A DNA stretch of 64,000 nucleotides from Prochlorococcus marinus (GTDB lineage Bacteria; Cyanobacteriota; Cyanobacteriia; PCC-6307; Cyanobiaceae), in NCBI RefSeq assembly GCF_001180305.1, contig NZ_CVSX01000041.1, positions 62,001-126,000 on the forward strand. The letters run 5' to 3'. Below, in pieces: positions 1 to 64,000 of the stretch (position 1 is its first letter; every line of letters starts with the position of its first letter). The notes under the pieces were generated by a model that was not told where the DNA came from, searched no databases, and saw nothing but the letters and a program-made list of their open reading frames with translations. The position numbers were made by a program, and so were the translations under genes.

Positions 1-959
1 ATCCAGCTAGCAGGTAAAGCTTCACTTACTAGACTTTTTGCATAGTTGATGAAAACTGCTCCTAGTATCGCTCCCAATAAAGTTCCTCTACCTCCAACAG
101 CAACCCATATAACCATTTCTATAGAAAAGGGAACTGTCATAAACTGAGGTGATACTATTCCAGACTGAACAGTATATAAAGCTCCCGAAATTCCAGCTAG
201 ACCTCCAGCAATAGAAAATATTATTGTCTTGAATATAACGGGGTTATAACCTGTAAACCTAACTCTTGGTTCATCATCTCGTATTCCTATAAGGATATTT
301 CCAAATCTTCCTTTAACTACCCACTTTGCAAAAAACCATGCGGTTATTACTAGTATGGCGGTTATCCAGAAGAATATTCTCTGCATAGAGGCAGAACCTA
401 CCATCTGACCAAATAGTTGTGTTACATCTGTTTTTAATCCATTTGTTCCATTTATAAGTTTTTGTTGTCCATTAAAGAAGTTAAAGAATACAAGAAGGGA
501 AGCTTGAGTAAGTATAGAAAAATAAACTCCTTTGATTCTATTCCTGAAAACAAGAAATCCAATTAAACCTGCAACCAATGCTGGAATTATCCAAATAGCG
601 AAGAAGGTGAAAATTGGCGATCTAAACGGTTCCCAGAAAAATGGCAATTTTTCAACACCATATAAAGCAAAAAATTCAGGAATATTATTTGGGAATTCAG
701 AAGAACTGGTTATTTGTAAATACATCGCTGCACAATATCCACCAAGGGCAAAAAATATACCTTGTCCAAGACTTAATAAACCTGTATATCCCCAAATAAG
801 ATCAACACCAAGAGCAACTATCGACAAAGATAAGTATCTACCAAGAAGATTTAATCTAAATACAGGGAGTAGAGTTGGTGCAGCAATAATTAAAGCTATT
901 AATATTATCCAGAATGATAATACTATTTTTTTATCAAATTTAATTTTACTTAGGGACAT
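1..959 (-). CDS. urtC: Urea ABC transporter permease UrtC (3' end outside window)
   Basis: Inner-membrane permease of the Urt urea importer, working with UrtB and the ATPases UrtD and UrtE, which should lie beyond the left edge. The minus-strand frame is open from the ATG at 959 to the window edge (about 319 codons). It reads as a LivM-type permease: N-terminus MSLSKIKFDKK, then hydrophobic helices with GYTGLLSLGQG near residue 55 and GIRDDEPRV, typical of branched-chain/urea permeases. The ATG overlaps the last base of the urtB stop (TAATG), so the two are translationally coupled. The C-terminus is not visible. Family assignment is firm; urea specificity rests on the adjacent urtA and urease genes. 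Confidence 0.93.
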   Translation of the reverse strand, partial: MSLSKIKFDKKIVLSFWIILIALIIAAPTLLPVFRLNLLGRYLSLSIVALGVDLIWGYTGLLSLGQGIFFALGGYCAAMYLQITSSSEFPNNIPEFFALYGVEKLPFFWEPFRSPIFTFFAIWIIPALVAGLIGFLVFRNRIKGVYFSILTQASLLVFFNFFNGQQKLINGTNGLKTDVTQLFGQMVGSASMQRIFFWITAILVITAWFFAKWVVKGRFGNILIGIRDDEPRVRFTGYNPVIFKTIIFSIAGGLAGISGALYTVQSGIVSPQFMTVPFSIEMVIWVAVGGRGTLLGAILGAVFINYAKSLVSEALPASW

Positions 960-2113
960 TAGTTTTCAACCATCCTTCCTTTTTGCGGAAATAAACCTGT
1001 GGGTTTAAATTGTAAAAATATAACTATTAATGCAAATATCATTACCCTTGCCATACTTGTTGTTGCAAAAAAGTTGATTGTGTTTGAGAGAGGTAAAGGC
1101 ATATCCGGCCATATTGATAAGAGCCTTCCAGCTCCAATTAAATCCGTCATTATTCCTATCCCAAACGAGGCAAATACAGTTCCTAATAAATTTCCTACCC
1201 CTCCAAGAACTACAACCATAAAACAACCTACTATATAATTTCCTCCAACATTTGGTCCCACAGAACCTAAAAGTGATACTGCTACTCCAGCAACTCCTGC
1301 CAATCCAGATCCAATCCCAAAGGTTATTATATCTACTTTTTCAGTAGATATACCAAGGCAGTCACTCATTTGTCGGTTCTGAGTAACTGCTCTAATACGC
1401 ATCCCCCAAGCACTTTGATTTAGAAATAATGTTATCGCTATTACAGAGATTAGAGTAATGATAATTATCATTAATCTTGTTTTAGGAAATGCAGTTCCTA
1501 AAATTTCTACTTGACCCCTCATCCATGAAGGAGCTGTTACATCAACATTACGAGCACTTGCTCTACTAAGTTTGCTTACTGTGGATGAGATTAAGCCACC
1601 GGTCAAAACTCCAGATAAAGCAGCAAATATCCAAGAACTAAATTTAAAATATTTGAAATTTATTGATTCTTTTATTTTTTGGGGAAACGTTGTTGGTAAA
1701 AATAAACCAATTATAAGACTTATAACAAGACCGGTCCCATAAGCTAAAGGTACACTTCTAACGAATTGTTGAAGAATCAAGCTTACGCCCCAAGTGGCGA
1801 GAAGAGTTTCTAGTGGACTTCCATAAAGCTTCCTTATTATAGTTTTTTCTAGAAGGATACCTACTACTCCACTAACAATAAAAGCAAGGAAAATCGAGAC
1901 TATTATATATGAATTATAGAAGGGTTTTAATATAGGTAATTTGAAAATTAATTGTGTAACGTATGTTGTGTAAGCTCCAAGCATCATAAGTTCTCCATGG
2001 GCAAGATTAATAACACCCATAAGACCAAAAACAATCGCAAGACCTAATGCAGCGACAAGTAGTACAGATCCGATCGCAACACCATTAAAAAGACTGTCGA
2101 AAAGTAACTCCAA
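959..2113 (-). CDS. urtB: Urea ABC transporter permease UrtB
   Basis: Second membrane permease of the urea importer (LivH type, 384 residues, near the usual length). Multiple hydrophobic helices are visible, with the family motifs NLAHGELMMLGAY near residue 37 and the cytoplasmic loop RAVTQNRQMSDCLGIST that contacts the ATPases. The start is a TTG at 2113. It lies 82 bases downstream of urtA, with a strong hairpin in the gap, and overlaps urtC by one base. Nothing looks truncated. The role follows from family and from the complete urease cluster next door. Confidence 0.95.
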   Translation of the reverse strand: MELLFDSLFNGVAIGSVLLVAALGLAIVFGLMGVINLAHGELMMLGAYTTYVTQLIFKLPILKPFYNSYIIVSIFLAFIVSGVVGILLEKTIIRKLYGSPLETLLATWGVSLILQQFVRSVPLAYGTGLVISLIIGLFLPTTFPQKIKESINFKYFKFSSWIFAALSGVLTGGLISSTVSKLSRASARNVDVTAPSWMRGQVEILGTAFPKTRLMIIIITLISVIAITLFLNQSAWGMRIRAVTQNRQMSDCLGISTEKVDIITFGIGSGLAGVAGVAVSLLGSVGPNVGGNYIVGCFMVVVLGGVGNLLGTVFASFGIGIMTDLIGAGRLLSIWPDMPLPLSNTINFFATTSMARVMIFALIVIFLQFKPTGLFPQKGRMVEN

Positions 2114-2140
2114 TTTGAAAAAGAAAATATTTGTTTATAT

Positions 2141-2174
2141 AAAATAAAAGGAGGTGTGAACCTCCTTTTATTTT
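2141..2174 (-). terminator. urtA-urtB intergenic hairpin, likely attenuator or 3'-end stabiliser
   Basis: A perfect 14-bp stem (AAAATAAAAGGAGG paired with CCTCCTTTTATTTT) surrounds a 6-base loop. It sits between the urtA stop and the urtB start. On the minus-strand transcript the stem ends in a U-rich arm, as in a leaky intrinsic terminator. Such hairpins between a binding-protein gene and its permease genes usually allow excess binding protein to be made. That this happens here is inference. Confidence 0.7.
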
Positions 2175-2195
2175 GAAGCATAGTTTTTAATTAAA

Positions 2196-3473
2196 TTAAA
2201 GCCTATACTTTTCTCCTTTTTTAGGATCTGTCCAATCGCATGCAAATCCTTTTGAGCTTGGATGCTTTTGATTCCATGCTTGAGGAAGAACAACTCCTGT
2301 CTCTTCAAGAATTGTAAATCCACCCTCTGCATTAATCTCTCCAATTCTTACTGTTTGAGATAAGTGATGGTTAGGCATAACTTCAACTGGACCTTGTGGT
2401 GCATCAAACTTTTGTCCAACTAGGGCTTCCCTTACAGCGTTGTCGTCAAAAGTTCCAGCATCTTCAACTGCTTGTTTCCATAAGTAAACCATGTTATAAG
2501 CAGATTCTTGAGGATCAGCTACAACACGATCTGCTCCCCATCTTTTCTTGAAACTTTTAGCAAATTTCTTAGATGCAGGAGTATCAATTGACATCATGTA
2601 GTTCCAAGCCCCGTAGTGGCCTTCAAGGAACTCAGGACCAATTGTACTAATCTCTTCTTCAGCAATTGAATAGTTCATTACGTAGTAGCCCTTCGAAGGT
2701 GTGATACCTGCGTCTTGAATCTGTTTGAAGAATGCAACGTTTTGGTCACCATTAAGGGTATTGATGATTATTCCACCTTCAGGAAGCGCCTTTTTGATTT
2801 TAGAGATAATTGGAGCAACTTCAGTGTTCCCTAATGGAAGGTAATCTTCTCCAACAACTTTACCTCCTAACTGTTTGACCTGTGCTTTTGTGATTGTGTT
2901 TGAAGTTCTTGGGAATACATAATCAGAACCTACAAGGAAGAAATCTCCACCAGCTGCGGGAGAACGCTTATACATGAAATCTGTAGCTGGTTCTGATTGT
3001 TGGTTTGGTGTAGCTCCTGTGTAAAAAATGTTGTTAGAACATTCTTGGGCTTCATATTGAATTGGGTAATAAAGGAAAGCATCCTTTGATTCGTAGACTG
3101 GTAACATTGCTTTTCTACTTGCAGATGTCCAACCACCAAATACGACAGGAACTCCGTCTTGGTCAATAAGTTTCTTGGATTTTTCAGCAAAAGTAGGCCA
3201 GTCAGAAGCACCATCTTCAACTATGTATTCTATTTTGTAGCTTTTGCCGCCAACCTTAACACCACCAGCAGCATTTATCTCTTCAATAGCCATTTTTTCA
3301 GTATCAACAAGTGTTGATTCAGAAATTGCCATTGTTCCAGATAAAGAATGTAAAATACCAACGGTTACTGTGTCATCGAAACTTCCGGAGGTTCCACCTC
3401 CACCACATGAAGTAGCTGTAACAGCAAGTGAGGCAGTAGCTAATCCTGCCAAAATGCGCCTTGAAATTCTCAT
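2196..3473 (-). CDS. urtA: Urea ABC transporter substrate-binding protein UrtA
   Basis: Periplasmic urea-binding protein delivering urea to UrtBC (425 residues, normal for the family). The N-terminus has a twin arginine (SRR, residues 4-6), a hydrophobic core and a Cys in AVTATSC near residue 23, followed by a Gly run, which suggests a lipoprotein signal, possibly Tat-dependent. The mature part is a type-1 periplasmic binding fold (VGILHSLSGTMAISE, VFGGWTSASRKA, YYPIQYE), typical of the FmdD/UrtA branch. It is the first gene of the urt operon, with an NtcA-like site about 80 bases upstream, so nitrogen limitation probably induces it. Confidence 0.96.
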   Translation of the reverse strand: MRISRRILAGLATASLAVTATSCGGGGTSGSFDDTVTVGILHSLSGTMAISESTLVDTEKMAIEEINAAGGVKVGGKSYKIEYIVEDGASDWPTFAEKSKKLIDQDGVPVVFGGWTSASRKAMLPVYESKDAFLYYPIQYEAQECSNNIFYTGATPNQQSEPATDFMYKRSPAAGGDFFLVGSDYVFPRTSNTITKAQVKQLGGKVVGEDYLPLGNTEVAPIISKIKKALPEGGIIINTLNGDQNVAFFKQIQDAGITPSKGYYVMNYSIAEEEISTIGPEFLEGHYGAWNYMMSIDTPASKKFAKSFKKRWGADRVVADPQESAYNMVYLWKQAVEDAGTFDDNAVREALVGQKFDAPQGPVEVMPNHHLSQTVRIGEINAEGGFTILEETGVVLPQAWNQKHPSSKGFACDWTDPKKGEKYRL

Positions 3474-3549
3474 GAATTAGGATAAATTAGGTAATTGACC
3501 CTCATTAGGGGGATAAAGTAAAAGTTATTAACGAGTGAGGATTCGTTTT

Positions 3550-3563
3550 GTATCTGTCGTAAC
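3550..3563 (-). promoter_or_regulatory. NtcA-like activator site upstream of urtA
   Basis: Read on the minus strand the site is GTTACGACAGATAC, one mismatch from GTA-N8-TAC. A TAN3T-type -10 box (TAACTT) follows after 22 bases, the spacing of NtcA-activated cyanobacterial promoters. The glnA upstream region in this window has nearly the same sequence. Binding is inferred. Confidence 0.65.
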
Positions 3564-3601
3564 TTTTTGTTGAATCCAATATATTAGAAATCAACATCTT
3601 T

Positions 3602-4213
3602 CTAGTTTCGATTGTTGGGTATATGTGATTCTAAAAAATGAGTTATTTCTTCAACACCTTTGCCGCTACTAAGGTTGGTAAAAAACCAAGGTTTCCCTTT
3701 TCTCATAAATTCCGTATCACTTTTCATAATATTTAAATCTGCACCAACCATATCTGCTAAGTCAATTTTGTTTATTAGTAATAAATCTGACCTTGTTATC
3801 CCTGGGCCCCCTTTTCTAGGGATTTTGTCTCCAGCAGATACATCAATCACATATATTGATAAATCTACAAGTTCTGGACTAAAACTAGATGCTAAATTGT
3901 CACCTCCACTTTCTACAAAAACAAAATCTAAAGGATTATATTTATTTTCTAAATCTAAAACTGCGTTTTTATTTAGGGAACAATCCTCTCTTATCGCTGT
4001 ATGGGGACAACCTCCTGTTTCTACACCAATAATCCTTCCTTCTTCTAAAACTTTTTTATTTATTAGAAAGTTAGCATCTTCTTTAGTGTAGATATCATTG
4101 GTGACAACAGCTATCTCATAATTGTTTTTCAGGCTTAAACATAGAGTCTCTACTAATGCAGTTTTTCCTGAACCTACGGGGCCAGCAACTCCTACTCTCA
4201 ATTTGCTACTCAT
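3602..4213 (-). CDS. ureG: Urease accessory GTPase UreG
   Basis: GTPase that drives nickel insertion into apo-urease together with UreD, UreF and UreE (203 residues, normal). A P-loop GPVGSGKT lies near residues 11-18, the UreG metal motif [10 protein letters not shown] near residues 68-77, a Walker-B-like FVESGGDNL near 100, and NKID for guanine recognition near 150. It ends the minus-strand ureE-ureF-ureG run, three bases after ureF. The urtA promoter lies just downstream, so ureGFE and urtABC run in the same direction but probably have separate promoters. Confidence 0.97.
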
Positions 4214-4216
4214 AAA

Positions 4217-4903
4217 TTAATTTCTAAAAAGTTTTGTATAAAGGTCATTATGATTTTGTTGTGCCATAGCTAAACCTACATTGCCAAAATAGATGTCATC
4301 AATTTCTTTGTCCATAATTTCTTTAGAAATTTTTGAAATTATTGCTAATAAATCTTTCTGAATTAATTGTGCTTTTGTTGAACCAATAGGAATAATCCTT
4401 AATGCTGCACTAAGTTGGTTTGCACTCCACGCATAGAAAAAATTCTCAACCATTTCCAACTTCGTAATTTCAAAACAATAACAAGCCCAACTCCACGCTA
4501 GAGGCCAGGAGTTTTTTTTATTTTTTTTATATAGATATTCAAATCCAAATTCTTTGTTTAAATCAAAGAGAGATTTTGCCATTTGAGTTTGTTGTTCTCT
4601 CAATTCGACCGAGTCTTTTGATGAGAGGATCCATTTATCCAAACTCAATAGCTTATGCAAATTACTTTTTAAATTTTTGCCTTGGTTTAACTCAATGAAA
4701 ATATCAAAAAAATCTAATAATAGTTTTGCATCTAGTCTAATCTGACCAATTTTTAGTTCGTTTATGATTAAATCTTTTACCGAATTTGAGTCTTTCAAAT
4801 CTTTATTATTTAGGTAACTCTCCAATCCCTCGGAATAACAAAATCCTCCAACTGGTAAGTTAGGGCTTATTAATAAATATTTTAATAAGTGACTTTTACT
4901 CAT
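4217..4903 (-). CDS. ureF: Urease accessory protein UreF
   Basis: Helical chaperone that binds the UreD-urease complex and recruits UreG (about 228 residues). The family opening SPNLPVGGFCYSEGLE is present near the N-terminus, and so is the C-terminal IPIGSTKAQL segment. I chose the ATG at 4903 (MSKSHLLKYLL), which matches the usual N-terminus; an in-frame ATG at 4915 would add four residues. The gene overlaps the end of ureE by 8 bases (20 with the upstream ATG), so coupled translation is likely. Divergent in sequence, as is usual for UreF. Confidence 0.93.
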   Translation of the reverse strand: MSKSHLLKYLLISPNLPVGGFCYSEGLESYLNNKDLKDSNSVKDLIINELKIGQIRLDAKLLLDFFDIFIELNQGKNLKSNLHKLLSLDKWILSSKDSVELREQQTQMAKSLFDLNKEFGFEYLYKKNKKNSWPLAWSWACYCFEITKLEMVENFFYAWSANQLSAALRIIPIGSTKAQLIQKDLLAIISKISKEIMDKEIDDIYFGNVGLAMAQQNHNDLYTKLFRN

Positions 4904-5345
4904 GACTGTGGGCACCTCTTTCCGGAAAAAATTTTTTTTGGGTATTTACGATATCAACATTAAAATTTTTAAGCATATTTTCAATTACGTAATCATCTTT
5001 TGTTAGAAGAATATCTTCTTCAATTTCTACTTCTACATGCCTATTTCCTAGATGATAAGCAGTTTTAATAAGTTCATTTTTAGAATTGGAACTTATTTCA
5101 ATTAAATTTTCTGTTTTGGCAATTATCTCTACATAAAAATTGGACACATTGGTTAAAAGAAAATCTCCATCATTTAATTTACCCTCTCTAGGTAATTGTA
5201 AAATTATTTCTTGATCACAATCAGTTAATCTTTTACCTCGTAAGATTCTTCTTTCATCTGAACTTAGGGTAAGTTTTAAAAATGAACCTAGTCGAGGTTT
5301 TTCCTTAATCCAATCAGTTACAACTATTTGTTTATTAATTCTCAT
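4896..5345 (-). CDS. ureE: Urease accessory nickel chaperone UreE
   Basis: Nickel metallochaperone for urease assembly (149 residues from the ATG at 5345; a TTG two codons upstream is less likely). The peptide-binding and metal-binding halves are both visible, including ILRGKRLTDCDQEI and the YHLGNRHVEVEIEED segment holding the conserved metal-binding His. The tail ends with HSHE, a very short version of the His-rich tail of many UreE proteins. First gene of ureEFG, diverging from ureD. Confidence 0.94.
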   Translation of the reverse strand: MRINKQIVVTDWIKEKPRLGSFLKLTLSSDERRILRGKRLTDCDQEIILQLPREGKLNDGDFLLTNVSNFYVEIIAKTENLIEISSNSKNELIKTAYHLGNRHVEVEIEEDILLTKDDYVIENMLKNFNVDIVNTQKKFFPERGAHSHE

Positions 5346-5360
5346 AATCAAAATTTTTGG

Positions 5361-5377
5361 TTACTTTAATTTAGTAA
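5361..5377. promoter_or_regulatory. Inverted repeat in the divergent ureE/ureD promoter
   Basis: TTACTTTAATTTAGTAA is a 5-bp inverted repeat (TTACT/AGTAA, 7-base spacer) in the middle of the 48-base gap that must carry both promoters. It does not fit the GTA-N8-TAC NtcA pattern. A role as an operator is only suggested by symmetry and place; AT-rich DNA produces such repeats by chance. Confidence 0.3.
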
Positions 5378-5393
5378 TTAAAGAAAACAATTT

Positions 5394-6296
5394 ATGATTA
5401 AAACTTCTTGGGAAGGTAATTGTTTCTTAAATTTTTTTAATAATAATGCAAGTTTAGGAAATGTTGGTAAAACAATCTTTAATTCTAAATCTACTTCTCC
5501 TTACAAGTTATTAAAGTCTACTCATGATCAGGAGGGCAGATGCATTTTACCTGTTCTTCATACTGCAGGGGGATTGGTTGGTGGCGATTTACTTGAGTTT
5601 GAGGTAAATCTTGAAAAAAACTCTAAGGTATTGTTGACTACTTCTTCAGCTCAGAAAGTATATGGATCAGTTGGGATATCTAAAATCAATCCAAAAGGAA
5701 CTTTTTCAAAGCAAAAAAATCTTATAAATATTCTTGATAATTCTCATTTGGAATATCTTCCTCAAGAAACAATTATCTTTGCGAATGGTTTATATGAGCA
5801 AAAGTTTAAAGTATCTATTTCAGAAACTTCAAGTTTTTTATTTACTGATTTAATAAGGCTTGGGAGATCTTCTTCCGGAGAATCTATTGAGAGTGGAGTT
5901 TTTAGATCTAAATTAGAAATTATGAGAAATAATGATTTATATGATGATTGGGAATATGTTGATCAAATTGAATTATCGAAGGCAAGTTATCTGGCCAAGT
6001 CAGGTATGGATTATATGCCTGTATTTGGATCTTTAATTTGGATTTGTGAAAAAGATTTTTCTAAGTCAAAAATAAACAATCTTGTAGGAAATATAAAAAA
6101 GATTTTCAATGAAACTGATAATAATTTATCTATTGGGATCCTTGAAAATGGAATCTCTATAAGATTCCTGGGGAGTTCTTCTCAAGAAGCTAGGAAATGT
6201 TTTTTTTGTATTTGGAAACAAATTAGGTCTGTTAGTGGATTTTGTGAGCCAAAATATCAAGGTGTATGGCCTTTACAAGATTCTATGAATTATTAA
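5394..6296 (+). CDS. ureD: Urease accessory protein UreD (UreH)
   Basis: Scaffold protein that binds apo-urease and brings in UreF and UreG (300 residues). Family segments include [20 protein letters not shown] near residue 55, [25 protein letters not shown] near 120 and LGRSSSGE near 160. It opens the plus-strand ureDABC operon, 50 bases before ureA. Intact. Confidence 0.95.
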
Positions 6297-6346
6297 TTAT
6301 GTTCAGAAAGAACCTTTTTTAAGAATTTATAGACTAATTTTTTATT

Positions 6347-6649
6347 ATGCATCTTTCACCTCAAGAAAAGGATAAATTATTGATTTTTTCTGCTGCACTC
6401 TTAGCTGAAAGAAGGCTTAGTCGAGGTCTTAAACTTAATTATCCTGAAACAATTGCTTTTTTGAGTTTTCAAGTTCTTGAAGGAGCTCGAGATGGGAAAA
6501 GTGTAAGTCAATTAATGTCAGAGGGAACTACCTGGCTTTCAAAATCACAAGTTATGGAGGGCATTCCTGAAATGGTTGATGAAGTCCAAATAGAAGCAGT
6601 TTTCCCTGATGGCACAAAGTTAGTTACTATTCACAATCCGATTAATTAG
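6347..6649 (+). CDS. ureA: Urease gamma subunit UreA
   Basis: Small structural subunit of urease (100 residues, the standard length). Very conserved: [13 protein letters not shown] at the start, ARRRL-like [15 protein letters not shown] near residue 20, and the terminal [20 protein letters not shown]. It is followed two bases later by ureB. Cytoplasmic; forms the (alpha-beta-gamma)3 enzyme. Confidence 0.98.
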
Positions 6650-6651
6650 TT

Positions 6652-6972
6652 ATGAGTAATTTAATTCCTGGCGAAATAATTCCTAAGCAAGGTGAAATCG
6701 AATTAAATCTTGGTAAGGATGTTAAAACAGTAAAAGTTTCTAATTCTGGTGATAGACCTGTACAAATTGGATCTCATTATCATTTTTTTGAAGCTAATAA
6801 GGCTTTAATTTTTGATCGAGAATTAACACGTGGTATGCGTCTTGACATTCCTGCAGGAACAGCAATTAGATTTGAACCTGGAGATACAACTGATGTCAAA
6901 TTAGTTCCTTATTCAGGGTTAAGAATTGCACATGGTTTCAATTCATTGGTTAATGGTTCTTTAGATACTTAA
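6652..6972 (+). CDS. ureB: Urease beta subunit UreB
   Basis: Structural subunit of urease (106 residues). Conserved stretches are [34 protein letters not shown] and the [16 protein letters not shown] block. It lies between ureA and ureC with gaps of 2 and 4 bases, so the three subunits are surely co-translated. Intact. Confidence 0.98.
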
Positions 6973-6976
6973 AATT

Positions 6977-8686
6977 ATGTCCTATAAAATTGACAGAAAT
7001 ACTTACGCGCAAACTTACGGACCCACTACCGGAGATAGAGTAAGACTAGCTGATACCGAACTTTTTATAGAAGTAGAAAAGGATTTAACCACATACGGAG
7101 ATGAAGTTAAATTCGGTGGAGGTAAAGTTATTCGAGATGGGATGGGACAGTCTCAAGTAAGAAGATCTGATGGAGCTGTAGATACCGTAATAACTAATGC
7201 TTTGATCGTAGATTGGTGGGGAATAATTAAGGCTGATGTGGGCATAAAAGATGGAATGATTTTTGAAATTGGTAAGGCGGGTAATCCTGATATCCAGGAT
7301 AATGTCGATATTATTATTGGTGCATCAACAGAAGTAATAGCTGGAGAAGGACATATTCTCACTGCAGGTTCAATAGATACCCACATTCACTTTATCTGTC
7401 CCCAACAAATTGAAACAGCACTATCCTCAGGAATTACAACCATGTTGGGAGGAGGAACTGGACCAGCAACTGGCACAAATGCCACTACTTGTACTCCAGG
7501 TTCTTTTCATATCTCAAGAATGCTTCAATCTGCAGAAGCATTCCCCATGAATTTAGGATTTTTTGGAAAAGGAAACTCAACAAATGAGTGGAATCTGATT
7601 GATCAGGTTGAAGCTGGTGCATGTGGATTGAAGCTTCATGAGGATTGGGGAACAACTCCCTCTACAATAAATTCATGTCTTAATGTTGCAGATAAGTTTG
7701 ACGTTCAAGTATGTATTCATACTGATACTTTGAATGAGGCAGGCTTTGTTGAAGATACCATCAAAGCTATTGCAGGAAGAACTATTCATACTTTTCATAC
7801 CGAAGGAGCAGGTGGAGGTCATGCGCCAGATATCATAAAAATTTGTGGAGAAAAAAATGTTCTTCCAAGTAGTACAAATCCTACAAGACCCTATACGAGG
7901 AACACATTAGAAGAACATCTTGACATGTTAATGGTTTGTCATCATTTAGACTCTAAAATCCCAGAAGATATTGCATTTGCTGAATCAAGGATCAGAAGAG
8001 AAACTATTGCTGCTGAGGATATATTGCATGATATGGGTGCCTTTTCAATTATTGCTAGTGATTCTCAAGCTATGGGAAGAGTTGGTGAAGTAATTACGAG
8101 AACTTTTCAAACCGCTCATAAAATGAAAGTCCAAAGGGGACCGCTATCGCAGGATTCTGATAGAAACGATAATTATAGAGTAAAGAGATACATTTCTAAA
8201 GTCACAATTAATCCTGCAATAGCTCATGGTATTGATAAACATGTTGGTTCTATAGAAAAGGGAAAAATTGCTGATTTGGCGTTATGGAAACCTTCCTTTT
8301 TTGCGGTAAAGCCTGAATTAGTTGTTAAGGGAGGATCTATAGTTTGGGCTCAGATGGGTGATGCAAATGCTTCAATTCCTACTCCAGGTCCTGTACATGG
8401 TCGTCCTATGTTTGCAAGTTTCGGCCAATCTCTATTTAAGAGTTCTTTGACTTTTTTAAGTAAAAATTCAATTGATCAAAATATTCCAAGTAAATTAGGC
8501 TTACAAAAGAAATGTATTGCCGTAGAAAATACCAGAAATATCAATAAATCCAACTTAAAACTTAATAGTAAACTACCTAATATTTCAGTCGATCCTCAAA
8601 CTTATGAAGTTTTTTCTGATGGGGAACTTCTTACTTGTGAACCACTTAATGAGGTCCCAATGGCTCAAAGGTATTTTTTACTTTAG
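6977..8686 (+). CDS. ureC: Urease alpha subunit UreC, catalytic
   Basis: Nickel amidohydrolase subunit that hydrolyses urea to ammonia and carbamate (569 residues, full length). The nickel-binding HIH (H136, H138), the carbamylated lysine in GLKLHEDWG (K219), and the flap MVCHHL with C321 and H322 are all present, so the enzyme should be active. Last gene of ureDABC. Its TAG stop overlaps the TAA stop of the convergent gpgS by two bases, leaving no terminator space between them. Confidence 0.98.
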
Positions 8687-9909
8687 AAGTTTTTAATTAA
8701 TTCTTTCTGATTTGTCTTTATATCTTTTGAACCAGCAATAGCCAAATCTTCCTGTAGTTTATTCTCACAAGATAGAACTCTTGACCAACTTGGTAACTGC
8801 TGAGTAGTTGGGCAAGCTAGGTAATCTTCTGTAGCAGGTCTCAATAGTTTCGCAAATTTTTGTACTGATAGTTCTTCTTCATGCCTATCATATGGAAGTT
8901 GATTGACTGCAGAATCTAATCCAAATTGTTTTACCCTATCTTCCCCAACTCTTTTGTAGAGAACTTCTAAAGTTGCCAGTTGAGTGCTAGTTAAGGTCTC
9001 GGCTTGATGCTCCATTAAACCTCTTAAAACACTTGAAAGTATTTCTGTACACATTTTTTGCAATCCTTCTTTAGAGGAATCACCAATATTTTTATGTTTA
9101 TGATCAAATAAACCTAGGTCAACTTGGGCTATTTTAGAAGTTCTTACGTTTCTATAAACCTCTGATAATAAACCTATTTCTAAACCCCAGTCACAAGGTA
9201 TTCTTAAATTCATAGCAAGATCTTTAGTAAAGGCGAACTCTCCTGCTAATGGATATCTGAATGATTGCAGATACTGTAAAAAGGGACCCTTACCAACTAA
9301 CTGCTCAAGACTTGCTAATAAAGGCCCCACAAATAATCTTGTTGCTCTGCCTTGTAATTGATTTGTTTCTAAAGATAACCTACTGTAAAAAGCTTTTACA
9401 TATGATATTCCATATGATTCATCTAGAAGTGGAAGTATCATTCTTGAAGGATACAAAGGACTAAAAGTTCTTATATCAGCATCAAAAAGAGCAACAACTT
9501 CTGATTTTCTAGTCGCAACTCCTATACCTTGCCAGACAGCCCATCCTTTACCTGGGGTTCCTAAAAGTTCTAGACCATTTTTTTCTTGGCTTTTTAAAAG
9601 CTCTATTACCGATTGAGAATTAGTCCATTGAACATGAACTGGAAATGGCATTGATTCAAAAAACAATTTTGCTGCTTTAACTTGCTCAACAGTTTTTGCA
9701 GAGAGAGCAATAACTAATTCATTTAAGCCTGTAAGGTTTTTTAAAACTTCTCTTATATCTTTTAATGCTGGACGCTCAAACTCTTCATATAAACATGGAA
9801 TTAAAATACTAGTTGATCTTTTTTTAAGACTTTTGTTTAATTCTTTTAGTAAATTTTTTGTAACTCCATATTCATGTATTGTTGTGATTAACCCTTGTTG
9901 AAAGTCCAT
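8683..9909 (-). CDS. gpgS: Glucosyl-3-phosphoglycerate synthase GpgS
   Basis: GT81-type glycosyltransferase joining NDP-glucose and 3-phosphoglycerate to glucosyl-3-phosphoglycerate, first step to the nitrogen-free osmolyte glucosylglycerate (408 residues). Visible features are the nucleotide-binding start [15 protein letters not shown] near residue 36, [17 protein letters not shown] near 113, the metal-binding DAD at 143-145, and [11 protein letters not shown] plus DWGLEIGLL further on, matching the family. Glucosylglycerate is known as a common solute of nitrogen-poor marine picocyanobacteria. It diverges from the GH13/gpgP/glycerate-kinase operon across 50 bases. Confidence 0.9.
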
Positions 9910-9930
9910 TTTCTAATTGATGTGCAGAAT

Positions 9931-9942
9931 AGTATTAATACT
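9931..9942. promoter_or_regulatory. Perfect 12-bp palindrome between gpgS and the GH13 operon
   Basis: AGTATTAATACT lies in the 50-base gap that must drive both gpgS and the divergent GH13 operon. A dimeric regulator could use it to control synthesis and breakdown of glucosylglycerate together. Only symmetry and position support this; no known regulator motif is matched. Confidence 0.35.
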
Positions 9943-9959
9943 TCGATGATTTTTTCAAA

Positions 9960-11720
9960 GTGAAGCAAATTGATTCAGAGAAAAAATTAGATAGATTAAA
10001 AGTTGATAAATTGTTAAAAACAATTTATTCAAATAATACTACAGAAGAAATTAATTTTATTTCAAATCAATTATTACAGATTTTAGATGATTTCTCAGAG
10101 AAATCTGCTTATGAAGAAATAAGAGATAAGGAAAGTTGGAATGAATCTCATTCGGTTTTGATAACTTATGCAGACAGTATTTATAAAGATGGCGAGGCAA
10201 CATTAAAAACTCTTAGGGAGTTGTTAAGCAAACATTTTGGCAATTTATCTAAAGTTGTGCATATTCTTCCTTTTTTAAGATCGACAAGCGATGGAGGTTT
10301 TGCAGTCTCAAGTTATGATTCTTTAGAAGAAAAATTTGGTGGTTGGGATGATCTTAAAAGTATTTCTAAAAATCATGATTTGATGGCTGATTTGGTACTA
10401 AACCATGTTTCATCATCTCACCCATGGGTTCAACAATTTATTAAATCCCAAGAACCAGGAATATCAAATGTTTTTTCGCCTGAGAGTAATCTTGACTGGT
10501 CAAAAGTAGTTAGGCCAAGAAGTTCATCATTGTTTTCTCAAATAAATACTGAAGATGGACCTAAGCAAGTTTGGACAACTTTTGGTCCAGATCAAATTGA
10601 TTTGAATTGGCATAATCCAAAAATGACTCTTGAATTCTTAAATTTAATTATTACTTATTTATCTAACGGAATTAAATGGTTCAGGCTTGATGCTGTAGGT
10701 TTTATTTGGAAGGAATCTGGGACAACATGCTTACATTTGCCAAAAGCACATTCAATTGTGAAACTCCTAAGAGTTCTTTTAAATAATCTTCTTGATGATG
10801 GAGTTCTAATAACCGAAACTAATGTGCCTCAGAAAGAAAATTTATCTTATCTTATTCAAGGTGATGAAGCCCACATGGCATATAATTTTCCATTGCCTCC
10901 TCTTCTCCTAGAAGCAATTATTACTTCAAGAGCTGATATTCTAAACTCATGGATTTTTGATTGGCCTCAATTACCTGAAGATACTACTCTTTTTAATTTC
11001 ACTGCATCCCATGATGGTGTTGGGTTAAGAGCTCTTGAGGGTTTAATGAACGAAGAGAGAATAAAAGATTTATTAATTAATTGTGAGAAAAGAGGGGGAT
11101 TAGTAAGTCATAGACGTTTATCAAATGGTGATGATATACCTTATGAATTGAATATTAGTTGGTGGAGTGCAATGGAAGACTCCAGTAGAGATTCTAAAAG
11201 ATTTCAATATGAGAGATTTATTTTGAGTCAATTAATAGTAATGGCTCTGAAAGGAGTCCCTGCCTTCTATTTACCAGCATTACTAGCATCAGAAAATGAT
11301 ATCAAAAGTTTTTCTAAGACAGGTCAAAGAAGAGACCTAAATAGAGAAAAGTTTAAATCAGAACATCTTTTATCCGTTTTAAATAATTCTCAATCCAATG
11401 CTAATAAAAATTTAAAATATCTTCGTAATGCTATGAATGTCAGATCAGAATTAAAGCAATTTCACCCTTGTTCGGAAATGGAATGTTTGTCAAAAGGTAG
11501 AAGCGACATTGTTGTAATCAAAAGAAGTAAAGGTCCTAAGTCTGTTTTTGCAATTCATAATATGACTGAAAATAAAATTAATTATCAATTAAATGATAAT
11601 GATTTGCCAAAAATAATTGATAATGATTTCAATACTCAAGATTTTTTAACATCCACTAAATACAATTGGAAAAATATTAGTCTTGATCCTTTTCAAGTTA
11701 TTTGGCTTGGTGCTCTTTAA
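9960..11720 (+). CDS. GH13 sucrose/glucosylglycerate phosphorylase-like enzyme
   Basis: Glycoside hydrolase family 13 enzyme of the sucrose-phosphorylase subgroup (586 residues; GTG start). The catalytic set is complete: nucleophile Asp244 in FRLDAVGF, acid/base Glu286 in ITETN, and transition-state Asp352 in ASHDGVG. The TIM barrel begins near LPFLRSTSDGGFAVSSYD. Such enzymes cleave a glucoside with phosphate to glucose-1-phosphate. Given gpgS on one side and a phosphatase plus glycerate kinase downstream, I infer glucosylglycerate (or its phosphate) as substrate rather than sucrose; sequence alone cannot settle that. Confidence 0.85.
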   Translation: MKQIDSEKKLDRLKVDKLLKTIYSNNTTEEINFISNQLLQILDDFSEKSAYEEIRDKESWNESHSVLITYADSIYKDGEATLKTLRELLSKHFGNLSKVVHILPFLRSTSDGGFAVSSYDSLEEKFGGWDDLKSISKNHDLMADLVLNHVSSSHPWVQQFIKSQEPGISNVFSPESNLDWSKVVRPRSSSLFSQINTEDGPKQVWTTFGPDQIDLNWHNPKMTLEFLNLIITYLSNGIKWFRLDAVGFIWKESGTTCLHLPKAHSIVKLLRVLLNNLLDDGVLITETNVPQKENLSYLIQGDEAHMAYNFPLPPLLLEAIITSRADILNSWIFDWPQLPEDTTLFNFTASHDGVGLRALEGLMNEERIKDLLINCEKRGGLVSHRRLSNGDDIPYELNISWWSAMEDSSRDSKRFQYERFILSQLIVMALKGVPAFYLPALLASENDIKSFSKTGQRRDLNREKFKSEHLLSVLNNSQSNANKNLKYLRNAMNVRSELKQFHPCSEMECLSKGRSDIVVIKRSKGPKSVFAIHNMTENKINYQLNDNDLPKIIDNDFNTQDFLTSTKYNWKNISLDPFQVIWLGAL

Positions 11721-11722
11721 AT

Positions 11723-12520
11723 ATGATAGAAAATTCCTCTATTTGGGTTGTGAGTGATGTAGATGGTACTTTAATGGATCACTCTTATGATTTAACACCA
11801 GCTAAAGAAACTATAAAAAAACTACAAAAATTCTCAATACCTGTAATTCTTTGCACAAGCAAGACAGCATCAGAAGTGAGGGTTATTAGAAAGGAACTAA
11901 ATTTAATAGATCCCTATATTGTTGAAAATGGTGCGGCAATATATGGTGAATCTCTTAAAAGAGTAAATGGAGAAATTATTCTTGGGATAGAATACGAATT
12001 GCTCGAAGAAATCTTAAATTTAATTTCTATAGAAATTGATTACAAACTTACTCCTCTTAATAATCTCACTGATCATGAAGCCACTGAGCTAACAGGTTTA
12101 AAAGGCAACTCATTGAATTTAATGCGTGATAGACATTGGAGTATGCCTTTTTTAAATCCTCCCAGTTTTTTAGATAAAAAAATTACTAACTGTTGTAAAA
12201 AATTTAAAGTTGATATTTTTAAAGGGAATAGAATGAGTCATCTATTATCTAGAAATTCTAATAAAGGGAAAGCAATAGATGCTCTTAAAAAATATTCGAA
12301 TATTAAAAATATAAAAATTATAGGTTTAGGTGATTCTCCAAATGATTTACCTTTACTTTTAAACTCAGATATTAGAATAGTTATACCTGGGAAAGAAGGA
12401 CCTAACTTGAATTTGATAGATCAATTAAATGATTTGGAATTTATTTTAGCTTCTGAACCAAATGGATATGGTTGGAAAAATGAAATCAATAAATTATTAA
12501 ATAAGCTAGAAATTAATTAG
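11723..12520 (+). CDS. gpgP: Glucosyl-3-phosphoglycerate phosphatase (HAD, MpgP/GpgP type)
   Basis: HAD-superfamily phosphatase of the Cof/mannosyl-phosphoglycerate phosphatase group (265 residues). Motif I SDVDGTLMD lies near residue 11 with its two aspartates, motif II is CTSKT, and motif IV is GLGDSPNDLPLL near residue 203. It should remove phosphate from glucosyl-3-phosphoglycerate to give glucosylglycerate. I chose the ATG at 11723, two bases after the GH13 stop; an upstream in-frame TTG at 11702 would overlap GH13. Middle gene of the operon. Confidence 0.85.
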   Translation: MIENSSIWVVSDVDGTLMDHSYDLTPAKETIKKLQKFSIPVILCTSKTASEVRVIRKELNLIDPYIVENGAAIYGESLKRVNGEIILGIEYELLEEILNLISIEIDYKLTPLNNLTDHEATELTGLKGNSLNLMRDRHWSMPFLNPPSFLDKKITNCCKKFKVDIFKGNRMSHLLSRNSNKGKAIDALKKYSNIKNIKIIGLGDSPNDLPLLLNSDIRIVIPGKEGPNLNLIDQLNDLEFILASEPNGYGWKNEINKLLNKLEIN

Positions 12521-12524
12521 AAAC

Positions 12525-13472
12525 GTGAAAAATTTAGATATTAAATTTCCTATTGATAAATTTGAAAAATTAATTATTGATATTGGTTGGGAATCATTGA
12601 ATGAATGGGTACATTTTTGGAATAATCAAAAAAATATCCTTTCAATTGATCAATATTGGAATAATAAGGTAAACGATGATTGGATTTGGGGTTTAGCTTT
12701 ACCTCTTTTGTCTCAAGCTTATAAATTTAAAAATAATTTTTCTTCTAGAAAAATTATTGGCATATCAGCTTTACCAGGAACAGGTAAAACAACTTTAGGT
12801 AATTGGCTTGAAGCTATATCTTTGAAATTAAATTTCAAAGTGTCTGTTATTTCAATTGATGATTTTTATCTCCCTTCAGAAGAAATGAAACTGGCAATTA
12901 TTAATAACCCCTGGAATGTTTCAAGAGGGTTCCCGGGTAGTCACTCAGTAGAATTAATGTATGAAAAATTATTGAATTGGAAAATAAATGGTAATTTAAA
13001 CGTACCTGTTTTCGACAAATCATTAAGAAATGGCTTAGGAGATAGATCACATTGGAGATTAGATAATCCTGATTTATTAATAATTGAAGGATGGTTTTTG
13101 GGAGTAGAACCTTTCTCAGGTGAAGTTAATAATCAAGTTATAAATTCAGTGGCCTTGAGTCCCCATGAAACTTCTTATAGATTTATCATTCAAAATAACT
13201 TGGCCAAATATTTAGATGTTTGGGGTTTAATTGACAATATTTGGCAATTAAAGCCATTGAAGTTTGAATATATGAATATGTGGAAGACAAATCAAGAAAA
13301 AGAAATGTTTTTAAAGAAAGGAAATGCCCTTCAAGATGATAAATTATCTAATTTTTTGAGAATGCTTAATGTTTCTATTCCAAGTGAATGTTTTGATGTT
13401 ATTAATTCTTATGCATTGTTATTAATTGATCAAGAAAGAAATTTAGTTGAAGCTGGTCTTAATTTGCAGTAA
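12525..13472 (+). CDS. D-glycerate 3-kinase
   Basis: P-loop kinase of the plant/cyanobacterial GLYK type that turns D-glycerate into 3-phosphoglycerate (315 residues, GTG start). The Walker A ISALPGTGKTT lies near residue 81, followed by ISIDDFYLP and the RGFPGSHSVELM block, then LIIEGWFLG. In plants and cyanobacteria it closes the photorespiratory cycle. Its place four bases after gpgP suggests it also recovers glycerate released when glucosylglycerate is broken down. Intact; specificity inferred from family. Confidence 0.87.
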   Translation: MKNLDIKFPIDKFEKLIIDIGWESLNEWVHFWNNQKNILSIDQYWNNKVNDDWIWGLALPLLSQAYKFKNNFSSRKIIGISALPGTGKTTLGNWLEAISLKLNFKVSVISIDDFYLPSEEMKLAIINNPWNVSRGFPGSHSVELMYEKLLNWKINGNLNVPVFDKSLRNGLGDRSHWRLDNPDLLIIEGWFLGVEPFSGEVNNQVINSVALSPHETSYRFIIQNNLAKYLDVWGLIDNIWQLKPLKFEYMNMWKTNQEKEMFLKKGNALQDDKLSNFLRMLNVSIPSECFDVINSYALLLIDQERNLVEAGLNLQ

Positions 13473-13560
13473 ATACTAATTTTCTTTTTTTTCAGTAATT
13501 TTTTATACATTTTTTATACTTCTAAATGTTGTTAAATGACTTATATTTTGTTGATTAGAG

Positions 13561-13788
13561 ATGGTTGAATTTACTTACAAAAATGAAGCTTGTAGAATGG
13601 TTGTCTTGAGATGCATTGGTCCATCAAATTTTTTTTTAGAGAGGGTCTTATTCCCAACTGATATTCTCACTTTTATGGCCCCAGAAGATTCTAGAGTTGA
13701 AATTTGGGGAAATGAATTATATGGACCTAAATTAGAAGAGAGAATAAGAATTTCTTCTGATAATGAAGATTCAACGTTGGTTGCTTAG
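13561..13788 (+). CDS. DUF1830 family protein
   Basis: A 75-residue protein of a family found almost only in cyanobacteria; function unknown. Conserved-looking core: CRMVVLRCIGPSNFFLERVLFP, then FMAPEDSRVEIWG. No signal peptide or membrane helix, so probably cytoplasmic. It begins 88 bases after the glycerate kinase gene; I see no clear promoter or terminator in the AT-rich gap. Confidence 0.8.
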   Translation: MVEFTYKNEACRMVVLRCIGPSNFFLERVLFPTDILTFMAPEDSRVEIWGNELYGPKLEERIRISSDNEDSTLVA

Positions 13789-13876
13789 AATGGAAATTAT
13801 TAAATTGTCTTCGAGTCAAAATTTTTTACAAATACCTATTTATTATTGATATTATTTAACTAGTTTTGGTATTTAG

Positions 13877-14002
13877 ATGTTTTATTTTTCTTCTTTTGCA
13901 ATAGGAGGTTTTGTCCCTTCTGCTGCAGTCGCTGGCGTTTTACTTTTAGTAGGTTTAGGAGCTTTCTTTTATCTTGGTATTAAAGGACCAACAGATTATT
14001 AA
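13877..14002 (+). CDS. 41-residue single-helix membrane protein
   Basis: ATG to TAA, encoding a 41-residue protein with one strong hydrophobic helix (VAGVLLLVGLGAFFYLGI, residues 18-35) and a short polar tail KGPTDY. Size and plan are those of the one-helix subunits of photosystems or cytochrome b6f, but I cannot match it to a named subunit. Alanine/glycine-rich codons in an otherwise AT-rich stretch support coding. Upstream GGTATTTAG gives no clear ribosome-binding site. Confidence 0.65.
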   Translation: MFYFSSFAIGGFVPSAAVAGVLLLVGLGAFFYLGIKGPTDY

Positions 14003-14068
14003 AGCTGAATATTAAGAATTTGGTTATTATTTTTATTTATAACCTTATTTAATACAATTTTTTTGGTT

Positions 14069-14203
14069 ATGGATTTAACAACTATTCTATTTATACTAAG
14101 TTTACCATTCGTTTTATTAACTATTTATTTTGGTACAAAAAATGATTTTTACGAAAGTGAAAATTATGAGGGTGATGGTTGTGCTCATGATGTTAAAAGG
14201 TAG
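14069..14203 (+). CDS. 44-residue single-helix membrane protein
   Basis: ATG to TAG, encoding MDLTTILFILSLPFVLLTIY, one membrane helix, followed by a polar acidic tail ending GCAHDVKR. The well-defined tail and the clean helix suggest a real small thylakoid or plasma membrane protein. It follows the 41-residue ORF by 66 bases on the same strand and converges with the secreted protein gene, stop to stop, two bases apart. Function unknown. Confidence 0.6.
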   Translation: MDLTTILFILSLPFVLLTIYFGTKNDFYESENYEGDGCAHDVKR

Positions 14204-14205
14204 TT

Positions 14206-14487
14206 TTATTTTTTATCTCCATTAAATACACAAGTCCATTTGCTATCAAATTGCCAAACAGGTTTGTAAATTTCTTTTGTGATTTTTTCTCCTGCCTTAT
14301 TACATGTATCCAAGTCTCTCATGGGTACAGAATACAAAGATGGACTAGTTATCCCACTAACCTCAGGCCTTCCTCCTGGCCCTTGTCTATAAGTTCCAAT
14401 TATCAACAAATAATTCGCCTGCACATTATTAGAGAATATTAATGTAGCAGAAAAAAATATTATGGATAAAAAAGATTTTTTTTTCAT
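14206..14487 (-). CDS. Small secreted protein, function unknown
   Basis: A 93-residue protein with a clear Sec signal peptide: MKKKSFLSIIFFSATLIFSNNVQA, with cleavage likely after QA near residue 24. The mature part holds two cysteines (DTCNKAGEKI and KWTCVFNG) that may form a disulfide, and GTYRQGPGGRPEVSG. I recognise no domain. It stands alone on the minus strand between the tiny membrane ORFs and uppP. Confidence 0.7.
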   Translation of the reverse strand: MKKKSFLSIIFFSATLIFSNNVQANYLLIIGTYRQGPGGRPEVSGITSPSLYSVPMRDLDTCNKAGEKITKEIYKPVWQFDSKWTCVFNGDKK

Positions 14488-14565
14488 TTTTTATTTGCTT
14501 TTACCTATTAAATGTAAGGTGTAAATTTTAAATTGCTATTAATAAATTAGGAAATTTTAAAAACT

Positions 14566-15366
14566 TTGGAATATTTAGAATTTATATTATATGGCTTAAT
14601 TCAGGGATTAACAGAATTTATACCTGTTAGTAGTACTGCTCATTTAAAAGTAATATCACTATTTTTTGGAGTTGATGATCCTGGACATTCTGTATCTGCA
14701 ATTATTCAAATGGGAAGTGTTTTAGCTGTTATCTGGTACTTTAGAAAAGATATTTTTAAATTGAAGAGACTTTCTTCAAAAAAAAATTTTAATTATCTAA
14801 ACTATAAAAAGTTATTGAAGTCAATTTTTATTGGAACTTTACCAATAATCTTACTTGGAGGAACCATAAAATTTATTTTCCCATATTTTTTTGATAGTGT
14901 GCTTCGTTCCAATATATCAATAGCAGTTGTTTCTTTTCTTATGGCTATTTATATGTACATAGCTGATATTGCAAAAAAAGTATCGATAAATTTAAAGAAC
15001 TATAACTATTCAGATAGTTTATTAATAGGTATTGCTCAAGCTTTTGCAATTTTCCCAGGTGTTTCAAGGTCTGGAATTACTATTTCCACAGCTTTAATTT
15101 CTGGTTGGGAAAGAAGTGATGCAGCAAAATTTTCCTTTCTTTTAGGAATTCCTGCCATCTCTCTTGCCGCTATAGTTGAATTTATTTCTTCATTCAGTGA
15201 ATTTAAGTCACTAAGTTTTTTCCCTCTCATTGTTGGACTCGCAACGACATTTTTTTCTTCATTATTTGCAATTGATTTCTTGTTAAGGTATTTTTCTTCA
15301 AATGGCTTGAAATTATTTATTTTCTACCGGATTGCATTTGGCCTAGTAATTCTTCTAAATTTATAA
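14566..15366 (+). CDS. uppP: Undecaprenyl-diphosphatase UppP (BacA)
   Basis: Membrane phosphatase recycling undecaprenyl pyrophosphate for peptidoglycan and polysaccharide synthesis (266 residues). Both active-site motifs are present: QGLTEFIPVSSTAHL near residue 13 and FPGVSRSGITIS near 162, within about eight hydrophobic helices. The start is a TTG at 14566 (MEYLEFILYGLIQG), preceded by AGGAAATTT. Intact. Confidence 0.94.
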   Translation: MEYLEFILYGLIQGLTEFIPVSSTAHLKVISLFFGVDDPGHSVSAIIQMGSVLAVIWYFRKDIFKLKRLSSKKNFNYLNYKKLLKSIFIGTLPIILLGGTIKFIFPYFFDSVLRSNISIAVVSFLMAIYMYIADIAKKVSINLKNYNYSDSLLIGIAQAFAIFPGVSRSGITISTALISGWERSDAAKFSFLLGIPAISLAAIVEFISSFSEFKSLSFFPLIVGLATTFFSSLFAIDFLLRYFSSNGLKLFIFYRIAFGLVILLNL

Positions 15367-15394
15367 TATTTTTTAAAAATAATTTTTAGTAATT

Positions 15395-15571
15395 ATGCTA
15401 ATGTTTAAAAAAATTTTTATGAATATTTTTATATCTTTCCAGTTAGGTGAAGTTGAAGTTTCAAACCTAACCATAGCAGTACTAGTGTTTTTTTCATCAT
15501 TTACTTTTATAGCTGTTGGAATAAGTTCATATAAGCTATACAAATCTCTTATTAATGATGAAAATAAATGA
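15395..15571 (+). CDS. 58-residue single-helix membrane protein abutting tRNA-Pro
   Basis: ATG to TGA, 58 residues (in-frame ATGs at 15401 and 15419 are alternative starts). One hydrophobic helix, LTIAVLVFFSSFTFIAVGI (residues 25-43), then a basic tail SYKLYKSLINDENK. The amphipathic head and clean helix argue for a real gene 28 bases after uppP. Its stop codon ends on the base just before the 3' end of the opposite-strand tRNA, so its transcript must run antisense through the tRNA. Function unknown. Confidence 0.6.
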   Translation: MLMFKKIFMNIFISFQLGEVEVSNLTIAVLVFFSSFTFIAVGISSYKLYKSLINDENK

Positions 15572-15645
15572 TCGGAACGGCGGGATTTGAACCCACGACC
15601 CCCACTACCCCAAAGTGGTGCGCTACCAAACTGCGCTACGCCCCG
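15572..15645 (-). tRNA. tRNA-Pro (anticodon GGG)
   Basis: A 74-base cloverleaf on the minus strand. The acceptor stem is CGGGGCG/CGTTCCG with two G-T wobbles, D stem GCGC/GCGC, anticodon stem CCACT/AGTGG with loop TTGGGGT giving anticodon GGG, and T arm GTGGG-TTCAAAT-CCCGC. Discriminator A; CCA is not encoded. It lies 27 bases after the msrA stop on the same strand and may share its transcript. Confidence 0.95.
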
Positions 15646-15672
15646 TATTAGTACTATAAAGATAAGTTAGTT

Positions 15673-16401
15673 TTAATTGTAATTTTTTATACGTTTGTTA
15701 TCAGATCTCAATACACACTTGTCAACTTCCCAATTAAAATTTTCCCATACAGCATCATTTAATTTGAAATTACTTCCAGTAAAACTCTCTAATTTTACTT
15801 TTGTAGGAGATGCAGAACAATACTGCCTACTACCTGGTGATGCAAGATATTGTTGATGGTATTCTTCAGCATAATAATAGGTATCAATCATTTTTATTTC
15901 TGTTTCAATTAAACCATGACTTTTTTTATTTAGTTCCTTTTGGTATTGCGCTTTACTGGCTAATATAATTTTTAAATTATTTTCATTTTTATAATAAATA
16001 GCAGACCTATATTGAGTTCCTATATCATTACCTTGTCTGTTTTTTTGTGTTGGGTCATGACACTCCCAAAACATTTTTAATAAATCACTAATATCAATTT
16101 TGTTTTTATCCCAAACAACTCTTACAACCTCTGAATGACCAGTTGCACCTGAACATACTTCATAATAAGTTGGATTAATTTTCTCACCACCAGCGTAACC
16201 CACTGAAGTTGTTATCACCCCAGGAAGTTTCCAAAAGCATTTTTCAGCTCCCCAGAAACATCCACAACCAAATACTATTTCATCTTCCAAATGATTAGGA
16301 TCCTTTTTTATATCTGTTTTTAATATTCTATGAATTGAATTACTATGGTTATTAATAGATGATTTTTCATTATTCATAATACTTTTTAGAAACTTAAACA
16401 T
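15673..16401 (-). CDS. msrA: Peptide methionine sulfoxide reductase MsrA
   Basis: Reduces methionine-S-sulfoxide in proteins with thioredoxin (242 residues). The catalytic motif GCFWGAE has Cys48; further family blocks are SVGYAGG, YYEVCSGATGHSEVV and TQYRSAIYY. There is a 40-residue polar N-terminal extension without a clear signal peptide; a later start at the in-frame ATG of residue 9 is possible. Likely protects against light-driven oxidation. Confidence 0.94.
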   Translation of the reverse strand: MFKFLKSIMNNEKSSINNHSNSIHRILKTDIKKDPNHLEDEIVFGCGCFWGAEKCFWKLPGVITTSVGYAGGEKINPTYYEVCSGATGHSEVVRVVWDKNKIDISDLLKMFWECHDPTQKNRQGNDIGTQYRSAIYYKNENNLKIILASKAQYQKELNKKSHGLIETEIKMIDTYYYAEEYHQQYLASPGSRQYCSASPTKVKLESFTGSNFKLNDAVWENFNWEVDKCVLRSDNKRIKNYN

Positions 16402-16439
16402 ATTTTTAATTTTTATATCATAAATTAAATTACCTAATT

Positions 16440-18185
16440 TTAACTTTTAATAATATTAGTAGCTAATTCTCTTTCCCAAAGTTTTTTATATAATCCGTTT
16501 TCTTTAACTAAATCAATATGTTTACCCTCTTGTACTATTTCTCCTTTATCCATTACCAAAACCCTATCACAAGTAGCAGCGACAGATAGTTGGTGACTAA
16601 TCATTATAATTGTTTTATTACTTTGTTCTCGCATTTCATCAATTATTTTTGCGGCGGTTTTGTTGTCTACACTCGCTAACGCATCATCAAGAACAACGAT
16701 ATTAGAATTTACAAGTAATGCTCTTCCAAGTGCTGTCCTTTGCCTTTGTCCGCCACTTAATGTAATACCTCTTTCGCCAACAATAGTTTTAAACCTTTGA
16801 GGAAAATTATTAATATCATCGATCAATCCAGCTTTTGTTGCACTTTCCTTGATTAGAACTTTAGAAGCGTTTGGTTGCCCAAAACATAGATTTTCTGAAA
16901 TCGTTGAAGTAAATAAAAATGCCTCTTGAGGAACAATAGCAATATTTTTTCTAAGATCATTTAACCTCAAGGATTTTATATCAATATTATCTAAAAATAA
17001 TTGACCATCTGGAATTTCAATGGTTCTCCCAAGAGATTTTGCTAGTGTCGTTTTGCCGCAGCCGACTGGTCCAACAATTGCAACAAGTTCTCCAGGATAA
17101 ATTTTAAAATTAAGATTATTTAGAGAATTAAATTTAGATCCCTGATATTTTATGGTTAAGTCTTTTGCTTCCAAAAAACCTTTAATCTCCTTTTTTAGAT
17201 ATTTAGGATTTGACGTATCTACAATATTAGGATTGTTTTGGAAGATTTCTTCCACACGATCTAAACTTACTTGACCTAATTGGAAAGTATTTAATGTAAA
17301 ACCCAAAAGAGCTGTTGGGAAAACTAGCCTTTCTACATAAAGTATTAAAGCAACTAACCCACCTATTGATATGAATCCACTTTGTAGTTGATAAGTTCCT
17401 AATCCTAATAAAATTAAGAGTGAAATTGAGGATATACCTTGTAATAATGGAAATAGGGTACTCGCTGTTCTTGCAAGTTTTATCGCAGATTTTTGATAGG
17501 AATAATTATATTTATTGAATTCTTTCTTCTCAGCTTCTTCTTGTGCATAAATTTTGATAGCGCTAATCCCAGAAAGATCTTCTTGTATGAGATCACTAAG
17601 TTTGGATAATGCTTCTTGTTGAGCTCTTCTTTGGTTTACCATTCTCCCGCCAAATAAGCTAACAATTCCAAGAATTAATGGAAAAATCATTAATGATGAT
17701 ATCGTTAATGTTTTGTTGATCGAAAACATTGACGGAATAGTAAAAGAATAAGCCAAGACAATATTGCATAAACTTAAAACAGTAAAACCTAAAAGCCTTC
17801 TTATGTTTTCAACATCGCTCGTAGCTCTACTAATAATGTCACCACTCCCTTTTTTCTGAATCCATTCTGGATCTTGAATAAGCAAATGATCGAAAAGTTT
17901 CTGACGAAGATTAACCTCAACCTTTCTACCTATGCCAAAGACAATCTGTCTTGAAAATAATCTTATTAGACCCATACATGTAGCTAGAAATATTAACCAT
18001 AAAGATTTAGAGATCACAAATTCTGAAGAAAAGCCATTTTGTAATTGGTCAATTATGTTTTTTACTTCTAGAGGTATTACAACACTCAATATATTAACTA
18101 TTAATAAAGCTAAAGCCCCGTATATAAATTCTTTTTTGTATGGCCTGAGATATTTAGATAAAATCTTGAACTTTAAATTTTCCAT
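16440..18185 (-). CDS. ABC exporter, fused membrane and ATPase domains
   Basis: Half-transporter of the MsbA/MdlB type (581 residues) acting as a dimer in the inner membrane. Six helices occupy about residues 20-310. The ATPase follows, with Walker A GPVGCGKTT near 373, signature LSGGQRQR near 477, Walker B VVLDDALASVD and the switch His in MISHQLS. Substrate cannot be told from sequence; lipids, lipopolysaccharide precursors or drugs are typical for the family. A single gene, diverging from the DUF3288 gene. Confidence 0.9.
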   Translation of the reverse strand: MENLKFKILSKYLRPYKKEFIYGALALLIVNILSVVIPLEVKNIIDQLQNGFSSEFVISKSLWLIFLATCMGLIRLFSRQIVFGIGRKVEVNLRQKLFDHLLIQDPEWIQKKGSGDIISRATSDVENIRRLLGFTVLSLCNIVLAYSFTIPSMFSINKTLTISSLMIFPLILGIVSLFGGRMVNQRRAQQEALSKLSDLIQEDLSGISAIKIYAQEEAEKKEFNKYNYSYQKSAIKLARTASTLFPLLQGISSISLLILLGLGTYQLQSGFISIGGLVALILYVERLVFPTALLGFTLNTFQLGQVSLDRVEEIFQNNPNIVDTSNPKYLKKEIKGFLEAKDLTIKYQGSKFNSLNNLNFKIYPGELVAIVGPVGCGKTTLAKSLGRTIEIPDGQLFLDNIDIKSLRLNDLRKNIAIVPQEAFLFTSTISENLCFGQPNASKVLIKESATKAGLIDDINNFPQRFKTIVGERGITLSGGQRQRTALGRALLVNSNIVVLDDALASVDNKTAAKIIDEMREQSNKTIIMISHQLSVAATCDRVLVMDKGEIVQEGKHIDLVKENGLYKKLWERELATNIIKS

Positions 18186-18265
18186 TTAAATTTGCCGATA
18201 TGATTAAGATAATGTTTCATTTTTAAATATGTGAGCTAATTTTATAAATGATTCAGTATTTATTT

Positions 18266-18562
18266 ATGAGTAACGAACAAACTCATCCATTACATGCAAC
18301 AGATAGGAACATTATAGATTCTCTTATTACTAAACAAAAACCTGAAGATATCGATTTTATTAATTTAGCTAGATTAATAAATCGGTATTCAAATTTTCCT
18401 GGTGAAACTGAAATTAAAAATGATATTGAAAAAACTTTAAATTTTTGGAAAATTAGTAAAAATCAACTTTTTTCAAAGACAAAAGATATTTGGTCAAGAA
18501 GTTTTAGGCCTTCTAATACAAATAAAGATTTAGTTGGGTCAGGTTTTGACACCTCAAATTAA
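18266..18562 (+). CDS. DUF3288 family protein
   Basis: About 98 residues from the ATG at 18266 (MSNEQTHPLHATDRNIID); an in-frame ATG at 18248 would add six residues that do not look conserved. A cyanobacteria-specific family with unknown function. Polar, no signal peptide or helix, so cytoplasmic. It precedes trpD by 26 bases on the same strand, so the two may be co-transcribed. Confidence 0.7.
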   Translation: MSNEQTHPLHATDRNIIDSLITKQKPEDIDFINLARLINRYSNFPGETEIKNDIEKTLNFWKISKNQLFSKTKDIWSRSFRPSNTNKDLVGSGFDTSN

Positions 18563-18588
18563 AATTAATCTGCATATTCTTCAAATAG

Positions 18589-19632
18589 ATGTCTTCCAAT
18601 TTTTCCAACGTCGAAATACTAAACATTTTGTTAGAGGGTAAAAACCTTGATGAATCAACTTCTAGATCGTTAATGAAAAGATGGCTTAATGATGAGATAT
18701 CTGATGTTCAAACTGGTGCTTTTTTAAGTGCTTTAAGAGCCAAAGGGTGTTCAGGGGATGAATTGTGTTCTATGGCTCAGGAACTTTTAAATGTTTGTGA
18801 ATTGCCTTTAGCTAGACCAAAATTATTTATGGTGGATACTTGCGGTACTGGAGGAGATGGGGCTAATACATTTAATATCTCTACTGCAGTTGCTTTTGTT
18901 GCTTCATCTTGCGGTGTAAAAATTGCTAAACATGGGAATAAAAGTGCTAGTGGAAAAGTTGGCTCTGCAGATGTTTTGCTTAACCTTGGTCTTAATTTAA
19001 ATTGTCCCTTAGACAAAGTTATCTCTGCTGTTAATGAAATTGGAATAACTTTTTTGTTTGCCCCTGTTTGGCATAAATCACTAATAAAACTAGCTCCTTT
19101 AAGAAAGGCCTTAGGAATAAGGACTGTATTTAACCAACTAGGACCATTGGTAAATCCTTTAAGACCTAATGCACAAGTACTAGGTGTTGCTTCTGATGAT
19201 CTTTTAGAACCTATGGGATCTGCGCTATTAAAAATGGGAATGAATAGAGCTATAGTAGTTCATGGTTCAGGTGGCCTTGATGAGGCCTCACTTCAAGGAG
19301 ATAATAAATTAGTCTTTGTTGAAAATGGTGAATTAAGATTTTCTAAAATCAATATTTCAGATTTCCACCATGAAAATGTTTCAAATGACCAGCTTGTAGT
19401 TCCTGAAGGAGTAACTAACGAAGAAATATTAAAATCTACTTTAGATGGTTCTGGACAAAAATCTCATAAAGAGGTTGTTGCATTGAATACCGCATTAGTT
19501 TTCTGGGTTGCAGGAATTGAGGATGATTTATTTAAAGGCTTTAATAAAGCTTTATTTTCAATAAATCATGGTAATCCTTGGAAAAATTTTTTACTACTAA
19601 AAAATTATTTATCTTCAAATGAATTAATTTGA
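18589..19632 (+). CDS. trpD: Anthranilate phosphoribosyltransferase TrpD
   Basis: Second step of tryptophan synthesis: anthranilate plus PRPP gives phosphoribosyl-anthranilate (347 residues). Glycine-rich PRPP motif [17 protein letters not shown] near residue 82, [17 protein letters not shown] near 110 and HGSGGLDE near 225 are all as expected. Its end overlaps an in-frame TTG just before carA, so the two genes may be transcribed together, although their pathways differ. Intact. Confidence 0.96.
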
Positions 19633-19637
19633 AATTT

Positions 19638-20777
19638 ATGATTAATCCCTATAAAAAAAACGCAAAATTAGTTTTAAGTAATGGAATTATATTCCCGGGA
19701 TTTTCTTTTGGAGCATCGGGGACAGCTGTTGGCGAAATTGTTTTTAATACTGGCATGACTGGATATCAAGAAGTTATTACTGATCCAAGCTACTATGGGC
19801 AAATATTAACGTTCACTTATCCAGAAGTTGGAAATACTGGCATTAATAATGAGGATTCAGAGTCTAGTAATAGTGTTAAAGGAATAATTGTCAGAAACTA
19901 TTCATCAAATAATAGTAATTGGAGATCTTCAAAGACTTTTGAACAATGGTTAGTTGAGAAAAACGTCATAGGTCTTTGTGGAATTGATACTAGGGCTCTT
20001 GTTAAAATCTTAAGATCTAATGGCTCAATGAATGGGGTCCTTACTTCTGAAGATAAAACTATAGATAGTTGTTTAAAGATGATTGATGAAACTCCAAAGA
20101 TGGAGGGTTTGAATTTATCAAAATTAGTTTCAACTAAACAAAAATATCTATGGCAAGATACAACAGAAACAAATTTTGATGTTAGAAAAATATATTCTGA
20201 AAATAATAAAAAACTAAAGATAGTAGCAATTGATTTCGGAATGAAAAAATCAATTTTAAACAGATTAGTCTCCCATGGTTGTGAGATTTTAGTTTTGCCT
20301 TCTAAATCTTCTATAAAAGAAGTTCTATCTAATAAACCCAATGGCATTTTTTTCTCGAATGGTCCAGGCGATCCATCCTCTGTTACTGAAGGTATAGATT
20401 TAGCAAAATCATTAATTGAATATGGTGAAATACCCATGTTCGGAATTTGTCTTGGGCATCAAATATTTGGATTGGCTTTAGGTGGTTCCACTTATAAACT
20501 TCCCTTTGGACATCGTGGTTTAAATCATCCTTGTGGTAATAATAATAAAATTGAAATTACTAGTCAGAATCATGGGTTTGCTATCGATCCAAATTCACTC
20601 TCAAAAGAGAAAGTCAAAGTAACTCACTTTAACCTAAATGATAATACTGTTGCTGGATTGGAAGTTAATAATAAGCCAATATTTAGCGTTCAATATCACC
20701 CAGAAGCAGGACCTGGTCCACATGATTCAGATTATTTATTTAAAAAATTTGTTTCTCTAATGTTAGAAAGATGTTGA
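19638..20777 (+). CDS. carA: Carbamoyl-phosphate synthase small subunit CarA
   Basis: Glutamine amidotransferase subunit feeding ammonia to CarB for arginine and pyrimidine synthesis (about 379 residues). The CarA N-terminal domain shows GEIVFNTGMTGYQEVITDPSY; the class-I GATase triad is complete, with Cys in MFGICLGHQ and His/Glu in QYHPEAGPGP. I chose the ATG at 19638; a TTG at 19629 overlapping the trpD stop would add three residues. carB is not in the window. Confidence 0.95.
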   Translation: MINPYKKNAKLVLSNGIIFPGFSFGASGTAVGEIVFNTGMTGYQEVITDPSYYGQILTFTYPEVGNTGINNEDSESSNSVKGIIVRNYSSNNSNWRSSKTFEQWLVEKNVIGLCGIDTRALVKILRSNGSMNGVLTSEDKTIDSCLKMIDETPKMEGLNLSKLVSTKQKYLWQDTTETNFDVRKIYSENNKKLKIVAIDFGMKKSILNRLVSHGCEILVLPSKSSIKEVLSNKPNGIFFSNGPGDPSSVTEGIDLAKSLIEYGEIPMFGICLGHQIFGLALGGSTYKLPFGHRGLNHPCGNNNKIEITSQNHGFAIDPNSLSKEKVKVTHFNLNDNTVAGLEVNNKPIFSVQYHPEAGPGPHDSDYLFKKFVSLMLERC

Positions 20778-20827
20778 CATATTGTTTTCTTTTGATTTGA
20801 TAATTACATTTGATACTTTAATTTTTT

Positions 20828-20833
20828 GGAGGA
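20828..20833 (+). promoter_or_regulatory. Ribosome-binding site that sets an ATA start
   Basis: GGAGGA, the strongest Shine-Dalgarno-like sequence I noticed in the window, ends eight bases before an ATA codon that opens the STAS frame. An in-frame TAG sits two codons before the ATA, so translation cannot start earlier. Confidence 0.6.
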
Positions 20834-20841
20834 ATTAGACC

Positions 20842-21204
20842 ATAGAAGATTTCCAGAAGTTAACGGTCTCTTTAAGAGGAAACCTAGAAGTAAAAACTAA
20901 TATTATTGTTTTTACTTTTAAAGGACAACTTGATGCATTTTCAGAAAAACAATTTAAAACTTATTTGACTAATAACATAAAAAACGAACTTCCATTCGTT
21001 ATTGATCTTTCAAAAATTGATTTTCTTGATTCCTCTGGTCTTGGAGCTCTTGTTCAAACTGCTAAAGAATGTAAAAAGTTAAAGTTGGGTTTCTCAGTTG
21101 TTGGAAATTCGAGAGTTGCTCAAACTATTAAACTTGTTAGATTAGGTGACTTTCTTAATCTAAAATCGAGTCTTGATGATGCATTAAACTATTTAAAAAA
21201 TTGA
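20842..21204 (+). CDS. STAS-domain anti-sigma factor antagonist, apparent ATA start
   Basis: SpoIIAA/RsbV-like protein (120 residues from the ATA) that would bind an anti-sigma kinase in a partner-switching circuit. The core FTFKGQLDAFSEKQF and the phospho-site loop VIDLSKIDFLDSSGLGALV are clear, with the phosphorylatable Ser in DSSGLG. The only ATG/GTG/TTG in frame is a TTG at 20965, which would delete the first beta strands. The ATA at 20842 follows GGAGGA and gives MEDFQKLTVSLRG if read as Met, which fits a STAS N-terminus. The gene overlaps mrnC by four bases. Confidence 0.8.
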   Translation: MEDFQKLTVSLRGNLEVKTNIIVFTFKGQLDAFSEKQFKTYLTNNIKNELPFVIDLSKIDFLDSSGLGALVQTAKECKKLKLGFSVVGNSRVAQTIKLVRLGDFLNLKSSLDDALNYLKN

Positions 21205-21599
21205 ATTATTGGATTCAGAATTTAGTCCCCTATGGATCGCCTGAAGAGATAGGCGTTATTCAACTTGCTTGGCTTGGGGATTCAGTATGGGAACTTCACC
21301 AAAGATTAAGACATGTTCATTTTCCTTTAAAAGCAAAAGAACTCCATTTATCAGTAGTAAACGAAGTTAAAGCTAAATCTCAATCAAAATCATTAAGTCA
21401 AATTGAACATTTATTAAATACAAATGAAATAGATTTAATTAGACGTGCTAGAAATAAAACAAAGAGATATCCAAAGTCTTCAGACCCTACAATATACTCA
21501 AGAGCTACTGGTTTTGAAACATTGATAGGTTGGCTATTTCTAAAAGACCCTAAAAGATTATCAACTCTTTTTGAATATCTTGAAATTAAAATGCAATAA
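21201..21599 (+). CDS. mrnC: Mini-ribonuclease III
   Basis: RNase III catalytic domain without a dsRNA-binding domain (132 residues), processing 23S rRNA ends. Signature: IQLAWLGDSVWELHQRLR near residue 20 with the active-site Asp, and ATGFETLIGWLFL near 105 with the Glu. The TTG start lies within the stop region of the STAS gene (TTGA overlap), so coupling is likely. It sits directly before an rRNA methyltransferase, suggesting an rRNA-maturation pair. Confidence 0.9.
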   Translation: MNYWIQNLVPYGSPEEIGVIQLAWLGDSVWELHQRLRHVHFPLKAKELHLSVVNEVKAKSQSKSLSQIEHLLNTNEIDLIRRARNKTKRYPKSSDPTIYSRATGFETLIGWLFLKDPKRLSTLFEYLEIKMQ

Positions 21600-21603
21600 T
21601 TTT

Positions 21604-22612
21604 ATGAAAAACGTATCTAAAAATAATTATTCAAAAAAAAATAATAAACAAAACAAAAAAGTTTCTAGTTCCAACTTTAGTACTAAAAATAAAAATTCTA
21701 TAAAGGATTTTAGATTTTCAAGGCATTCTGCAAAAAATAAAAGTCCTGATATTTCAAAAGAAAATGATAAAAATAGAGGTAACTTTTCAAAGCCTAATAG
21801 AAGAACATCATTAGTTAAATCTAATTCAGAATTTTCAAAAAATACTTCAGATATTTATAAAGAGAATGCAAATAAAAGAAATTTTGATGATTGGATATGG
21901 GGAAAACACTCTGTTTTTGAGGCTCTTATTAATGAAAGAGCGATCAATAGGATTTGGTGTACTTCAGAAATATTTTCTTCAGAGAAATTTTATATTCTGC
22001 TCAAGGGACTCAAATCAAAAGGTGTTCTCATTGAAGAAGTTTCTTGGAATAGGCTATCTCAATTGACATTTGGTGCTGTACATCAAGGCGTGGCATTGCA
22101 GCTTGCATGTTCTCAAACCATATCTTTAGAAAAATTAATTGACTCTTCTAAAAAGAAATCTGCAAATCCTATCATCTTAGCTTTAGATGGAATAACTGAT
22201 CCACACAATGTTGGAGCGATCATAAGATCTGCAGAAGCATTTGATTGTAAGGGTATTATCATTCCTCAAAGAAGATCCGCTGGGTTAACCGGAACTGTTG
22301 CAAAGGTTGCGGCAGGAGCCTTGGAGCATATTCCTGTTAGTAGAGTAGTTAATTTAAATAGAACACTAACTGACTTAAAGAAAAATGGTTTTCTTGTTAT
22401 CGGATTATCTGGAGATGGTCAATTATCGATCTCAGATTTCCAAGAAAAAGCCCCATTGGTGGTAATAGTAGGAGCTGAACATAGAGGCATTTCTTTGTTG
22501 ACTCAAAAAAAAATGCGATTTCCTTTTAAGGATTCCTCTTAAAGGTAAAACATCAAGTTTAAATGCCTCGGTGGCAGCAGCTATTTCTCTATTTCATTTA
22601 ACAATTAAATAA
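21604..22612 (+). CDS. rlmB: SpoU-family 23S rRNA 2'-O-methyltransferase, broken by a frameshift
   Basis: TrmH/SpoU family, probably 23S rRNA Gm2251 methyltransferase. A Lys/Asn/Ser-rich extension (about residues 1-95) precedes the substrate-binding domain (DDWIWGKHSVFEAL) and the knotted SPOUT domain (LDGITDPHNVGAIIRSAEAF, VIVGAEHRGIS). The frame read directly stops at 22542 after KKMRFPFKDSS. One base fewer in the A9 run at 22505-22513 restores CDFLLRIPLKGKTSSLNASVA in three-part agreement with SpoU motif III, ending at TAA 22610-22612. Either a real lesion, slippage-rescued, or a sequencing error. Confidence 0.85.
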
Positions 22613-22737
22613 TTTTTTATTTTTATTTGAAAATTTTCTAGGTTCTTTTAAATATTGTTGTTTCAATACATTTATATATATATTCAATATTTATTGAATT
22701 TTTAGTACAAAATTGTATAGAATTTAACAAGAAAGTA

Positions 22738-22753
22738 TAGTCTGAATAGACTA
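22738..22753 (+). other. Small hairpin just before the DUF1816 start
   Basis: TAGTCT-GAAT-AGACTA forms a 6-bp stem with a tetraloop, seven bases before the TTG start of the DUF1816 gene. It replaces a visible ribosome-binding site and might tune translation or stabilise the 5' end. Upstream at 22682-22699 lies another perfect AT palindrome. Functional meaning is unproven. Confidence 0.35.
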
Positions 22754-22759
22754 ATAAAA

Positions 22760-22975
22760 TTGATTAGAAACTTTGGAAACAAACTCGGACTAGCTTGGTG
22801 GGCTAAAATTGAGACCGAACAACCTTGTAATACCTATTGGTTTGGTCCATTTATCACAAAACGAAGTCTAAAAGAAAATATGTCTTCTTTTATTGATGAT
22901 CTTAAAGAAGAAGGTTCTTTAAATATTAAACACAGTATTATGCGTTGCAAAAAAGAAGAACCATTAACTATTTGA
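22760..22975 (+). CDS. DUF1816 family protein
   Basis: A 71-residue cyanobacterial protein with a TTG start (MIRNFGNKLGLAWWAKIET). Conserved features: GLAWWAKIETEQP, a single Cys, and YWFGPFITKRSLKE. The family has been linked by sequence to CpcD-like linker domains, but the role is unknown. No membrane helix. It lies between the frameshifted rlmB and gatA. Confidence 0.75.
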   Translation: MIRNFGNKLGLAWWAKIETEQPCNTYWFGPFITKRSLKENMSSFIDDLKEEGSLNIKHSIMRCKKEEPLTI

Positions 22976-23005
22976 TTGACCCAAAATTTAGAAATAACCT
23001 AAGAA

Positions 23006-24454
23006 ATGGATTTTAATTCTTTAAGAAGTGAAATTAAAAAGAAAAATGTCTCAGTTAAGGAATTAGTTAATGAATTTTTTTTTAAAATAGATTCTAAAGA
23101 TTCCGAAATTAATTCTTATATATGTACTACTAGAGATATAGCAATCGAGCAAGCTAAAAAAATAGATAAATTAATCCAAAAAGATGAAATACTTCCTCCG
23201 TTAGCAGGAATCCCAATAGCCATTAAAGATAATATTTGTACCAAAGGAGTCGCAACTACTTGTGCAAGTAATATGCTCAAAAACTTTGTAGCACCTTATG
23301 AGTCGACAGCTTCAAGTAAATTATGGTCTTCAGGCGGTATTTGTTTGGGAAAAACAAATCTTGATGAATTTGCAATGGGAAGTTCGACCGAAACTTCTCT
23401 TTTTGGTGTGACTTCAAACCCTTGGGATATAAATAGAGTTCCAGGTGGGAGTTCTGGTGGGAGTGCTGCTTCAGTTGCCGCTGGATTATGTGCTGCTGCT
23501 ATAGGTTCCGATACAGGAGGATCAATAAGACAACCAGCTTCTTTTTGTGGCGTTGTAGGACTGAAACCAACCTATGGCAGAGTAAGTAGATGGGGACTGG
23601 TTGCATTTGCTAGTTCTCTTGATCAAATTGGACCAATTACTAATACTGTCTCAGATGCCGCTGAAATCCTTTATTCAATATCTGGTAAAGACCCCTTTGA
23701 TTCAACATGTCTTGATAAACCAGTTCCCAATTATATTAAAAATCTAAATAAATCTATAAAAGACTTAAAAATTGGAATTATTAAAGAATGTTTTGAACAT
23801 CCAGGCCTTGATAAGGAAGTTAAAGTATCTGTTCTTTCAGGAGTTGAGAGATTTAAAAATTTAGGAGCCGAAATTATTGATGTTGAATGCCCTAGGTTTA
23901 ATGACGGAATTGCAACATATTATGTAATTGCACCCTCTGAAGCATCCGCAAATTTGGCTAGATACGATGGTGTTAAATATGGTTACAGATCGGAAGAATC
24001 TTCTAACCTTTTAGACATGACTTCAAAAAGTAGAGCAGAAGGATTTGGAGATGAAGTTCAACGAAGAATACTGATAGGAACATATGCTTTATCAGCTGGA
24101 TATAGTGACGCTTATTATAAAAAAGCACAGAAAGTTAGAACATTAATAAGAAAAGATTTTGATAAAGCGTTTAATAAAGTAGATATTTTACTAACACCTA
24201 CTTGTCCAACTACTGCTTTTTTGAAGGGTGATTTTGCCAATGATCCACTTTCTATGTACTTGTCTGATCTTCTGACTGTTCCTGCAAATTTAGCCGGTCT
24301 ACCAGCTATAAGCATCCCTTGCGGCTTTGATAGAAATGGTTTACCTATAGGACTACAACTAATAGGCAATGTATTGGAAGAAGATAAAATATTGAATGCA
24401 GCAAATATTTTTGAAATTGATGCTCAGGTAATTACCAATAGACCTTTATTTTAA
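23006..24454 (+). CDS. gatA: Glutamyl-tRNA(Gln) amidotransferase subunit A
   Basis: Amidase subunit of GatCAB, which converts Glu-tRNA(Gln) to Gln-tRNA(Gln) (482 residues). The Ser-Ser-Lys triad is complete: Lys74 in IAIKDN, Ser in the [11 protein letters not shown] segment, and the [14 protein letters not shown] block. Intact and near the standard length. gatB and gatC are elsewhere. Confidence 0.97.
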
Positions 24455-24538
24455 TTTTGTATTAATAATTAATTTGTAATCACAAAGTATAGATCTTTTA
24501 TAAATTTTCTCTATCTTATATATATAAATTAATTAAAT

Positions 24539-27500
24539 ATGGGTTTCGTTCCTCTTCATAATCATAGTGACTACAGTCTACTTGATGGAGCAAGTCAAGT
24601 TTCTAAAATTGTTGATAGAGCTTGTGATCTTGGAATGGATTCTATCGCTCTGACGGATCATGGAGTTATGTATGGGGTTCTTGATTTAGTAAAAAAGTGT
24701 AAAGAGAAAGGTATAAAACCAATTATTGGTAATGAAATGTATGTGATTAATGGGTCAATTGACGATCCTCAACCCAAAAAAGAAAAAAGATATCATTTGG
24801 TTGTTCTGGCTAAAAATTATACTGGTTATAAGAATCTAGTTAAGCTAACTACTATTAGTCACTTAAATGGTATGAGAGGTCGTGGTATTTTTTCTAGACC
24901 ATGTATTGATAAATTTCTTTTAAATAAATATAAGGATGGTCTTATTGTTTCCACAGCATGTCTTGGTGGTGAAATACCTCAAGCTATCTTAAAAGGAAGA
25001 ATTGATATAGCAGAGGAAATAGCACTTTGGTACAAAAAATTATTTGCAGATGATTTTTATCTAGAAATTCAAGATCACGGTTCTATTGAAGACAGAATTG
25101 TAAATGTGGAATTACTAAAAATTGGTAATAAACATCAAATAAAAGTTATTGCTACCAATGATGCTCACTACATTTCAAATATGGATGTTGAAGCACATGA
25201 CGCTTTACTCTGTGTATTAACAGGAAAGCTGATAAGTGATGAAAAGCGATTGAGATATACAGGTACAGAATATATTAAAAGCGAAAATGAAATGCTTGAA
25301 CTTTTTAGAGACCATATAGATGATGAATCCATAAAAGAAGCTGTAAACAATACTGTAGAAATTTCTCAAAAAATTGAGTTATTTGATTTGTTTGGTAAAT
25401 ATAGAATGCCAAAATTCCCTACTGAAGAAGACTATGATTCATTTTCTCTACTAACACAATTAACTAATGAAGGTCTATTAAAAAGACTTAAAAAGAACAG
25501 TCTTAAAGAAATTGATGATAATTATAAAGAAAGACTATCTTCGGAATTGAAAATTATTAAAGATATGGGTTTCCCTGATTATTTTTTGGTTGTTTGGGAC
25601 TACATCAAATTTGCTAGAGATAACTCCATCCCAGTAGGACCAGGTAGAGGTTCTGCAGCAGGATCATTAGTCGCATATGCTCTACAAATCACAAATATAG
25701 ATCCTGTTGAACATGGATTATTGTTTGAAAGATTTTTAAATCCTGCTAGAAAGTCTATGCCTGATATTGATACCGACTTTTGTATTGATAGAAGAAATGA
25801 AGTCATTGATTACGTTACTGATCGATATGGAGAGGATAAAGTTGCGCAAATAATAACTTTCAATAAAATGACTTCTAAAGCAGTTTTAAAAGATGTTGCG
25901 AGAGTTCTAGATATTCCTTATGGAGAAGCAGACAAATTGGCTAAGTTAATACCTGTTGTAAGAGGTAAACCCTATAAGCTCAATGAAATGATTGATAAGA
26001 ATTCTCCAAGTCAAGAGTTTAGGGATAAATATGTAAATGATAATAGAGTGAAAAAATGGATTGATTTAGCTTTAAGAATTGAAGGAACTAATAAAACATA
26101 TGGTGTTCATGCTGCAGGAGTAGTTATTGCATCAGAACCTCTAGATCAACTTGTACCTCTTCAAAGGAATAATGAAGGTCAAATAATAACCCAATATTCT
26201 ATGGATGATATCGAATCACTAGGGTTGTTGAAAATGGATTTCTTGGGTCTTAAGAATCTTACGATGATTGAAAAGACGGTTTCTCTGATTAATCAATCCA
26301 CAGGAAAGATAATAAATATTGATGATTTACCTCAAAATGATTGTAAAACCTTTGAACTTATAGGAAGAGGAGATCTTGAGGGAATATTTCAACTTGAATC
26401 TTCTGGTATGAAACAGGTTGTAAAGGACTTTAAGCCTAACTCTCTTGAGGATATTTCATCTATTCTGGCTCTTTATAGACCGGGCCCATTAGATGCTGGG
26501 CTCATACCTAAATTCATAAACCGAAAAAATGGGAATGAAAAGGTTGATTTTCCTCATCCATACATTAAGTCAATTCTTACTGAAACCTATGGAATTATGG
26601 TTTATCAAGAACAAATTATGAAAATTGCTCAAGATCTAGCTGGTTATTCTCTTGGCGATGCTGATTTACTTAGAAGGGCAATGGGAAAAAAGAAAGTATC
26701 AGAGATGGTAAAACATAGAAATATTTTTGTTGAAGGCTCTATGAAAAAGGGTGTGAATGAGAAATTAGCGAATGATCTTTTTGATCAAATGGTTTTATTT
26801 GCAGAATATTGTTTTAACAAAAGCCACTCAACTGCTTATGGTGCAGTAACTTACCAAACTGCATTTTTAAAAGCCCATTTCCCTGTTGCATATATGGCAG
26901 CGCTTTTAAGCGTTAACTCTGGTTCCAGTGACAAGATGCAAAGATATATTTCTAATTGTTATTCAATGGGTATAGAAGTTATTTCACCAAGTATTAATTT
27001 CTCTGGAATTGATTTCACTATTAAGAATAATCAGATTTTATTCGGGTTATCTGCTATCAAAAATTTAGGAGATTCTGCTATAAGAAACATAATTGAAAAT
27101 CGTAAAAATTTTGGAATTTTTAAATCTTTATCAGATTTTTGCGATCGATTACCTACTAATGTTCTAAACAAGAGAAGTCTTGAATCTCTTATTCATTGTG
27201 GAGCACTAGATGAGTTCTCTAGTAGTAATAATAGAGCTCAACTATTGTCAGATCTCGAACATGTCGTTGAATGGGCGGCTTCTCGTAATCGTGATAGATT
27301 ATCCGGACAAGGAAATCTATTTGACTCTAAAGAAGAATTTTCTAAAGCAACTTTTTCTGATTCACAACTTGTAAAAGTTGATGATTATTCACTTATTGAG
27401 AAGTTAAGGTTAGAAAAGCAGCTTCTAGGCTTTTACTTATCTGATCATCCACTAAAACATTTAACTAAACCAGCTAAACTTGTATCTCCAATAAGTATTT

Positions 27501-28036
27501 CTCAATTACAAGAAACTAAAGATAGAACTAAAGTTTCTTTAGTTGGTATGATCCCTGAGTTGAAACAAATCACTACAAAAAAAGGAGATAGGATGGCTAT
27601 AGTCCAGTTAGAGGATCTTACTGGAAGTTGCGAAGCAATAGTTTTTCCGAAAACCTATGTAAGATTATCAGAATTTCTTTTGACTGATACAAGACTATTG
27701 TTGTGGGGAACTATAGATAAAAAAAGCGACAAGACCCAATTAATAATTGATGATTGTAGAGAAATAGATAATCTTAAATTACTTATTATTAACCTTGATA
27801 GCTCTCAAGCTTCTGATGTGAGAGTCCAAAATACCTTAAGAGACTGTTTAGTTAAATTTAAACCTGAGAAAGGTAAATGTGGAATCAAGATTCCGGTTTT
27901 AGCTGCAGTAAGAAATAAAAATAATGTTACCTATGTTAAATTTGGTGAGCAGTTCTGTATAGGAGATATCCAAGGAGTATGCAAACTATTAGAAAATAAA
28001 TCATTCCAAGTGAATTTGAAATCTTTAGTTTTGTAG
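24539..28036 (+). CDS. dnaE: DNA polymerase III alpha subunit
   Basis: Replicative polymerase (1165 residues). An N-terminal PHP domain begins FVPLHNHSDYSLLDG; the palm follows with GPGRGSAAGSLVAYALQI near residue 365 and the catalytic aspartates in MPDIDTDFCIDRR near 405; helix-hairpin-helix and OB-fold regions occupy the C-terminal third. No intein, which some cyanobacterial dnaE genes carry split. Full length in one frame. Confidence 0.97.
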   Translation: MGFVPLHNHSDYSLLDGASQVSKIVDRACDLGMDSIALTDHGVMYGVLDLVKKCKEKGIKPIIGNEMYVINGSIDDPQPKKEKRYHLVVLAKNYTGYKNLVKLTTISHLNGMRGRGIFSRPCIDKFLLNKYKDGLIVSTACLGGEIPQAILKGRIDIAEEIALWYKKLFADDFYLEIQDHGSIEDRIVNVELLKIGNKHQIKVIATNDAHYISNMDVEAHDALLCVLTGKLISDEKRLRYTGTEYIKSENEMLELFRDHIDDESIKEAVNNTVEISQKIELFDLFGKYRMPKFPTEEDYDSFSLLTQLTNEGLLKRLKKNSLKEIDDNYKERLSSELKIIKDMGFPDYFLVVWDYIKFARDNSIPVGPGRGSAAGSLVAYALQITNIDPVEHGLLFERFLNPARKSMPDIDTDFCIDRRNEVIDYVTDRYGEDKVAQIITFNKMTSKAVLKDVARVLDIPYGEADKLAKLIPVVRGKPYKLNEMIDKNSPSQEFRDKYVNDNRVKKWIDLALRIEGTNKTYGVHAAGVVIASEPLDQLVPLQRNNEGQIITQYSMDDIESLGLLKMDFLGLKNLTMIEKTVSLINQSTGKIINIDDLPQNDCKTFELIGRGDLEGIFQLESSGMKQVVKDFKPNSLEDISSILALYRPGPLDAGLIPKFINRKNGNEKVDFPHPYIKSILTETYGIMVYQEQIMKIAQDLAGYSLGDADLLRRAMGKKKVSEMVKHRNIFVEGSMKKGVNEKLANDLFDQMVLFAEYCFNKSHSTAYGAVTYQTAFLKAHFPVAYMAALLSVNSGSSDKMQRYISNCYSMGIEVISPSINFSGIDFTIKNNQILFGLSAIKNLGDSAIRNIIENRKNFGIFKSLSDFCDRLPTNVLNKRSLESLIHCGALDEFSSSNNRAQLLSDLEHVVEWAASRNRDRLSGQGNLFDSKEEFSKATFSDSQLVKVDDYSLIEKLRLEKQLLGFYLSDHPLKHLTKPAKLVSPISISQLQETKDRTKVSLVGMIPELKQITTKKGDRMAIVQLEDLTGSCEAIVFPKTYVRLSEFLLTDTRLLLWGTIDKKSDKTQLIIDDCREIDNLKLLIINLDSSQASDVRVQNTLRDCLVKFKPEKGKCGIKIPVLAAVRNKNNVTYVKFGEQFCIGDIQGVCKLLENKSFQVNLKSLVL

Positions 28037-28037
28037 A

Positions 28038-28484
28038 TTAATTATTATCCTCAAAGTTTTGACTCGCAGGTTTGAAGGCTGCTTTCGCTCTTTGTATATT
28101 CATTGTGATGTTTTCAATACCGAATAATGATCCAGGTTCTTTATCCCAACTAGCTGATAGTATTCCAAAACTCAATCCTGCTAGACCTAATAAGAAAAAT
28201 AAAGCAGAAATTGCAATTGTTGATGAAGGAGGTATTTCAGCAATATTTTTGGTAACTATGATATAACTCACTACAAATACTGACATTCCCATTATTGTGG
28301 GTATTCCCGCGGTGAAAAAAATTCTTCTTGCCATCCTATCAGCTACGTATTTAGGAATACCACTTGTTGATCGTTTTGGGGCAATTAATTTTTCAGATGA
28401 TTTTTCTAGATTGGAAAAGGCTGTTTTTTCAGATAAATTTTTTTTCTTTTTAAATATTTTTTTTTTGGATTGTTTTTTTTTCAT
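28038..28484 (-). CDS. PAM68-like photosystem II assembly protein (DUF3464)
   Basis: A 148-residue membrane protein with a Lys-rich head and the family sequence IPKYVADRMARRIFFTAGIPT near residue 42, followed by two helices (MGMSVFVVSYIIV and AISALFFLLGLAGLSFGIL). Homologues (PAM68 in plants, Sll0933 in Synechocystis) help assemble photosystem II. It follows rpsO by nine bases, both on the minus strand, and converges with dnaE one base apart. Confidence 0.85.
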   Translation of the reverse strand: MKKKQSKKKIFKKKKNLSEKTAFSNLEKSSEKLIAPKRSTSGIPKYVADRMARRIFFTAGIPTIMGMSVFVVSYIIVTKNIAEIPPSSTIAISALFFLLGLAGLSFGILSASWDKEPGSLFGIENITMNIQRAKAAFKPASQNFEDNN

Positions 28485-28493
28485 TGATAGAAA

Positions 28494-28763
28494 TCAGCCT
28501 CTGATTCCAATTTTCTTAACTAAATCTTGATATTTTTGAAGATTTTTGTCTTTTAAATAAGTTAATAACCTTTTTCTTTTGCCAATCATTTTTAATAATC
28601 CTTGCCTTGAAGCAAAATCATGTATGTTTCCCTGTAGATGGTTACTTAATTTAGAAATTCTTTCAGAAAGCATTGCTACCTGTACTTCTGCTGATCCAGT
28701 ATCAGTTTCATGCACTTGATGGTTTTTAATAAGCTTCTGTTTTTCTGCTGTATCTAATGACAT
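28494..28763 (-). CDS. rpsO: 30S ribosomal protein S15
   Basis: Primary 16S rRNA-binding protein of the small subunit (89 residues, normal). Conserved [19 protein letters not shown] and [12 protein letters not shown] are clear. It lies between ruvA and the PAM68-like gene on the minus strand. Intact. Confidence 0.98.
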
Positions 28764-28795
28764 AAATTTAGTTTCTTTAGATCTATATTACTATG

Positions 28796-29473
28796 TTATA
28801 TGACTATATTACTACTATCTTTATCTAAATAATTCATTGCTAACGTCAATAAATTTTCAAATGAAATTTTAATATCTTTTTTGGTAAGCCTATCAGTTTC
28901 TTTAATGATTATTGGTAAAATACTTCTAATTTCATTCTTGGTATAACTCAAAGACTTTAATGTTAATTGAATGTCTCCTACTATTTTATTTATTTCACTA
29001 TCTTCAATATGATATTGATCTTTAATTATTGATTCCTCAATTTGAAATTCATTTTTAAATTTACTTTTTAATTCTAAAATTAACCTTTCACTCATTTTTT
29101 GTCCTATACCGGGTATGGAAGAAATTAATTTTTTGTTTTTTGTATTAACAGCATTAATTACTTCACTGATAGAAAATTTATTTAATATTCCCATACCAAT
29201 TTGAGCACCAACTCCACGAATACTCAAAATTTCAATAAAAAATTTTTTTTGATCCTTCGACGTAAAACCAAATAATAAATCAGAATCTTCTTTCTTGATA
29301 TGTTTTATCCAGAGAGTTAAATTTTTTTTAGAATGTGAATTGGTTTTTAATTTAAGAAAAAAAGACTCTAATATTTGAATTTCGTACCCTAAACCTTGAC
29401 AATTTATTAAAGCAAAAAACTTTTGATTTATTTGCCATGATTCAACTAGTTCTCCGTTTATCCAACTAATCAA
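28796..29473 (-). CDS. ruvA: Holliday junction helicase subunit RuvA
   Basis: Junction-binding tetramer that loads the RuvB motor (225 residues). N-terminal OB fold (MISWINGELVESW), helix-hairpin-helix segments LLSIRGVGAQIGMGIL-like and ISSIPGIGQKMSERLILELK, and a C-terminal RuvB-contact domain. TTG start, directly after the TAA of the upstream secreted-protein gene (no gap). ruvB is not in the window. Confidence 0.93.
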   Translation of the reverse strand: MISWINGELVESWQINQKFFALINCQGLGYEIQILESFFLKLKTNSHSKKNLTLWIKHIKKEDSDLLFGFTSKDQKKFFIEILSIRGVGAQIGMGILNKFSISEVINAVNTKNKKLISSIPGIGQKMSERLILELKSKFKNEFQIEESIIKDQYHIEDSEINKIVGDIQLTLKSLSYTKNEIRSILPIIIKETDRLTKKDIKISFENLLTLAMNYLDKDSSNIVI

Positions 29474-29830
29474 TTAACCACCATCCACCTGACATCCAAT
29501 TAGCGCTCCTGCTGTCCCACCAGCGGGAACTGCCCAAAATCTGTCCTTCCCCCTTGAGGAAGATAGTGCAATTCCAGCACCAAGAATACCTCCAATAACA
29601 GAGCCTTCACTACAGTCATTATCATCTATTTTTTGAGATTTACTTTGACCTCCACAAGGTATTTCAACGTCAATTTCATAACTTTTTACGTAGCCTGGAT
29701 TTGATTTCGTTCCAGGAATATACTCTTCTCTATACTCAGTTCTTGTACAAGTTACCGACTTTGGGGTTGTTGCTCTTACTTGGACAATGGGAGAAAAACA
29801 AAATAATAATGCTAAATAGTAAAATTTCAC
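29474..29830 (-). CDS. Secreted glycine-zipper protein
   Basis: A 118-residue protein with a Sec signal peptide (hydrophobic YYLALLFCFSP, cleavage near VRA-TT). The mature part has three or four cysteines and a C-terminal glycine zipper, SVIGGILGAGIALSSSRGK then VPAGGTAGALIGCQV, like the 17-kDa surface-antigen/SlyB group. Probably a periplasmic or outer-membrane protein of unknown role. GTG start; no gap to ruvA. Confidence 0.7.
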   Translation of the reverse strand: MKFYYLALLFCFSPIVQVRATTPKSVTCTRTEYREEYIPGTKSNPGYVKSYEIDVEIPCGGQSKSQKIDDNDCSEGSVIGGILGAGIALSSSRGKDRFWAVPAGGTAGALIGCQVDGG

Positions 29831-29854
29831 CTTTTTTTTTACTCTAATAATATT

Positions 29855-30745
29855 CTATGCCCTTTTTATTATTTTGGTAGTGGATATAATAGTTCCTAAT
29901 AAAACTAGTGAGGCACCTAATAAAAAATTCATGTTTATTATTTCTCTAAAAAATAATATCCCCCAAATTGAACCGAATAAAACCTGTAAATAGTTAATTG
30001 TTGATGCTTCAGAAGCAGGTAAATTTTTTAATCCTATAGTTAAGAAAGTCTGACCTAATTGAGTAAATAAGCCAATCCCTATTATCCAAACTAATTCATT
30101 CCAATTTGGGGTAACCCAGTTGATTAATACAATTGGTAATAAAGTAATAAGAGAAACAAGTGGAAAATATTCAATAATTACATAAACATCTTCAGTAAAT
30201 GAAAGTTTCTTAACTGTAACGTAAGCCAATGCGGTGAATATTGCTCCAAGAAATGCTATCAAAATCGATAAATTTTCAATTTCAACGTTTATATTTGATA
30301 ATTGGTTTGGATTTAATATTACTAATATTCCAATCCAGCCAATAATTAAAGCAAACAATATATTACGAGTTATTTTTTCATTTATTAATATCCCAGCAAA
30401 TATAGATATAAAAATAGGATATGTGTACTGAATAACGGTAGATATACTAAGAGGCATATTTCTTATTGCATAAAAAATACAAACTAAAGCTAAAGTTCCT
30501 AAAAAACCTCTTAAGAGAAGTAATGGTTTGTTTTTGCCCCATGGATTTATATTTTTTAAATTTATTATGAATAATGTAATTATTAAACTTAACAATGATC
30601 TGAATAAAACTAATTCATAAATAGGTATCCTTTTATCAATATTTTTTACGCACAAAGTCATCAAACTGAAGAAGAATGAAGCAAATACTAAATTATACTT
30701 ATTCAATGAATTAAATTTTTTTTCTAATTCTTCGATATTTATCAT
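29855..30745 (-). CDS. DMT superfamily (EamA) membrane transporter
   Basis: A 296-residue protein with ten predicted helices and two EamA repeats; the first contains FRSLLSLIITLF and RNMPLSISTVIQYTYPIF, the second LKNLPASEASTINYLQVLFGSIWGI. These carriers export amino acids, nucleosides or other metabolites; the substrate cannot be deduced. Last-added gene of the minus-strand group upstream of ruvA; diverges from dnaG. Confidence 0.88.
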   Translation of the reverse strand: MINIEELEKKFNSLNKYNLVFASFFFSLMTLCVKNIDKRIPIYELVLFRSLLSLIITLFIINLKNINPWGKNKPLLLLRGFLGTLALVCIFYAIRNMPLSISTVIQYTYPIFISIFAGILINEKITRNILFALIIGWIGILVILNPNQLSNINVEIENLSILIAFLGAIFTALAYVTVKKLSFTEDVYVIIEYFPLVSLITLLPIVLINWVTPNWNELVWIIGIGLFTQLGQTFLTIGLKNLPASEASTINYLQVLFGSIWGILFFREIINMNFLLGASLVLLGTIISTTKIIKRA

Positions 30746-30839
30746 TTAAAAAAATAGTTTTTTTGTGAAATTAAGTAGATTCTTATTTGATTTTGACCTA
30801 TAACAATTAAATCATTATTTATTATTTGATAAAATCTCA

Positions 30840-32873
30840 ATGGTTCATTCTATACACCCAAGAACTATTCAAGAGGTTAAGGAAAAAGCAGATATTGTTG
30901 ACGTTATATCTGAACATATTGTTCTTAAGAAGAAAGGCAAGGAATTCGTTGGGATTTGTCCTTTTCATGATGATACTAAGCCATCTATGACAGTATCACC
31001 AACTAAACAATTCTATTATTGCTTTTCTTGTGGCGCTGGTGGTAATTCTATTAAATTTTTAATGGAATTTACTCGTGCAAATTTTTCAGATGTTGTTCTT
31101 TCTCTTGCAAAAAAGAATAATATTAATGTTGAAAATCTTGAGGGTCCCCAAGTAGAGGCTTATAAAAAACAATTATCTAGAAAGGAAGAGCTTTATAAAA
31201 TTTTAAGAGTCACTAAAAATTGGTTTAAGTCTCAATTAAATAATTCTCTAGGTGTTGAAGCTATGAAATATTTGACATCGAAGAGAAACTTGAATAATAA
31301 AATTATTGATGACTTTGAATTAGGTTTTGCACCAAATTCATGGAATGATTTATTTAACTATCTATCCAAGGTAGAAAAATTCCCTATTAATCAAATATTG
31401 GCTTCAGGTCTTGCAATTTCTAAAGATAATTCTGATAAGATTTATGATCGTTTTAGAAATAGATTAATCGTTCCAATACATGACATGCAGGGTCGTGTAG
31501 TTGCCTTTGGTGGAAGATCTCTTGATGGACAGGAACCCAAATATCTTAATTCTCCTGAATCAGAGATATTTGAAAAAGGGAAAATGTTGTTTGCATTTGA
31601 GAAAGCATCTAGTTATATAAGAAAAAGGGATAAAGCTATTATTGTTGAAGGATATTTTGATGTAATTTCTCTTCATTCAAAAGGTATTGCTAACTCTGTA
31701 GCTTCTCTCGGTACCGCATTAAATAAGTATCAAATTTCCCAACTATGTAGATGTACAGATAATAAAAATATAATCTTGAATTTTGATTCTGATAATGCGG
31801 GTATATTAGCTACAAAAAGAGTAATAAAAGAAGTCGAAAGCTTATCTTTACATGATCAAATTAATCTTAAGATACTTCAACTTAATGAGTTTAAAGATCC
31901 TGACGAATTTTTGAATAGTCATACCCCTGAAGATTATTTTAATTTAATTGATAATTCATCCTTTTGGATTGATTGGGAGATTGATCAGATCTTTAAAGAT
32001 AAAGATTTAAGTAAGTCTGAAAACTTCCAGAGCGTTATTTCTTCATTGGTAAAATTGTTGAGCAAATTACCTCAATCATCAACAAGAACCCATTACTTAC
32101 AAAAAGTTTCCGAAAGATTGAGTAAGGGACAAGCAAGATTAGCGATACAGTTTGAACAAGATTTAAGAAATCAAGTAAAGGGATTTCGTTGGCATGGTAG
32201 ATCAAAAAAATTTGAACAACCCAATGAAATTTCTCGACGTGAGAAAAATGAATCGGAAATAATTTTTTATTATCTACATTGTCCTGAGCTTCGGCTTTTT
32301 ATTCGCGATGAATTTCTTAAAAGAGAAATTAATGGTTTCAATACTAACTATATTCAAAATTTGTGGGAAGCTATCTCAAAAATCGAACAAAATAATTTTG
32401 GTTTAAATTATTTAAATCAATTAAAACAATCAAATAATCAAATTCTTCAAAAAGAGTTATCTGCCATTAACCTCATTTCACTTTTACCTGACTACTTAGC
32501 TCTTAATAATCCTGATTCATCAAATAAAGTTAATAGTTTTGTTAACCCAAATGAATTGTTTTTAACATTGCTAAGTAATCCTAAAGATAATTTACTTGGA
32601 TCTTTATCACTTCTTGAGAAATATAATTCGTTAAAAAGATGTAGACACTTGATCGAATCTTGGGGATCTCAAAGATTAAAAACTTTAGAAAATTGTATAT
32701 CAATCTTGATTGATAATCCCTCTTCTGGTTTATCAGAAACTAATAAAGAGATCGATGATCTTTTTAAGGATTTAAACTCAGATGCTATAAAATTTCAGGA
32801 ATTATATTATTTAGAAAGACAACACATGAATTTTTTAGATAAACAACGCTGTGGTAATTTCATTTCTACTTAA
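30840..32873 (+). CDS. dnaG: DNA primase DnaG
   Basis: Makes RNA primers for replication (677 residues, slightly long as in cyanobacteria). CHC2 zinc finger CPFHDDTKPSM...CFSCG near residues 40-65; catalytic core with FGGRSLDG; Toprim motifs IIVEGYFDVISLHSKG near 272 and NFDSDNAG near 318. The C-terminal helicase-binding region is divergent. Converges with the HExxH gene, 16 bases apart. Confidence 0.96.
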   Translation: MVHSIHPRTIQEVKEKADIVDVISEHIVLKKKGKEFVGICPFHDDTKPSMTVSPTKQFYYCFSCGAGGNSIKFLMEFTRANFSDVVLSLAKKNNINVENLEGPQVEAYKKQLSRKEELYKILRVTKNWFKSQLNNSLGVEAMKYLTSKRNLNNKIIDDFELGFAPNSWNDLFNYLSKVEKFPINQILASGLAISKDNSDKIYDRFRNRLIVPIHDMQGRVVAFGGRSLDGQEPKYLNSPESEIFEKGKMLFAFEKASSYIRKRDKAIIVEGYFDVISLHSKGIANSVASLGTALNKYQISQLCRCTDNKNIILNFDSDNAGILATKRVIKEVESLSLHDQINLKILQLNEFKDPDEFLNSHTPEDYFNLIDNSSFWIDWEIDQIFKDKDLSKSENFQSVISSLVKLLSKLPQSSTRTHYLQKVSERLSKGQARLAIQFEQDLRNQVKGFRWHGRSKKFEQPNEISRREKNESEIIFYYLHCPELRLFIRDEFLKREINGFNTNYIQNLWEAISKIEQNNFGLNYLNQLKQSNNQILQKELSAINLISLLPDYLALNNPDSSNKVNSFVNPNELFLTLLSNPKDNLLGSLSLLEKYNSLKRCRHLIESWGSQRLKTLENCISILIDNPSSGLSETNKEIDDLFKDLNSDAIKFQELYYLERQHMNFLDKQRCGNFIST

Positions 32874-32889
32874 GATTTTTAGTTTAAAT

Positions 32890-33357
32890 TTATAAGCAGT
32901 ATTTTTTAATCATGTTTTTTACCTTTTTTGGTTTGTCTTCAAGGATATAAGCTTCTACTTCTTTTGCATAACTTCCTGAAAACTTAGAAGTAGAGAATTC
33001 TAATGCTCTCTTCTTGCTTGGATTTAATTTATTTTCTAAATCTTTTATATCGCCTACTGTTGTATTATTGTTGCATTTTTGTATGGCATGAGTCGCTTCA
33101 TGTCTTAATGCTTTTCTTATTGCTAATTCTGTTTTGAAGTTATCTTTATTTGGGTTTCGTTTTATATTTCTATAATTTGTTTTTCTTTTTGCATTTTCAG
33201 TACATATTATTATTTTATTTTCTTCAAAATTATGAAGTCCTTTTATTTCTTTATTTATTAAACATTCAATTTTATTTTCTTCAACTGTGTAATTTATTTT
33301 CATTAACAAGTTTAGAATCTCTTTATCTAATTTGCTTAAAAATATAATAAATTCCAT
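32890..33357 (-). CDS. Putative minimal HExxH metallopeptidase, downstream of umuC
   Basis: A 155-residue, Lys-rich soluble protein that I do not recognise with certainty. It carries a zinc-peptidase motif, RHEATHAIQ, with His86, Glu87 and His90, and a likely third ligand in KEVEAYILED (Glu133 or Glu135). An upstream IIICTENAKRK and the spacing recall ATP23/M76-type peptidases (VCxN, HExxHA, EIRA), but this resemblance is weak and by eye. It is the third minus-strand gene after umuD and umuC, separated from the umuC stop only by a poly-A run, so SOS co-expression is likely. Confidence 0.6.
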   Translation of the reverse strand: MEFIIFLSKLDKEILNLLMKINYTVEENKIECLINKEIKGLHNFEENKIIICTENAKRKTNYRNIKRNPNKDNFKTELAIRKALRHEATHAIQKCNNNTTVGDIKDLENKLNPSKKRALEFSTSKFSGSYAKEVEAYILEDKPKKVKNMIKKYCL

Positions 33358-33375
33358 TTTTTTTTTTTTTTTTTT
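33357..33375. repeat. 19-base homopolymer (poly-A on the coding strand)
   Basis: Nineteen T residues on the plus strand. On the minus strand the run begins in the umuC TAA stop and ends at the A of the next ATG, so the whole umuC-to-HExxH spacer is adenine. Such runs slip during replication and transcription; here length changes would not alter a reading frame but could alter translation initiation or mRNA ends. It is also a place where assembly errors are common. Confidence 0.9.
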
Positions 33376-34660
33376 ACTTTACTATAATTGGGATCTGTTC
33401 TATATCAGTTGTAGATGAGCGACTTAAGAAATTCTTATTAATTGTCCAACTTTTTGGGTTTTTTGTAATAGCCCATGTAATTGCATTGTTATTAAATCTT
33501 CTATTTAATGAATCAATAGTTCTCATGAGACTTGCTGATTTTTTTAGTTCTTTCTGAGATTTGTAATTTATGATTGACTGCTGTAAATATTCGCTATTAT
33601 TTAAACCCTGCATTAAAACTCCAGCCTTTGAAAATTTATATTCGGGATTGTAAATTTCTTTAGATAATTCAACTACTATTTTTAAAATACTATTTGTGTC
33701 ATCTGTTGCATTTGTAAGTTTTCTATGAGCACTTCTTTGATAATTTTGACTTGAATATTTACTGGTTCTGGCAAATACTCTAATATCAGATGATTGCAAA
33801 TTCAGACTTCTCATTTTTTCAGACGCTTTTATTGCGTGAGTCGCCAGTGCTTGAGTTAAGTCTTCTAATTTGGTGACAGGAGTACCGAAACTCCTGCTTA
33901 CTTGGATTTCTTTTTTTGATTTTTTACCTTCTTCTATGGGTAGACATTTATGACCTTTAAGTTCTAACTGCAATCTTTTCCCTACAATGCCTAGTTTCTT
34001 AATGATTTCATTTTCTTCCATATCTCGTAATTCTCTCGCATTTTTAATACCTTTACTTTGTAACCAATTAGAGGTTTGTTTCCCGACTCCCCAGATCTTA
34101 TCTACACTAATTTTTTTCAAATAATTATTCTCATTGCTGGTTTTAGCTAAATCAAATATTCCAGCCGAATAATCAATGTTTTTAGCTAATTTATTCGCAA
34201 TTTTTGCTCTTACTTTATTTTCTCCTATTCCTACTGTTATTGTAATCCCTAGATTCTGATATATTAATGATCTTACGTTTCTTGCCCAAGGATAGAGATT
34301 TTTATCATTAGGTCTAGAAATAGATATAAATGCTTCATCTATAGAATAAATCTCTATTTGTTCGCAGCAGTTTTTCAGTAAATTCATTAGTCTTCTACTC
34401 ATATCCCCGTAAAGCGAGTAGTTTGAGCTTAAAACTGCTACATCTAATTTATTTAATCTTTCTTTGACCTTAAAATATGGGGTCCCCATTTTAATTTTTA
34501 AAGCACGTGCTTCAGGACTTCTTGCAATGATACATCCGTCATTATTAGATAAAATTACTACTGGTTTATTTCTTAATTGAGGATTAATATTTTGTTCGCA
34601 TGACGCGTAAAAGTTATTAGCATCTATAAGAGCTATCGCATCAATACTTGAAATTTTCAT
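33374..34660 (-). CDS. umuC: Y-family DNA polymerase V subunit UmuC
   Basis: Error-prone translesion polymerase (428 residues, full length). The catalytic N-terminus is intact: ALIDANNFYASCEQ near residue 11, YGDMSRRLM, and YSIDEAFIS near 104 with the metal-binding Asp and Glu. GVGKQTSNWLQSKGI is the helix-hairpin-helix; the little-finger domain follows. The ATG overlaps the umuD stop (ATGA), so the subunits are coupled. Expected to act with cleaved UmuD during UV-damage response. Confidence 0.96.
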   Translation of the reverse strand: MKISSIDAIALIDANNFYASCEQNINPQLRNKPVVILSNNDGCIIARSPEARALKIKMGTPYFKVKERLNKLDVAVLSSNYSLYGDMSRRLMNLLKNCCEQIEIYSIDEAFISISRPNDKNLYPWARNVRSLIYQNLGITITVGIGENKVRAKIANKLAKNIDYSAGIFDLAKTSNENNYLKKISVDKIWGVGKQTSNWLQSKGIKNARELRDMEENEIIKKLGIVGKRLQLELKGHKCLPIEEGKKSKKEIQVSRSFGTPVTKLEDLTQALATHAIKASEKMRSLNLQSSDIRVFARTSKYSSQNYQRSAHRKLTNATDDTNSILKIVVELSKEIYNPEYKFSKAGVLMQGLNNSEYLQQSIINYKSQKELKKSASLMRTIDSLNRRFNNNAITWAITKNPKSWTINKNFLSRSSTTDIEQIPIIVK

Positions 34661-35073
34661 AAATAGCTATGTATTGAATAAATGACAACCCCCCATATCT
34701 GTACATCAATATGGTCTTTAAATCTAAAATCAGGATAATTTTGATTTTCTGCTTTTAAATATAATTCATTATTTTTTGTAGATAATCTTTTTATTGTAAA
34801 TTCCCCGTCTATCATGGCAATGATAATATTCCCTGGCCTGGCTGTTAAACTCTTGTCTACTATTATTAAATCTTTATCTTTAATTCCTGCATTTATCATT
34901 GAGTCACCTTTAACTCTAAGAAAAAAAGTGCTAAACGGATTAGATATTAAATGTTCATTTAAATCAATATTTTCTTCTGTATGGTCATCTGCAGGAGAAG
35001 GAAATCCTGCTGATACTGAATCTGCCAATAAGGGGATTCCAAAAATTTTAGTAGTTGAATCGAAAGAATCCAA
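34657..35073 (-). CDS. umuD: UmuD, LexA-like self-cleaving SOS protein
   Basis: RecA-stimulated autoprotease (138 residues) whose cleaved form is the polymerase V partner. Cleavage site Ala22-Gly23 (SAGFPSPA), nucleophile Ser58 in KGDSMINAG and base Lys95 in FTIKRL are all present. TTG start at 35073. Lacks the LexA DNA-binding domain, which separates it from lexA. A LexA-like box lies 14-27 bases upstream. Confidence 0.95.
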   Translation of the reverse strand: MDSFDSTTKIFGIPLLADSVSAGFPSPADDHTEENIDLNEHLISNPFSTFFLRVKGDSMINAGIKDKDLIIVDKSLTARPGNIIIAMIDGEFTIKRLSTKNNELYLKAENQNYPDFRFKDHIDVQIWGVVIYSIHSYL

Positions 35074-35086
35074 AGATTAAATTAAT

Positions 35087-35100
35087 AGTATATATGTACT
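35087..35100 (-). promoter_or_regulatory. LexA-like SOS box upstream of umuD
   Basis: AGTATATATGTACT (AGTACATATATACT on the transcribed strand) fits the cyanobacterial LexA pattern RGTAC-N3-DGTWCB with one mismatch. It overlaps the expected promoter region of umuD, the classic SOS gene, so repression by LexA is likely. No other clear copy was noticed in the window. Confidence 0.65.
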
Positions 35101-35172
35101 ATATAATAAAAAAGAAGAAATTAGTTAGTTGTTAAGTTTTTATAGATTAATTTTAGATTAAATTTAATTTTT

Positions 35173-35589
35173 TTAAGAACGATGATAAGGGGAGTTATTA
35201 GATATAGAAATAGCTCTATAAATTTGCTCGATTAGGATTAATCTAGCTAATTCATGAGGAAAAGTTAAAGAGGAAAGACTTAGAATAATATCCGAATATT
35301 CTTTTATATCCGGACTAATTCCATCAGTATCACCGATTAAAAAATTAATTTTTTTGTTTTTAAAATTTAAGAGTAAAGAACTTAGTTCAACAGAATTAAA
35401 CTGCTTACCTTCTTCACTTAGGCAGATAATAATATTGTTATTAGATCTAAGATTTTTTATATTAAAAGTCTTTATCTCATTAATGTTAAGTTCAGGCATT
35501 CTTTTTTTGTATTGATCAATTCCATCTCTAATCCAAGGTTTCTTTATTTTGCCAATAGCATAAATTGTTAATCTATTACTCTGAAGCAT
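35173..35589 (-). CDS. rlmH: 23S rRNA pseudouridine-1915 N3-methyltransferase RlmH
   Basis: SPOUT methyltransferase acting on 70S ribosomes (138 residues). N-terminus [21 protein letters not shown], the SAM-binding knot [13 protein letters not shown], and the C-terminal [15 protein letters not shown] that contacts the substrate. The usual GG in LIGGxDG is GD here, a mild change. Minus strand, 19 bases after the disordered 110-residue gene. Confidence 0.92.
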
Positions 35590-35608
35590 AAGTAAAAAAT
35601 AAATTTAA

Positions 35609-35941
35609 TTATTCATCTAGAAGATAATTAAATTCATCATATAGTTCCTCTTCAGTTGTAAGTTTATTAGAATAGCTAGATTTTTTAGAAATCGAATTAA
35701 TTTGATTTAGCTCACTTTTTCTTAATGAATGATTAATGTTAGAAGTCTCTTCTAGAGATTCAGAATTATCAATTAAGGAATAAAAAATTTTATTGGGATC
35801 ATCTGATTTAAGTGTATTTTTAGTTGAACTATCGTTATCATCTCTTTTTATGTAATTACTTAAATTATTACTATTATTATTTAAATTTTTATTTTTTTTA
35901 TATTTATTGAGTTTATCTAAATTTTTTTTTGATAAGCTCAT
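35609..35941 (-). CDS. Hypothetical, low-complexity polar protein
   Basis: A 110-residue ORF rich in Asn, Ser, Lys and acidic residues, with no hydrophobic core, so probably disordered. The only compact piece is the C-terminal LTTEEELYDEFNYLLDE, which may be a short interaction helix. Its place before rlmH with a 19-base gap and its in-frame length in AT-rich DNA support expression, but composition bias makes it weaker than its neighbours. Function unknown. Confidence 0.55.
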   Translation of the reverse strand: MSLSKKNLDKLNKYKKNKNLNNNSNNLSNYIKRDDNDSSTKNTLKSDDPNKIFYSLIDNSESLEETSNINHSLRKSELNQINSISKKSSYSNKLTTEEELYDEFNYLLDE

Positions 35942-35997
35942 GATATAAAGTATTAAATAAATTCATATTTAATTTAAACATATTATTTATCTTTTAG

Positions 35998-36822
35998 ATG
36001 AATTCTAAAAACTATCAACAAAAAAAAAGATTTGGACAACATTGGTTGGTAAATAAAAAAATATTAGAAAAAATAAAGGAAGTTGCTGATCTTAATGAAA
36101 ATGATTTTATTTTAGAAATTGGTCCAGGTAAAGGAGCTTTAACATCTAAGTTATTAGATTCAGAAATTAAAAAATTACATGCGATTGAATTAGATAAAGA
36201 TTTAATAAATTTATTAAATGATAAATTCAAAAATAATGATAAGTTTTCACTTCAGCAGGGAGATATTCTTTCTGTAAATTTAGATTCGATTAATAAGAAG
36301 ATTACAAAAGTCATTGCAAATATTCCCTACAATATAACTGGCCCAATTTTAGATATTTTCATAGGGCGATTGGGGATTATAAGAAACTATAATTACGAAA
36401 AAATAATTTTTTTAATGCAGAAAGACGTTGTAGATAGGATTTTGTCAAAAGAAGGTAGTCCCAATGCTGGTGCACTTAGTGTAAGAATGCAACTCTTGTC
36501 AAAAATAAATAAAATATGCGATGTACCGCCTTCATCATTTCTTCCGCCTCCAAAAGTTTTTTCTTCTTTAGTATTTTTCGAACCAATTAAAAATGATTTA
36601 AGATTAGACATTAGTCTAGAAAAATATATAGATAAACTTCTTAAAATTTCATTTAATTCAAGAAGAAAAATGCTTAGAAATACACTTAATTCAATACTTT
36701 CAAATGAAGAGATAAATGAATTATCTGAATGTTCTGAAGTTTGTTTTAATTTAAGGCCACAAGACATTTCAATTGACCAATGGATTAAGCTTGCAGAAAA
36801 TTGTATTAAAATTAAAAAATAA
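35998..36822 (+). CDS. rsmA: 16S rRNA dimethyladenosine transferase RsmA (KsgA)
   Basis: Dimethylates A1518/A1519 in 16S rRNA (274 residues). [16 protein letters not shown] at the start, SAM motif [15 protein letters not shown] near residue 40, catalytic [10 protein letters not shown] near 105, and the C-terminal [12 protein letters not shown]. It starts the ksgA-ispE run, with ispE 12 bases on, an order common in cyanobacteria. Confidence 0.96.
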
Positions 36823-36834
36823 AAATTTTAGTAT

Positions 36835-37770
36835 ATGCAAGATTTAGCTAATAAAAAAATAATTATAAAATCTTCTGCCAAGATTAATTTGCATCTTGAG
36901 GTTATCGGTAAAAGAAAGGATGGATTCCATGAGTTAGCAATGATTATGCAAAATATTGATCTTTCTGATTATTTAGAATTTCAAATTAATAATGAAGGTT
37001 TAATTAAACTTGAATCTGATTGTAATGATTTAAGCTTATCAAGTGATAACTTAATTGTTAAATCGGCAAATCTTTTAAAGAATAAATCAAATATAGATTT
37101 TGGTGCGAATATATTTTTAAAAAAAAATATTCCAATCGGTGCAGGATTAGCTGGTGGATCCAGTAATGCAGCCGCAACATTAATTGGTCTTAATAAATTA
37201 TGGGATTTGAACTTAGATCAAGAAACATTATCTTCATTAGCATCAACTTTAGGATCAGATATTCCCTTTTTTATAAATGGAGGTATTCAATTATGTTTTG
37301 GAAGAGGCGAAATTTTGGAGAAGTTAGATTCAAACTTGGAATATGGAGTAATTCTTTTAAAAAATCCAAATGTAAAAGTATCTACTGCTGAAACTTATAA
37401 AAAATATAGCAATAGATTTTGTGATCAATATCTTACTAATAGAGAAATGATTGAGAACATAAGAAAAAATTTAAGAAATAATGGTTTAAATAACTTAAAT
37501 TTTGATAATAAACATTTAACTATAAAAAACGATTTGCAGTTAGTTGTTGAAAATGACAATGATTCTGTAAAGCAGGCATTATTTTTACTTTCTAAATTAG
37601 ATAATTGTCTGGCATTTTCAATGAGTGGATCAGGCCCTACATGCTTTGCACTCTTTAAAGATATAGAGACTGCTAAGAAAGAATTAAATGCAAATACTAA
37701 ATTATTTGAAGATAAAGGTTATGATTCATGGGTTTGCACTTTCCTTGAAAAGGGAATAACATTCATTTAA
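36835..37770 (+). CDS. ispE: 4-diphosphocytidyl-2-C-methyl-D-erythritol kinase IspE
   Basis: GHMP kinase of the MEP isoprenoid pathway (311 residues). SAKINLHLEVIGKRKDGFHEL at the N-terminus, the ATP loop PIGAGLAGGSSNAAATL near residue 100 and the C-terminal FSMSGSGPTCFALF. Works upstream of carotenoids and chlorophyll side chains; dxs of the same pathway lies at 60417. Intact. Confidence 0.96.
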   Translation: MQDLANKKIIIKSSAKINLHLEVIGKRKDGFHELAMIMQNIDLSDYLEFQINNEGLIKLESDCNDLSLSSDNLIVKSANLLKNKSNIDFGANIFLKKNIPIGAGLAGGSSNAAATLIGLNKLWDLNLDQETLSSLASTLGSDIPFFINGGIQLCFGRGEILEKLDSNLEYGVILLKNPNVKVSTAETYKKYSNRFCDQYLTNREMIENIRKNLRNNGLNNLNFDNKHLTIKNDLQLVVENDNDSVKQALFLLSKLDNCLAFSMSGSGPTCFALFKDIETAKKELNANTKLFEDKGYDSWVCTFLEKGITFI

Positions 37771-37792
37771 ATTTTTTATGTAAAATTCTATT

Positions 37793-38095
37793 GTGGCTGA
37801 TAATATTAACGAGAATATTGAACAAAATATTCCCGAAAAAGGACCATTAAATTTTATTTTTGGATCATTAACCAGTTTTTTATTATTTATATTTTTTTAT
37901 TTTTTAAGTAATAAAATTGCAATATATTTTTCAATACATAAACCATCTAATTCTTCTGAAATAGTCCAAAATATTTCTTCTAGTATTAACACCTTAATAA
38001 TTGGATTATCTTTTTTGCTTACATTTTCTTTTGCTTTTATAGGTATTGGACTTTTTATTGTATTTATTCGCAGTTTTTTTCTGAAGAAAAGTTGA
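37793..38095 (+). CDS. DUF3082 family membrane protein
   Basis: A 100-residue protein with GTG start (MADNINENIEQNIPEKGPL). Two helices: LTSFLLFIFFYFLSNKIAIYF and LIIGLSFLLTFSFAFIGIGLFI, with a polar link. Matches the small cyanobacterial DUF3082 family by pattern; function unknown. It sits between ispE and a 31-residue ORF before pdhB. Confidence 0.65.
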   Translation: MADNINENIEQNIPEKGPLNFIFGSLTSFLLFIFFYFLSNKIAIYFSIHKPSNSSEIVQNISSSINTLIIGLSFLLTFSFAFIGIGLFIVFIRSFFLKKS

Positions 38096-38129
38096 ATTGC
38101 CAATATTATAAAAAAAATACTTTCTTTGA

Positions 38130-38225
38130 ATGTCTTTACATGACCTAGAGCTTTTAATACTTTTGCTTTCACCAGGAATGATTTTGTCAATATTACTACT
38201 TATAACATTTGCTGAAGGAGGATAA
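38130..38225 (+). CDS. 31-residue single-helix membrane protein
   Basis: ATG to TAA, encoding MSLHDLELLILLLSPGMILS and a short tail ending FAEGG. One helix covers most of it. Size is like the smallest photosystem or b6f subunits, but the sequence matches none I know. It follows DUF3082 by 34 bases on the same strand and precedes pdhB. Its end, GAAGGAGG, could itself serve as a ribosome-binding site. Moderately supported. Confidence 0.5.
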   Translation: MSLHDLELLILLLSPGMILSILLLITFAEGG

Positions 38226-38274
38226 ATTAATCAAAGTGGTAGGATTATATATGTGATTAATTAGGTAATTAATT

Positions 38275-39258
38275 TTGGCTGGAACATTATTATTCAATGC
38301 TTTGAAAGAGGCAATTGATGAAGAAATGGCAAATGATGTAAATGTTTGCATTATGGGGGAAGATGTTGGTCAATATGGAGGATCTTATAAGGTTACTAAG
38401 GATTTATATGAAAAATATGGAGAATTAAGGGTCTTGGATACTCCAATTGCAGAGAATAGTTTTACGGGTATGGCTGTAGGCGCAGCAATGACTGGTTTAA
38501 GGCCAATAGTAGAAGGAATGAATATGGGTTTTTTGCTTTTAGCTTTTAATCAGATATCAAATAATATGGGTATGCTTAGATATACAAGTGGCGGAAATTA
38601 TAAGATACCAGCAGTAGTAAGAGGACCTGGAGGAGTTGGTCGTCAACTTGGTGCTGAACACAGTCAAAGACTTGAAGCATATTTTCATGCAGTTCCAGGT
38701 ATTAAGATTGTTGCATGTAGTACACCTACAAATGCTAAAGGTTTAATGAAAGCAGCTATAAGAGATGATAATCCTGTTTTATTTTTCGAACATGTTCTTC
38801 TATACAACTTATCTGAAGAATTACCTGAGGGTGACTATATTTGCGCATTAGATCAGGCTGACGTTGTAAAAGAAGGTAAAGATATTACTTTATTGACTTA
38901 TTCAAGAATGAGACATCACTGCCTAAAAGCTGTTGAAGAATTAGATAAAAAAGGAATAGATGTTGAGTTAATTGATTTAATAAGTTTAAAGCCATTTGAT
39001 ATGGAAACCATCTCAAAATCAATAAGAAAAACAAATAAAGTAATTGTTGTTGAAGAATGTATGAAGACTGGAGGTATTGGTTCAGAATTAATTGCCTTGA
39101 TAACAGAAGAGTGTTTCGATGATCTTGATGCAAGACCAATTAGATTATCTAGTCAGGATATTCCTACTCCTTATAATGGAAATCTTGAGAATTTGACAAT
39201 AATTCAACCACATCAAATAGTTGAAAAAGTTGAAGAATTAATCAGTGGGAGTATATAA
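38275..39258 (+). CDS. pdhB: Pyruvate dehydrogenase E1 beta subunit
   Basis: Thiamine-pyrophosphate-dependent decarboxylase half of the pyruvate dehydrogenase complex (327 residues, TTG start). Conserved [23 protein letters not shown] near residue 27, [16 protein letters not shown] near 53, and [15 protein letters not shown] near 115. It precedes secD by three bases, so they share a transcript, an arrangement that recurs in cyanobacteria. pdhA is elsewhere. Confidence 0.96.
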
Positions 39259-39261
39259 GAA

Positions 39262-40731
39262 ATGAAAAGAAGGCAAGGTTGGCTTTTTTTTATTATATTT
39301 CTGCTTACTTTATCTGTTTATCTTTTAATAAATTATCCCTTACAGTTGGGATTGGATTTAAAAGGTGGTTCTCAACTTACACTTCAAATTATTAAAGAGG
39401 AAGGGAAGGTAACGAGGGATGAACTTGAAGCAGTTAATTCTGTTATAGATAAACGTGTTAACAATTTAGGGGTTTCCGAGTCAAACTTACAAACCCTAGG
39501 TAGTGATCAATTGATTTTAGAATTACCTGGAGAACAAAATCCATTAGTTGCTTCAAGGGTTTTAGGTAAGACTGCTTTATTAGAATTTAGAACTCAAAAA
39601 GAAGGAACATCTACAGATTTAAAAACCTTGCAATTTCAGAGATTGAGTATTAAAGAATTAATTAAACAATATTCTTCTGTAGAAAAAAGTCAATATGATG
39701 ATAATAATTTAAAAATTATTCAAGATGATCTTAAAAGAATAGAGCAAGAATTAAATTACTCTTCAACTAGTAATAATTTATATGGGAAGTTAATTGAAAT
39801 TAAAAAGTATGTTGACAAAGAAATTACTAATTTATTTATTAAAACAGATTTATCTGGTAAGGATCTTATTAACGCAGGAAGGAGACAAGAACAAACAAAT
39901 AGTAATTGGGAAGTTTTATTAACTTTTAGTAATTCAGGAGGTGAAAAGTTTGCAGATATTACAAAGTCAATTGCTGGAACTAATCGACTATTGGCTATCA
40001 TTTTAGATGGCGAATCAATAAGTGAAGCCAGTGTTGGCAATCAATTTTCTAATACTGGTATTACAGGTGGGTCAGCAACAATAAGCGGTAATTTTAATGC
40101 TGAAAATGCTAGAGAGTTAGAAGTTCAGCTTAAGGGAGGTTCATTGCCATTACCAATAGAAATAGTTGAAACTAATACCATAGGAGCTCTGTTGGGCTCC
40201 AATAATATTTTAAAAAGTCTTTATGCCGCTATTAGTGGATTAATTTTTGTGGGTATATTTATGATTTTTAATTATAGGATTTTAGGTTTTGTTTCGGTTA
40301 TATCTCTAGTTCTTTATGGTTTCTTTAACTTAGCCCTATATTCATTAATTCCTGTAACTTTGACTTTACCGGGAATATCTGGGCTTATACTAAGCATTGG
40401 TATGGCTGTTGATGCAAATATTTTAATATTTGAGAGAATTAGAGAAGAATTATATGATGGCAATACTCTTACAAGGTCTATTGATAGCGGTTTTCAAAGA
40501 GCTAATTCATCCATAGTTGATGGCCATATTACAACTCTTCTAAGTTGTTTTGTATTGTTTTTATTAGGAACAAATTTTGTAAAAGGTTTTGCGGCAACAT
40601 TAGGCATTGGAGTTTTAATAAGCTTGTTTACCTCATTAAATTGTTCTAAAACTATTTTGCGTTTTTTTACAACATATCAATCTTTAAGACAAAAAAATCT
40701 CTATCTTCCAAGGAGTAATTTTTCAAATTAA
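39262..40731 (+). CDS. secD: Protein-export membrane protein SecD
   Basis: Sec accessory subunit pulling translocated chains with the proton gradient (489 residues). A first helix (FFIIFLLTLSVYLLI), the signature LGLDLKGGSQLTL near residue 30, a large periplasmic domain and five C-terminal helices with GMAVDANILIFERIREE. Followed by secF after 22 bases. Confidence 0.96.
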   Translation: MKRRQGWLFFIIFLLTLSVYLLINYPLQLGLDLKGGSQLTLQIIKEEGKVTRDELEAVNSVIDKRVNNLGVSESNLQTLGSDQLILELPGEQNPLVASRVLGKTALLEFRTQKEGTSTDLKTLQFQRLSIKELIKQYSSVEKSQYDDNNLKIIQDDLKRIEQELNYSSTSNNLYGKLIEIKKYVDKEITNLFIKTDLSGKDLINAGRRQEQTNSNWEVLLTFSNSGGEKFADITKSIAGTNRLLAIILDGESISEASVGNQFSNTGITGGSATISGNFNAENARELEVQLKGGSLPLPIEIVETNTIGALLGSNNILKSLYAAISGLIFVGIFMIFNYRILGFVSVISLVLYGFFNLALYSLIPVTLTLPGISGLILSIGMAVDANILIFERIREELYDGNTLTRSIDSGFQRANSSIVDGHITTLLSCFVLFLLGTNFVKGFAATLGIGVLISLFTSLNCSKTILRFFTTYQSLRQKNLYLPRSNFSN

Positions 40732-40753
40732 ATTCATTATTTCTAATTTTCTC

Positions 40754-41668
40754 ATGAAATACAATCTCGAATTAATAAAAAATAAAAGAAAGATAATTGG
40801 TTTCTCATCTGTTCTTTTATTTTTGAGTCTTTTAGGAATTTTATATTCTACTTTTTATACTTCTTATAAGAAACCTATAAATTTAGGGATGGATTTTGTG
40901 GGAGGAAATGAAATAAGAATAGAGAGAGTCTGTGAAGAAGAATGTTCTAATTTTTCACCTGATTCAGTAATAAATAAGTTAAAAGAGATCTCTAAAAATA
41001 AAAATGTTTTAAATAATATTAAATTACAATTCCAAAATAATAATAAATTAATTTCTATCAGAACCTCTTATTTGAGTATCGAAGAATCAAATAATCTTAT
41101 AAATAATCTTGATAATATTGTTGGGCCTCTAAATTATGCGAGTAAGGATTCAAGATTAATAGGACCAAAGCTTGGAAAAAGATTACTTACTAATTGCGTT
41201 ACTTCATTGTTAGTTTCTTTATTTGCAATATCTTTATATATAACAATTAGATTTGATAAAAAATATGCATTATTTGCTCTATTAGCTTTATTCCATGATT
41301 TAGTAATTGTTTTCGGTATATTTTCCTGGTTAGGAATTATATTATCCGTCGAAGTAAATAGTTTATTTGCTGTGTCATTGTTAACCATTGCTGGTTATTC
41401 TGTAAATGATACCGTTGTTATATTTGATAGAATTCGTGAGAATTTAAAATCAAAGAAAGAAGGTTATAACGAAGCCATTCAGTTATCAGTTAACGAATCA
41501 TTTAGGAGAACAACGTTTACCAGTATTACAACTCTTTTCCCTTTATTAAGCATAATTTTGTTTGGAACTTACTCACTATTTTGGTTTTCTTTGGCCTTAT
41601 CTTTAGGAATTATAGTTGGAAGTTATTCAAGTATTTTATTAGCTCCATCTTTGTTGCTGAAAGATTGA
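40754..41668 (+). CDS. secF: Protein-export membrane protein SecF
   Basis: Partner of SecD in the Sec machinery (304 residues). First helix, then LGMDFVGGNEIRIE near residue 45, and after a short periplasmic domain the helices with SVNDTVVIFDRIREN near 220 and FRRTTFTSITTLFPLLSI. Intact. A small hydrophobic ORF follows after 18 bases. Confidence 0.96.
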   Translation: MKYNLELIKNKRKIIGFSSVLLFLSLLGILYSTFYTSYKKPINLGMDFVGGNEIRIERVCEEECSNFSPDSVINKLKEISKNKNVLNNIKLQFQNNNKLISIRTSYLSIEESNNLINNLDNIVGPLNYASKDSRLIGPKLGKRLLTNCVTSLLVSLFAISLYITIRFDKKYALFALLALFHDLVIVFGIFSWLGIILSVEVNSLFAVSLLTIAGYSVNDTVVIFDRIRENLKSKKEGYNEAIQLSVNESFRRTTFTSITTLFPLLSIILFGTYSLFWFSLALSLGIIVGSYSSILLAPSLLLKD

Positions 41669-41686
41669 AAAGAACTTTTTAATTTT

Positions 41687-41869
41687 ATGAAATTAAATTA
41701 CTATTTGATAATTTTATTTTCTTTAGTTTTAATAGATCTTTCTACTGAATTAAGAATATTATTTGATCATTTTACTTTTAATTCATTATATTTTGCTATT
41801 GGTAAACATCCCTTAGCATTCTTTATACTTTTTTCATATCCATATTTATATAAAAAATTAATAAAATAG
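41687..41869 (+). CDS. Small two-helix membrane protein downstream of secF
   Basis: Sixty residues with two hydrophobic segments (YYLIILFSLVLIDL and HPLAFFILFSYPYLY) and a basic C-terminus KKLIK. Place and strand suggest that it is co-transcribed with secDF. I recognise no family. Converges with the AI-2E-type gene, stops three bases apart. Confidence 0.55.
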   Translation: MKLNYYLIILFSLVLIDLSTELRILFDHFTFNSLYFAIGKHPLAFFILFSYPYLYKKLIK

Positions 41870-41872
41870 TTT

Positions 41873-42916
41873 TTAAATATCTTTTAATGATTCTTTGATT
41901 ATAACCTGTATTACTAAAGCTAATGGAAGAGATAGTATTAAGCCTAATGGACCAAAAATAAAGGTGAATCCAAATTGTGAAATTAATGTTATGCCAGGAA
42001 GTAAGTTTGCTTTTTTCTTCATTATAGATGGCATTATAATATAGCTTTCAATATTTTGAATGATTACATATGCTCCTAATACGGCAAGTGGCTTCCAAAA
42101 ATTATCTAGTAGTGCAATTGAGATAGGAAATATACCACTTATAACTGGACCTATATTTGGAATTACATTAAGAACCATTGCTATTAAGGCATTTGAGACA
42201 ACATATTTGACATCTAATATAGATAAAACAATTAATGATAATAAACCTACTGATAATGAGCTTATGACCATAGAAAAGGTCCAATTTGCTAAAGCAATAT
42301 TGCATTTTTCCAGAATATTTCTAAATTTGTTGCGGTAATTTTTTGGTATTAATAGAAGTATATTTTCTTTATATTGTTTTGGTTCAATAGAAATCATCAA
42401 ACTAACAGCTAATACAAAAATTAATTTCAAAAGACCTGAACCTAGATTTCCCGCTATATTTATTAAATTCTTAAAGCTTTCTTGAATAGCTTTTGCAATA
42501 GTTGAGACATCTGGAATGGTAACTACATTATTTATAAGATTAAATATGTCTATAACGTTTTCTGATTTTTCGCCATAAAACAAGTTATTCAGTTTGTTTA
42601 GATTTGTATTAATCAAAATATTTATTTTTGATAAACCATTTGGAATATCAATTAGTATTTCATTGAATTCTTTTATGAACGGAGGCAATACAAGAATAAA
42701 GATAGTAAATATTATTACAGATATAACTGTTAATACAAGAAATAATGAAAGTGATCGAGGAATTTTCAACCCCTTTTGCATTTGATTACATAAATTACAT
42801 ACAATATTTGAAATTACTAAAGAACAAATAATTAGAAGTAGAAAATCCCTTAAAGTCCAAATTATTATAGAAGTGATAAATATTACTACTAACTTGAAAT
42901 ATGATGAACTACTCAA
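41873..42916 (-). CDS. AI-2E (PerM/YhhT) family membrane transporter
   Basis: A 347-residue protein with about seven helices: an N-terminal pair, a central amphipathic region and the family C-terminus NVIPNIGPVISGIFPI followed by IQNIESYIIMPSIM and GPLGLILSLPLAL. The family name comes from a proposed autoinducer-2 exporter; many members are Na+/H+ antiporters or of unknown function, so substrate is unknown. It lies 12 bases after psb28 on the minus strand. Confidence 0.88.
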   Translation of the reverse strand: MSSSSYFKLVVIFITSIIIWTLRDFLLLIICSLVISNIVCNLCNQMQKGLKIPRSLSLFLVLTVISVIIFTIFILVLPPFIKEFNEILIDIPNGLSKINILINTNLNKLNNLFYGEKSENVIDIFNLINNVVTIPDVSTIAKAIQESFKNLINIAGNLGSGLLKLIFVLAVSLMISIEPKQYKENILLLIPKNYRNKFRNILEKCNIALANWTFSMVISSLSVGLLSLIVLSILDVKYVVSNALIAMVLNVIPNIGPVISGIFPISIALLDNFWKPLAVLGAYVIIQNIESYIIMPSIMKKKANLLPGITLISQFGFTFIFGPLGLILSLPLALVIQVIIKESLKDI

Positions 42917-42928
42917 TTTTCGAATATT

Positions 42929-43282
42929 CTAGTTCTTTTCAGAATATCCTAATCCATTTGATTTGGCATAACTATTTGCAAATCTCATAAATCTGTCAAA
43001 GTCTGATGTGTTCTTCCAAATATAAACTGCTTCTAAAAATATTGGTTCTCCATCAACAAACTTCACTTTAACTTCCCTAGTTAGTATTACGCCTTCGGAA
43101 TCAATCATACGCATACCAGTGATTTCTCCATCTGTAATTGAAGATAATGCCTGAGGTTTTTCGAACAAAAATAATGCTTGACCGGTAGTACCATCTTTAC
43201 TTCTAGTCAGTCTTATTTCAGGCACTACTGGCTCATCAGTTCCCTCATAAAATTGTATTTTTGCAGTTTTATTTGCTGTCAT
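42929..43282 (-). CDS. psb28: Photosystem II assembly factor Psb28
   Basis: Soluble factor that binds the CP47-containing assembly intermediate of photosystem II (117 residues). [33 protein letters not shown]-type opening is split here by my length limit but fully present; [20 protein letters not shown] and [14 protein letters not shown] follow. No signal peptide; stromal/cytoplasmic side. Intact. Confidence 0.96.
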
Positions 43283-43342
43283 AATATTCGGTTAATAATT
43301 TTTTATCTTAGGAAATATTTTTCACATTCGTTTGTAATTATT

Positions 43343-44383
43343 TTATAAAACATTATTTATTAACTCTAGAATCCTTTCATCATATTTTTTATCGGTTAAA
43401 TCCAATAACTTTATATTTGTTTTGCCAACCTTTTCATATTCATAACACTTATCGTAATAATCTAGTACTGATTTGCAAACTACATCCCATTTCTCATTAT
43501 TTATTGATTCTAAAGCTATTTTTGTTCTTTGCGGACCTAATCTTTTTCTTATCCTTAATACAGATTCTTGGAGTTCCTCTTTCTTAAAAACACTATAAGT
43601 ATCTATTAACTCATCTAATCTGTTAGATTCGCTTCTTAAAATTTCGATTCTCCTAGAATATTTCATCTGATTGAAGAATTCATGAGGAATTTTACATTTA
43701 CCTATATTTGCACTTTCAGCTTCTACAAAAATATTATTAGAAAGTTTAAAAGAGTTTAATTTTTCAGCAATTATATTTTCAAATTGTTCATTTGAAGGTT
43801 GTTCTTTCATTCCTAATCCTCCAAATGTACTTCCTCTATGACAAGCAAATCCTTCAAGATCAATTGTTTGATATTTATATTTCTCTAGTAATGATAATAA
43901 TCTTGTTTTCCCTGTTCCTGTTTTTCCTCCAATAACTACTAGATTTAACTTTTTTGAGAAATTATCCAATACCCATCTTCTATATATTTTGTATCCACCA
44001 TTAAGTGTTATTGGATTTAATTTAAATTTTTCTAATAGCCAAGCAATGCTTTGTGAACGCATTCCTCCTCTAGAGCAATATATTCTGATAAAAAATTTAT
44101 TATTTTTATTAGTAATATTTTTATAAGAATCAATACTCATGAATAAATTATCAAGAATTAATTCCATGTTTTTTTCAAAAAACTTTAATCCCTCTATGAC
44201 TGCTTTTTTTCTTCCTTCTTTTTTATAAATCGTGCCAATTATAGCTCTCTCATCATTATCAAATAATGGAATGTTAATAGAATTAGGCAGGTGTCCTTTA
44301 TAATATTCACTCGGGCTTCTAACATCTATAAGTGGTCCTTTAAAACTTCTAAATTTCTCTAGTTCTTTTCTTTTGGAATACAT
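43343..44383 (-). CDS. mnmH: tRNA 2-selenouridine synthase (MnmH/SelU)
   Basis: Rhodanese-P-loop fusion that modifies 2-thiouridine at tRNA position 34, by geranylation and then selenation (346 residues). The N-terminal rhodanese has LIDVRSPSEYYKGHLPNSINIP and active Cys in YCSRGGMRSQS near residue 98; the C-terminal half has Walker A GGKTGTGKTRLL near 150 and FVEAESANIGK. Whether selenium is used here depends on selD, which is not in the window. Confidence 0.93.
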   Translation of the reverse strand: MYSKRKELEKFRSFKGPLIDVRSPSEYYKGHLPNSINIPLFDNDERAIIGTIYKKEGRKKAVIEGLKFFEKNMELILDNLFMSIDSYKNITNKNNKFFIRIYCSRGGMRSQSIAWLLEKFKLNPITLNGGYKIYRRWVLDNFSKKLNLVVIGGKTGTGKTRLLSLLEKYKYQTIDLEGFACHRGSTFGGLGMKEQPSNEQFENIIAEKLNSFKLSNNIFVEAESANIGKCKIPHEFFNQMKYSRRIEILRSESNRLDELIDTYSVFKKEELQESVLRIRKRLGPQRTKIALESINNEKWDVVCKSVLDYYDKCYEYEKVGKTNIKLLDLTDKKYDERILELINNVL

Positions 44384-44418
44384 GGAAAGTTTTTATTTTT
44401 TTAGATTGATTTTTTAAA

Positions 44419-45138
44419 ATGAATAACAAAGAACAAGATAACTATAGTAATGCTACATTAGATCTGATAAAAAAATTTGTAGATTCTAATCAAAGAAAAA
44501 GATTAAATTCATTAACTCAAATAGAATCTGAAGTCGAAAATATTTTTAATCTTGGCTCGTCACTGTTTGATATCTTTGATAGTGATGGAGATGACTGGGC
44601 TGCTGGTTGGATATTGCAAGTTTTAAAAAAATATAAACCTGAATTCTTTGAAAACTCTAAATTCAATAATTGGTTTAATACATATTCAGATATTGATATT
44701 TATTATAATGATTTACAATTGATGTTGGTTGAGCAAAAATTTGAAGAAGCAGATAGATTAACAAGCTCATACCTGCGAAAGTTAGCTGGAAAATTAGCTG
44801 AAAAACGTGGATATGTTTTTTATAGTGAAGTTAAGAATATGTCAGGTAAAGATCTAGAGACAATAGATAGATTATGGACTATTTATTCTACTGGTAGATT
44901 TGGATTCTCAATTCAAGCAAAGATATTAAAATCAGTAGGTAAAAAATATGAATTAATGTGGCCGAAAATAGGTTGGAAAAAAGAGGGCTTATGGACTAGA
45001 TATCCTGGATCATTTTGCTGGTCATTGGATGCTCCTGATGGACATATGCCTTTAATAAATCAACTAAGAGGAGTAAGACTTCTGGACTCCATCCTACGCC
45101 ATCCTGCAATTGCAAAGAGACATAATAATATTCTTTAA
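44419..45138 (+). CDS. gun4: GUN4-domain tetrapyrrole regulator
   Basis: Binds protoporphyrin/Mg-protoporphyrin and stimulates Mg-chelatase for chlorophyll synthesis (239 residues). The N-terminal helical domain is present; the GUN4 core covers about residues 95-225, with DLQLMLVEQKFEEADRLTS, IDRLWTIYSTGRFGFSIQ, and WKKEGLWTRYPGSFCWSLDAP. Divergent from mnmH. Intact. Confidence 0.93.
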   Translation: MNNKEQDNYSNATLDLIKKFVDSNQRKRLNSLTQIESEVENIFNLGSSLFDIFDSDGDDWAAGWILQVLKKYKPEFFENSKFNNWFNTYSDIDIYYNDLQLMLVEQKFEEADRLTSSYLRKLAGKLAEKRGYVFYSEVKNMSGKDLETIDRLWTIYSTGRFGFSIQAKILKSVGKKYELMWPKIGWKKEGLWTRYPGSFCWSLDAPDGHMPLINQLRGVRLLDSILRHPAIAKRHNNIL

Positions 45139-45186
45139 ATTGAGGTATTTAATAAGTTAAAATTTAGAAAGTATCAAAATATTATT

Positions 45187-45621
45187 ATGTCCTTATTTCG
45201 GGGCAAAAATATTTTAAAAAAATTTTTTAAGAGACCAAAGATTAACTGGTCAAACTACGAATTCGAATCATCATTACAGTTAAATGAATTTGTCGATCAA
45301 TTATTAGAACCTATAAAAAACTCTCAATCGAGCTATCTTATAAAACTTGGTTTACATGAGGCTCTTGTTAACGCAGTAAAACATGGCAATAAATTAGATC
45401 CTAAAAAAAATATTAGAGTAAGAAGAATAATTACTCCTAATTGGTGTGTTTGGCAAATTCAAGATCAGGGTAGTGGTTTAGAAATAATAAAAAGAAAATA
45501 CAAATTACCAGACAAAATAAGCAGTGTAAATGGCCGTGGCCTATATATCATTAATGAATGTTTTGATGATATTAGATGGAGTAGTAAAGGTAATAGGCTT
45601 CAGTTGGCTTTAAAAAGGTGA
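45187..45621 (+). CDS. RsbW-like anti-sigma factor serine kinase
   Basis: GHKL-fold ATPase of the SpoIIAB/RsbW group (144 residues), expected to hold a sigma factor and phosphorylate a STAS antagonist. N box HEALVNAVKHGNK near residue 58, G1 QDQGSGLE near 95 and G2 NGRGLYIINE near 117 are present. The natural partner in this window is the STAS protein at 20842. Overlaps the opposite-strand gene at 45600 by 22 bases. Confidence 0.88.
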   Translation: MSLFRGKNILKKFFKRPKINWSNYEFESSLQLNEFVDQLLEPIKNSQSSYLIKLGLHEALVNAVKHGNKLDPKKNIRVRRIITPNWCVWQIQDQGSGLEIIKRKYKLPDKISSVNGRGLYIINECFDDIRWSSKGNRLQLALKR

Positions 45622-45863
45622 TTTTTACTAGGGCAAGGTCGATCTACGTTAATTTCTTTTAACCATTTAATACTTTCTTCTATATACTCGATAGTTTCCT
45701 TTTCATTACAAGAGATAATTAAATGGCACAATCCTGCAGAAATAAGTTCTGCAGATCGTTTATATTTATTGCCTTTATCTTTATGCCATTTAGTATGATC
45801 AATCTTTAATTTGTTATTAAGACTTTGAGCAAGCTTAATAGTATCTTTATCCCAGTAGGTCAT
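45600..45863 (-). CDS. Conserved small cytoplasmic protein, function unknown
   Basis: An 87-residue polar protein (MTYWDKDTIKLAQSLNNKL). Three cysteines, AGLCHLIISCNEKETIEY and DRPCPSKNHLF, could bind metal, and the helical pattern suggests a small bundle. I recognise no domain firmly. It is the second gene of the minus strand after the methyltransferase? No: it lies upstream of it, 12 bases away, so the two are likely co-transcribed. Confidence 0.65.
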   Translation of the reverse strand: MTYWDKDTIKLAQSLNNKLKIDHTKWHKDKGNKYKRSAELISAGLCHLIISCNEKETIEYIEESIKWLKEINVDRPCPSKNHLFKAN

Positions 45864-45875
45864 AGAAGTTTTTGT

Positions 45876-46931
45876 TTACTTTACAGCAGACCATACTTTG
45901 GTCATAAAAAATGAATTTGATTTTACATCTTTAAACCCTACTTCCTCTATTTTAGAATCTATATCCTCTTTTATGTAATCACAATAAAAAGGCTCATGAA
46001 AAGATTTATAGAAGCTTTCCATTACTGATGTAAAGTCAGGTGAATCACTTATTTGAATTGAATCAGCTAATACTAATATTCCACCAGGTTCAAGAACTCG
46101 AAAAAATTCATTTAATACTTTAGCTCTAATTGTTCTAGGTAATTCATGAAATAAGTAAACACAAGAAATGCATTGAAAACTATCATTTTCAAAAGGTAAT
46201 TCTTCAGCATTACCTTTTATTAACTGAATTAAATCTCCATCTAAATCAGAAATATATCTACTTGCTTCCTTTAAATATGAATCAGATAGGTCAAGTCCTG
46301 TAATTTTTTCTTTAGGAAATGCGGCTCTTAGTTGTTTTAATGTTCTTCCTGATCCTGTAGCAACATCAAGAATCTTTATAGAACTTTTTTTTCTATTGCT
46401 AAAAATTTCAAGTCCTTCTTTTATCGGCTTAATTATTCTTCTCCTCATTGAGTCAGCACTTCCATTGAAAAGTATCTCTACTTGTAGGTCATAAATGCTT
46501 GCTGAAAAATCTGATAAATAACCATCTGTTTGATGATGAAAATTTCTCAAGTAATATTGAGGATAATTATCTTTATCAATTGATTTTGGAAGATCATCAA
46601 AATTTTGTTTTCTGCGTCTATCCCATGTATTAGGCATATCGAGCCAAATTTTAGGATATTGAGTTAGATATCTAAGCCATGGCTCGTCAAATAATAATTT
46701 TTTTGGATAAATATTTTTTTCTGCATCATTCCAATCTTCTTCTCTTAAAATATCCATTGAGTTTTGTATTTGTATTAGAAGATCCTTATCTATATCAAAA
46801 TTTTCAAGCTTCGCATCGGGAAGAATAAAATTCATTAATCTTGAACTGATCTGCTTATGAGCAAAACCTGCAATGCTTTTACTTTGCTGTAGAGTTTTAT
46901 ATGCAATTTTTGAAATAGATTCCCTAGCCAT
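45876..46931 (-). CDS. SAM-dependent methyltransferase
   Basis: Class I methyltransferase (351 residues). Motif I ILDVATGSGRTLKQLR lies near residue 192; GNAEELPFENDSFQCISCVYLFHELP and FRVLEPGGILVLADSI follow, resembling UbiE/MenG-type enzymes. A 180-residue N-terminal region (WLRYLTQYPKIWLDMPNTWDRR) is typical of a plant/cyanobacterial subgroup. Substrate unknown; a quinone or lipid is possible. It ends about 100 bases from the glnA end, but is transcribed from the same strand, downstream of the glnA terminator. Confidence 0.85.
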   Translation of the reverse strand: MARESISKIAYKTLQQSKSIAGFAHKQISSRLMNFILPDAKLENFDIDKDLLIQIQNSMDILREEDWNDAEKNIYPKKLLFDEPWLRYLTQYPKIWLDMPNTWDRRRKQNFDDLPKSIDKDNYPQYYLRNFHHQTDGYLSDFSASIYDLQVEILFNGSADSMRRRIIKPIKEGLEIFSNRKKSSIKILDVATGSGRTLKQLRAAFPKEKITGLDLSDSYLKEASRYISDLDGDLIQLIKGNAEELPFENDSFQCISCVYLFHELPRTIRAKVLNEFFRVLEPGGILVLADSIQISDSPDFTSVMESFYKSFHEPFYCDYIKEDIDSKIEEVGFKDVKSNSFFMTKVWSAVK

Positions 46932-46960
46932 TTTTCAATTTATATATATATATTCCAACA

Positions 46961-47008
46961 AAAAAAAAATCAATTTGAGAATATTTTGTGATATTTCTCA
47001 AATTGATT
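46961..47008 (-). terminator. Intrinsic terminator of glnA
   Basis: A perfect 14-bp stem (AATCAATTTGAGAA at 46968-46981 with its complement at 46995-47008) surrounds a 13-base loop and is followed on the minus strand by about ten T residues. It lies 25 bases after the glnA stop. This is the best intrinsic terminator in the window and separates glnA from the methyltransferase gene. Confidence 0.88.
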
Positions 47009-47032
47009 AATTTAAACTTGTGTGTCTTTTAG

Positions 47033-48454
47033 TTATGCATCGTAATACATGAAGAATTCATGTGGATGAGGTCTTTGTCTTAGTTGTTGTACCTCTTCGT
47101 ATTTTATATCGATAAAGTTATCAATAAAATCTTCAGTAAATACACCGCCAGCTAATAAATATTCCTTATCTGCTTTTAGGGCATTAAGTGAGTCATTAAG
47201 AGATGAAGGTACTGTATCAATTTTTGCAAGTTCATCAGCTGGAAGTTCAAATAAATCTACATCTACTCCATCACCAGGATCAATTTGATTTTTAATTCCA
47301 TCAATACCAGCAAGCATCATAACGGAAAATGCTAAATAAGGATTTGCAAGTGCATCACCTGATCTGAATTCTAATCTTTTTGCTTTAGGGCTTGGACCTG
47401 TTAAAGGTATTCTTACTGCAGCTGATCTATTACCCTCAGAATAAACAAGATTCACAGGTGCTTCGAATCCTGGAACCAATCGTTTGTAACTATTTGTAGT
47501 TGGGTTAGTAAATGCTAAGAATGATGGTGCATGTTTAAGTATGCCCCCAATGTACCATCTTGCTGTTTGAGATAAATTTGCATATGCACCTTCACCAAAA
47601 AATAGTGGCTGGCCACTCTTCCAAAGACTTTGGTGAACATGCATTCCAGTTCCATTATCGTTAAATACAGGCTTAGGCATAAACGTTGCTGTTTTACCAT
47701 ATTTTTTAGCAACATTCCTGACAACGTATTTATAAGTCATTACGTTATCAGCTGAATTTATTAACGAATCGAATTTCATTCCAAGTTCGTGTTGACCAGC
47801 ACCTGCAACTTCATGGTGATGCTTTTCTGTGGGTATTCCTAATTCACCCATGAGTAGAAGCATTTCAGACCTTATGTCTTGAGCTGTATCATTTGGTGAA
47901 ACAGGAAAATAACCCTCCTTATATTGAATTTTGTATCCTAAATTTCCTCCTTCTTCTATTCTCCCTGTGTTCCATGGAGCTTCTACAGTATCCACACTAT
48001 AAAAACAAGATCCTTCTTTTGAGTCATATCTGACATCATCAAATAAGAAAAACTCTGGCTCGGGACCGAAAAATGCAGTATCTGCTATTCCAGTAGATTC
48101 TAAGTACTTTAGAGCCTTTTGTGCTAATGATCTTGGACATCTATCATAAGGTTCACCGCTTCTAGGCTCTTGAATAGAGCAAATCATACTAAGAGTTTTA
48201 TGTTTATAAAATGGATCAATCCATGCTGTACTTGCATCAGGAACCATTGACATATCAGAGGCATTAATAGCTTTCCAACCTCTTATTGATGATCCATCAA
48301 ATGCTAATCCTTCGGTAAATGAATCCTCTTCAATCATGTCTGATGTAAGAGTTAAATGTTGCCACTTACCATGAATATCTGTGAATTTCAAATCGATGAG
48401 TTCAATTCCTTCGTCTTTAATTTGACTTAAAACATCTTGTGGAGTCTTAGACAT
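47033..48454 (-). CDS. glnA: Glutamine synthetase type I GlnA
   Basis: ATP-dependent glutamine synthesis, the entry of ammonium from urease into metabolism (473 residues, dodecamer). [11 protein letters not shown] near residue 50, metal ligands in GPEPEFFLF near 130, [13 protein letters not shown] near 215, [13 protein letters not shown] near 265 and [11 protein letters not shown]. Single-gene unit with an NtcA-like site upstream and a strong terminator. Cyanobacterial GlnA is usually controlled by small inactivating factors rather than adenylylation. Confidence 0.98.
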
Positions 48455-48505
48455 AACTTTTGTAATACCTTTATATATAATTAATAACTTGATGATTCTT
48501 ATTAT

Positions 48506-48519
48506 GTATCAACCGTAAC
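48506..48519 (-). promoter_or_regulatory. NtcA-like activator site upstream of glnA
   Basis: On the minus strand GTTACGGTTGATAC, one mismatch from GTA-N8-TAC. AT-rich -10 candidates (TATTAA/TAATTA) begin about 20-22 bases downstream. It shares GTTACG and GATAC with the urtA site at 3550. Binding is inferred from known NtcA control of glnA in cyanobacteria. Confidence 0.65.
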
Positions 48520-48669
48520 TTTTTTAAATACTAGATGACTTCTTTTAGTGTTTCAGGTTATAAGTTTAATATTTGTTTACTTAAATATTTAAATTGAATT
48601 AATTTCTTTAAATAAATATCGCTTATGTAGAGATATTAGTTTAATTTAAGAGTAATTAAATGTAATGCT

Positions 48670-49854
48670 TTGACGGAAGCAAAACTTATTTCGGCTTTAA
48701 ATGAAGAGAATTTATCTCATTTATCAAAGACTTATGTTCCCTCTAGACTTTTATTAGGTCCTGGCCCATCAAATGCACATCCGGAGGTATTAAAAGCTCT
48801 ATCTCTAAATCCGATAGGTCATTTAGATGAAGCATATATTTCATTGATGTCTGATGTACAAAAACTTCTCAGATATACTTGGCAGTGTAATAATCGAGTT
48901 ACTCTCCCAATGAGTGGAACAGGTAGTGCTGCGATGGAAGCTTCGATAGCAAATTTTATTGAAGATGGTGAAAAAATTCTAATTGCTAAAAAGGGATATT
49001 TTGGGGACAGGTTAGTTGATATGGCAAATAGATATAAAGCTCAAGTTGATGTTATTGAAAAACCCTGGGGTGAGGCTTTTTCTTATGAAGAAATTAAATA
49101 TGAAATAGAGACTAAAAAACCTGCCATATTTGCCATTGTCCACGCTGAAACATCTAGTGGTGTTCTGCAACCCCTTAATGGGATTGGTGATATATGTAGA
49201 AAAAATAACTGCTTGTTTTTAGTTGATGCTGTTACATCTCTTGGCGCATTAGAATTATTGATTGACGATTGGAAAATTGATTTAGCTTATAGTTGCAGTC
49301 AGAAGGGCTTAAGTTGTCCGCCAGGATTAAGTCCTTTTACTATGAATAATAGAGCTGAAGAAAAATTAAGTTCAAGAAAAACCAAAGTACCTAATTGGTA
49401 TTTAGATTTATCTCTTTTAAATAAGTATTGGGGGTCTGATCGTGTTTACCATCATACAGCTCCTGTAAACATGAATTTTGCTATTCGTGAAGGTTTACGA
49501 TTAATTGCTAATGAAGGTTTAGAGAATGTTTGGAATAGACATAATGCTAATGCCAAGAAACTATGGAAGGGTTTAGAAAGTCTTGGAATGGAGTTACATG
49601 TATCAGAGGATTATAGATTGCCAACTTTAACCACAGTTAAAATTCCTCCAGCAGTTGATGGAGATGGTTTTAGAAATCATCTTTTAAGAAACTTTGGAAT
49701 AGAAATAGGAAACGGACTTGGTGAATTATCTGGTAAAGTGTGGCGTGTAGGACTAATGGGTTTTAATTCATGTGATGAGAATGTTGATAGATTATTAAAT
49801 CTTTTTGATACTGAATTAAAGAAATTTTCTATTTTTGAGTCCTCAACTTTTTGA
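48670..49854 (+). CDS. Class-V aminotransferase, serine/alanine-glyoxylate type
   Basis: PLP enzyme, probably alanine- or serine-glyoxylate aminotransferase (394 residues, TTG start). LLLGPGPSNAHPEVLKAL near residue 28, GTGSAAMEASIAN near 79, and the PLP lysine in SCSQKGLSCPPGLSP near 208. It would handle photorespiratory glyoxylate, whose product glycerate can be phosphorylated by the kinase at 12525. The last 26 bases overlap the tadA end on the other strand. Confidence 0.9.
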   Translation: MTEAKLISALNEENLSHLSKTYVPSRLLLGPGPSNAHPEVLKALSLNPIGHLDEAYISLMSDVQKLLRYTWQCNNRVTLPMSGTGSAAMEASIANFIEDGEKILIAKKGYFGDRLVDMANRYKAQVDVIEKPWGEAFSYEEIKYEIETKKPAIFAIVHAETSSGVLQPLNGIGDICRKNNCLFLVDAVTSLGALELLIDDWKIDLAYSCSQKGLSCPPGLSPFTMNNRAEEKLSSRKTKVPNWYLDLSLLNKYWGSDRVYHHTAPVNMNFAIREGLRLIANEGLENVWNRHNANAKKLWKGLESLGMELHVSEDYRLPTLTTVKIPPAVDGDGFRNHLLRNFGIEIGNGLGELSGKVWRVGLMGFNSCDENVDRLLNLFDTELKKFSIFESSTF

Positions 49855-50344
49855 ACCAAATCTGTAAAATTTGACTGCATTCTTTTTCTAGAATTCCTCC
49901 AATTATTACCATTTTGTGATGTGCACTTTCATGTTTTGACAAGTCAATTGAGCCACCCAATCCCCCTCTTTTCTTATCGTAAGCCCCAAAAATAACTTTA
50001 CCCATACGTGCTTGAATAAGAGCAGAGGAACACATAGTACAAGGTTCTAAATTTGTGATAAGAGTACATTCATTAAATCTCCAATCATTTTTTATTAGCG
50101 ATGCCTGCCTAAGCGCCATTATTTCAGCATGACCTAATGGGTCTTTATTTATATTTCTCGTATTAATCCCTCGCCCGATACATCTCTTTCTCTCATCTAA
50201 AATTATTGAACAGATTGGTAACTCTACTTTTTCAATTTCTTTTGATCTCTTTAATATCGATTTCATCCACATTGTGTATTTTTGATTATTTATTTCTTTC
50301 TGTTGATCCTTATTACTATTTCCATTTTCAAAAATATAGCGCAT
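49829..50344 (-). CDS. tadA: tRNA adenosine(34) deaminase TadA
   Basis: Zinc deaminase making inosine at the wobble position of tRNA-Arg (171 residues). Active-site motif GHAEIMALRQA near residue 90 with catalytic Glu, and PCTMCSSALIQARM with both zinc cysteines. An N-terminal extension of about 25 residues is polar; the true start may be further in. Diverges from the decarboxylase gene. Confidence 0.94.
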   Translation of the reverse strand: MRYIFENGNSNKDQQKEINNQKYTMWMKSILKRSKEIEKVELPICSIILDERKRCIGRGINTRNINKDPLGHAEIMALRQASLIKNDWRFNECTLITNLEPCTMCSSALIQARMGKVIFGAYDKKRGGLGGSIDLSKHESAHHKMVIIGGILEKECSQILQIWFKKLRTQK

Positions 50345-50387
50345 TTACCTATATTGAGAATAGACTTATTAATAGATATCTTATCTG

Positions 50388-51779
50388 ATGACTGAAGAAT
50401 TAATTAATAATAAAGATATATATTTCCCTTCATACTTAGGGACTAATGACAAATTGATTACTCTTCTTAATAAAGCAAGTCAAACTCTTTGCGACTGGTA
50501 CTCTAAAGCTGATAAAAATGGCCCTTTATCTTTTGACGAGAATTTCAAGTGTATTATGCCTGAGGAGGATGGCAATTCTGCAGAAAAATTATTTTCTGAA
50601 ATTGAAACTCTTTTGAATAATTCATTTAATCCTGTCCATCCTGGCTCTCTAGCTCACCTTGATCCCCCACCTTTAATTTTTTCTATTTTAGGAGATTTAA
50701 TAGCTGCTGGTTTAAATAATAATCTTCTTGCTTACGAGTTATCTCCAAGTGTTACTTTGCTTGAGGAAGCATTATGCAAATGGTTTGCTAAAAAAATAGG
50801 ATTTAATGATTCTGCTGGAGGTATAGCTGCTAGCGGAGGTACATTAAGTAATCTCAATGCACTTGTAGCTGCTAGAAATATTTCTGGATTAGGTTCTGAT
50901 CCTAATTCTGTTTTACTTGTTAGTGAAGATGCTCATTCATCCTTTATTAAATGTATAAGAATAATGGGTCTTGATTCTGCAAATCTTGTCAGGATTAAAA
51001 CTGATAATCAGGGTCGTATGGATATAAGCAATCTCAGAAAATCTTTAGATAGATGTTTAATAGAAAATAAAAAGATTTTTGCTATTGTTGCAACCCTTGG
51101 AACAACTGTAAGAGGAGCCATTGACCCTATTAACGAAATAAGTGAAATATGTAAAGAAAGAAACATATGGTTACATATCGATGGTTCTATTGGAGGGATT
51201 TTTGCTGTGACTTCTATTCCAATAGAAGGTTTAAATTATATTAATCAGGCTAATTCGATAACGATAAATCCCCAGAAAATAATTGGTATAACAAAGACTT
51301 CATCCTTGTTATTGGTTTCAAATATTAATACTTTAGTTAATAGCTTTTCTACTGGACTTCCATACATATCATCTAAAGATAATATTTTAAATAGAGGAGA
51401 AATAGGAATTCAAGGTTCAAGGCCTGCAGAAATTATAAAACTATGGCTGGGTTTACGTTTTTTAGGACTGAATGGAATGGAACATATATTAAAATCTTCA
51501 ATTAAAAGAAAGAATTTTTTTATAGAAAATATTAGTAAAAATAAATATGAAATATATTCAGGTCCTTTACATATTGTTTCATTTCTTCCAAAAGGACTTT
51601 CAGCAAAAGATACAGATTTATGGACTCAAACTAAAGTTAATGAATTAATGAAAAATAATTTTATGCTTTCTAGACCAAAGTTTAAAGATAAATATTACTT
51701 ACGAGTCGTCATGGGAAACTACAATACAAAAGATTCTCATATTAAAGAACTTTTAAAATTTTTAGATGCTAATCAATGA
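50388..51779 (+). CDS. Group II PLP-dependent amino-acid decarboxylase
   Basis: Aromatic-L-amino-acid/glutamate/diaminobutyrate decarboxylase family (463 residues). NPVHPGSLAHLDPPPL near residue 82, AASGGTLSNLNALVAAR near 146, WLHIDGSIGG near 262 with the PLP Asp, and the PLP lysine in ITINPQKIIG near 300, where most relatives have H-K-W. Substrate cannot be fixed from sequence. Its stop overlaps the next small ORF (ATGA). Confidence 0.88.
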   Translation: MTEELINNKDIYFPSYLGTNDKLITLLNKASQTLCDWYSKADKNGPLSFDENFKCIMPEEDGNSAEKLFSEIETLLNNSFNPVHPGSLAHLDPPPLIFSILGDLIAAGLNNNLLAYELSPSVTLLEEALCKWFAKKIGFNDSAGGIAASGGTLSNLNALVAARNISGLGSDPNSVLLVSEDAHSSFIKCIRIMGLDSANLVRIKTDNQGRMDISNLRKSLDRCLIENKKIFAIVATLGTTVRGAIDPINEISEICKERNIWLHIDGSIGGIFAVTSIPIEGLNYINQANSITINPQKIIGITKTSSLLLVSNINTLVNSFSTGLPYISSKDNILNRGEIGIQGSRPAEIIKLWLGLRFLGLNGMEHILKSSIKRKNFFIENISKNKYEIYSGPLHIVSFLPKGLSAKDTDLWTQTKVNELMKNNFMLSRPKFKDKYYLRVVMGNYNTKDSHIKELLKFLDANQ

Positions 51780-51913
51780 ATATCGGCAGATCCAAAATTA
51801 TTGCAATAGTAACAGGTTTTATATCTATAGCCATTTGTATTGCTTACTTACTTCTAATAACTATTTTTGATTTTAGAACTTTTCTAAATGATCAATTATC
51901 AAATTTTACATAG
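51776..51913 (+). CDS. 45-residue single-helix membrane protein
   Basis: ATG within the decarboxylase stop (ATGA), 45 residues: MNIGRSKIIAIVTGFISIAI continuing the helix to about residue 30, then a polar FDFRTFLNDQLSNFT tail. The exact ATGA overlap is the usual sign of coupled translation and supports a real gene. Its 3' end overlaps the opposite-strand GTPase by eight bases. Function unknown. Confidence 0.55.
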   Translation: MNIGRSKIIAIVTGFISIAICIAYLLLITIFDFRTFLNDQLSNFT

Positions 51914-53411
51914 GAAATGGAGGCAATCTTTTATTTGATTTAAAAAATTTTCTTATTTCAATTTTTGAAATAGCTTCTTTTACGAAGATATTTAATATCT
52001 CTTCTCTCTTACTTATTTTGTATATCTTATCTACAACTTCTTGAATTCCTCCATCTCCCCAATCTTGCCCATTTTTAAAATATTCAATCAAACTTAGTCC
52101 TACTATTCTTATTAACCACCCTGCTGTAATTGATTGTATTGATTTAGATATTATTATTTTAGTCATACTTGTAGCTAAAGCAGGAGAAAGAATTGCAAGG
52201 CCACCTTTTAGTATTCCTTGTTTAGTCAAAGTGCTTATCAATGATTTAGATAAATCTTTTGCATCATTTTTAGTAAGTTTTATTTCATATATCTTTGATA
52301 ATTCCATTATCATTTGAAGATTAACCGAGGTAGTTGTCAGAAAATCAACAGCAGGAAGCGGATTAACTAGTATTACTCCTCCTGTTATCCACATATATTT
52401 TTTAATTACTTTATTTGACATTAAATATCTTTGTTCTTTTAAGAAATTCTTACTTTTAATTCCTAACTTATTAGAGCGAAAAAGTATATTATCTGCCAAT
52501 AACTCCTCACCATTATTATCGAGAATTTCAATTATTTCTTTGAATAAACTTCCTACTTCGGGAAGGATATTTAAGGCATCTGATTTTGATTTTATATAAG
52601 GATATTCTTGAGTTACTGCAATAGTTTGAACAACTGAAATTTTATTTTTACTGGCTGAAGTTATAGAAATTATATTTTCTTTTATGAGATTATTTTCATC
52701 TCTGGATCTTAAGTCACATTTATTGAGGACTATTATTATTTTTTTTCCAATTTTCAATAATTCTTTAATTAAATAATTTTCGTATTTATTTATGTCCTGA
52801 TCTAATACAAAAAGAACCAAATCTGAATTTGATGCTTGTATGATTGTTGCTTTTTCTCTTTCTTCACCTGACTTAGATGGTTCAAATAATCCTGGAGTAT
52901 CAACTATATTAATATTTCTTTTTAAAATAGGAATACGAATTTTATAGCTATTAATTTGCTTTGTCGTACCTATTTTTGCTGAAGTTTGTCCGACAATATT
53001 TTTCAATAAAGATCTTGCTATAGATGTTTTTCCTGAGGAACCTGCTCCAAAAAGAGTAACATTATAATCTCCTGTTCTTAACTGCGAATCTAATTTATTT
53101 TTTTGGAAATTTAACAATTCCACTTTTACTTTATCGTTAATTTTCTTATTTATTTTCTCGATTCCTTCTAAACTTATCTTGGCCGCACCATATGTGTTTT
53201 TGAACGAAAGTGTATTCTTTTTATTTTTATATATAACTTTATAAACTATTTTCTTAAATAATTTTTTATCAACCTTATAAAAGGTATAAATAATTATTAT
53301 TAAAAATAAAATGGTATAAATATTTACTAATCTTGTTAATAATGAAATTAATATATATAGAAATAAAATAAAGATTAAATATTTTATATACTTTAATTTA
53401 AGGTTAATCAT
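51906..53411 (-). CDS. Membrane-associated GTPase with DUF697 domain
   Basis: About 501 residues. Two helices at the N-terminus (YIKYLIFILFLYILISLL), then a GTPase domain with G1 LFGAGSSGKTSIARSLL near residue 120, G3 DTPGL and G4 NKCD, and a C-terminal YcjF/DUF697-like region (GGVILVNPLPAVDFLTT). Role unknown; relatives in cyanobacteria and plastids are thought to act at membranes. I chose the ATG at 53411 (MINLKLKYIK), four bases after the lspA stop; the longer frame to 53459 overlaps lspA. Confidence 0.82.
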   Translation of the reverse strand: MINLKLKYIKYLIFILFLYILISLLTRLVNIYTILFLIIIIYTFYKVDKKLFKKIVYKVIYKNKKNTLSFKNTYGAAKISLEGIEKINKKINDKVKVELLNFQKNKLDSQLRTGDYNVTLFGAGSSGKTSIARSLLKNIVGQTSAKIGTTKQINSYKIRIPILKRNINIVDTPGLFEPSKSGEEREKATIIQASNSDLVLFVLDQDINKYENYLIKELLKIGKKIIIVLNKCDLRSRDENNLIKENIISITSASKNKISVVQTIAVTQEYPYIKSKSDALNILPEVGSLFKEIIEILDNNGEELLADNILFRSNKLGIKSKNFLKEQRYLMSNKVIKKYMWITGGVILVNPLPAVDFLTTTSVNLQMIMELSKIYEIKLTKNDAKDLSKSLISTLTKQGILKGGLAILSPALATSMTKIIISKSIQSITAGWLIRIVGLSLIEYFKNGQDWGDGGIQEVVDKIYKISKREEILNIFVKEAISKIEIRKFFKSNKRLPPFPM

Positions 53412-53415
53412 ATCA

Positions 53416-53871
53416 TCACTTGTTTTTAATAATGCTATAAAGTAAGAAGATAAAACCAATATTAATAGATATGTCAGAGATATTAAATACTGGGAAATTA
53501 ATAATATTTAAATTTATAAAATCAATTACAAAACCCTTAAATATCCTATCAATTCCATTTCCAATAGTTCCTCCAAGAATAAAGCTATAGGAATAAAATT
53601 CTAGTTCGTTTAATGCATTTTTCCTTAATATTAAATAAATAAGTAATATTGAAAAAATAATACTTATTAATGATAAGAATAATCTATTTCCACTAAAGAT
53701 ATTAAATGCAGCTCCGTAATTTTTTACAAAATCTATTTTAAATAATAGAAAATCTTTATTTATAAATCTTTTTGCATTATTAAAAATTAAATATTTTGTA
53801 AATTGATCTATTAAAATAATAAATATACTTAAAGATAAAAAAAATAATTTAGTTTGTATTTTAATAATCAT
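53416..53871 (-). CDS. lspA: Lipoprotein signal peptidase LspA
   Basis: Aspartyl protease that removes signal peptides of lipidated proteins, UrtA being a likely client (151 residues, four helices). Catalytic aspartates in GGTIGNGIDRIFKGFVIDF near residue 100 and FNISDISIN near 130; NYGAAFNIFSG near 52. Its ATG shares a base with the bioY stop, and the GTPase follows after four bases. Confidence 0.93.
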   Translation of the reverse strand: MIIKIQTKLFFLSLSIFIILIDQFTKYLIFNNAKRFINKDFLLFKIDFVKNYGAAFNIFSGNRLFLSLISIIFSILLIYLILRKNALNELEFYSYSFILGGTIGNGIDRIFKGFVIDFINLNIINFPVFNISDISINIGFIFLLYSIIKNK

Positions 53872-54440
53872 TATTTGCTATTTTTTAAACTTTTTATAGG
53901 TTTAATAAGTAATAATAGTGGGAAAAGCATAAAAAAATGATATCCTATCTTTCCAATAGAATATTTCCCTAGATTATATAAAAATATATTATATTCACGG
54001 TAAAATATTATTTGTATAAAATTGTAGATTATTCCAGTAATGTGCATAGCACATATTGCTGTAAAACCATTTTTTAAAAAATTGCGAGCATATAATCTAT
54101 CTCTGTTATTTAAATTATCAATTATTTTGATTAAAGGATACATACCCAATAAATATCCAAAATTTGGACTAAGCAAATATCCTATAGAACCTCCTTCATG
54201 AAAGACTGGAAGTATAAATAAACCTAAAAATATATATAAAGAAAGCGCTCTATAAACAACTTTTTTATGATACATAAACGTTAGTAGAATTAAAGTTGGA
54301 ATTTGCCATGTAACAGGAATTTCAATGTTATTAATAGATCTATCGATAAATGGTAGTGGAATATAAACAGGAATCATCGTTGTAATTACAAGTGATTGAA
54401 GACTCACAAGTATCTCAATTAACTTATAAAAATTGAGCAT
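53871..54440 (-). CDS. bioY: BioY-type biotin transporter
   Basis: S-component of an energy-coupling-factor transporter (189 residues, about six helices). Family features: LQSLVITTMIPVYIPLPF, GLFILPVFHEGGSIGYLLSPNFGYLLGM near residue 95 and a cationic C-terminus. No EcfA/EcfT gene is near; solitary BioY proteins can transport biotin alone or share an ECF module. Upstream partner of lspA in a likely three-gene operon. Confidence 0.8.
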   Translation of the reverse strand: MLNFYKLIEILVSLQSLVITTMIPVYIPLPFIDRSINNIEIPVTWQIPTLILLTFMYHKKVVYRALSLYIFLGLFILPVFHEGGSIGYLLSPNFGYLLGMYPLIKIIDNLNNRDRLYARNFLKNGFTAICAMHITGIIYNFIQIIFYREYNIFLYNLGKYSIGKIGYHFFMLFPLLLLIKPIKSLKNSK

Positions 54441-54455
54441 GATTATAAATTTTAT

Positions 54456-55688
54456 TTATAAACTTCTTAATGCAACAATTGGATCTAATTTAGAAGCTCT
54501 TTTAGCAGGTAAAACACCAAAGATTAAACCTATTGATCCAGAAATGATCATTGTGGAAAAAGTTGTTGTAATTCCAACAGATGCAGGTAGCGGTGTTGTC
54601 AAAGATAAAAGAAAAACACCTGATAATCCAGTCGTTGTTCCTATTAATCCTCCAATTGTTGATAAAATCAATGCTTCAATTAAAAATTGAATTAATATAT
54701 CTGACTGCTTAGCACCTATTGCTTTTCTTAATCCAATTTCTTCAGTCCTTTCACTAACAGAAACGAGCATAATATTCATTATTCCTATGCCTCCAACTAC
54801 TAAGGAAACTGCTCCAATACCTGCCAATAAAAATGTTAATCCACTTGTGATGTTAGTTACTATATTTAATGCATCTTCTTGTGATCTAACTGCAAAGTCA
54901 TCATCTCTTATTATTTTATGTCTTTGTCTTAATAAATTAGTAATTTGAAATTTAGCAGCACTGGTTGAATTTTTATTTATTGCTTCCACACTAATGAAAC
55001 TTAAACTTACGCCGTATGTAGGATCCTTACCAGTAATCCTATTTACCATTGTGGTTAATGGAATATATGCATTTTTGTCTTGATTACTTCCAAATACAGC
55101 ACCTTTTGGTTTTAATATTCCGATAATTTCATAAGTATGATCTTTAATTCTAATTTTTTTCCCAAGTGAAGAAGATTTATCTTTAAAAAATTCGTCTTTA
55201 AGATCAGGACCTATTACTACATAACTTCTTGCACTATTAACATCACTTTTTGATAAAAATCTGCCCTTATCTACTTCAAAGCTTCTTACTTCAAGAAATT
55301 CAGGAGTAACTCCTGCAATTGATATATTTAGGCTTTTAGAATTTGATTGGACTATTTCATTTGCAGAAATTTGAGGAGCAACTTTTTTAACTGTGGGGAC
55401 TTGATTACTTATTGCTACTGCATCTTCTAAAACAAGGTTTTTAGGGAATGAAATACCTCTCCTTCTTGTGTCATTATTTCCGGGAACAATGAATAAAACA
55501 TTTGCACCTAAATTACTAAGTTGGTTTTTTGCTAATGTTTGAGCGCCTCTTCCAAGTCCAACAAGTGTAATAACTGATGCATTTCCAATAATTATACCCA
55601 GCATTGTTAAAGAACTTCTCAATTTGTTCGATATTAATGTTTTAGTAGCCATACCTAAGGCTTCTTTTATTGAGATATTCCTAGACAT
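54456..55688 (-). CDS. MacB/FtsX-type ABC transporter permease
   Basis: A 410-residue permease. An N-terminal helix LRSSLTMLGIIIGNASVITLVGLG, a large MacB-PCD periplasmic domain (about residues 55-260), and three C-terminal helices with GGIGIMNIMLVSVSERTEEIGLRKAIGA. The ATPase is not adjacent. Export of peptides or lipoproteins is usual for the family; substrate unknown. The ATG overlaps the pyk end by eight bases. Confidence 0.88.
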   Translation of the reverse strand: MSRNISIKEALGMATKTLISNKLRSSLTMLGIIIGNASVITLVGLGRGAQTLAKNQLSNLGANVLFIVPGNNDTRRRGISFPKNLVLEDAVAISNQVPTVKKVAPQISANEIVQSNSKSLNISIAGVTPEFLEVRSFEVDKGRFLSKSDVNSARSYVVIGPDLKDEFFKDKSSSLGKKIRIKDHTYEIIGILKPKGAVFGSNQDKNAYIPLTTMVNRITGKDPTYGVSLSFISVEAINKNSTSAAKFQITNLLRQRHKIIRDDDFAVRSQEDALNIVTNITSGLTFLLAGIGAVSLVVGGIGIMNIMLVSVSERTEEIGLRKAIGAKQSDILIQFLIEALILSTIGGLIGTTTGLSGVFLLSLTTPLPASVGITTTFSTMIISGSIGLIFGVLPAKRASKLDPIVALRSL

Positions 55689-57474
55689 ATTTATATTTGT
55701 CTATTGCTTCATTATCATCTTCAATTTGTCCCATGTATATACCACCTTCATTTAGTTGCAAGGTAATAAGATCACCATTACAAATTTGATGTTCATCTAA
55801 ATTTTCTAAATTACAAATTGTTGAAATCTTTTTATTATTTTTATTAAACAACGCGTAAACATCATTTACATTTTGGTTTGTAACTATACCCGCAATATTT
55901 TTACTTAGTGGGATATTTTCCATTAATTCCTCGGGAACAAATAATATTTCCCCAGGACAAATTAAGGAAATATCAAGTTTATTCTTTATTATTCTTGCTT
56001 TACCTGTAACACCAATTTCCCCTATTGAAATTCCTCTTGAAACAATTTTTCTTACTAAACCGACTTTTATAAGATCTGTAGAGCCGCTAATACCAGTTAA
56101 TGTGCCTGCTGTTTGAACAACTAAATCTCCTTGTTTTAGGATACCCATCTCTTGGGCAATTTGAGTAGCAATACTAAAAGTTTTTGCTGTTCTTTCATCA
56201 TTGTTAACTACTATTGGAGTCACCCCCCAAACAAGTTGCAATCTTCTCGCTACACTCCTTTCTGTAGTTGTTGCCAAGATAGGTGTTGGTGGTCTGAATT
56301 TGCTTACATTGCGAGCTGTAGAACCTGATTTTGTTAAAGGTATTATTGCTCCTGCTTCTAGTTGTCTCGCTATGTTACTTACTGCTGCACTTATGGCATT
56401 TGGGATTGTACTAGGTAAGTGACTCTCAATAGCTTTAAGTGGATAATCCCTTTCAATTCTTCTTGCTATGGTTGCCATTGTTTCTACTGCCTCTACTGGA
56501 TAATCGCCAACAGCAGTTTCGTTTGAGAGCATAACTGCATCTGTTCCATCCAGAATTGCATTAGCAACATCACTAACTTCTGCTCTTGTTGGTCTTGGGT
56601 TCGAAGCCATGGAATCAAGCATTTGAGTTGCTGTAATTATAGGGATACCTAAAGAATTAGCTTTTCTTATTAATTCCTTTTGTAGAAGAGGAACTTCTTC
56701 AGCAGGCATTTCTACACCTAAATCACCTCTAGCAACCATTACACCATCACATAAAGGTAATACAGTATCTATTTGATCAATTGCTTCAAATTTTTCTATT
56801 TTGGCGACAACAGGAGTTGAATGTCCATTTTTATTTATTAAATCTTTTATCTCATTTATATCGGATGGATTTCTTACGAAACTTAGGGCTATCCAATCAA
56901 CTCCCTCGGATAAACCGAATTTTAAATCTTCTTTATCTTTTTCTGTTAATGCTTTTACTGATAATTGTACGTCTGGGAAATTAACACCTTTATTATTTGA
57001 AAGTACCCCCCCTACAGTTACTAGGCATTCTAAAAGATTAGCTTTTATATCTACTTTTTCTACAACCATTTCTATTTTGCCATCATCTAATAGTATTCTT
57101 TTCCCTTCGCTAACTTCTTGAGAAAGTTTGTCGTAGGTCACATTCGCAATAGTATTTGTACATTCGACTTCATTAGATGTAAGCGTGAATTTATCACCTT
57201 TTTTAACTTTTACTGGACCATCCTTAAAGCGCCCTAATCTTATTTTAGGTCCTTGAAGATCTTGTAATATTCCAATATCAATATCTAACTTTTTTGATAC
57301 TTCTCTAATTGTTTTTATTCTTTCAGCATGATCTTTATGATCTCCATGTGAAAAATTTAATCTGAATGTTGTAACTCCAGCTTTAATTAAATCTGCGATT
57401 ATCTCTTCAGATTGTGTTGCAGGACCAATAGTTGCTACAATTTTTGTTCTTCTTTTTAAATCAATATTCGACAT
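55681..57474 (-). CDS. pyk: Pyruvate kinase, long form with C-terminal extra domain
   Basis: Last step of glycolysis, phosphoenolpyruvate plus ADP to pyruvate and ATP (597 residues, versus about 470 for the basic enzyme). RRTKIVATIGPATQS at the start, the signature VAKIEKFEAIDQID near residue 220 with the catalytic Lys, and MVARGDLGVEM. About 120 extra residues, GVTGKARIIKN to IAGIVTNQN, resemble the PEP-utilising swivel domain found in some bacterial Pyk; the swivel His is not obvious. Confidence 0.95.
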   Translation of the reverse strand: MSNIDLKRRTKIVATIGPATQSEEIIADLIKAGVTTFRLNFSHGDHKDHAERIKTIREVSKKLDIDIGILQDLQGPKIRLGRFKDGPVKVKKGDKFTLTSNEVECTNTIANVTYDKLSQEVSEGKRILLDDGKIEMVVEKVDIKANLLECLVTVGGVLSNNKGVNFPDVQLSVKALTEKDKEDLKFGLSEGVDWIALSFVRNPSDINEIKDLINKNGHSTPVVAKIEKFEAIDQIDTVLPLCDGVMVARGDLGVEMPAEEVPLLQKELIRKANSLGIPIITATQMLDSMASNPRPTRAEVSDVANAILDGTDAVMLSNETAVGDYPVEAVETMATIARRIERDYPLKAIESHLPSTIPNAISAAVSNIARQLEAGAIIPLTKSGSTARNVSKFRPPTPILATTTERSVARRLQLVWGVTPIVVNNDERTAKTFSIATQIAQEMGILKQGDLVVQTAGTLTGISGSTDLIKVGLVRKIVSRGISIGEIGVTGKARIIKNKLDISLICPGEILFVPEELMENIPLSKNIAGIVTNQNVNDVYALFNKNNKKISTICNLENLDEHQICNGDLITLQLNEGGIYMGQIEDDNEAIDKYKYV

Positions 57475-57535
57475 ATATAGATAATATTGCTAGATATAAA
57501 TAAATTTACCATACCCAAAGTTAGTTATTTAATTC

Positions 57536-57865
57536 ATGGATTTTAAAACTTATCAGAAAAAAGCAAGAGAAACTGCACAATATCCAAATTTAGGCTCTAA
57601 CAATATTTATCCAACTCTTGGATTAGTTGGAGAGGCTGGTGAGGTAGCAGAAAAAGTAAAAAAAGTTATAAGAGATAAAAATGGAATATTTGATAACGAA
57701 TCAAAATTAGGAATTAAAAAAGAATTAGGAGATGTTTTGTGGTACATATCAAATCTTTGTACAGAATTGAATTTTGATTTAGAGGATGTTGCATTACAAA
57801 ACCTTGAAAAATTAAAATTGAGAGCTTCTAGAGGGAAGATTAGTGGTTCCGGGGATGATAGATAA
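57536..57865 (+). CDS. MazG-like nucleotide pyrophosphohydrolase
   Basis: Short all-alpha NTP pyrophosphatase (109 residues). Metal-binding signature GLVGEAGEVAEKVKK near residue 31 and the second half KKELGDVLWYISNLCTEL near 63. Could clean up non-canonical nucleotides or act on ppGpp-like molecules. Single gene diverging from pyk; converges with the YggT gene. Confidence 0.88.
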   Translation: MDFKTYQKKARETAQYPNLGSNNIYPTLGLVGEAGEVAEKVKKVIRDKNGIFDNESKLGIKKELGDVLWYISNLCTELNFDLEDVALQNLEKLKLRASRGKISGSGDDR

Positions 57866-57867
57866 AT

Positions 57868-58146
57868 TTAGCTATAGCCTAAGCTTGCATACTGTAGATT
57901 TGTAATTAAGTTTTGAATAACATTTAAAAGTAAAAAAGCTAATAAAGATGAAATATCAAATCCACCTATTGGAGGGATGATACCTCTAAAAATATTTAAG
58001 TAAGGATCTGTGATAGAAGTTAATGCAGATAAAACACCATTACTCCAATCGATACCAGGAAACCATGTGAGTAGAATTCTTATTATTAATATGAAGGAGT
58101 AAATTGATAAAGTTTGCCCCAGAACTGCAAAAATTTCGGATAACAT
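57868..58146 (-). CDS. YggT family membrane protein
   Basis: 92 residues with two helices (LSIYSFILIIRILLTWFPGIDW and ISSLLAFLLLNVIQNLI) and the family motif LTSITDPYLNIFRGIIPPIGG between them. Cyanobacterial and plastid members (CCB3/YlmG) take part in thylakoid or cytochrome maturation and nucleoid partitioning. Likely co-transcribed with scpB, 38 bases upstream. Confidence 0.88.
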   Translation of the reverse strand: MLSEIFAVLGQTLSIYSFILIIRILLTWFPGIDWSNGVLSALTSITDPYLNIFRGIIPPIGGFDISSLLAFLLLNVIQNLITNLQYASLGYS

Positions 58147-58184
58147 CTTCTTATCATGATTTATATTATTCTAACATTTACTTA

Positions 58185-58721
58185 TTATTGTTGCTTATTA
58201 TTTCTCCTTCCTATTTTTGAGATATATTCATTACTCACTGCAAAAGTTTGAAAAAACTTTTCTGATAATGATAACCAATATGATCTACCATCTTTTTGCT
58301 TGCGTTTGACTATAAACTTCTTTTCTAATAATTCTTTAATATGATCATAAGCCCCTGATCCACGAAGAAGTATAAGATCCGATTGAAGTATCTTTTTTTT
58401 GATTGCTATGGTAGCCAATGTTCTTAATTCTGATGTTTTCAAATCAGAAGGAAGTAATTCATCTACGAATTCATTAAGATTAGATCTTAATTCGAGTGAA
58501 AAACTATTATTAACTTCATTTAATTCAATTGCTGAATTTTGATTAGAGTATTTATTTTTTAAATCTTTAATTGCATCACTTATTAAGTTGATATCAGAAT
58601 TAGTAATTTCTGAAAGTTCCTTTTTTGTTATCGGTCTACCTTTTAAATATAGAACAGCTTCAACTTTAGTAACTATATCTATATCTGATAGTTGTGTGGT
58701 ATTTAGATCAGATTGATTAAT
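58185..58721 (-). CDS. scpB: Chromosome segregation protein ScpB, no canonical start
   Basis: Winged-helix subunit of the SMC-ScpAB condensin. The full frame reads VEAVLYLKGRPITKKELSEI, then the first winged helix, and LRTLATIAIKKKILQSDLIL with RGSGAYDHIKELLEK in the second. The only in-frame ATG/GTG/TTG is a TTG at 58442, halfway through, leaving 85 residues without the first winged helix. The open frame extends to an in-frame TAG just above 58740; an ATT at 58721 would give 178 residues, a normal length, but I see no good ribosome-binding site, so the start is uncertain. Confidence 0.75.
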   Translation of the reverse strand: MNQSDLNTTQLSDIDIVTKVEAVLYLKGRPITKKELSEITNSDINLISDAIKDLKNKYSNQNSAIELNEVNNSFSLELRSNLNEFVDELLPSDLKTSELRTLATIAIKKKILQSDLILLRGSGAYDHIKELLEKKFIVKRKQKDGRSYWLSLSEKFFQTFAVSNEYISKIGRRNNKQQ

Positions 58722-58758
58722 TTTATTTTGCCGAAATCTTTCCTAATTTAACTTATAT

Positions 58759-60306
58759 TTAATTTGATGCACTAAGAAATAATTTGTATGTATCATTTTG
58801 AGTTTCATCCCAGAATTTATAGCCTAGAATCCCTACAAATTTTTTCCACTCTAAAATTTCATTTTTATCGATTAAAACCCCAATAACTATTTTCCCTACA
58901 TCAGCACCATAATTCCTGTAGTGAAATACGCTTATCGACCAATTGGATTTCATGTTATTTAAGAAATTTATTAATGCACCAGGTCTTTCAGGAAATTCAA
59001 ATCTGTATAAAAGCTCCACAGAGTTTTTATTATTCATATCCTTAAAATTCTTTGGTAATCTACCACCTACCATATGTCTGAGATGATTTTTAGATAATTC
59101 ATCATCACTTATGTCAATAAATGGATATTCCGAATTTTTAAATGCATTTAATAGATTTTTTTTATCAATTAACCCATCGACTTGTACTCCTATAAATATC
59201 TGGGCAGACTTAGAATTCGACATTCTGTAGCTAAATTCTGTTAAATTTCTATTATTGAGTAACTTACAAAAATCAATTAAACTGCCAGCACGTTCAGGGA
59301 TTTCAACAGCCATCATTACTTCTTTACACTCTCCAAGTTCTGCTCTTTCAGCTACAAATCTAAGCCTCTCAAAATTCATATTTGCACCACATGCAATCGC
59401 AACCATTTTCTTATTTGAATAATTAGAATTAAAAATATCTTTTTTCATTCCTGCAATTGATAATGCTCCTGCTGGCTCTAATATCGATCTAGTATCTTCG
59501 AAAACATCTTTTATTGCTGCACATATCTCATCTGTATTAACCCTAATCATCTTATCTATATATTTCATTCCTATATCAAAAGTATTTACTCCTACTTTTT
59601 TAACAGCGACTCCATCTGCAAACTGTCCTACTGAGGATAATTCAACAATCTTTGATTCTTCCAAAGATTTTGACATGGCATCGGCATCTTCAGGCTCAAC
59701 TCCAATTATTTTAACTTCAGGCCATATTTTCTTTATGTATAAAGATATCCCTGATATCAATCCACCTCCTCCAACAGCTATATAAATTGCATAAGGTTTT
59801 TCTTTTAATTGTTGTTCGAGTTCAATAGCTATAGTACCTTGTCCTGCTATTACATCTGGATCATCAAAAGGATGAATAAAACATAAATTTTTTTCTTTAC
59901 TTATCTTTAATGCCTCTTTGTATGTTTCATCATAATTATCTCCAAATAAAATAACTTTTGCTTTTAATTTTTTTACTGCGTTAATTTTTACTAAAGGAGT
60001 AGTAGTAGGCATGAATATAGTCGCTTGGCAATTTAACTTGCGGGCGCTCATCGCAACTCCTTGAGCGTGATTTCCAGCACTTGATGTGATTACTCCCTGA
60101 GCAAGTTGTGATTTAGTAAGCTTACTCATTTTGTTATAAGCCCCTCTTATTTTGAATGAAAATACATCTTGAAGATCTTCTCTTTTTAGAAAAACTTCAT
60201 TATTCAGCGTATTACTTAAATTAAGAGCTTTTTCAAGTGGTGTTTTTTTTGCTACTTCATAAACATCAGCCTGAAGTATTTTTTCAAAATAATCATTCAT
60301 ATACAT
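58759..60306 (-). CDS. ilvA: Threonine deaminase IlvA, biosynthetic
   Basis: PLP enzyme making 2-oxobutyrate for isoleucine (515 residues). PLP lysine Lys52 in SFKIRGAYN, Gly-rich phosphate loop VGGGGLISG near residue 178, and two C-terminal ACT-like domains (VMMAVEIPERAGSLIDF and YRFEFPERPGALINF), the allosteric form inhibited by isoleucine. Divergent from dxs across about 110 bases. Intact. Confidence 0.96.
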   Translation of the reverse strand: MYMNDYFEKILQADVYEVAKKTPLEKALNLSNTLNNEVFLKREDLQDVFSFKIRGAYNKMSKLTKSQLAQGVITSSAGNHAQGVAMSARKLNCQATIFMPTTTPLVKINAVKKLKAKVILFGDNYDETYKEALKISKEKNLCFIHPFDDPDVIAGQGTIAIELEQQLKEKPYAIYIAVGGGGLISGISLYIKKIWPEVKIIGVEPEDADAMSKSLEESKIVELSSVGQFADGVAVKKVGVNTFDIGMKYIDKMIRVNTDEICAAIKDVFEDTRSILEPAGALSIAGMKKDIFNSNYSNKKMVAIACGANMNFERLRFVAERAELGECKEVMMAVEIPERAGSLIDFCKLLNNRNLTEFSYRMSNSKSAQIFIGVQVDGLIDKKNLLNAFKNSEYPFIDISDDELSKNHLRHMVGGRLPKNFKDMNNKNSVELLYRFEFPERPGALINFLNNMKSNWSISVFHYRNYGADVGKIVIGVLIDKNEILEWKKFVGILGYKFWDETQNDTYKLFLSASN

Positions 60307-60416
60307 ATTTTTAGCATTATTTATTAATCTAATAAAACATTACATGATCTATTTCATAAAAAATTCTCATTTTGCACCTCGGCGTTTTAGATTATATAGA
60401 TATTCATATTTATATA

Positions 60417-62306
60417 ATGTTATTAAGTGAGTTAAGTCATCCGAATGAACTACATGGCTTAACAGTTTCACAATTAGAGGAAATTGCTTGTCAAATTAGA
60501 GAAAGACATCTTCAAGTTGTATCTACAAGTGGTGGACATCTTGGACCTGGATTAGGGGTAGTTGAATTGACATTGGCTCTATATCAAACGCTTGATCTAG
60601 ATATCGATAAGGTTGTTTGGGATGTCGGTCATCAAGGTTATCCTCATAAATTAATTACAGGGCGTTTCAGTGAATTTGATTCTCTTAGGCAACAAAATGG
60701 AGTAGCTGGATATCTTAAAAGAAGTGAAAGTAAATTTGACCATTTTGGTGCAGGTCATGCAAGTACTTCTATATCTGCTGCTTTGGGAATGGCAATAGCG
60801 AGAGATAGAAAAGGTGAAAAATATAAATGTGTAGCTGTTATTGGAGATGGAGCGTTAACTGGAGGAATGGCTTTAGAAGCTATAAATCATGCAGGACACC
60901 TTCCAAATACTCCACTAGTCGTAATACTAAACGATAATGATATGTCTATATCTCCACCAGTTGGAGCTTTATCATCATATTTAAATAAGGTGAGACTAAG
61001 TCCACCATTACAGTTTTTATCAGATAGCGTTCAAGAAAGTGTAAAAAATATACCTTTAATTGGTAAAGATATTCCTGAAGAATTAAAAAATATTAAAGGT
61101 AGTGTGAGACGATTGGCTGTACCAAAAGTTGGAGCTGTCTTTGAAGAACTTGGATTTACATATATGGGACCAATTGATGGTCATGATATTGAAAATTTAA
61201 TTAATACATTTAATGCTGCCCATAGACTAAAAAAACCTGTGCTCGTACATGTTGTTACAACAAAAGGGAAAGGCTACCCCTATGCCGAGGCTGATCAAGT
61301 TGGATACCATGCACAATCTGCTTTTGATCTTACAACTGGGAAATCTATTCCATCTAAAAAACCTAAACCTGTTAGTTACAGTAAAATCTTTGGTCAGACA
61401 TTATTGAAAATTTGTGAACAGGATAGTAAAGTTATTGGTATAACAGCAGCTATGGCTACTGGTACTGGATTAGACATACTTCAAAAAAATATACCTGATC
61501 AATATGTTGATGTAGGGATAGCTGAGCAACATGCTGTTACTCTTGCAGCAGGAATGTCGTGTGATGGTCTTAAACCTGTTGTCGCTATCTACAGTACTTT
61601 CCTTCAAAGAGCTTTCGATCAATTAATTCATGACGTAGGGATTCAAAATCTACCTGTATCGTTTGTGCTAGACAGAGCTGGGATAGTTGGGGCTGACGGT
61701 CCTACTCATCAAGGTCAGTACGATATCAGTTATATGAGATCGATACCTAATTTTGTCTTAATGGCTCCAAAAGATGAGTCTGAATTACAGCGAATGTTAA
61801 TAACATCAATTAACCATAAAGGACCTACAGCTCTAAGGATACCCAGAGGTTCTGGATTAGGTGTAGCGGTTATGGACGAGGGTTGGGAACCCTTAAAAAT
61901 AGGAGAGGGTGAAGTATTAGAGGAGGGAAATGATATTTTAATTATTGCTTATGGGTCTATGGTAGCTTCAGCTATTCAAACGGCAGAAATCCTAAAAAGT
62001 ATGAACATTAATGCGTGTATTGTAAATGCAAGGTTTGTAAAACCTCTTGATGAAAATCTTATTATTTCTCTGGCAAGCAGGATTCAAAAAGTAGTAACTA
62101 TGGAAGAAGGAACCTTAATAGGTGGATTTGGTTCTGCTATCGTTGAATTATTTAACGATAATGAAGTAAATATTCCTGTATACAGAATCGGTATACCTGA
62201 TGTTTTAGTAGATCATGCTTCACCTGATCAGAGTAAAGAAAAATTAGGTCTTATGCCTGATCAGATGGCAGATAAAATAATTAAGAAATTTAAGTTAAAT
62301 AATTAA
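60417..62306 (+). CDS. dxs: 1-deoxy-D-xylulose-5-phosphate synthase Dxs
   Basis: First enzyme of the MEP isoprenoid pathway (629 residues). Start ATG at 60417 ([15 protein letters not shown]), the usual N-terminus; the frame is open further upstream but not conserved. Thiamine-binding [19 protein letters not shown] with NDNDMSI near residue 150, [15 protein letters not shown] near 365 and [15 protein letters not shown] near 420. Feeds carotenoid and chlorophyll synthesis together with ispE. Confidence 0.97.
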
Positions 62307-62327
62307 AAATTTAAAATATAAATTTTT
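62305..62327. terminator. Possible bidirectional AT-only terminator between dxs and psaK
   Basis: AAAAATTT-AAAATAT-AAATTTTT is an 8-bp perfect stem with no G-C pairs, placed exactly where the convergent dxs and psaK transcripts end. Thermodynamically weak; its position is the main support. Confidence 0.3.
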
Positions 62328-62586
62328 ATAAAACACCACGTGATGCTAATCCTAGAATTGCTCCAATCCCGAAAATATGCCCTAGGCAATTAGCACCTAC
62401 AACTGATGCGTGACTTAACCCACCATAGAACTTTGAATTAGGTATTTCAAATCCTTCATTAGGTTTTCTTATTGTTGCTCTAGCAATTGCATAAGCAAAA
62501 ACATTACATGCAATCATTACGACGGCACACTTTGGAGACCAAGAAAAAGTTGCTGGATCTGCAGCTGCAAATAATGTAGTAAACAT
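62326..62586 (-). CDS. psaK: Photosystem I subunit X PsaK
   Basis: Peripheral two-helix membrane subunit of photosystem I (86 residues). AADPATFSWSPKCAVVMIACN near the N-terminus, an Arg-rich link (RATIRKPNEGFEIPNSKFYGG region) and GLSHASVVGANCLGHIFGIGAI. A short presequence MFTTLFA may be removed. Stands alone with its own short upstream gap. Confidence 0.95.
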   Translation of the reverse strand: MFTTLFAAADPATFSWSPKCAVVMIACNVFAYAIARATIRKPNEGFEIPNSKFYGGLSHASVVGANCLGHIFGIGAILGLASRGVL

Positions 62587-62652
62587 AAAAAATCGTTATT
62601 TTCTACTATTCTCTAATACTTTTACCTAAAAAACACAAAATTGTAAAAGGTC

Positions 62653-62988
62653 TTAAGAGTTGTTTACTTCTAAGCCATTTAACAACTTTATAAATCCAAA
62701 CAAAATAACAAAATCACTTAGAGTCAAGAATGATTCTGCTAAACCATGCAGGAAGTCAACCTCAACAAGGGTTTTATCATAGTAATTTAGTGTGAAGATA
62801 GATACCAATATAGTTATCAATACGAATAATACAGTTAAAGAAAATCCCATTTTTACAAAATTATTAACAGATTTAATTTTATATAAGTAATACAAAAATA
62901 TTGCATATGGAATTATTGATACAGCGAATAAAAATGTGTTATCTATTGAACCTAATTTATTAATAAATTTTAAAAATAAATCATTCAT
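62653..62988 (-). CDS. DUF3593 family membrane protein
   Basis: 111 residues with three helices (LFAVSIIPYAIFLYYLY, GFSLTVLFVLITILVSIF and a C-terminal one). The pattern HGLAESFLTLSDFVILFG near residue 80 resembles DUF3593. It overlaps the upstream DUF2499 gene by eight bases; the two families are usual neighbours in cyanobacteria and both have plant plastid homologues. Function unknown. Confidence 0.7.
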   Translation of the reverse strand: MNDLFLKFINKLGSIDNTFLFAVSIIPYAIFLYYLYKIKSVNNFVKMGFSLTVLFVLITILVSIFTLNYYDKTLVEVDFLHGLAESFLTLSDFVILFGFIKLLNGLEVNNS

Positions 62989-63283
62989 AAGTCTCTTTTC
63001 CTCTATAAATTATTAATGCGGCTAAGGCTAATGTTGAATTTCCCATAAATGTAAATATTCCTTGAAGTGTTACTAGACCGTAAAGAATTTCTTGATTGTC
63101 ATAGATATGCCAAGTAATCGCACACATAGCACCTATTAAGTTTGGGACCATAGCGATGCTCAACCAAAAAAATAAATTATATTTTTTATATGTAGAAATT
63201 TTGTTTATGACTAATATGGCAAATATCCATTCTATTACTGAAGAAATATGTATTAACCAAGTTCCAAATGATAATTCGTGCAA
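62981..63283 (-). CDS. DUF2499 family membrane protein
   Basis: 100 residues, three helices. TWLIHISSVIEWIFAI at the N-terminus, MVPNLIGAMCAITWHIYDNQ near residue 50 and LQGIFTFMGNSTLALAA near 75 match the DUF2499 pattern. Overlaps the DUF3593 gene, and begins three bases after the peroxiredoxin gene, so all three share a transcript. Unknown role, probably thylakoid. Confidence 0.75.
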   Translation of the reverse strand: MHELSFGTWLIHISSVIEWIFAILVINKISTYKKYNLFFWLSIAMVPNLIGAMCAITWHIYDNQEILYGLVTLQGIFTFMGNSTLALAALIIYRGKETYE

Positions 63284-63286
63284 AAT

Positions 63287-63820
63287 TTATACTTTTTTCT
63301 TTAATACATTGAGAACTTCTTTGGCATGATTTATAGGTAAAACACTAATCCATCTATAAGAAATTTTCCCATCGGGAGAAATCAAAAAAGTATTTCGATC
63401 TGAGAATGGAGGAATCCAGGAACCATATTTATCACTAATAATTCCGTCAGGATCAGATAATAAAGTGTAGTTAATAGATTTCTCGCTGCAGAAACTTTCG
63501 TGAGAATTTTTATTATCAGCACTAATGCCAATAATTTCGGTATTATATTTTGAAAAATCTTTTTTTAATTCCGAAAAACCCTTAGCTTCCAGAGTACAGC
63601 CTGATGTAAAATCTTTAGGGTAAAAATAAATAACAAGCCATTTACCTTTGAAATCACTTAATTCCCAAATTGTTTTTGTTTTTATGTTTTTATTAAAACC
63701 TTCTAATTGAAAGTTTGGAGCAATATCTCCAACTTCAGGAGCAAAATCAAAAGAGAAGGCTGAATTACTATTAAATAAAAGAATAAAAGATATTAATATA
63801 CTTCCAACTAAATTTCTCAT
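63287..63820 (-). CDS. Thioredoxin-dependent peroxiredoxin (Bcp/PrxQ type), exported
   Basis: About 177 residues from the ATG at 63820 (a TTG one codon upstream is possible). Signal peptide RNLVGSILISFILLFNSNSAFS, cleaved near residue 23, so periplasmic or lumenal. The peroxidatic Cys is in FYPKDFTSGCTLEAKGF near residue 75; a second Cys in SFCSEKSINYT may resolve it. It reduces peroxides with thioredoxin-like partners. First of a run with DUF2499 and DUF3593; follows rpmB. Confidence 0.9.
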   Translation of the reverse strand: MRNLVGSILISFILLFNSNSAFSFDFAPEVGDIAPNFQLEGFNKNIKTKTIWELSDFKGKWLVIYFYPKDFTSGCTLEAKGFSELKKDFSKYNTEIIGISADNKNSHESFCSEKSINYTLLSDPDGIISDKYGSWIPPFSDRNTFLISPDGKISYRWISVLPINHAKEVLNVLKKKV

Positions 63821-63825
63821 CAAAT

Positions 63826-64000
63826 TTAGAATTTTTTTAAATCAACTCCATTTGATTTGGCAAACTTATCTAATCCTACTTTTTGTACAGATTTTAGGGC
63901 TTTGGTACTTAATTTTATATTTATCCATTTTTTACCTTCATCCCACCATAGTCTCCTTTTTTGGAGATTAACTTGTTGCAATTTTTTTGTACGAATATGT
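63826..64000 (-). CDS. rpmB: 50S ribosomal protein L28 (5' end outside window)
   Basis: Minus-strand frame open from the right edge to a TAA at 63826. The visible 57 residues read [20 protein letters not shown] and continue to KKF, the C-terminal three quarters of bacterial L28. The start lies beyond the window. It ends five bases before the peroxiredoxin gene. Confidence 0.95.

Follow-up and report, generated by a model that had tools for sequence, protein, structure and literature searches.

A small gene that follows umuD and umuC in Prochlorococcus marinus, here called HX, is genuine and evolves under purifying selection, conserved in sequence and in its order behind a umuDC pair whose LexA box is itself conserved. 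Its family is newly found behind the sliding clamp gene gp45 of cyanophages, where it corresponds to the functionally unannotated PHROG 16003. HX is probably a metal-dependent peptidase with a zincin-like predicted fold. We tentatively propose that this zincin peptidase belongs to a LexA-repressed operon and acts at sites of replication or repair, and that the phage homologue serves the same purpose.

The umuD-umuC-HX locus

The window, a stretch of 64,000 nucleotides from contig NZ_CVSX01000041.1, contains the following features, numbered from its first base:

35087..35100, no strand assigned: LexA-type box, AGTACATATATACT on the operon strand
35085-35090: candidate -10 element TACTAT (box end and next two bases)
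34657..35073, minus strand: umuD, 138 residues, TTG start, Peptidase_S24
33374..34660, minus strand: umuC, DNA polymerase V subunit, 428 residues, ATGA overlap with umuD
33358..33373, minus strand: A-rich gap of 16 nt between the umuC stop and the HX start
32890..33357, minus strand: HX, 155 residues, HExxH, predicted zincin metallopeptidase
33088..33102, minus strand: HEATH codons of HX (residues 86-90), with presumed zinc ligands H86 and H90 and presumed catalytic E87
32959..32961, minus strand: E133 codon of HX, likeliest third zinc ligand (E-x-x-A), a putative role
30840..32873, plus strand: dnaG, convergent, 16 nt beyond the HX stop, context outside the operon

The initial annotation had recognized umuD and umuC, overlapping by ATGA on the minus strand, and Pfam upholds both identities, UmuD matching Peptidase_S24 (1.3e-34) and UmuC matching IMS (7.4e-39). 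UmuD exceeds the cut-off of NCBIfam PRK10276 (UmuD), and the best NCBIfam match of UmuC is PRK03609 (UmuC), at 326.5 bits under the cut-off of 431. The 155-residue frame with HEATH at 86-90 is confirmed, as is the later glutamate in KEVEAY, a motif that carries both E133 and E135. Between umuC and HX, the operon strand shows no terminator-like site, in line with the initial annotation. In nine of nine close pairs, the dN/dS of HX ranges from 0.12 to 0.25, near the values of both umuC (0.10-0.17) and umuD (0.16-0.26).

LexA box and probable SOS control

The LexA-like box reported ahead of umuD is present (AGTATATATGTACT at 35087-35100) and is kept upstream of umuD in 91/91 loci with at most two mismatches, and in 86 with at most one. 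At the same limit of two mismatches, control upstream regions return 0/86 for rlmH, 1/92 for dnaG, 0/80 for rsmA, 1/76 for a DMT transporter gene and 0/78 for ruvA, and the region upstream of umuC returns 5/118. Directly upstream of HX the box is found in 0/139 cases (at most two mismatches), and none is present at the 13 unlinked HX copies scanned. In 68 of these 91 loci, umuD begins with a TTG at a distance of 12-14 nt from the box. Across the whole genome, AGTACNNNNGTACT with at most one mismatch occurs at 26 sites versus 24 for a control pattern, without enrichment; a single LexA-type site is therefore uninformative, and the evidence is its conservation upstream of umuD. In close relatives, HX is most likely co-transcribed with the LexA-controlled umuDC. 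Its counterpart in strain MED4, which we take to be PMM0936, was not mentioned in the literature searched; that on PMM0935, PMM0937 and PMM0938 concerns umuC only, and no report of damage induction of HX itself was found. The published passages available describe a slight UV effect on most repair genes, with umuC elevated longer, and an SOS use in MED4 that is unestablished.

Distribution and linkage in host genomes

Relatives of HX occur in 101 of 300 same-family genomes, and umuC in 265. HX adjoins umuC in 73/75 loci (74 named records and the window's own locus). By coordinates, it lies beside umuC in 80 of 100 places, and in 4 of 14 unresolved ones after the loci were read; these 100 places are drawn from 105, five weak partial matches being left out. 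Some named loci and other genomes are the same strains, and the counts refer to loci, not independent species. Between umuC and HX lie 5-16 nt in 97/98 close-relative loci and 34-328 nt in 27/29 loci of other genera, where the distance leaves room for a separate HX promoter. The linkage that the initial annotation had asked about holds in nearly all of the named loci but not in some genera in which HX lies elsewhere, without the box: after rplT, after secG or near mqo (names by Pfam). Among five genomes read in which HX has another location, umuDC has kept its former position in four; in the fifth it is on a short contig. In the loci read, rlmH, umuDC and dnaG stand together whether HX is present or absent, so its adjacency to umuC may be plain synteny. 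In a midpoint-rooted tree of 69 rows (four similar host rows removed, three later-read rows added, and 21 of 47 distinct viral rows included), the earliest-branching host copies are the unlinked ones. Remote paralogues appear exported, as judged by eye, so that a link to DNA would not hold for all of the wider family.

Conserved residues and predicted fold

The host alignment was cut at 85% identity, from 140 to 50 rows, and excludes L071 and L074 (fragments), L105 (too remote for a first pass), L110 (broken frame) and L107 (lipoprotein-like paralogue), as well as L133 from alignment A1 only. Across 48 aligned host proteins, H86, E87, H90, C52, C95, C154 and E140 never vary, and the first three are constant in 47/47 distinct phage sequences as well. 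Position 133 is a glutamate in 48/49 host and 46/47 phage sequences and an aspartate in the others. E133 is located on a predicted helix (residues 130-139), and E135 and E140 are conserved too.

IrrE/PprI heads the structural matches of the AlphaFold2 model of HX (pLDDT 90.5, pTM 0.87), with Z 7.2, 7.1 and 6.5; others are anthrax lethal factor (6.6), ArdC (5.8) and minigluzincins (about 4-4.5). Many zincin chains are present among the VIA rows of the model, the best Z of 7.2 being middling. Foldseek against the PDB reports no match at E<=0.001, and a search of the sequences of solved structures with the single HX protein returns nothing, while the rows returned by the HX profile are all dynactin or myosin, with E no better than 0.28. 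Two of the outcomes that the initial annotation had named as refuting its metallopeptidase, unconserved zinc ligands and no predicted zincin fold, did not arise: H86, E87 and H90 are invariant and the predicted fold is zincin-like.

Comparison with known peptidase families

IrrE/PprI, of the M78 family (IrrE/ImmA, formerly DUF955), is the best structural match to HX, over 87 residues at 3.2 A. HX shares with M78 rows, by eye, the succession of HExxH and E-x-x-A; unlike M78, it has four conserved cysteines and ends in a cysteine-bearing helix. Pfam PF06114 (M78) does not match HX at E<=10, a search in which HMMER filters drop most weak matches, nor any protein of its own genome at E<=0.001, and M78 is absent from the 25 of 31 families listed as matching the 48 HX members. 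Among three zincin profiles, hhalign places M78 nearest (42.6% and 37.1% probability over 60 columns), against 3.8% for SprT and 1.9% for M48, though the M78 alignment, with Neff 5.2 versus 2.5 and 3.6, has the greatest diversity and is favoured by it. Reversing one side lowers the M78 values to 0.5% and 0.1%; reversing both profiles yields 23.9%, but this retains the resemblance and hence provides no null. Between themselves, zincin families reach 46% (M78-M48) and 77% (SprT-M48).

The kinship with ATP23 (M76, a mitochondrial family) suggested in the initial annotation is not supported and stays a weak lead. M76 was set against HX through its Pfam profile PF09768, which matches the HExxH half of HX at 13.8 bits (E 0.052), below the cut-off of 25.2. 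It matches 4/48 HX members at E<=1 (best 0.0078) and no protein of this genome at E<=10, and the same search gives a signal in 3/14 controls, none over the cut-off. The HExxHxxDxC spacing of HX and its upstream C-x-N are features that we take to be M76-like.

SprT was rejected as the family of HX. The third zinc ligand of SprT/Spartan proteins is a histidine, and the HX alignment has no invariant or near-invariant histidine beyond H86 and H90. The hhalign probability is 2.3-3.8%, from two thin SprT alignments (Neff 1.0 and 2.5); Pfam PF10263 (SprT) is not listed for HX at E<=10 and matches 5/48 members at E<=1 (best 0.011). The genome carries a separate SprT-like gene elsewhere, over the family cut-off. 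The proposal of a DNA-damage-induced metallopeptidase is partly supported, by the conserved HExxH, the zincin-like predicted fold and the LexA-boxed umuDC. The SprT/Spartan/Wss1 proteases, to which the initial annotation compared HX, are likewise small zincins, with links to replication and DNA damage (PMC4559962, in the part available). As an anti-phage defence candidate, HX has no PADLOC match.

Phage homologues

The PHROG 16003 profile matches HX at E 1.8e-9 (residues 11-154 out of 155) and 48/48 aligned HX members at E<=1 (best 7.6e-17), and host and phage HX profiles align with an hhalign E of 4e-57. By profile, PHROG 16003 is thus the same family as HX; unlike HX, it is phage-borne and stands behind gp45 or near an RNA polymerase gene, not umuDC. 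A first viral scan with the single HX protein reported no relative, whereas a profile scan did. The viral loci are the best 80 of at least 298 confirmed relatives, not a random sample. In T4-like cyanophages, the homologue lies at most 30 nt from the end of gp45 in 81/82 loci, its start codon overlapping an upstream stop by one base in 80/82. A Pyr_excise (pyrimidine-dimer glycosylase) gene is found less than 3 kb downstream in 61 of the 71 loci with at least 1 kb of downstream sequence, immediately next to the homologue in 52 of the 71; three Pyr_excise copies were checked by Pfam. The 82 viral stretches return no match to umuC or umuD (tblastn E<=1e-3). Synechococcus phage P60 gp06 matches PHROG 16003 at 6.5e-68 and directly precedes the RNA polymerase gene; in S-CBP42, a weakly matching copy is separated from that gene by one other, lying two genes ahead of it, and hypothetical genes surround the copy of ACG-2014f. 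No literature joining cyanophage, metalloprotease and sliding clamp was found, nor, among the matches listed, any joining umuC and a metalloprotease.

Proposed role and rival explanations

In the proposed mechanism, HX would be a small, presumably cytosolic zincin/gluzincin metallopeptidase in which H86, H90 and probably E133 bind zinc and E87 acts as the catalytic base. As the third gene of a LexA-repressed umuD-umuC-HX unit in this Prochlorococcus lineage, it would rise together with Pol V upon DNA damage and cut proteins at stalled or repaired replication sites, its target being a protein trapped on DNA or else a replication or translesion protein in need of removal. T4-like cyanophages would carry the homologue behind their clamp gene for the same purpose. 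A role at the fork or on DNA-protein crosslinks is unproven, with indirect support from the phage context. More specifically, HX may be a non-SprT counterpart of Spartan in bacteria and phages, freeing UV-damaged DNA of trapped proteins for replication, a peptidase delivered with the translesion polymerase in Prochlorococcus and with the clamp and pyrimidine-dimer glycosylase in cyanophages; we regard this version as unlikely as it stands. UmuD, named as a possible substrate in the initial annotation, is unlikely to need HX: it matches Peptidase_S24 and, judging by its motifs, presumably retains the Ser/Lys dyad and the Ala-Gly site for cleaving itself.

Alternatively, HX may be a real zincin peptidase that came to lie behind umuC in a single event in the Prochlorococcus lineage and was kept there by synteny, with a job outside SOS such as general protein turnover or processing. 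The rlmH-umuDC-dnaG block that persists with or without HX, the copies at rplT, secG or mqo, the early-branching unlinked copies and the exported-looking paralogues all favour such a passenger. Against it, the distance to umuC narrows to 5-16 nt in close relatives, where umuDC always has its LexA box, and the phage copies, a separate clade, have replication and UV-repair genes as neighbours. We consider it possible but doubtful. Weaker still is the case for an IrrE/ImmA-like enzyme whose damage-linked cleavage of a specific repressor or signalling protein would alter expression, phage copies acting likewise on host regulators. The top structural matches, the best of three zincin profiles, the E-x-x-A motif, the P60 copy before the RNA polymerase gene and the DUF955 zincins described in SOS operons with ImuB-C and DinB (PMC3765255, in the part available) point that way, but PF06114 is silent on HX and its genome, the M78 score profits from alignment diversity and is equalled among zincin families, and the immediate neighbours of HX are umuC and dnaG, not a repressor.

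That HX instead ends translesion synthesis by degrading UmuC, UmuD' or the sliding clamp would fit its place beside umuDC in hosts and gp45 in phages, but is improbable: Pol V is not the common partner in the viral stretches, which are devoid of umuC and umuD matches, and many hosts have umuC without HX (265 versus 101 of the 300 genomes). A catalytically dead or structural HExxH-like protein is the most remote reading, as H86, E87 and H90 never vary in the 48 host and 47 distinct phage sequences.

Significance

No photosynthetic organism in the ocean is more abundant than Prochlorococcus. Its genome is small, with few repair polymerases, according to the available part of PMC2955971. The setting of HX points tentatively to proteolysis as part of the response to damaged DNA. 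Zincins of a different family (DUF955) have already been described in SOS operons, which makes HX a variant on a known theme. The phage homologue behind the clamp gene gives the HX family a second, separate context, makes the question testable on two small proteins and supplies a function hypothesis for PHROG 16003. In Prochlorococcus, a peptidase maintained behind the genes of Pol V would add an unexpected third component to translesion repair.

The umuD-umuC-HX locus and its conservation

The minus-strand operon of the initial annotation, with umuD, umuC and a 155-residue ORF (here HX, bearing the HExxH motif) behind a LexA-like box, is present as described:

35087-35100, LexA-type box upstream of umuD
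34657-35073, minus strand, umuD, ordinary UmuD by Pfam and NCBIfam
33374-34660, minus strand, umuC, ordinary by Pfam, NCBIfam UmuC being its best match, below the cut-off
32890-33357, minus strand, HX, 155-codon ORF
dnaG, converging on HX from the opposite side

No terminator-like site is seen between umuC and HX on the operon strand, in keeping with the initial annotation. HX is a real, conserved gene, with a match in 101 of 300 same-family genomes (E<=0.001), 74 loci from named assemblies (nearly all Prochlorococcus), and dN/dS values of 0.12-0.25 against nine close strains, near those of umuC and umuD. An alignment of 48 host proteins, reaching down to 27% identity, leaves C52, T53, H86, E87, H90, C95, A136, E140 and C154 invariant and E133 and E135 nearly so; the presumed zinc-ligand motif (H86, E87, H90), on whose conservation the metallopeptidase reading had been staked, is thus unchanged in all 48.

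A LexA box precedes umuD in 91/91 loci and HX in 0/139; control genes returned 0 or 1 and umuC 5/118. In 68 of the 91 loci, 12-14 nt separate the box from a TTG that aligns with the umuD start (window 35071-35100). It also overlaps TACTAT, a -10-like element, and the umuD mRNA may therefore be almost leaderless. The umuC-HX gap measures 5-16 nt in 97/98 close-relative loci, the remaining value (-103) probably reflecting a frame break. In 27/29 loci from other genera it is 34-328 nt. In published work, Li et al. predict that several Prochlorococcus strains have LexA sites at umuCD (PMC3091678), Kolowrat et al. report that under UV umuC (PMM0937) stays high for longer and most repair genes are only slightly affected (PMC2921402), Osburne et al. 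regard SOS use in MED4 as not established (PMC2955971), and mitomycin C raised genes downstream of umuDC in Synechococcus CC9311 (PMC3744912), which may or may not include an HX relative. The literature searched gave no report on HX expression.

HX adjoins umuC in 73 of the 75 loci L001-L075, nearly all Prochlorococcus, the other two being partial copies; in some other genera HX lies apart from umuC. By coordinates, HX is beside umuC at 80 of 100 places, clearly apart at six, and without a listed umuC place at 14. Among these 14, four are linked on reading the loci (genomes G027, G055, G261, G011), G041 has umuC pieces in odd orientation, G116 and G184 carry HX at contig ends, and seven lack umuC both in the stretch examined and in the genome (G014, G028, G079 twice, G080, G100, G251). 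In G031, G073, G053 and G043, umuDC still sits between rlmH and dnaG with HX elsewhere, and G026 has umuC on a short contig, HX apart. Copies away from umuC, four neighbours of which were named by Pfam, follow rplT (L20) in G031 and G100 or secG in G026, G043 and G079 (loci L118, L254; L112-L114), or lie near mqo in G053. A LexA box was found at none of 13 unlinked copies scanned. Since HX is unlinked in some genera, the earliest-branching host copies in the midpoint-rooted tree are unlinked ones, and umuC occurs in far more genomes than HX (265 vs 101 of 300), the umuDC-HX arrangement is lineage-specific.

Family assignment and predicted fold

The one Pfam match of HX is a weak one to M76 (ATP23), the family suggested initially (13.8 bits, E 0.052), and neither NCBIfam nor the sequences of solved structures returned any hit. 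The AlphaFold2 model from the 48-protein alignment (pLDDT 90.5, pTM 0.87) places HExxH close to the end of a long helix (residues 72-95) and E133 on a later helix (130-139). Foldseek reports no significant match for it in the PDB, and a second structural aligner ranks IrrE/PprI first (Z 7.2, 87 residues, 3.2 A), above anthrax lethal factor (6.6), ArdC (5.8) and minigluzincins (about 4-4.5). Although Z values below 8 can reflect merely a shared arrangement, we read HX as a zincin because most of the higher-ranked matches are HExxH metalloproteins. The top BFVD matches are uncharacterised, the named ones coming from cyanophages (e.g. Syn5 Gp14). Profile comparison gives 42.6% and 37.1% against M78 (0.5% and 0.1% with one side reversed), 3.8% against SprT, the Spartan-type family invoked initially, and 1.9% against M48, a soft ranking since, of these self-built alignments, that of M78 is the most diverse and the three families score 8-77% against one another. 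HX thus represents a zincin-like family without assignment, outside M76, M78 and SprT by the tests run. A separate SprT-like gene occurs in the same genome (contig C39, 41478-41819; 86.4 bits, above cut-off).

There are also remote paralogues (L107 3497-4267 and L153-L157), a single genome giving as many as five matches. They retain HExxHxxQxC, followed later by an E-A-Y-like motif and, close to the C-terminus, a Cys; in several, the N-terminus resembles, by eye, a signal peptide or a lipobox. C95 and C154 of HX may be an old disulfide pair.

Cyanophage homologues

tblastn and a profile scan identify HX homologues in cyanophages (PHROG 16003). In 82 phage loci, comprising two isolates and the best 80 of at least 298 confirmed IMG/VR loci, HX in 81 begins no more than 30 nt from where the match to gp45, the sliding clamp, ends, and its start codon shares one base with the upstream stop codon in 80; gp44, gp62 and regA then follow where the contig extends, and no stretch has a umuC or umuD match (0/82). 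HX lies one gene after the clamp in SynMITS9220M01, directly upstream of the RNA polymerase gene in P60, two genes before it (weak match) in S-CBP42, and amid hypothetical genes in ACG-2014f. Judged by sequence, host and phage HX belong to a single family (hhalign 100%, E 4e-57) but to separate clades (split support 100/99). The phage side also holds remote copies L106 and L108 and host-bin copies L109 and L111, whose contigs, given this grouping, may be of phage origin and have ended up in the host bin; L109-L111 are on short contigs of G080 and G251, and the frame of L110 is broken.

In 71 of these 82 loci the downstream sequence runs to 1 kb or more; among them, a gene for a pyrimidine-dimer glycosylase (Pyr_excise) lies within 3 kb in 61 and immediately next in 52. 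Three copies were checked against Pfam Pyr_excise (best 1.3e-15). Examples are:

L165, 6423-6932, Pyr_excise gene after phage HX
L179, 6420-6926, Pyr_excise gene after phage HX
L159, 5429-5935, Pyr_excise gene after phage HX

Such glycosylases are common among cyanophages in general (405 phage records at E<=1e-10), so this neighbour is not specific to HX. The S-SRM01 record annotates it as hypothetical. Phage HX itself is annotated serine hydroxymethyltransferase in OR032571.1 (L158 5001-5411; PHROG 16003 at 1.8e-15). The DenV label of a gene in MT408532.1 (L241 3389-3988) looks doubtful from its sequence, which gives a weak Pfam 2OG-Fe(II) oxygenase match (E 0.00019, under cut-off) and also matches the PHROG 'DNA endonuclease V' (8e-33).

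Possible roles of HX

One peptidase-like family in two clades, one behind LexA-controlled Pol V genes and one behind the replication clamp, points by context to a role in which HX would cut proteins where forks are damaged or stalled. The strongest argument against this makes HX a passenger of a syntenic block: rlmH and dnaG likewise keep their places, so its adjacency to umuC alone is no proof of a functional link. By analogy with IrrE, HX might instead cleave a regulator, a third reading. The initially suggested action on UmuD is the least needed, because the UmuD of the window looks self-cleaving.

Zincins in SOS operons are already known, namely DUF955/M78 with ImuB-C and DinB (PMC3765255). 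The literature searched gave no report of a different zincin family in the company of umuDC and gp45.
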